A DNA stretch of 20,038 nt, taken from positions 1 to 20,038 of the IMG/VR virus record IMGVR_UViG_3300020183_000577. The stretch is one strand, 5' to 3'. The notes below the pieces were generated by a model. That model did no database searches and had not been told where the DNA came from. It worked only from the letters and a program-made list of their open reading frames with translations. The position numbers and the translations under genes are program-made. This DNA comes from a virus. Shown here in pieces: positions 1-20,038 of this stretch; position 1 is the stretch's first letter; each line of letters opens with the position of its first letter.

Positions 1-1
1 G

Positions 2-793
2 ATTGAATGGGCTAACCGTGGTATTAACCTCTGGACAATCGAGCAGGGTCAGATCCTGTTAACGACAGGACAAGGTCTATACCCAATGCCTGTAGACACC
101 ATTGACATTTTAGATGCGGTAATCCGCCAAAATAATGGCACGGCAAGTACGCAAGTTGACATTAATATTAGTCGTATTTCAGAGTCTACTTGGTCAACAA
201 TCCCTAATAAATTAACGACTGGACGTCCGATTCAGATGTGGTTTAATCGCCAGTCTGGTCAGTCTAATACGTCCACAGCAACCCTAGCCAGCACGGTTAC
301 ATCTGCCGCTACGACAATCCCAGTCTCTAATTCTAGTTATTTATCGACTACAGGATTTATTAAGATTGACTCTGAAGTCATGAGTTACTCCAATGTGACG
401 GGTAATGACTTAATTAATGTCAATCGTGGTCAAAACGGCACAACTGCCGCAGCGCACACTTCTGGTGCAGCTATTACGGTTCAGAATCTTCCTGCCGTGA
501 ATGTTTGGCCCACGCCTGACGCAGGTGGTGGTCCGTATACCTTTGTCTATTGGAGACTGCGTAGAGTCCAAGACGCTGGCACAAACGGCACGGTAGAGCC
601 TGATATCCCATTTAGACTTCTGCCTTGCATGGTGGCTGGACTTGCCTTTTATATGGCTCAGAAATTGCCTGACGGACAGGCTAGAGTTGCCTTTTTGAAA
701 CAAGAATACGAGGAGCAGTGGCTCATGGCTTCTACGGAGGACAGAGAAAAAGCCGCTTCTAGGTTCGTTCCTAGGACGACCTTCTATGCCTAA
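2..793 (+). CDS. Neck/adaptor-like head-tail connection protein (5' partial)
   Basis: The frame is open from base 2, so the true start lies upstream; an ATG at 86 would cut off conserved-looking sequence (IEWANRGINLWTIEQG). The C-terminal part (about 493-790) has the adaptor pattern: a beta strand ending in WPTPDAGG, then a strand with VYWRLRR, then a helical end (LLPCMVAGLAFYMAQK, then EYEEQWLMA). The same order occurs in the protein at 1656-2315. I infer a head-tail adaptor related to the SU10-type family, sitting between portal and tail. Between about 283 and 490 there is an extra beta module with IKIDSEVMSYSNV and VNRGQNGTTAAAH, a motif common in phage tail and structural proteins, which looks inserted. 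The stop overlaps the next gene by 8 bases. Virion role is fairly sure; the exact neck position is not. Confidence 0.72.
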   Translation: MEWANRGINLWTIEQGQILLTTGQGLYPMPVDTIDILDAVIRQNNGTASTQVDINISRISESTWSTIPNKLTTGRPIQMWFNRQSGQSNTSTATLASTVTSAATTIPVSNSSYLSTTGFIKIDSEVMSYSNVTGNDLINVNRGQNGTTAAAHTSGAAITVQNLPAVNVWPTPDAGGGPYTFVYWRLRRVQDAGTNGTVEPDIPFRLLPCMVAGLAFYMAQKLPDGQARVAFLKQEYEEQWLMASTEDREKAASRFVPRTTFYA

Positions 794-1208
794 TAAATTT
801 AGTAGTGGCAAATTTGCGATTGCCGAATGCGACCGCTGTGGTCAACGGTATAAGTTAAAGGAGCTTAGGAAGTTAATTGTTAAACAACAAGTAAAGAATA
901 TTAAAGTCTGCCCTAGCTGTTGGGATCCAGATCAACCGCAGTTGTCGTTAGGGATGTATCCAGTGGACGATCCACAGGCTGTACGGGAACCCCGCCCTGA
1001 TACGAGTTTTTTAGTGTCTGGAAGTAGTGGATTGCAGATTAATGGAACCAACGATACATCAATTTATGGTGTTGGATATTCAGAAGGTGGTAGTAGAATA
1101 TTTCAATGGGGTTGGAACCCTGTTGGGGGGTCTAGAGATGATGGTTTAACCCCGAACAATTTAGCACCAGAAGGTCAGGTAGGCAGCGTAACTGTAACAA
1201 CAACTTAG
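786..1208 (+). CDS. Zinc-ribbon protein with a repeat-type C-terminal tail
   Basis: 140 residues. The N-terminal half carries two CxxC pairs, C15/C18 (ECDRCGQ) and C42/C45 (VCPSCWDP), as in a zinc ribbon, followed by a Pro-rich stretch ending near EPRPD (about residue 72). Similar short zinc-ribbon proteins sit beside neck genes in many uncultured phages; their function is unknown. The second half is different: Gly/Ser-rich with GVGYSEGG and FQWGWNPVGG, and its last residues (GQVGSVTVTTT) match one unit of the 22-residue repeat in the protein at 3750-4697. This suggests a small zinc-binding protein with a virion-surface type extension. The start overlaps the upstream stop by 8 bases, consistent with coupled translation. 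The TAG stop lies inside the Shine-Dalgarno of the next gene. Confidence 0.7.
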   Translation: MPNKFSSGKFAIAECDRCGQRYKLKELRKLIVKQQVKNIKVCPSCWDPDQPQLSLGMYPVDDPQAVREPRPDTSFLVSGSSGLQINGTNDTSIYGVGYSEGGSRIFQWGWNPVGGSRDDGLTPNNLAPEGQVGSVTVTTT

Positions 1209-1211
1209 GAG
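1205..1211 (+). promoter_or_regulatory. Shine-Dalgarno TTAGGAG fused to upstream stop codon
   Basis: TTAGGAG lies 5 bases before the ATG at 1217. The TAG inside it is the stop codon of the upstream gene, so terminating ribosomes finish exactly on the next ribosome-binding site. The same heptamer precedes the genes at 6085 and 6559. Confidence 0.7.
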
Positions 1212-1216
1212 TAATT

Positions 1217-1405
1217 ATGAAAAATGAAGATATGAAAAAACCAATGATGGAAAAGGTTGCTAAGAAAGCCGTCAAAGGTCATGAAAAACGGATGCACAAC
1301 ATGAAGGCTGGCGGTGTCACAACTATGGATATGAAAAAGATGGGTCGCAATTTAGCCCGTGTTGCTAATCAAGGTATGCGGAGAACCGCAGGAAGAGGTC
1401 GATAA
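1217..1405 (+). CDS. Small Lys/Met-rich basic protein
   Basis: 62 residues, strongly basic and unusually rich in Lys, Arg and Met (MKKPMMEKVAKKAVKGHEKR, then MDMKKMGRNLARV, ending RRTAGRGR). It has no cysteines and no membrane segment. Small proteins of this type recur next to neck genes in uncultured aquatic phages, without known function. The composition would suit binding to nucleic acid or to an acidic partner, but that is inference only. The start is supported by TTAGGAG five bases upstream. The last base of its stop codon is the first base of the next gene's ATG. Confidence 0.68.
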   Translation: MKNEDMKKPMMEKVAKKAVKGHEKRMHNMKAGGVTTMDMKKMGRNLARVANQGMRRTAGRGR

Positions 1406-1659
1406 TGGCTAAATTCTCTAAAAAAATGATGGGTAAGGAAGTTGGAGACGCTAAAGTCTATGCCCCTCCCCATACGATGGATGGCAAACCGTTAAAAATT
1501 ACAGACACTACGGGCGCACAAGAAATGGCAAAAATGAACATTTCAGTCGATGGAATCAGCAAAGGCGTGGGTCAAGGTGTTAATCAGTACGGCAAGATTG
1601 AGATGCGTGGTGCTGGTGCGGCTACTAAAGGTCGTATGTCTAGCGGGAAGATGGGATGA
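1405..1659 (+). CDS. Small virion-region protein, Met/Gly-rich
   Basis: 84 residues, not recognised by function. The sequence begins MAKFSKKMMGKEVGD and ends in a basic Gly/Ala/Met-rich tail (EMRGAGAATKGRMSSGKMG). Such a RGxGAATKG-type ending occurs in small proteins of many environmental phages near the neck genes, so it looks like a conserved family rather than a chance frame. The start overlaps the previous stop by one base and the stop overlaps the next start (ATGA), so it sits in a translationally coupled run. It may be a minor structural or assembly protein; nothing in the sequence decides this. Confidence 0.66.
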   Translation: MAKFSKKMMGKEVGDAKVYAPPHTMDGKPLKITDTTGAQEMAKMNISVDGISKGVGQGVNQYGKIEMRGAGAATKGRMSSGKMG

Positions 1660-2315
1660 ACTACACGCAGTTAACATCCGCTATTAAAGGGTTTGCAGAG
1701 AACGACTTCCCAGCGACAGTTGGGTCGTTTACGTCCGCTGACCAGATTGCCCGTTTTGTGCAGTTGGCAGAGCAAAGTGTCTTTAATACGGTTCAACTAC
1801 CTGCATTTCGCCAAAACGTCACAGGAACGATGACAAGCGGTAATAAGTATTTAGCAACGCCTTCGGATTGGTTAGCGACCTTTAGTCTTGCGGTGATTAA
1901 TGCGGGGAATGAATATAAGTATCTATTGAACAAAGATGTTAATTTTATTCGTGAGTCCTTCCCAGATACAGACGCTGCGTTCTTTGGAGAACCCCAGTAT
2001 TACGCTGTCTTTGACGATAACACCTTTATTCTAGGACCTACTCCTGACGCTAACTACGCTACTGAGCTTCATTATTTCTACTACCCACCGTCTATTGTGA
2101 CCGCAGGGACTTCTTGGCTTGGCACAAACTTTGACTCTGTGCTTCTATATGGTGCATTATTAGAAGCGGCTAACTTTATGAAGTCGGACACTGATGCGGT
2201 CAATTTATACAAAGAACGCTATGGCAGAGCTATGGCAGAACTCAAACAATTAGGCGATGCAAAAGAACGTCAAGACGCCTACAGAAGTGGACAAGTAAGG
2301 TATCCAGTTCGATGA
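1656..2315 (+). CDS. Head-tail adaptor protein (SU10-type adaptor-like)
   Basis: 219 residues. The N-terminal helix begins MNYTQLTSAIKGFAEND, followed by QIARFVQLAEQSVF; the middle is beta-rich (FILGPTPDANYATELHYFYYP); the C-terminus is helical with LLYGALLEAANFM and YKERYGRAMAELKQL. This is the layout of the phage SU10-type adaptor family that docks under the portal in podovirus-like virions. It shares its core order (PTPDA strand, aromatic strand, alanine-rich helix, Tyr/Met helix) with the protein at 2-793, so the two may be paralogous neck rings. The start overlaps the previous stop as ATGA. Family assignment rests on pattern recognition rather than an alignment. Confidence 0.78.
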   Translation: MNYTQLTSAIKGFAENDFPATVGSFTSADQIARFVQLAEQSVFNTVQLPAFRQNVTGTMTSGNKYLATPSDWLATFSLAVINAGNEYKYLLNKDVNFIRESFPDTDAAFFGEPQYYAVFDDNTFILGPTPDANYATELHYFYYPPSIVTAGTSWLGTNFDSVLLYGALLEAANFMKSDTDAVNLYKERYGRAMAELKQLGDAKERQDAYRSGQVRYPVR

Positions 2316-3010
2316 TTCCAGACCTATCAGGTAAAAACATTGCTATTGTGGCAATGGGAAAATCCCATAGTCAGTTCATCCTAGCTAAGACCCATTCTCA
2401 GCCAATTGATGAAGTATGGGCAATTAACGCTATGGCAGGGGTCATTTATCACGACCGAGTCTTTATGATGGATCCAGCTAGTCGATTCTTAGACAGTGAT
2501 GATGCAGGCACTCAAACGGGACTTATGCGGGCTGTTTTAGAAAAACACACAGGTCCAATCTACACCTGTGAGTTAGACCCCCGTTGTCCTGGATTAGTAG
2601 AGTTTCCTCTGGATGAAGTAATGAATGCTTGCGGGACGGGGTACTTTAATAACACCGTAGCCTTTGCGATTGGCTATGCCATTGCTGCCAAGGTAGGGCA
2701 AATTCACCTGTATGGGATTGATTTTTCGTACAAAAACGTAGTCCACTTTGCCGAGGCAGGTAGGGCGTGTTGTGAGTTTTTACTGGCAAAGGCGATGGAA
2801 CGGGGCATTAAGGTTGGTATAGCTCAAGGATCATGCCTGTTAGATACCAGCGAACCCACTATTAGTAAGCTCTACGGCTACCACCGTCTTAGTGATCCAC
2901 TCGTTGTAGGGTTAGAAAATGAACGGTTTGTGGCTAAAAAGTACTCAGAAATTAAAGATACGGTAAAAGACGAGGTGGAGTACAACCCACCAGAAGCAAA
3001 GAGGACATAA
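2312..3010 (+). CDS. Rossmann-like protein, possibly MptE/DUF115-like
   Basis: 232 residues. It begins with a Rossmann-like strand and loop (NIAIVAMGKSH), continues EVWAINAMAGVIYHDRVFMMDP, and has a central block GTGYFNNTVAFAIGYAIAAK followed by IHLYGIDFSY (residues about 108-140). The last block resembles the region in DUF115/MptE-like and related sugar- or pterin-phosphate enzymes where a Gly/Ser-rich turn precedes a helix and a strand ending in G-x-D. Enzymes of this look appear as accessory genes among phage structural genes. Substrate is unknown; surface-sugar modification is one possibility. It starts with an ATGA overlap and is followed one base after its stop by the next ATG. The identification is tentative. 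Confidence 0.62.
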   Translation: MIPDLSGKNIAIVAMGKSHSQFILAKTHSQPIDEVWAINAMAGVIYHDRVFMMDPASRFLDSDDAGTQTGLMRAVLEKHTGPIYTCELDPRCPGLVEFPLDEVMNACGTGYFNNTVAFAIGYAIAAKVGQIHLYGIDFSYKNVVHFAEAGRACCEFLLAKAMERGIKVGIAQGSCLLDTSEPTISKLYGYHRLSDPLVVGLENERFVAKKYSEIKDTVKDEVEYNPPEAKRT

Positions 3011-3298
3011 ATGTTTGAAATTAAAACTGGCGATATTGTTAGCCCCCTCGTAAAAACAAGCAACTATGGCGGTTTACCGCTTGAAGAATTGACAGAACTC
3101 TGCGTAAATAGGATCATTGGGGTATCAGAAACTGCCCCGCCCGAAATTCGAGAGCAAGCAAAGTATTTCAGAGTAGCATTAGAGCGTACAATCTCTGAAT
3201 ATTTGAGTCGTGCAGCACAGTCCGAAAGGGCTAGTTGCATTCAAGTTTGTGTACAAGGCGGTGAAGTTGAGGCTGCTAATTTATTAAGGAGAATTTAA
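3011..3298 (+). CDS. Small helical phage protein of unknown function
   Basis: 95 residues, mostly helical, with GGLPLEELTELCVNRIIGV, then PPEIREQAKYFRVALERTI and a final helical stretch. Small proteins with this 'G-L-x-x-E-E-[LI] ... APPEIREQA' pattern are conserved in structural regions of environmental phages, function unknown. The ATG follows the upstream stop directly and has AAAGAGG about six bases before it, a good ribosome-binding site. No zinc motif, signal peptide or membrane segment is visible. Confidence 0.68.
   Translation: MFEIKTGDIVSPLVKTSNYGGLPLEELTELCVNRIIGVSETAPPEIREQAKYFRVALERTISEYLSRAAQSERASCIQVCVQGGEVEAANLLRRI
3286..3291 (+). promoter_or_regulatory. Shine-Dalgarno AAGGAG
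   Basis: AAGGAG lies eight bases before the ATG at 3300, overlapping the end of the previous gene. It is one of the strongest ribosome-binding sites in the window and suits a highly made virion protein. Confidence 0.6.
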
Positions 3299-3299
3299 C

Positions 3300-3737
3300 A
3301 TGGCTTTTACAGGTAACTTCATGCCAACCTCTTTTAAGGTCGAAATCTTAAAGGGTGTGCATAACTTTTCAACTGGCTCTGGTCAGACTTTTAAATTAGC
3401 TTTGTATAACAACAGTGCTTCATTTACTGCTGCTACTACGGCTTATACAACCACTAATGAAGTAGCGGCTTCTGGTTCGTACGCTTTAGGAGGCGGAACA
3501 TTAACTAAAGTCACTCCAACATCTTCAGGTACGACAGCGCTTACCGACTTTGCGGACTTATCGTTTACATCTGCGACCATTACAGCGTTTGGCGCTTTAA
3601 TTTATAACGACACCGCAACAGGTAATCCAGCCGTAGCTGTTCTAGACTTTGGCGGTTCTAAAGCATCGACTGCAGGTACGTTTACGATTGTGTTCCCAGC
3701 GGCTACTGCGACTGGTGCAATTATCCGTATCGCTTAA
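3300..3737 (+). CDS. Beta-rich virion structural protein
   Basis: 145 residues, low in charge and rich in Thr, Ala, Ser and Gly. It opens MAFTGNFMPTSFKVEILKG and has motifs FKLALYNNSASFTAATTAYT, TNEVAASGSYALGGG, TALTDFADLSFTSATI, ALIYNDTATGNPAVAVLDFGG and TFTIVFP. These belong to a widespread phage family found near tail fibre genes and generally annotated as a structural or tail protein. A strong AAGGAG site precedes the ATG. Its neighbours are the 22-residue repeat protein and the tail fibre, so it probably lies on the tail or fibre base. Family recognition is good; location in the virion is inferred. Confidence 0.72.
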   Translation: MAFTGNFMPTSFKVEILKGVHNFSTGSGQTFKLALYNNSASFTAATTAYTTTNEVAASGSYALGGGTLTKVTPTSSGTTALTDFADLSFTSATITAFGALIYNDTATGNPAVAVLDFGGSKASTAGTFTIVFPAATATGAIIRIA

Positions 3738-3749
3738 GGTTAGTGCGGT

Positions 3750-4697
3750 GTGGCTGATGTATCCGTTTCTCTAGAAGGCTTTGGTCTTGATGGGTGGGGT
3801 GACTCACCTTGGGGATTTGGGAGTACTTCGCTTGTAGGAACTGGAGCTGTAGGAACAGTATTAATATCTGAAAATATTAATGTAAGTGTCACAGGAGTAG
3901 CTGGTACAGGTAGTGTAAATGGTGTAACAGTTACAGGAACTTCGGTTCTAAGCCTTACAGGCGTTAGCGGTACAGGGCAAGTAGGAGTTGCTCAAAAGCG
4001 AGACGACATAGACGTTTACCTTGAAGGATGGGGTTACTTAGGCTGGGGTGATACTGGCTGGGGTACAGGTAGTGCGGGAGTAGCTGGTACTGGAGCAATA
4101 GGTTCAGTATTAGTTATTACAAACGTAGATGTAAGTGTTACAGGAGTGGCAGGCACAGTAGCAATTAGTGGTGTAACTGTAAATGCAGCGGCAAATGCTC
4201 CAGTATCAGGGTTAAGTGCTACAGGAAGTATTGGCGGAGTTCAAGTTACAGGCACGGGAATATTAGATTTAACAGGTGTTAGCGGTACAGGTAGTGTGGG
4301 TCAAGTAGGAGTTGCAGAAGGTATTAGTGTTAATGTTACAGGAGTATCTGCGACAGGGCAGGTTGATAGTGTAACTGTAACGGGCGCAGCCGATGTAAAT
4401 GTAACAGGGCTTCAAGCTGTTGGTAGCATTGGCAGTGTAGTAATTGCAGAAAATATTAATGTAAGCGTAACGGGTGTAGCAGGAACAGTAGGACAAGGCT
4501 CTGTAGTTGTAAATGCTGCCGCTAATGCTCCAGTAACGGGATTAAGTGCTACAGGGTCTATAGGAACTGTAAGTTTTGTAACAAATGCGAATGTGAGTGT
4601 TACAGGTGTGCAGTCAGTAGGGCAAGTTGGTCAGTTGTCGTTCTGGTTAGAAATTGATACTAGCCAAACCCCGAACTGGGTTGAAATAGCAGCATAA
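3750..4697 (+). CDS. Repeat-built virion surface protein
   Basis: 315 residues from a GTG start with AAGG 10-14 bases upstream. Two copies of a Trp/Gly module (residues 3-39, with EGFGLDGWGDSPWGFG; residues 88-123, with EGWGYLGWGDTGWGTG) precede an array of 22-residue repeats, in perfect register from residue 127 to 280. The core of each unit reads like TGVSATGSVGSVTVT. The C-terminus leaves the repeat and ends FWLEIDTSQTPNWVEIAA, an ending also seen in other environmental phage structural proteins. Alternating beta residues and glycine turns suggest a beta-solenoid or stacked beta fold. It lies between a beta-rich virion protein and the tail fibre, so a tail appendage or capsid-surface role is likely. 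It has no enzymatic motif. Confidence 0.75.
   Translation: MADVSVSLEGFGLDGWGDSPWGFGSTSLVGTGAVGTVLISENINVSVTGVAGTGSVNGVTVTGTSVLSLTGVSGTGQVGVAQKRDDIDVYLEGWGYLGWGDTGWGTGSAGVAGTGAIGSVLVITNVDVSVTGVAGTVAISGVTVNAAANAPVSGLSATGSIGGVQVTGTGILDLTGVSGTGSVGQVGVAEGISVNVTGVSATGQVDSVTVTGAADVNVTGLQAVGSIGSVVIAENINVSVTGVAGTVGQGSVVVNAAANAPVTGLSATGSIGTVSFVTNANVSVTGVQSVGQVGQLSFWLEIDTSQTPNWVEIAA
3831..4643 (+). repeat. 22-residue (66-bp) coding repeat array
   Basis: Within the gene at 3750-4697. Units starting at residues 127, 149, 171, 193, 215, 237 and 259 follow each other without a gap (4128-4589). A further full unit lies at residues 44-65 and partial units at 28-43, 66-82, 110-126 and 281-298. Alternate units resemble each other most: NAPVSGLSATGSIG against NAPVTGLSATGSIG, and units beginning NVSVTGVAGT. 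This points to duplication of multi-unit blocks. The DNA copies are diverged at third positions, so the array is old or under selection rather than freshly expanded. Confidence 0.85.
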
Positions 4698-4726
4698 AAT
4701 GGATATTATTCAAGTAAGGACAAATT

Positions 4727-5773
4727 ATGGCATCGACATACAGCACTCTTAAAGTAGAGTTAATTGGTACAGGTGACCAAACAGGCACTTGGGGGACAAC
4801 TACTAACGATAATCTTTCTATTGCTCTTGGCGAAGCAATCACAGGATCGGCAGATGTCAGTTTTTCAAGTGCGGACGTTACAGTTACCCTGACCGACACC
4901 AATGCTGCTCAAACAGCCCGCAATCTACGGCTTAACCTCACAGGCACTTCAGGCGGTGCAAGGAACTTAATCCTTGGTTCAGGTTGCCAAATTGAAAAAC
5001 TGTACTTAATTAATAACGGATTAGCAGACGCAGTCACGGTAAAGAACACATCAGGTACAGGAATAGCCGTCCCCGCTGGCGCATCTATGTTTGTTTATAA
5101 CAACGGAACTAATGTAGTTGAAGTACTTAAAGCCATACCCGTAGCCGCTGGCGGTACAGGACTTGCAACGCTTACAGCAAACAACGTCATACTGGGTAAC
5201 GGTACAAGCGCTGTTCAGTTTGTATCTCCTAGCACCAACGGTAATGTATTAACTGCAAACGGTACAACTTGGGTATCTTCTACCCCTGCGGCTGGTGGAA
5301 CTGTGATCCCTGCGGGTACAGTTATGTTGTTTGCTCAGACTTCTGCGCCGACAGGATTTACTAAAAATACATCAACTGGCGATAACTCAGCGTTGCGTGT
5401 TGTAACAGGTTCTGCAAGTACTGGCGGTAGCGTAGACTTTACAACTGCTTTTGCAAGTCAGACTCCATCTGGCTCTGTTTCTATTAGTGCAATTAGTGGT
5501 AGTGCTGGCGCAACAACTCTTAGTACACCTCAGATTCCTAGCCATAATCATAGTATTACTTCAATTTCAGGAGGTAGTAGTATTCATGCAGGCGTCAACC
5601 ACCCTTCTACGCAATCATGCGTGTCTCAGTCTTCTTATAATACAAATAATACTGGGGGAGGTGGATCGCATGACCACCCATTTAGCTTCTCAAGTGGCAC
5701 TGCTTCGTTTAGTGGAAATGCAATTAATCTTGCTGTTAAATACGTAGACGTAATTCGTGCAACTAAAGATTAA
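4727..5773 (+). CDS. Tail fibre / collar-like receptor-binding protein
   Basis: 348 residues. The N-terminal part (TYSTLKVELIGTGDQTGTW, GTTTNDNLSIALGEAI) is a typical phage fibre start. Residues 137-185 form the common GGTGLATLTANNVILGNGT module. Residues 194-213 (IPAGTVMLFAQTSAPTGFTK) are the start of a tail-collar type domain. The tip has two HxH motifs, H273/H275 (IPSHNHS) and H315/H317 (GGSHDHPF), then ends NLAVKYVDVIRATKD. HxH motifs of this kind bind metal ions in trimeric short-fibre tips such as T4 gp12. I infer a trimeric receptor-binding fibre. AAGGA lies just upstream of the ATG. The predicted fibre chaperone follows two genes later. Confidence 0.85.
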   Translation: MASTYSTLKVELIGTGDQTGTWGTTTNDNLSIALGEAITGSADVSFSSADVTVTLTDTNAAQTARNLRLNLTGTSGGARNLILGSGCQIEKLYLINNGLADAVTVKNTSGTGIAVPAGASMFVYNNGTNVVEVLKAIPVAAGGTGLATLTANNVILGNGTSAVQFVSPSTNGNVLTANGTTWVSSTPAAGGTVIPAGTVMLFAQTSAPTGFTKNTSTGDNSALRVVTGSASTGGSVDFTTAFASQTPSGSVSISAISGSAGATTLSTPQIPSHNHSITSISGGSSIHAGVNHPSTQSCVSQSSYNTNNTGGGGSHDHPFSFSSGTASFSGNAINLAVKYVDVIRATKD

Positions 5774-5782
5774 TGATTAAAA

Positions 5783-6088
5783 ATGGGAACACTTAAAAAC
5801 GGGTCGTTTTGCCCACTCATTAAAAAAGACTGCGTTGGTCTTACTTGTGCTTGGTTTACTCGTGTGCAGGGCTACGATATGAATAGCGGCAATCAAGTAG
5901 ACAACTATGAATGTGCAATATCGTGGCTGCCAATGTTACTTATTGAAAACTCAGGGCAACAACGACAAACTGGCGCAGCGGTTGAATCATTTAGAAACGA
6001 AATGGTTAAAGCTAACGAAGTAAATACTCAACTACTTTTAGCGGCTTCTGAATCACAACAACCCAAATTACTTAGGAGTAAAAAATGA
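5783..6088 (+). CDS. Conserved four-cysteine phage protein
   Basis: 101 residues. Four cysteines are spaced C10-x6-C17-x4-C22-x21-C44 (FCPLIKKDCVGLTCAWFT, then YECAISWLP), followed by LLIENSGQQRQTGAAVESFR and a helical tail. I recognise this as a frequent family next to fibre genes of environmental phages, without known function. The cysteines could bind zinc or an iron-sulfur cluster; the sequence does not decide between them. No clear Shine-Dalgarno precedes the ATG, which lies 10 bases after the fibre gene stop; an ATG at 5773 opens a different, very short frame. Its 3' end overlaps the next start as ATGA. Confidence 0.68.
   Translation: MGTLKNGSFCPLIKKDCVGLTCAWFTRVQGYDMNSGNQVDNYECAISWLPMLLIENSGQQRQTGAAVESFRNEMVKANEVNTQLLLAASESQQPKLLRSKK
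6072..6078 (+). promoter_or_regulatory. Shine-Dalgarno TTAGGAG
   Basis: TTAGGAG six bases before the ATG at 6085, within the end of the upstream gene. It is the second of three identical heptamers at gene starts in this window. Confidence 0.6.
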
Positions 6089-6549
6089 AATTAACCATTA
6101 TCCCTGTTAACGGATCGGTTGGTGAAAATGAAGTTTTTTATAATGATCTTGATTTAAGTTCTTGTAACATCCCAGAAAACGTTCATGCTCTTCAATGGGA
6201 CAATGTTGCTGGATGGATTGAGTTTAAAGACCCAGTGCCTAATCAACCTATTACAGAACTACCAGCGTGGGCTAACTGCTGCATGACTAAGTGGACTGAA
6301 GCAAATACGCCAGTGCCACCACAACCACCAACAGCAGCACAAAATAAAGCGATCGCTGTAAGTAAATTACAAGCAACCGATTGGACTACTATTCCTGATG
6401 TTGGCGACCCAACAAAAAGCAATCCATATTTGAGTAATGTTCAAGATTTTGTTGTGTACCGTAATGCTGTTCGTCAATACGCTGTTTACCCAGTTGCTGG
6501 TAATATTAACTGGCCCACTGAACCCCAAGAAGTTTGGACAACTGTTTAG
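6085..6549 (+). CDS. Probable tail fibre assembly chaperone
   Basis: 154 residues. The N-terminus (MKLTIIPVNGSVGENEVFY, then SCNIPENVHALQWDNVAGWI) is followed by a Pro-rich linker (NTPVPPQPP) and a C-terminal domain with KLQATDWTTIPDV, FVVYRNAVRQYAVYP and WPTEPQEVW. The pattern 'LQATDWT ... YRxxLR ... P..W' is typical of phage tail assembly chaperones of the PF16778/Tfa type, which usually follow the fibre gene, as here. It probably helps the 348-residue fibre trimerise. The start has TTAGGAG six bases upstream. The final TAG stop is embedded in the next gene's TTAGGAG. The C-terminal domain match is stronger than the N-terminal one. Confidence 0.75.
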   Translation: MKLTIIPVNGSVGENEVFYNDLDLSSCNIPENVHALQWDNVAGWIEFKDPVPNQPITELPAWANCCMTKWTEANTPVPPQPPTAAQNKAIAVSKLQATDWTTIPDVGDPTKSNPYLSNVQDFVVYRNAVRQYAVYPVAGNINWPTEPQEVWTTV

Positions 6550-6552
6550 GAG
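6546..6552 (+). promoter_or_regulatory. Shine-Dalgarno TTAGGAG fused to upstream stop codon
   Basis: TTAGGAG six bases before the ATG at 6559. As at 1205-1211, its TAG is the stop codon of the upstream gene, giving direct stop-to-start coupling between the chaperone and the cupin. Confidence 0.65.
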
Positions 6553-6558
6553 TTATAA

Positions 6559-6843
6559 ATGGCTGACGCTATACCAACACCATATGAAATTAATTCTTTA
6601 AAAGGCACTTATTACGAATTTCCTAAAAAAGAAGATATTCTTGGGGGGCATTATCATTCGCAAGGGCAGGGACACATAACTATTGTTCAATCTGGTTGTG
6701 TAGCAATTAGATCTCTCTATTTAGATCAGGCTTGGGAAAAAATTGGTAAAGCTGGTGATGTATTTGATTTACCTGATGAACAGTGGCATGAAATAATTGC
6801 TTTAGAAGACAATAGCAAAATATTAAATATTCAAAAAGGTTAA
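6559..6843 (+). CDS. Small cupin-domain protein
   Basis: 94 residues, about the size of a single cupin barrel. The motif 1 region GGHYHSQGQGHITIVQSG gives H31 and H33, with H39 near the place where the classical glutamate would be. The motif 2 region GDVFDLPDEQWHEI (residues 66-79) gives H77. This is a plausible three- or four-histidine metal site. Cupins include dioxygenases, isomerases and binding proteins, so the reaction cannot be named. It is immediately followed by two 2-oxoglutarate/Fe(II) oxygenases, so the three may act on one substrate, perhaps a host surface molecule or a virion protein. Base composition is AT-richer than in the fibre genes. Confidence 0.78.
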   Translation: MADAIPTPYEINSLKGTYYEFPKKEDILGGHYHSQGQGHITIVQSGCVAIRSLYLDQAWEKIGKAGDVFDLPDEQWHEIIALEDNSKILNIQKG

Positions 6844-6844
6844 A

Positions 6845-7384
6845 GTGAACCAAGACCTTGAGCAAAACAATTTTTTGTTTGTTCCTAACTTTATCAGCCA
6901 GGAGCGTGCACAAGCATTAAGTCAAGAGTTCTATAAGCTAGAAACAAGTGAGCAATATACTAAAGACCATCAAGCCCCAAATTCGCCAGCAGTTTATAAC
7001 TTTAAACCATTTCTTGAGCTGCTTTGTCAAAAAGTTGGTGAAGTAAGCACGTTGATTGAAGAACCAGTACTACCCACATATACTTACGCTCGTATATATA
7101 AAAATGGTGAAGTGTTAAATAGGCATCGTGATCGTCCAGCTTGTGAAATAAGTCTTACTGTGCATATTGGTAGCGATGCAGATTGGGGTATAAGTATTCA
7201 AAAACTTAATGGAGAAGAAGTTGAATTAAATTTAAAAAAAGGCGATGCTATGTTGTATCTTGGATGCACGGCAGATCACTGGAGAAATACACCTTTTAGT
7301 GGGCAAAACTATAGCCAAGTATTTTTACATTATGTGCGTAGTAATGGCCCAAACGCATGGGCTTATTTTGATAAAAAACAATGA
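6845..7384 (+). CDS. 2-oxoglutarate/Fe(II)-dependent oxygenase (first of pair)
   Basis: 179 residues from a GTG start one base after the cupin stop, with AAAGG six to ten bases upstream. The N-terminus NNFLFVPNFISQERAQAL is typical of prolyl-hydroxylase-like oxygenases. The double-stranded beta-helix contains LNRHRDRPACEISLTVHIG, giving the HxD iron ligands H94 and D96, and GDAMLYLGCTADHWR with the distal ligand H145. The C-terminal strand SQVFLHYVRSNG closes the core; which arginine binds 2-oxoglutarate (R147 or R165) is not clear. The likely reaction is hydroxylation coupled to decarboxylation of 2-oxoglutarate. Such genes are common in aquatic phages, with mostly unknown substrates. Confidence 0.86.
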   Translation: MNQDLEQNNFLFVPNFISQERAQALSQEFYKLETSEQYTKDHQAPNSPAVYNFKPFLELLCQKVGEVSTLIEEPVLPTYTYARIYKNGEVLNRHRDRPACEISLTVHIGSDADWGISIQKLNGEEVELNLKKGDAMLYLGCTADHWRNTPFSGQNYSQVFLHYVRSNGPNAWAYFDKKQ

Positions 7385-7938
7385 AAGAACTAAAAGACTA
7401 CATCGTTGTGATGAATAACATTATGCCACCGCCCGTGGCAGATTTAATATTATCTGAATATAAAAACTGTAAAGATTGGATAAATGCCGACGTAAAAGAT
7501 GGAGAAAATTTAAACATTCGTAATTGCCAAACAATTGGCATTTCTTTTAATAGCATCATTGAAAAAAATTTAGAAGCACGTAAAAAAATAGATATCATGC
7601 TTTTTTCTATTGCAGGGCAAACCATAAAAGAATATATACGACATTTTAATCTTGCTCAAATAGAACAAGATTCTGGGTATGACTTACTTAAATATGAAAT
7701 AGGTGGTTTTTATATTCAACATACCGACTCTTTTAAAGATCGCCCTCGTGCGGTTTCTTGTTCATTTGCATTAAATGACGATTACGAAGGGGGAGAGTTT
7801 GCTTTTTTTGACCGTGAGTTGGTGTATAAGCTAAAAAAAGGGGCGTGCATTGTGTTCCCTTCCAATTTTATGTACCCCCACGAAATAATGCCCGTGACTA
7901 GTGGTACACGGTATTCTATTGTGACTTGGTTTGTATAA
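7381..7938 (+). CDS. 2-oxoglutarate/Fe(II)-dependent oxygenase, prolyl-4-hydroxylase type (second of pair)
   Basis: 185 residues, overlapping the upstream gene by four bases (ATGA). Residues 100-184 form the P4H-like core: YDLLKYEIGGFYIQHTDS supplies H114 and D116, then LNDDYEGGEFAFFD, GACIVFPSNFMYPHEI supplies H167, and TSGTRYSIVTWF supplies R177, ten residues after the distal histidine as expected for 2-oxoglutarate binding. All key residues are present, so it should be active. It is only distantly similar to the oxygenase just upstream, so the pair is not a recent duplication. It is strongly AT-rich: 7441-7500 has 15 G/C in 60 bases. Substrate unknown. Confidence 0.9.
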   Translation: MKELKDYIVVMNNIMPPPVADLILSEYKNCKDWINADVKDGENLNIRNCQTIGISFNSIIEKNLEARKKIDIMLFSIAGQTIKEYIRHFNLAQIEQDSGYDLLKYEIGGFYIQHTDSFKDRPRAVSCSFALNDDYEGGEFAFFDRELVYKLKKGACIVFPSNFMYPHEIMPVTSGTRYSIVTWFV

Positions 7939-7946
7939 GGGCTAAT

Positions 7947-8159
7947 ATGAAAAAAACTATTCAAGCTAGAACCTTAGATAGCGGGCTGATTGAGCCGCAC
8001 CACGAAATAGAAGTGGTGTGTTTGGCGTGTGGTTACGACTTAGATGAAGCCGAGCTACAAGCCGATGTCTGCTCAAACTGCGGTGCGCCTTTAAACCTTA
8101 GACAGCATATATTGATTCACGCTACGTCTGTTCCTGCCGCTGGCGGAGAGGTGTTTTAA
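7947..8159 (+). CDS. Small zinc-ribbon protein
   Basis: 70 residues. The ATG at 7947 is preferred over the in-frame ATG at 7926, because it lies just outside the upstream gene and has AAGG (7937-7940) at suitable distance. Two CxxC pairs, C25/C28 (VCLACGYD) and C42/C45 (VCSNCGAPL), form a compact zinc ribbon. The rest is MKKTIQARTLDSGLIEP before it and LRQHILIHATSVPAAGG after it. It may be a small nucleic-acid-binding or adaptor protein; no specific family is recognised. It separates the AT-rich oxygenase cassette from the lysis genes, and its own base composition is back at the GC level of the lysis genes. Confidence 0.65.
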   Translation: MKKTIQARTLDSGLIEPHHEIEVVCLACGYDLDEAELQADVCSNCGAPLNLRQHILIHATSVPAAGGEVF

Positions 8160-8167
8160 ATTGAAAT

Positions 8168-8620
8168 ATGACGGACGAACTAGGATTAGGAGCTGGTGCC
8201 AAGGGTATCAGTGAGGGGTTTAAGACTGGCAGAGAAGCTGGTAAGGAGATTAGCAAGAACATCGAGGATGTTCAAAAAGAAGCAGTAGATTTAGCAAAGG
8301 AACGAGCCAACCAGAAGATACGGGAACGCAGAGAAGCCGAGCTAAAGAAAGAACGTGCAATATACAAAGCTCTTGATGAGTACAAACACCGCAAGAAGAT
8401 TTCGGACGATGAGTACAAATTAAGGGTTGATTTTATCAAGCAGCATGGCACGAAAGAGTGGGAAAAGTTAATACAGATCAAAACCGAAATTGAGAAACTA
8501 GAAAAGGCAGACCAAGAGTTTTTTGATGCGGAGTTGGCAAAGATTAAATGGGTGCAGTTCTGGTGTTTTCTAGTGGCTGCTTGGATTGCGTATTACATCG
8601 TATGGGGGAGTAAAAAATAA
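8168..8620 (+). CDS. Coiled-coil protein with C-terminal membrane anchor
   Basis: 150 residues. Residues 1-25 are Gly-rich (GLGAGAKGISEGFKTGREAG). About 26-125 is a highly charged Lys/Glu/Arg helix with coiled-coil character. Residues 127-146 (KWVQFWCFLVAAWIAYYIVW) are a single membrane segment, followed by GSKK. Proteins with this layout often precede the holin in environmental phages. A lysis accessory role (for example holin regulator) or a membrane-bound virion protein are both possible. The ribosome-binding site is weak: GGAGAGG lies about 16 bases upstream. The last base of its TAA is the A of the holin ATG, implying coupled translation. Confidence 0.7.
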   Translation: MTDELGLGAGAKGISEGFKTGREAGKEISKNIEDVQKEAVDLAKERANQKIRERREAELKKERAIYKALDEYKHRKKISDDEYKLRVDFIKQHGTKEWEKLIQIKTEIEKLEKADQEFFDAELAKIKWVQFWCFLVAAWIAYYIVWGSKK

Positions 8621-9105
8621 TGTTTACCCTAATATCTACCGCACTGTCCTTCCTCATGGGGGGTCTGCCTAAACTACTGGACTTCTTCCAAGACAAGTCT
8701 GACAAAAAACACGAACTAGAGCTTGCCGCCATGCAGATGGAACGTGAACTAAAACTTATGGAAGCTGGCTTTGCTGCCCAAGCCCGTGTCGAAGAAATAC
8801 GCACCGAACAAGTCCAGATGGAAACTCAGGCTCAAGAACGCACGGCTATGTACGCTCACGACATTGAGATTGGTAAAGGTGCTTCTCAGTGGATTATTAA
8901 CCTACGGGCTTCGGTGCGCCCAGTTGTGACTTACCTGTTTGTTCTCCTCTTAATCATTGTAGACATCGCTTCTATCTGGTGGGCATGGTCATCTGGAGCC
9001 GCCTTTGCCGAGGCTATCCCAATGGTATTTGATGCCGATGAAATGCAGATTCTAGCTTCTATTATTGCGTTCTGGTTCGGGACTCAGGCATTTAGTAAGA
9101 AATGA
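8620..9105 (+). CDS. Holin, 3TM GTA-type-like
   Basis: 161 residues. The N-terminus is hydrophobic or amphipathic (FTLISTALSFLMGGLPKLL), followed by a long charged helix (residues 27-80). A strong membrane segment follows at about 99-122 (VVTYLFVLLLIIVDIASIWW) and a final hydrophobic segment at 142-157 (MQILASIIAFWFGTQAF). This matches the layout of PF11351-type holins (three membrane segments, first described in gene transfer agents). It directly precedes and overlaps the endolysin gene (ATGA), the classical holin-lysin arrangement. It would permeabilise the inner membrane to release the endolysin. The family call is from layout and ending rather than alignment. Confidence 0.78.
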   Translation: MFTLISTALSFLMGGLPKLLDFFQDKSDKKHELELAAMQMERELKLMEAGFAAQARVEEIRTEQVQMETQAQERTAMYAHDIEIGKGASQWIINLRASVRPVVTYLFVLLLIIVDIASIWWAWSSGAAFAEAIPMVFDADEMQILASIIAFWFGTQAFSKK

Positions 9106-9578
9106 AAGTAAGCGATAAAGCCATCAAAATGGTAAAACATCACGAAGGTGTGCGCCAAAAGCCCTATCGCTGCCCCGCTAAATTGTGGACGATTGGTGTG
9201 GGTCATGTGCTCTACCCACGGCAAGGTGCTTTGAAAATAGACGAACGGGATGCCTACCCACTGGAAGAACGAGACAACCGTACCTTTTCAATGGAGGAAG
9301 TCGATGGAATACTTAGGGACGATCTTAACCGCTTTGAACGAGGTGTTGAACGCTACTGTCCCGTCAAGCTCACTCAAGGTCAGTTCGATGCTCTTGTTAG
9401 CTTTAGCTTTAATGTTGGGCTTGGAACACTACAGCGCTCAACCCTCCGTCAGAAGGTTCTTCGGGGCGAAATGGAAGGGGCGGCAGAAGAGTTCTTGAAA
9501 TATACGCTGGCTGGGGGTAAAGTACTGAAAGGGTTAGTTACCCGTAGAAACGATGAACGAGCATTATTTTTATCCTAG
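9102..9578 (+). CDS. Endolysin, GH24 lysozyme (T4-lysozyme family)
   Basis: 158 residues, the usual length for GH24. Catalytic region: HHEGVRQKPYRCPAKLWTIG with E15 as the acid and T30 in TIGVGH. The position that is Asp in T4 lysozyme (D20) is C24 here, giving an E-C-T arrangement also known in other phage lysozymes. Downstream motifs are typical: VKLTQGQFDALVSFSFNVG, STLRQKVLRGE and GLVTRRNDERALFLS. It cleaves the glycan strand of murein at the end of infection. No signal peptide or SAR segment is visible, so release should depend on the holin just upstream, whose stop overlaps this start. Confidence 0.93.
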   Translation: MKVSDKAIKMVKHHEGVRQKPYRCPAKLWTIGVGHVLYPRQGALKIDERDAYPLEERDNRTFSMEEVDGILRDDLNRFERGVERYCPVKLTQGQFDALVSFSFNVGLGTLQRSTLRQKVLRGEMEGAAEEFLKYTLAGGKVLKGLVTRRNDERALFLS

Positions 9579-9587
9579 GGTAAACCC

Positions 9588-11639
9588 GTGCCACTCCAAA
9601 AATTACAATTTAAGCCAGGATTAAACAGAGATCAGACTAATTATAGTAATGAGGGTGGTTGGAATGAGTGCGACAAGATTCGCTTTCGCTCAGGCTATCC
9701 CCAGAAACTAGGCGGCTGGCTTCGCTATGGAACGTTTGTAGTTGTAGGTGTTTGCCGTCAAGTCTTTAATTGGATCACTACTTCTTCTGATAATTACCTA
9801 GCATTAGGCACTAGTAAAAAACTGTACCTTGAAGCAGGTCAAAACTTATACGACATCACCCCCTTAAGAGCAACTTTTATTACTCCAACAACTGATAACT
9901 GCTTTACAACTGTTAATGGTTCTAAAACGGTTACCGTAGCAATTTCAAGTCACGGGGCTGCAGACGGGGCTTTTGTTACTTTTTCTGGAGTAGTTGGACC
10001 CATTGGAGGTATCCCGCAAGCTGAGTTTAATGCTGAGTTTATTATCACTTTAGTTAATGGAAACTCTTTTACGATCACAATGACAACCGCTGCCTCATCT
10101 TCAACTTCAGGCGGGGGTGCGGGAATTACGGCTGCTTTCCAAATCAATCCAGGAAATGATGGTGGTGTTCTAGGATATGGCTGGAGTGCAGGTACTTGGG
10201 GTACGGTTGCTTTTGGAGCTGGTGCAGCAACACCTGTTATTGGTGGGCAACGAGATTGGTTTTTAAGTAACTTTGACGACGACTTAGTCGCTAATATCCG
10301 TAATGGCGCAATTTACTATTGGGTAGATGCAAGTGGCACTGGAACTAGAGCGGCTTTACTGTCTGCTACTACGATAGATGGAATAGCGCCTGCGGACGTT
10401 CCGACCGAGGCAATGCAGATATTAGTCTCTCAAAACGATAAACATCTATTAGCTTTTGGTTGTACACCGTTTGGAGGAGGGACAGCAGACCCCTTATTAA
10501 TCCGTTTTGCTACCCAAGATCAGCCCAATGTCTGGACTCCGCTAACGACTAACTCAGCAGGCTTTTTACGGGTGTCTCGTGGTTCTGCGATTGTTTGTGC
10601 TGTAGCGACTCGTCAGGAGATTCTTGTCTATACCGAAGGAACCCTAAATTCTTTGCAGTTTGTTGGTACGACTGACGTTTTTAGTCTTCAAGAACTTTCA
10701 GACAATATTTCAATTCTTAGTCCACGCTCGGTTGTTACAGTTAATAACACGGCTTATTGGATGGGGCATGATAAGTTTTATGCCTATGGTGGTCGAGTCG
10801 AAACCCTGCCTTGTACCCTAAGAAATCACGTATTTGAGAACCTCAACTACGACCAAGCCGATCAGATTGTTTCAGGAACTAACGAGGGCTGGAATGAGAT
10901 TTGGTGGTTCTACCCCACGGCAGACAGTAATATTAATAATGCCTACATCATCTACAACCACCTAGAAAAGATCTGGTACTACGGCACAATGGACCGCACT
11001 GCGTGGTCGGACTCGTCACTAAGGGAGTACCCTCAAGCCCTAACACAGACTTCTTTCACTGGTTCTCTTAATAACAGCACAACTCTAAATGTGACTGCTA
11101 TTTCTACAGGGTCGCTTCAGGTAGGTTCAATTATTACAGGTACGGGTGTAGCCACAGGAACCATTATAACGGCTCTAGGCACGGGCACAGGCGGGGTTGG
11201 GACTTACACGGTCAATATTTCACAACTTGTGGTCTCTACCACAATGACTGCTGACAGTGTTGTTTATAACCATGAACAGGGTCTGAATGACGACACCACG
11301 GCGATGGAGTCTTATATTATCTCGTCAGACTTTGACCTTGTGGACGGAGATCAGTTTATCCTCACTAAACGAATCATCCCTGACTTTAACTTTGCTGGGT
11401 CAACTGCTGCGTTGCCTGAAGTCACGATGTATATTAAGCCACGGAACTTTCCAGGTTCTGCCTATACCAACACAGAATCAGATGCAGTAATCGAGACCTC
11501 GGTAGACGTCTATACCGAACAAATCTTCATGCGAGCTAGGGCAAGACAGATGGCAATTGAAGTGGAGTCGACCAATTTAGACGTACAGTGGCAGTTAGGA
11601 AGTCCCAGATTAGACGGCAGACCAGATGGGCGTAGATAA
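9588..11639 (+). CDS. Tail nozzle / stabilisation-like virion protein
   Basis: 683 residues from a GTG start; the upstream TAGGG is a modest ribosome-binding site. The N-terminus ([34 protein letters not shown]) and repeating beta strands ([64 protein letters not shown]) suggest a beta-propeller-like protein related in role to P22 gp10 or T7 gp12, the tail nozzle that extends a short tail. Two small modules look inserted: residues about 99-187 (with [13 protein letters not shown]) and about 486-557 (with [16 protein letters not shown]). Both are found in many unrelated phage structural proteins. The ending is [18 protein letters not shown]. Structural role likely; exact homology inferred. Confidence 0.75.
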
Positions 11640-11938
11640 TGGGAATGCAAAAGTTCCGAGCGCCAGCCTTACCTCTGGCTCCACTCGACTACGACCAACA
11701 GCATATGTCTCAACTCATTGGGGCGCTAAGACTGTATTTCACCCAACAAGACTCCAACGTGCCTTTACAGATGGATGGTTTACGGCTATTAAATTTGCCA
11801 ACGTCGGGGTACAATTTGCCAGAAGGCACTGTCTTTCGGGATGGCGAGTACTTAAAAATAGTATTGCCAAACTTTGCTTATGTAGAAGGCGTATCAGGAA
11901 CGGGTAACGTAGGAACAGTAACAGTAACAATTATATGA
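11639..11938 (+). CDS. Small virion-region protein ending in a 22-residue-type repeat
   Basis: 99 residues. The body (DYDQQHMSQLIGALRLYFTQ, then MDGLRLLNLPTSGYNLPEGT and VFRDGEYLKIVLPN) is a family common after the nozzle-like gene in environmental phages, function unknown. The last 18 residues (GVSGTGNVGTVTVTII) match one unit of the repeat array at 3831-4643. A single repeat unit therefore terminates this protein, as also in the zinc-ribbon protein at 786-1208. The ATG overlaps the upstream TAA by one base and the stop overlaps the next ATG (ATGA). A larger-looking frame in the same region starting at 11626 lacks these family features and is ignored. Confidence 0.72.
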   Translation: MGMQKFRAPALPLAPLDYDQQHMSQLIGALRLYFTQQDSNVPLQMDGLRLLNLPTSGYNLPEGTVFRDGEYLKIVLPNFAYVEGVSGTGNVGTVTVTII

Positions 11939-12303
11939 CACCATCCGAAATCATCCTAAGAGACCAGTATAGTCAGGCGGACGACCCCAAAAAAGTCTTA
12001 ATGGGCGTTAGCCGTATTGTAAAAGCTGGGAATGGCGTACTATTACAAAAGAATAATTCAGTGCTTTTCTTAATTCGCTTGGGAGAAGGAGACGTAGAGT
12101 TGCATTTATATACCGTAGATCCACCCCAAGCCCTAGCCTCGGCTATTCAGTATTTCATTGAAAAGATTAGAAATTCTGACCTTAAAAAGGTTTACTTTAT
12201 TAAACCTAAAAGCGGGGAACAGATTGTCAAAATGCTCAAAATATACGGTGTAGACATTCAAAAGTCTGACCGTAAAGAATACGCTTATATGGCTAAAGTA
12301 TGA
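11935..12303 (+). CDS. Phage protein with GNAT-like features
   Basis: 122 residues, no firm family. It has a beta-strand pair (KAGNGVLLQKNNSVLFLIRL, VELHLYTVD), a helix (ALASAIQYFIEKIRNSDLK), a strand (KVYFIKPKSG) and a final helix and strand (QIVKMLKIYGVDIQ, EYAYMAKV). That order, with a C-terminal helix followed by a strand, resembles the back half of GNAT acetyltransferases, but the acetyl-CoA binding loop (R/QxxGxG/A) is not evident, so a catalytically inactive or different fold is equally possible. It lies between the nozzle-associated gene and the internal virion genes with four-base overlaps on both sides. Confidence 0.62.
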   Translation: MTPSEIILRDQYSQADDPKKVLMGVSRIVKAGNGVLLQKNNSVLFLIRLGEGDVELHLYTVDPPQALASAIQYFIEKIRNSDLKKVYFIKPKSGEQIVKMLKIYGVDIQKSDRKEYAYMAKV

Positions 12304-14750
12304 GATATCACCTAGAATCCACCCTTCCCATCCATGCTTTCCAACCGTTGGTTAAACATAGCCCGTTTAAACATGGCATGACATTAGAAGGCGGTGGCGG
12401 CATTGTTTCTGCTATTACAGATCCAATTTCAGATGTTTTAGGCACTTCAGGCGGTGGTGGTGGAATCTTAGGAGCTTTAGCGGACGTAGACAAAGCCGTA
12501 GGAGATACTGTACCTGGCGGTTGGGGAACGGTAGCAGCGGTTGCTGTACCTTATGCTGCTCCTTATGTACTTGGACCTTTAACTGCTGTACAAGCTGCTG
12601 CATTAGCCGCTGGTACTAGTGCTGCTACTGGAGCAATCCAAGGAAGAGATCCAGAGGATATTTTAAAAGGTGCAGCTTTATCTGGTTTAACTGCTTATGG
12701 ATTAAGTTCATTGGGAGGAGCTGGAGAAAACATTGATTTGCCCTCAGAAACCCCTTATATAGATATGCCAGATGGTGCTAATTTATTAACACCAGATTCT
12801 ATGGACATTCCTTTAAAAGAAGCCATTAAACTGCCAACAGAGGCTCCTATACCAAATTTTGACGCAGACATTACTGCTGGCTCTCAAAGTTATGCTAATG
12901 CTGATGATATACGTACATTACTTGAACCACTTCCTCAAGGTTATGATCCATCAACAGAAATATTAGATACAGACTATTCTGTTTCAAAACCACAGGGAAT
13001 TAGATCCTTAGTAGCGGAGTCTGAAGTAGATCCAACATCACTAGGAGGTCGTGCAGATCCTTTTGTAGGTGTATATCCAACTAGCAATGTTTATACAGAC
13101 CTGCCCGTTGGTTATGAATTTATGGGACCAAATGGGATGGAAGTGGTAGGTCCTAATGGAAAAACGTATTTACAAAAAGATCTGTATGAAGCATTAAGCA
13201 ATAGAGCAACAGACTATTCTGTTCCAGCACCAACATCATCAGACTTGCCCTCTTTCTTAGAAACGGTAAGTTTAAAACCAGATAGCACGCCTGTTCCATT
13301 AGAATCGCCTACTGGATATCCACAAGGTGTGCAAATTTTTAATCGTAGCGTACCAGCAGATGCTGCAACGCAAAAAATGGTTGAAACAGGATACTTAGAT
13401 CGGTTGGCTAAATTGCCAGGTGCTACCTATGACATGGCTAAGTCTTATGTTGTAAACAATCCATATAAATCGGCAGCAATTGGATTAGGAGCTTTAAAAT
13501 TAGCTAACGCTGGTCAACAGCCATCGCCAGCCCCAACTGGAATTCAATCTATAGAATCTACAGGATATACAGGTGGCTACGGTTCTTCTGGCGGTATTGC
13601 AAGTCCTTATTTATTAAGAAACCGAATAACGGCTTCAAATGTATATGATTATGAAAACCCATATGATCGTTATGCTACGGTCAATAGACGGTACGCAAAG
13701 GGTGGAGAAGTAAAACATTTTGCTTTTGGTGGCATTTCAAACGCTTTAACTAGAGCTTTTCAGCCAGTAGAAAAAGCAGTTTTACAGCCAATTGGACAAG
13801 CAGTTCCTTTTGTACGTGAAATCGCACCATATGCTGGTATATTAGCTGCTCCATTTATTGGGTCTCCTGTTGCAGCGGCAGGCATTGGCGCTCTTTCCTC
13901 TGGTTTTGGTCGACCAGGCAGCGGTTTTGATATGAAACGTGCCTTGATGGGTGGTATTGCTGCTTATGGTGCATCGACACTTGGTGCTGGTCTTGAAGCT
14001 GCTGGTACAACCCCTCTAGATGTTTCTTCTGCGGTTCCCAATTTTGATGCCGACATTACTGCAAGCGTGCAAAAAGAAAGCTTGTCTAAACCATTTTTTA
14101 GAAGCCCAAAAGTTGTAGGCAAAGGCATTGGAAATTTACTAAGTCCAAGTACCTATGACCAAGCAGCCGCTAATTTTGGTACCAAAGCTGGCACATTTAA
14201 AACAGGTGTTCCTCTAGTTATAGGAACTTCTGGAATGATGGCGATTGATGAAGCTCAAAAAATTCGAGAAGACGCAGATCGTGCTGCTGCCGCCAGTAAA
14301 GGCGAACAGCAAGATATGTTGGCTAGAATTTCTAAAGGCAAAAAACGGGCTGAAGAAGCAGTAAGGGCAAACCCTTATATGTATGCTATGGGTGGATCTG
14401 TTGATGATGAACTAGGTGGAGACTATTCTGCTATGGGAATGAATCAAGGCAATTTGCAAAAAGGTCTATTTGGTATGGGATATGCCGCTGGAGGAACTCC
14501 TCGTTTTCTTTCAGGCGGAGGAGACGGAATGTCGGATTCCATTCCTGCCACAATAGGTGGAACTCAAGAGGCTAGACTGGCTGATGGTGAATTTGTTATT
14601 CCCGCTGATGTAGTCTCGCATCTTGGAAATGGCTCTTCAAAAGCAGGAGCAAAACAGTTATATTCTATGATGGATAGAGTAAGAAAAGCCCGTACAGGCA
14701 ATGAAAAGCAAGGTCGTCAGATTAAACCTCAAAAACTGATGCCCGCTTAA
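12300..14750 (+). CDS. Large Gly/Ala-rich internal virion protein
   Basis: 816 residues, start set by a four-base ATGA overlap. Hydrophobic Gly/Ala-rich stretches lie at about 74-143 and 503-571. These halves look duplicated: both contain an AYG..SLG/STLG segment followed by PNFDADITA (185-193 and 580-588). Linker motifs KGGEVKHFAFGG (467-478) and AGGTPRFLSGGG (730-741) recur in the neighbouring protein. The C-terminal domain (MSDSIPATIGGTQEARLADG, EFVIPADVVSHLGNGS, AGAKQLYSMMDRVRKAR) is a widespread phage virion module. I infer a protein packed in the head or tail and ejected with the DNA, possibly forming a membrane channel through its hydrophobic stretches. Confidence 0.75.
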   Translation: MRYHLESTLPIHAFQPLVKHSPFKHGMTLEGGGGIVSAITDPISDVLGTSGGGGGILGALADVDKAVGDTVPGGWGTVAAVAVPYAAPYVLGPLTAVQAAALAAGTSAATGAIQGRDPEDILKGAALSGLTAYGLSSLGGAGENIDLPSETPYIDMPDGANLLTPDSMDIPLKEAIKLPTEAPIPNFDADITAGSQSYANADDIRTLLEPLPQGYDPSTEILDTDYSVSKPQGIRSLVAESEVDPTSLGGRADPFVGVYPTSNVYTDLPVGYEFMGPNGMEVVGPNGKTYLQKDLYEALSNRATDYSVPAPTSSDLPSFLETVSLKPDSTPVPLESPTGYPQGVQIFNRSVPADAATQKMVETGYLDRLAKLPGATYDMAKSYVVNNPYKSAAIGLGALKLANAGQQPSPAPTGIQSIESTGYTGGYGSSGGIASPYLLRNRITASNVYDYENPYDRYATVNRRYAKGGEVKHFAFGGISNALTRAFQPVEKAVLQPIGQAVPFVREIAPYAGILAAPFIGSPVAAAGIGALSSGFGRPGSGFDMKRALMGGIAAYGASTLGAGLEAAGTTPLDVSSAVPNFDADITASVQKESLSKPFFRSPKVVGKGIGNLLSPSTYDQAAANFGTKAGTFKTGVPLVIGTSGMMAIDEAQKIREDADRAAAASKGEQQDMLARISKGKKRAEEAVRANPYMYAMGGSVDDELGGDYSAMGMNQGNLQKGLFGMGYAAGGTPRFLSGGGDGMSDSIPATIGGTQEARLADGEFVIPADVVSHLGNGSSKAGAKQLYSMMDRVRKARTGNEKQGRQIKPQKLMPA

Positions 14751-14760
14751 AGGATAAATT

Positions 14761-15666
14761 ATGGCTCAAACTACTACAGTCACAACAGGTCAACAATCCA
14801 TTCCACAGGAGTTGATGCCGTATTTTACTGGTGTTAATCAAGCATACGGAATCCTCCCTAAAGCTCAAGAAATATTTGCTAGAGATTATGCAACTGCCTA
14901 TGGCAATGCCTTAGCCCAACAAGGACTAGAAGGTGCTGGACGTATTGCCGGACTATCCGCCCCAGAACAAACTGCTGGACAACAAATTGCTGCGATGCAA
15001 CGTCCAGAACAATTTACTACTGGATACGGAGCTTATGCTCAAGGACTTGGAGCGTTAGGATCAATGCTAAGTCCTGAGCAGACACAGGCTTATATGTCGC
15101 CCTATGCTCAAAACGTGATTGATGTTAATAAAGCAGAAGCGATTCGTGACGCACAAAAGGGACTGATGGCTCAAAACTTAGGAGCCGCCCGTCAAGGTAC
15201 TTATGGCGGTGCAAGACAGCTATTAGCTCAAACCGAAGCCGACCGTAATCTTCAGACTAAGTTAGGTCAAATACAGGCTATGGGTTTACAAAACGCTTTT
15301 GAAGCCGCCCAGAAAGCTCAATTAGGCTCTGCCGCTACCTATGGTCAATTAGGTCAAGGATTGGGTCAGCAAGGAGCTTTACAGCAACAAACTGACTTGG
15401 CTCGTTCTACTGCTCTTGGAGCTTTTGGCGGTACACAACGCAGTGTTGCACAGCAACAATTAGATGCACAGTATGCTGATCAAATGCGTGCCTTAGGATT
15501 CCCAGAACAACAGTTGGGTGCGTTCTCTAATATTTTACGTGGTGTTCCATTAGGAGACACTATGGGGTCACAGACTGTGACCACTCCACCGCCTAGTTTT
15601 GCTAGCCAATTAGCTGGTATTGGACTTGGAGGTCTTTCGTTATTTAATATGATGGGTAAACCATGA
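14761..15666 (+). CDS. Internal virion protein, Gln/Ala-rich helical
   Basis: 301 residues, start preceded by AAAGGA. The sequence is rich in Gln, Ala and Gly and almost wholly helical. Characteristic blocks are LSPEQTQAYMSPYAQNVIDV (103-122), EAIRDAQKG, GAARQGTYGGARQLLAQTEA (141-160) and LGQIQAMGLQNAFEAAQKAQ (168-187). The C-terminus has a short hydrophobic Gly-rich segment (FASQLAGIGLGGLSLFNMM). This family sits next to transglycosylase-bearing virion proteins in environmental podovirus-like phages and is the size and composition of ejected proteins such as T7 gp14 or P22 gp7/gp20, though sequence homology to those is not claimed. Its stop overlaps the next start as ATGA. Confidence 0.74.
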   Translation: MAQTTTVTTGQQSIPQELMPYFTGVNQAYGILPKAQEIFARDYATAYGNALAQQGLEGAGRIAGLSAPEQTAGQQIAAMQRPEQFTTGYGAYAQGLGALGSMLSPEQTQAYMSPYAQNVIDVNKAEAIRDAQKGLMAQNLGAARQGTYGGARQLLAQTEADRNLQTKLGQIQAMGLQNAFEAAQKAQLGSAATYGQLGQGLGQQGALQQQTDLARSTALGAFGGTQRSVAQQQLDAQYADQMRALGFPEQQLGAFSNILRGVPLGDTMGSQTVTTPPPSFASQLAGIGLGGLSLFNMMGKP

Positions 15667-17699
15667 GTATCTTAACTGCCCTCCGTCAGCAGTCTAGTTC
15701 TATTGATGACTTAGCTAAATTGCCACAAGCCATGATTATGCAGATGGCTCAACGTAAACAAATTGCACCTGAAATGGTTGCCCCTATCCTTTCCCGCAAA
15801 GCAGAAATGATTGATGCTGCGGTTAAAGTAAAAGCCATGCAGACTGGAGCACCATCTACTTCAGTCATGGAACAGTTAATGGCGCAAAATGCAATGGCTG
15901 AAGTTCCAGAAGCAGGCGTTGGTCAATTACCTATTCCAGAGCGTCAGTATGCTGGCGGTGGAATTATTGCTTTTGCTAAGGGCAGTTTAATTGATGATGA
16001 TGACGAAATAGATCCATACGAAGACTATGCCAAAGCCGCTGCAATGGTACAGCGAGCAAATGCTATGCCAGTTGGTATGCCTGCCGCAATGTCAATTGGT
16101 ATGCCTGCCGCAATGCCAGTTAATGCACTAGCAGCAAAACCATCAATTCTTCCACAAAGCTATGAAGCCGCCTTGGCTGAAAAAGGTCAAACACCCGCTT
16201 CTGTTCGTAAAACAATGATGGAGGGATCCAAAAAAAGTGACAATGTAATGCCGCCAATAGGCGTGTTTAAGCGTGGTGGACATAAATACGAAGACATGGT
16301 TGTTAGAGAAGCCCAGCGTTTAGGAGTAGATCCTAATCTTGCTTTGCACGTTCTTTATAAAGAAACAGGAAACTTAAAAAATCCAGAGACTGCCAAGTCC
16401 CCAGCAGGGGCTATTGGTGTTATGCAATTAATGCCCAAGACTGCTAAAGGCTTAGGCGTAGATCCACTAAATCCAGAAGAAAACATTCGTGGCGGGGTAA
16501 CGTACCTTAAACAAATGTATGACAAATACCAAGATCCTACCCTTGCTTTAGCTGCATATAACGCAGGTCCTGGTCGTTTAGATAAAGCCTTAAAAAGCGG
16601 GCAAGGTATTGCTTCACTGCCTCGTGAGACTCAAAACTATATCCGTATGGCTAGTGGCGGAGAAGTAAAACACTTTGATACTGGTGGTTTAAACAAACCA
16701 TTTATAACCGATCCAAAAGGAATAACAAGACTTCCACAGTACCCATTGGCTTTATATAAAAAACCATCTTTATACGGAAAACCATCTTTATACGGAAAAT
16801 TTTTAAATAGAATTCCTTATTTAGGTGCTGCTTTAACAGCCGCTGAAAGACTAGATGCTCTTGTAGAAAGTGATACAGGCACTGCTTCTGAATTTTTAGA
16901 TCCAATAGCAGCCATGCAAGGTACTCAAGGTGGGTATGAAAGACCTATAAAAAAAGATATTTATGCTCAAATGAAAGAAGATATAAGAGCAGAAAATGCA
17001 CCAAAGTCGTCTTACGTGCCTCCAATAATTTTATCGGGAGCAGATAACGAAGACGCTTCTACAGGTATGGCTATGAGAAACTTAGCACCCGCTGCACCAC
17101 CTGCAACAGCTACTGAAAAAAAAGAAAAAACGGCTTTTGAAATGTTTTTAGAACAAGATGCTGCAGATAGAGCCGCTTTATCTAAGCAACGAGCCGAAGA
17201 TCGCAACATGGCTTTACTTGCCGCTGGTCTTGGAATGCTAGGTGGAGATTCGCCATATGCCTTTACTAACATTGGTAAGGGTGGTTTATCGGGAGTTTCT
17301 TATCTATCTGAAGCTAATAAACAAAGAGCAGCACAACAGGCTGCATTGGATAAAAATAAAATTGCTGCAATGCACTATCAAAATCTTGGTGACTACTATA
17401 AGAGTCAAACATTGAGCAAAGAAGAAAGATTAGCATTAGAAAGAGAAAAAATGCTAGGAAGACAATTAGAAGAAAAACAAAAATTAGCACAAAATAAAGC
17501 TATTGCCGCACTTAAAGTTGATTTAACTGCACCTCTTGATCCTCAAACAAAAATGAAAATTGATAATTATATTGCTCAAGATTTAGCCAACGATAAGGCT
17601 TATATGAAAATGTATGAGCAACTATTTGGTTTTCCTTATGAAGTTTCTCCAACCAGTTCAATACAATCTCAAGCAGACAAAATAATTAAAGGCAAGTAA
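15663..17699 (+). CDS. Internal virion protein with lytic transglycosylase (SLT) domain
   Basis: 678 residues. The N-terminus is helical and Met/Gln-rich; the linker AGGGIIAFAKG lies at 97-107. The SLT domain covers about 208-312: catalytic E234 in LYKETGN, SPAGAIGVMQLMP (246-258) and ALAAYNAGPGRLDKAL (295-310), all the usual family-1 motifs. It is followed at once by the linker SGGEVKHFDTGG (331-342), an AT-rich low-complexity stretch and a C-terminal Lys/Glu-rich helix. The domain would cut murein locally during DNA entry, as T7 gp16 does. Two short tandem repeats lie at 16072-16115 and 16761-16796. Composition is uneven: 30 of 60 G/C at 16381-16440 in the SLT domain, 18 of 60 at 17461-17520. 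Confidence 0.87.
   Translation: MSILTALRQQSSSIDDLAKLPQAMIMQMAQRKQIAPEMVAPILSRKAEMIDAAVKVKAMQTGAPSTSVMEQLMAQNAMAEVPEAGVGQLPIPERQYAGGGIIAFAKGSLIDDDDEIDPYEDYAKAAAMVQRANAMPVGMPAAMSIGMPAAMPVNALAAKPSILPQSYEAALAEKGQTPASVRKTMMEGSKKSDNVMPPIGVFKRGGHKYEDMVVREAQRLGVDPNLALHVLYKETGNLKNPETAKSPAGAIGVMQLMPKTAKGLGVDPLNPEENIRGGVTYLKQMYDKYQDPTLALAAYNAGPGRLDKALKSGQGIASLPRETQNYIRMASGGEVKHFDTGGLNKPFITDPKGITRLPQYPLALYKKPSLYGKPSLYGKFLNRIPYLGAALTAAERLDALVESDTGTASEFLDPIAAMQGTQGGYERPIKKDIYAQMKEDIRAENAPKSSYVPPIILSGADNEDASTGMAMRNLAPAAPPATATEKKEKTAFEMFLEQDAADRAALSKQRAEDRNMALLAAGLGMLGGDSPYAFTNIGKGGLSGVSYLSEANKQRAAQQAALDKNKIAAMHYQNLGDYYKSQTLSKEERLALEREKMLGRQLEEKQKLAQNKAIAALKVDLTAPLDPQTKMKIDNYIAQDLANDKAYMKMYEQLFGFPYEVSPTSSIQSQADKIIKGK
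16072..16115 (+). repeat. 24-bp-period coding tandem repeat (two copies)
   Basis: A 20-base unit starting TTGGTATGCC is repeated exactly with a 24-base period (16072-16091 and 16096-16115). It encodes PVGMPAAMSIGMPAAMPV in the linker before the SLT domain. Exact identity suggests recent slippage or strong homogenisation. Confidence 0.8.
16761..16796 (+). repeat. 18-bp tandem repeat (two exact copies)
   Basis: AAACCATCTTTATACGGA occurs twice in tandem, encoding KPSLYG twice, followed by a partial third copy (AAA). It lies in the AT-rich stretch after the SLT domain and looks like a recent in-frame slippage product. Confidence 0.85.
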
Positions 17700-20038
17700 T
17701 GTCTAAAGCTGAACAATACGCTCAGTGGATTGTTGATAATGCAGATAAAAAAGGAACTGAAGAGTTCAATATTGTCGTTCAAGCATATCAAGAAGCTAAA
17801 GGAATATCTGAGCCTGTTAGTGACATAAAACCTGACACAGGTTTTACTGGAGCTTTTTCCGCAGGTAAAGAACGTTTAAAAGGGGACATAGCCCTTTTAG
17901 CTGGCAAAACTGGACTAATGAGTCTAGAAGATGCTGAACGCTATAAACGGGAAAAAGACATCTTAGCCCAACAGATGTTTAAACCAACCGAAGAAAGTTT
18001 TACAGAAGCTCCTTTTTTAAAATTTAGAGAATTACTTGGTGGATCTCTTCCATATATGGTGGCTCCACTAGCGGCTGGTGTAGGAGCTAAAGCCCTTGGC
18101 GTTGGTGCAGGTGTTGGTCTTGCTGGCGCTGGACTTGCCTCTCTAGGACAGTTCACGGGATCCAACCTTTCCCGCCAAGTAGAAACAGGAAAAAGTCTAG
18201 AAGAAGCTAACCTTGGTAAAGCGGCTGCTGCTGCCGTGCCACAGACTGCATTGGATGTTATTGCTTTGCGGATGATTCCTTCAATTGGTAAATTGTTTGG
18301 TGCGGCTGGCAAAGAAGTTACCCCAGAACTAGCTAAAGAGATTGCCAAACAAGGAATGCTTAGAACCACTGCCGCTTATGGCATGGGTTCAGCCAAACTT
18401 GCTGGTATTGAAGGTGCTACCGAAGTAGGGCAACAGTTCTTAGAACGTCTACAGGCTGGTTTAAACATCTCAGACCAACAGGCTAGGGACGAATACTTTG
18501 ACAGCTTTATTGGCGGTGCAGTCCTTGGCGGCACATTAGCCGTACCTGGCACGTACTTTGAGCGTGGAGCCACGATCCGCAAGGGCAGAGAAATGGAAGC
18601 GGAACAGAAGCGTCAAAAGGATGAAGAACTTCAAAAAGCCCAACAAGAAGCCGCTTTAGCTGAACGTCAGCGGATACAGGAAACCCAACAAAAACTAGGT
18701 GTCTCTGAGACTCTAGCCTTACCCGCCCCAGAGAAAAAGTACGTTGAACCATCTGAAGACGATCCTTTGTTTAATCCTTTAGGTCGGTTCCAAACCACGG
18801 ATCTTAGTGCCAAAGAAATTACAGAGATCAATCAACGTAGACAGGCTATGGGTAAACCCCGTATTGGCAAGACCTTTTCTATTGAAGATCTGGCAGATGT
18901 CTTTACCCCAGACGAAACTAAGACGGCAGAAGGTGTCCTAGGACGCTTAGTAGCCTCTAGGACGGGATTTCAAGCAGGAGATGACGTATCCCCCTCAGCT
19001 TTAAATTTAATTGCCCAGCAACGTGGTATTGCTACCGACACTCAAGGGTTTAGAGACTTCCTAGAAAGAACTACGGGAACCAATAATTTAGAAGATATGT
19101 CTCCACCTCAAAGGTTTGCAGTTGCTAAAGCATTAAGAGAAATGCCAAAAGGTGCTGAACCTCAAGTTTTACAGGCTGGTATTACTACGGTTAAACACTA
19201 TACCCCTGATCAATATACCCAGACCATAGACGGTATTAACAAAGAGTTTGCTGAAGTTGGCGATAAACCTAACGGGCGGGAAAGTGTACTAGAACAGATT
19301 GAAAAATATAGCGGTCTGACCAGACGAAAAGACCAGCAACGTCTTTTAGACCAAGCAATCCTTAACGGTGATTTGGAACGTGTTATTGAGGTTCGGAACG
19401 TCAATGGTGTGGAAAAGAATGTAGAGATGATCCAAAAACCCACCCCAAGGAAAGAGTTGCCTGGCGGCATGGACATTCGCAAAGAAACGTTTAAACAGGG
19501 AGAGACCCCTGATTTTTATGAAATTCGTTATGGCAATAAACCTATTCCAGAGCTTAACCTAGAAACTGCCGAAGAAGCGGAACAAGCATTAACTAAAATT
19601 CAAGAGAACCGTCAGAACGAAGTTATTCGTTTAGAAAAAGAAATTGCCAAATTACAGGCTGGTATTCAACAAAGAGAAGCTGCTTTGCTTAAAGCTCAAT
19701 CTTTAGGAGAAGATACTTTTTTAATGTCAGCTATGAATTACGGTCAAGATTTGGAAGCAAATCAAGAAATAGCAGCTTTACGACAAAAACAACAGCCCTT
19801 TCTTCAAACAGGCAAAATAGTGCCTGTTGGCACTAGAGCTTTGACCCAAAATAAGTTTACCTATTATGAACAAGGTAAACCAATCGTTAAGTTTGATACC
19901 GAAGAACAGGCAGAAGCATACGGCATAAGCCGTTTAAACGACCAGACACTGAAGCAAATTATTGAATCTGCACCAGCCCAGAAACAAACTGGCAGAGTTA
20001 AACGGTACGTAGACCTAGCTCAAAAGGAGCTAGATAGT
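17699..20038 (+). CDS. Giant virion/polyvalent-type protein (3' partial)
   Basis: The frame starts with an ATG overlapping the upstream TAA by one base and stays open for 780 codons to the window edge. It begins MSKAEQYAQWIVDNADKKGT. A Gly/Ala-rich hydrophobic segment follows (about 115-150, PYMVAPLAAGVGAKALGVGA), then EGATEVGQQFLERLQAGLNI near residue 230, a pattern recurrent in giant phage proteins, then a second Gly-rich segment (FIGGAVLGGTLAVPG). A charged coiled coil spans about 293-330. Two copies of a small module lie at 606-634 (DFYEIRYGNKPIP, TAEEAEQAL) and 720-746 (FTYYEQGKPIVKFDTEEQAE). This layout suggests a large polyvalent protein ejected with the DNA; downstream domains are unseen. 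Confidence 0.78.
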   Translation, partial: MSKAEQYAQWIVDNADKKGTEEFNIVVQAYQEAKGISEPVSDIKPDTGFTGAFSAGKERLKGDIALLAGKTGLMSLEDAERYKREKDILAQQMFKPTEESFTEAPFLKFRELLGGSLPYMVAPLAAGVGAKALGVGAGVGLAGAGLASLGQFTGSNLSRQVETGKSLEEANLGKAAAAAVPQTALDVIALRMIPSIGKLFGAAGKEVTPELAKEIAKQGMLRTTAAYGMGSAKLAGIEGATEVGQQFLERLQAGLNISDQQARDEYFDSFIGGAVLGGTLAVPGTYFERGATIRKGREMEAEQKRQKDEELQKAQQEAALAERQRIQETQQKLGVSETLALPAPEKKYVEPSEDDPLFNPLGRFQTTDLSAKEITEINQRRQAMGKPRIGKTFSIEDLADVFTPDETKTAEGVLGRLVASRTGFQAGDDVSPSALNLIAQQRGIATDTQGFRDFLERTTGTNNLEDMSPPQRFAVAKALREMPKGAEPQVLQAGITTVKHYTPDQYTQTIDGINKEFAEVGDKPNGRESVLEQIEKYSGLTRRKDQQRLLDQAILNGDLERVIEVRNVNGVEKNVEMIQKPTPRKELPGGMDIRKETFKQGETPDFYEIRYGNKPIPELNLETAEEAEQALTKIQENRQNEVIRLEKEIAKLQAGIQQREAALLKAQSLGEDTFLMSAMNYGQDLEANQEIAALRQKQQPFLQTGKIVPVGTRALTQNKFTYYEQGKPIVKFDTEEQAEAYGISRLNDQTLKQIIESAPAQKQTGRVKRYVDLAQKELDS

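What the first reader, a model, noticed from the sequence alone, without database searches (positions are those of the whole stretch)
6559..7938. Cupin plus two divergent 2OG/Fe(II) oxygenases as one cassette next to the fibre genes
Three metal-dependent, oxygenase-type genes lie within 1.4 kb, with one-base spacing or four-base overlap, directly after the tail fibre chaperone. Both oxygenases keep their HxD...H iron ligands. Such a compact trio suggests one pathway: hydroxylation of a virion or fibre protein, a host surface glycan, or a small metabolite. This is the best candidate for an undescribed modification system here.
Basis: partly seen in the sequence, partly recalled or inferred. Interest (0 to 1): 0.72.

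Follow-up and report, generated by a model that had tools for sequence, protein, structure and literature searches.

The report
Phage tail-fibre oxygenase pair with cupin
A phage carries two different iron-dependent oxygenases (and an accessory cupin) right behind its tail-fibre genes; the oxygenase pair recurs there in many unrelated water phages, often fused into one protein, and also beside giant exported proteins in bacteria, so it probably hydroxylates adhesion proteins, and one of the two has been mislabelled 'ferrochelatase' in databases and papers.

Summary
Cupin (6559-6843), Ox1 (6845-7384) and Ox2 (7381-7938) are real genes in one tight cassette behind a tail-fibre assembly gene. Both oxygenases keep HxD...H. 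Ox2 resembles prolyl-4-hydroxylase/PHD2. Ox1 falls in PHROG 2954, named 'ferrochelatase', but its predicted structure (pLDDT 96) is a 2OG-oxygenase barrel; two papers treat this family as a ferrochelatase metabolic gene.

Ox1-Ox2 is a genuine unit: adjacent in most module relatives and fused into one ORF in 31 distinct sequences. It sits in a conserved string: fibre, 4-Cys protein, chaperone, Ox1, Ox2. Of 70 contigs found through the 4-Cys gene alone, 66 carry Ox1 or Ox2. Some fused versions are followed by GT25-like glycosyltransferases. Four Burkholderiales genomes carry the pair near repetitive exported proteins (about 14,300 aa in one).

The cupin is weaker: most relatives lack this family, though 31 carry another cupin in the slot and none carries both.

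Best reading, untested by experiment: the pair hydroxylates the neighbouring adhesin. Against it: Ox1 lacks the canonical 2OG-binding Arg/Lys, and lone Ox1 relatives sit beside Dam or helicase genes in some cyanophages.

The parts
4727..5773 (+). Tail-collar / receptor-binding type fibre gene, probable substrate or neighbour of the substrate; HxH motifs near the C-terminus (PSHNH, SHDH)
   Evidence: PHROG 31104 (5e-14); its homologue lies directly upstream of the 5783 gene in 35 of 35 deduped loci with room to see it
5783..6088 (+). Small protein with four invariant Cys and an invariant AVESFRNE core; constant partner of the module, function unknown
   Evidence: Alignment of 28 relatives; 600+ IMG/VR relatives; no PDB or family match; AF2 model of low confidence, pLDDT 59
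6085..6549 (+). Tail fibre assembly chaperone
   Evidence: PHROG 4912 tail fiber assembly 1.3e-4; Phage_tail_APC 0.0023, below cut-off; its positional counterpart in P-SSM2 hits tail fibre PHROGs at 8e-12
6559..6843 (+). Cupin (type A), accessory and replaceable member of the cassette
   Evidence: Cupin_2 0.027, sub-threshold; 7 IMG/VR relatives, all in the same slot; type B cupin in the same slot in other relatives, never both
6845..7384 (+). Ox1: 2OG-Fe(II)-type oxygenase, PHROG 2954 (misnamed ferrochelatase); H94-x-D96...H145; invariant R147, Q158, H162
   Evidence: PHROG 2954 1e-56; AF2 pLDDT 96.4; Foldseek best hit P. putida P4H 4j25 1.7e-9 and PHD2; alignment
7381..7938 (+). Ox2: P4H/PHD-like 2OG-Fe(II) oxygenase; H114-x-D116...H167...R177
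   Evidence: PF13640 3e-16; PHROG 61; profile vs PDB: B. anthracis P4H 3itq 4e-12, PHD2 over nearly full length 6e-9

Best explanation
Ox1 and Ox2 form a two-enzyme protein-hydroxylation unit that acts, during or before assembly, on the adhesin encoded beside it: here the collar/receptor-binding tail fibre upstream (and possibly the 4-Cys protein). Each would bind Fe(II) and spend O2 and a co-substrate (2OG for Ox2; for Ox1 inferred from fold) to hydroxylate side chains. In many large phages the two domains are tethered in one chain by a variable, probably flexible linker, which fits successive action on one substrate, and in some the product could be glycosylated by adjacent GT25-like transferases. 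The cupin is an exchangeable accessory. Shown: gene identity, folds or family, metal-ligand conservation, pairing and fusion, fibre context, bacterial counterpart context. Inferred: catalytic activity, substrate, residue modified, benefit (e.g. altered receptor binding or stability).
For: Pairing: 31 distinct fused Ox1-Ox2 ORFs with charged linkers of about 15-130 aa; PHROG 3531 spans both domains; fusions annotated in isolates S-SCSM1 and S-SCSM2R. Fibre context: of 70 contigs fetched by the 4-Cys gene only, 66 have Ox1 or Ox2 downstream and 60 both; a fibre lies upstream in 35/35 deduped loci; the close Ox2 subfamily (45% identity or more) has a fibre upstream in 30/32 loci, more distant 2OG proteins in 2/15. 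Exceptions carry other 2OG-type proteins: PiuC-like in P-SSM2, DUF6445 in L197/L198. Protein-type relatives: Ox2 is nearest P4H and PHD2; Ox1's top Foldseek hits are P. putida P4H and PHD2, although VIA-align ties these with natural-product enzymes such as SnoN. Second context: Ox1-Ox2 near repetitive exported-type proteins, with SecA/HlyD-type genes beside them in three of the four loci examined; in Polaromonas the protein is about 14,300 aa with an LEPR-XLL leader; these versions nest inside the fibre-associated Ox1 clade. GT25-like genes directly follow fused pairs in 8 loci and are downstream in 9 of 28 fused vs 1 of 79 other loci. Distant Ox1 kin sit in NRPS-like and RiPP-like loci (read by eye). 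Precedent: Mimivirus L230 couples lysyl hydroxylase and GT25-type domains on collagen-like proteins, and hydroxylysine was found in virions (PMC9614988).
Against: No biochemical data. Ox1 has no conserved Arg/Lys about 10 residues after the distal His, so 2OG use is unproven. Lone Ox1 relatives (38-47% identical) overlap dam next to clamp-loader genes in Syn30, S-P4, S-CAM22 and P-SSM7 or follow a helicase in S-PM2-like phages; the ACG-2014f fusion lies away from fibres. CRP-361 has fibre, 4-Cys gene and chaperone with no oxygenase. Position next to fibres could reflect a variable region that collects surface-glycan or metabolic genes: carbamoyltransferase, aminotransferase and radical SAM genes also occur there. 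Ox1 and Ox2 swap partly independently (distance correlation r = 0.46).
Confidence: 0.5

Rival explanations
1. The cassette modifies a glycan or small molecule (host surface sugar, phage-made decoration, antibiotic-like compound) rather than a protein. The fibre neighbourhood is a variable region that carries host-surface genes of all sorts.
For: Carbamoyltransferase, glycosyltransferases, aminotransferase, radical SAM, sulfotransferase-like and SGNH-like genes occur in the same slot in relatives (several read by eye only). Natural-product enzymes (SnoN, AviO1, HygX) are among Ox1's structural matches, and SnoN ranks first by VIA-align. Distant Ox1 kin sit in an NRPS-like cluster. Pfam's GT25 family includes LPS-acting enzymes.
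Against: Ox2's closest solved relatives are protein or peptide hydroxylases. The pair alone, without sugar genes, is the common state behind fibres. In bacteria the pair lies by a giant exported protein rather than a sugar cluster.
Confidence: 0.2
2. Ox1 (and perhaps Ox2) acts on nucleic acid: base oxidation or demethylation (AlkB/TET-like).
For: Weak Pfam match of Ox1 to 2OG-FeII_Oxy_2, the AlkB-like family (0.0039). Lone Ox1 overlaps dam by 4 bases next to clamp-loader genes in four cyanophages. DNA repair was proposed for cyanophage 2OG oxygenases (PMC3037559).
Against: Dam- and helicase-associated forms fall outside the window's own clade in the tree (quick tree). The window pair lies in late structural genes with no replication genes beside it. 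Ox2 is P4H-like.
Confidence: 0.12
3. Auxiliary metabolic genes that draw down 2-oxoglutarate or tune host nitrogen or iron metabolism (published view).
For: Proposed for cyanophages (PMC3037559); 'ferrochelatase' plus 2OG oxygenase treated as co-occurring metabolic genes in pelagiphages and a time series (PMC9599517, PMC11561400).
Against: Ox1 has the 2OG-oxygenase fold and none of 64 relatives matched a ferrochelatase Pfam family at E 0.1. The metabolic view does not predict fusion, fibre linkage or giant-protein linkage.
Confidence: 0.1
4. Ox1 is a non-catalytic or differently fuelled partner (scaffold or substrate-binder) and Ox2 is the only hydroxylase.
For: The canonical 2OG-anchoring Arg/Lys is absent at the expected place in Ox1. 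Ox2 occurs without Ox1 in some loci, e.g. L086, L094, L173, L236.
Against: H94, D96 and H145 are invariant in 64 sequences, with invariant R147 and Q158 that could serve instead. Lone Ox1 genes persist in cyanophages.
Confidence: 0.08

Closest known systems
Mimivirus L230 (lysyl hydroxylase + GT25-type glucosyltransferase on collagen-like viral proteins)
   Same: Virus-encoded Fe/2OG protein hydroxylase; pairing with a GT25-like activity, seen here in a subset of relatives; a virion protein is the substrate in Mimivirus
   Different: Here two divergent oxygenases without a fused GT, small phage enzymes, fibres not obviously collagen-like, substrate unproven; Ox2 matches the L230 domain 6ax6 only weakly (0.064)
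Bacterial prolyl-4-hydroxylases (B. anthracis P4H 3itq/5hv0; P. putida P4H 4j25, solved with EF-Tu as 4iw3) and PHD2/EGLN1
   Same: Ox2 shares sequence and motif layout; Ox1 shares the fold
   Different: 11-15% identity for Ox1; phage fibre context; substrate unknown; Ox1 lacks the usual 2OG anchor
PHROG 2954 / T4-GC 615 'ferrochelatase' of cyanophages and pelagiphages
   Same: Ox1 is a member (1e-56)
   Different: The name is wrong: fold and metal motif are those of a 2OG-Fe(II) oxygenase, not ferrochelatase
PHROG 61 2OG-Fe(II) oxygenase / PiuC-like proteins of cyanophages
   Same: Ox2 is a member; a PiuC-like relative occupies the same slot in P-SSM2
   Different: Ox2 is a distinct subfamily tied to Ox1 and fibres

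Membership tests
2OG-Fe(II) oxygenase superfamily (Ox2) | DSBH domain family match | tested here: met
   PF13640 3.3e-16, above cut-off
2OG-Fe(II) oxygenase superfamily (Ox2) | HxD...H facial triad and 2OG-binding Arg/Lys | tested here: met
   H114, D116, H167 invariant; R177 at least 90% in 59 sequences
2OG-Fe(II) oxygenase superfamily (Ox1) | DSBH fold | tested here: met
   AF2 pLDDT 96.4; the listed top Foldseek and VIA-align hits are Fe/2OG oxygenases, Z 16-17
2OG-Fe(II) oxygenase superfamily (Ox1) | HxD...H facial triad | tested here: met
   H94, D96, H145 invariant in 64 sequences
2OG-Fe(II) oxygenase superfamily (Ox1) | Arg/Lys anchoring 2OG about 10 residues after the distal His | tested here: inconclusive
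   No conserved Arg/Lys there; invariant R147, two residues after H145, may substitute; model geometry was not inspected
Prolyl-4-hydroxylase / PHD protein hydroxylases (Ox2) | Sequence relationship to solved P4H/PHD enzymes | tested here: met
   3itq 4.2e-12; EGLN1 over residues 7-185 at 5.6e-9
Prolyl-4-hydroxylase / PHD protein hydroxylases (Ox2) | Hydroxylation of Pro in a protein | not testable with these tools
   Needs enzyme assay or mass spectrometry
Ferrochelatase (HemH), the PHROG 2954 label for Ox1 | Match to a ferrochelatase sequence family | tested here: not met
   No ferrochelatase Pfam family among matches of 64 members at E 0.1; a 179-aa 2OG-oxygenase barrel instead
Cupin superfamily (6559-6843) | Cupin family match | tested here: inconclusive
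   Cupin_2 0.027, below gathering cut-off; HxH...H motif present
Mimivirus L230-type hydroxylase-glycosyltransferase system | GT25-like glycosyltransferase coupled to the hydroxylase | tested here: not met
   None seen in the window; adjacent in a subset of relatives, 9 of 28 fused loci

The most novel reading that the evidence does not exclude
A mobile adhesin-maturation system: a dual hydroxylase (Ox1-Ox2, with optional cupin and GT25 partners) that decorates phage receptor-binding fibres and, in Burkholderiales, giant exported proteins; protein hydroxylation would then be a widespread, unrecognised layer of phage host recognition in lakes and oceans.
Probability: 0.4. Interest if true: 0.82.

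Novelty: new variant of a known kind. Interest (0 to 1): 0.62.

Why it matters
2OG oxygenases are among the commonest 'auxiliary' genes of aquatic phages (24 reported in S-SCSM1; PMC10665884) and their role is open. This work ties one defined pair to receptor-binding fibres and to a cellular parallel, which turns a vague metabolic label into a testable claim about virion protein modification and host recognition. It also shows that the 'ferrochelatase' gene reported as enriched in seasonal marine viruses (PMC11561400) is most likely a 2OG-type oxygenase, so its co-occurrence with '2OG oxygenase' there probably reflects, at least in part, this enzyme pair.

Tried and rejected
Ferrochelatase for Ox1: rejected on fold and absence of family matches. 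Cupin as an obligatory member: rejected, since the one hit in the phage collection (ctEw122) has it behind a tail collar gene with no oxygenase annotated nearby and most relatives lack this family. Strict co-inheritance of Ox1 and Ox2: only moderate (r = 0.46, 0.27 after controlling for the 4-Cys gene), with cases such as L082 and L088 where Ox1 is divergent but cupin and Ox2 are not. Structure of the 4-Cys protein: model too poor to search (pLDDT 59). PDB sequence search with the Ox1 profile: only chance hits. Literature searches for hydroxylated phage fibres or phage-encoded fibre hydroxylases found no such report in the held library; three of these returned no papers at all and the library lacks most subscription journals, so this is weak evidence of absence. 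The Ox1 tree is a quick one (the careful search did not finish) and its sampling favours fibre loci.

Full report
Observation. Their metal-ligand motifs are intact and conserved and the genes are under purifying selection (oxygenase dN/dS mostly 0.06-0.2 against close relatives). The window is a 20,038-base IMG/VR virus record; its large 9588-11639 gene is related to virion 'stabilization' proteins of pelagiphages and other phages.

What the enzymes are. Ox2 is a clear 2OG-Fe(II) oxygenase (PF13640 3e-16). A profile of 59 relatives finds bacterial prolyl-4-hydroxylase (3itq, 4e-12), PHD2/EGLN1 over nearly its whole length (6e-9), and weaker LH3 and PiuC matches in the PDB. Ox1 has no PDB relative by sequence and is in PHROG 2954, 'ferrochelatase' (1e-56). 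Its AlphaFold2 model is confident (pLDDT 96.4). The best Foldseek matches are P. putida P4H and PHD2, while VIA-align ties these with natural-product 2OG enzymes such as SnoN. H94, D96 and H145 are invariant in 64 relatives, but no conserved Arg/Lys lies about 10 residues after H145; R147 is invariant. No ferrochelatase Pfam family appears among the matches of any of the 64. The label goes back at least to the cyanophage records and the 2010 comparison ('Hyp. with ferrochetalase domain', T4-GC 615) and has been used as a metabolic gene in a pelagiphage study and a viral time series, the latter naming phrog2954 (PMC9599517, PMC11561400). BFVD lists an S-SM1 relative of Ox1 as 'Ferrochelatase' among otherwise P4H and 2OG oxygenase structures.

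Ox1 and Ox2 as a unit. PHROG 3531 (362 aa) matches Ox1 over its first half and Ox2 over its second. In the loci fetched, 31 distinct ORFs carry both domains in frame, joined by variable charged linkers. Isolates S-SCSM1 and S-SCSM2R have this fusion as one annotated gene. Unfused pairs are adjacent, often within 30 nt. The two genes are nevertheless exchanged partly independently.

Fibre context. Across IMG/VR the order is: collar fibre, 4-Cys protein (window 5783-6088), chaperone, optional cupin, Ox1, Ox2, and in many relatives a second fibre gene. Sampling by the 4-Cys gene alone avoids selecting on the oxygenases: of 70 contigs with at least 2.5 kb downstream, 66 have Ox1 or Ox2 and 60 both. 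After removing near-identical loci the figures are 30 and 27 of 32, and a fibre lies upstream in 35 of 35. As a control, Ox2-like proteins under 45% identity have a fibre upstream in 2 of 15 loci against 30 of 32 for the close subfamily. The exceptions are informative: L197 and L198 carry a DUF6445 protein there and P-SSM2 a PiuC-like oxygenase, whereas L231 has a GNAT-like gene (by eye) and isolate CRP-361 has no oxygenase. These counts come from the closest 80 matches per query, so they describe the near neighbourhood of this module, not the whole family.

Cupin. The window's cupin has only 7 IMG/VR relatives by direct search, all in the same slot. Another cupin family (Cupin_2 1.8e-4) occurs in the slot in 31 of 79 unfused modules; type A occurs in 8 and none has both; fused modules have neither. 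This supports an exchangeable accessory role and no more.

Glycosyltransferases. In a subset of fused loci the oxygenase ORF is followed at once by up to three tandem glycosyltransferases. Eleven of 20 members match GT25 (best 1.5e-7), all 20 carry the DD of the EDD motif, and the best PDB relative is Mimivirus R655 (3e-4). They lie downstream in 9 of 28 fused loci against 1 of 79 others. Hydroxylation followed by sugar transfer is how Mimivirus L230 treats viral collagen-like proteins (PMC9614988). GT25 enzymes can also act on lipopolysaccharide, so this is suggestive only.

Bacterial counterpart. A scan of 84,980 species genomes found Ox1 (49-52%) directly followed by Ox2 (40-43%) in four Burkholderiales genomes or MAGs. 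The locus order is repetitive exported-type protein, then an Lcl_C-domain protein (family match tested in two), an APH-type kinase, Ox1 and Ox2; three of the four also have SecA-, M50- and HlyD-type genes beside the pair (families tested on Polaromonas L249, the others read by similarity). In Polaromonas CG9_12 the repetitive protein is at least 13,128 + 1,200 residues and starts with an LEPR-XLL domain. In a quick tree these versions nest within the fibre-associated Ox1 clade. Distant Ox1 relatives lie by what look like NRPS (Brasilonema) and RiPP (Dyella) genes (read by eye). The common thread is a peptide or protein substrate, and for the pair specifically a large surface or adhesion protein; that the giant protein is an adhesin is inferred from its repeats and leader.

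Counter-evidence. Lone Ox1 relatives overlap dam beside clamp-loader genes in Syn30, S-P4, S-CAM22 and P-SSM7 and lie by a helicase in S-PM2-like phages, although S-PM2 itself has a run of 2OG genes directly behind a gp12-like short tail fibre gene a few kb away. The ACG-2014f fusion is near ribonucleotide reductase genes. The Ox1 family therefore has more than one context, and function cannot be carried over without testing.

Conclusion. The finding is real and its core interpretation, an oxygenase cassette working on a fibre or adhesion protein, is the best-supported one (0.5), with the cupin demoted to an optional partner and the 'ferrochelatase' label corrected. Catalysis, substrate and residue remain unshown.

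Noticed in passing
window 2312-3010: 232-aa protein in the structural region with no Pfam, PHROG or NCBIfam match at the thresholds used; by eye Rossmann-like.
   Followed up: partly
window 5783-6088: Four-Cys ~100-aa protein with an almost invariant AVESFRNE stretch, in more than 600 IMG/VR loci and in P-SSM2, S-B43, S-SCSM1 and Roseobacter phage CRP-361, by fibre genes in the records examined; no family.
   Followed up: partly
window 7926-8159 (likely start at 7948): Small protein with two CxxC pairs (zinc-ribbon-like) that recurs downstream of Ox2 in relatives, also when a second fibre gene is inserted between.
   Followed up: no
window 3750-4697: Repetitive beta-type protein (GVAGTGSVGxVxVxG repeats); homologues lie both upstream of the module and, with a second collar fibre, behind Ox2 in relatives.
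   Followed up: no
L249 with L280 and L281 (Polaromonas CG9_12): Giant LEPR-XLL protein of about 14,300 aa in a locus with a SecA-like ATPase, an M50 protein similar to daptide metalloproteases, HlyD, an APH-type kinase and Ox1-Ox2: possibly an undescribed export and modification locus.
   Followed up: partly
L288, L289, L291, L286: Lone Ox1 overlapping dam by 4 bases next to clamp-loader genes in four cyanophages; a possible DNA-related role for that branch.
   Followed up: partly
L116, L218, L223: Carbamoyltransferase (PF02543/PF16861, tested on L218) between or near Ox1 and Ox2, with further 2OG-like and SGNH-like genes in the same slot.
   Followed up: no
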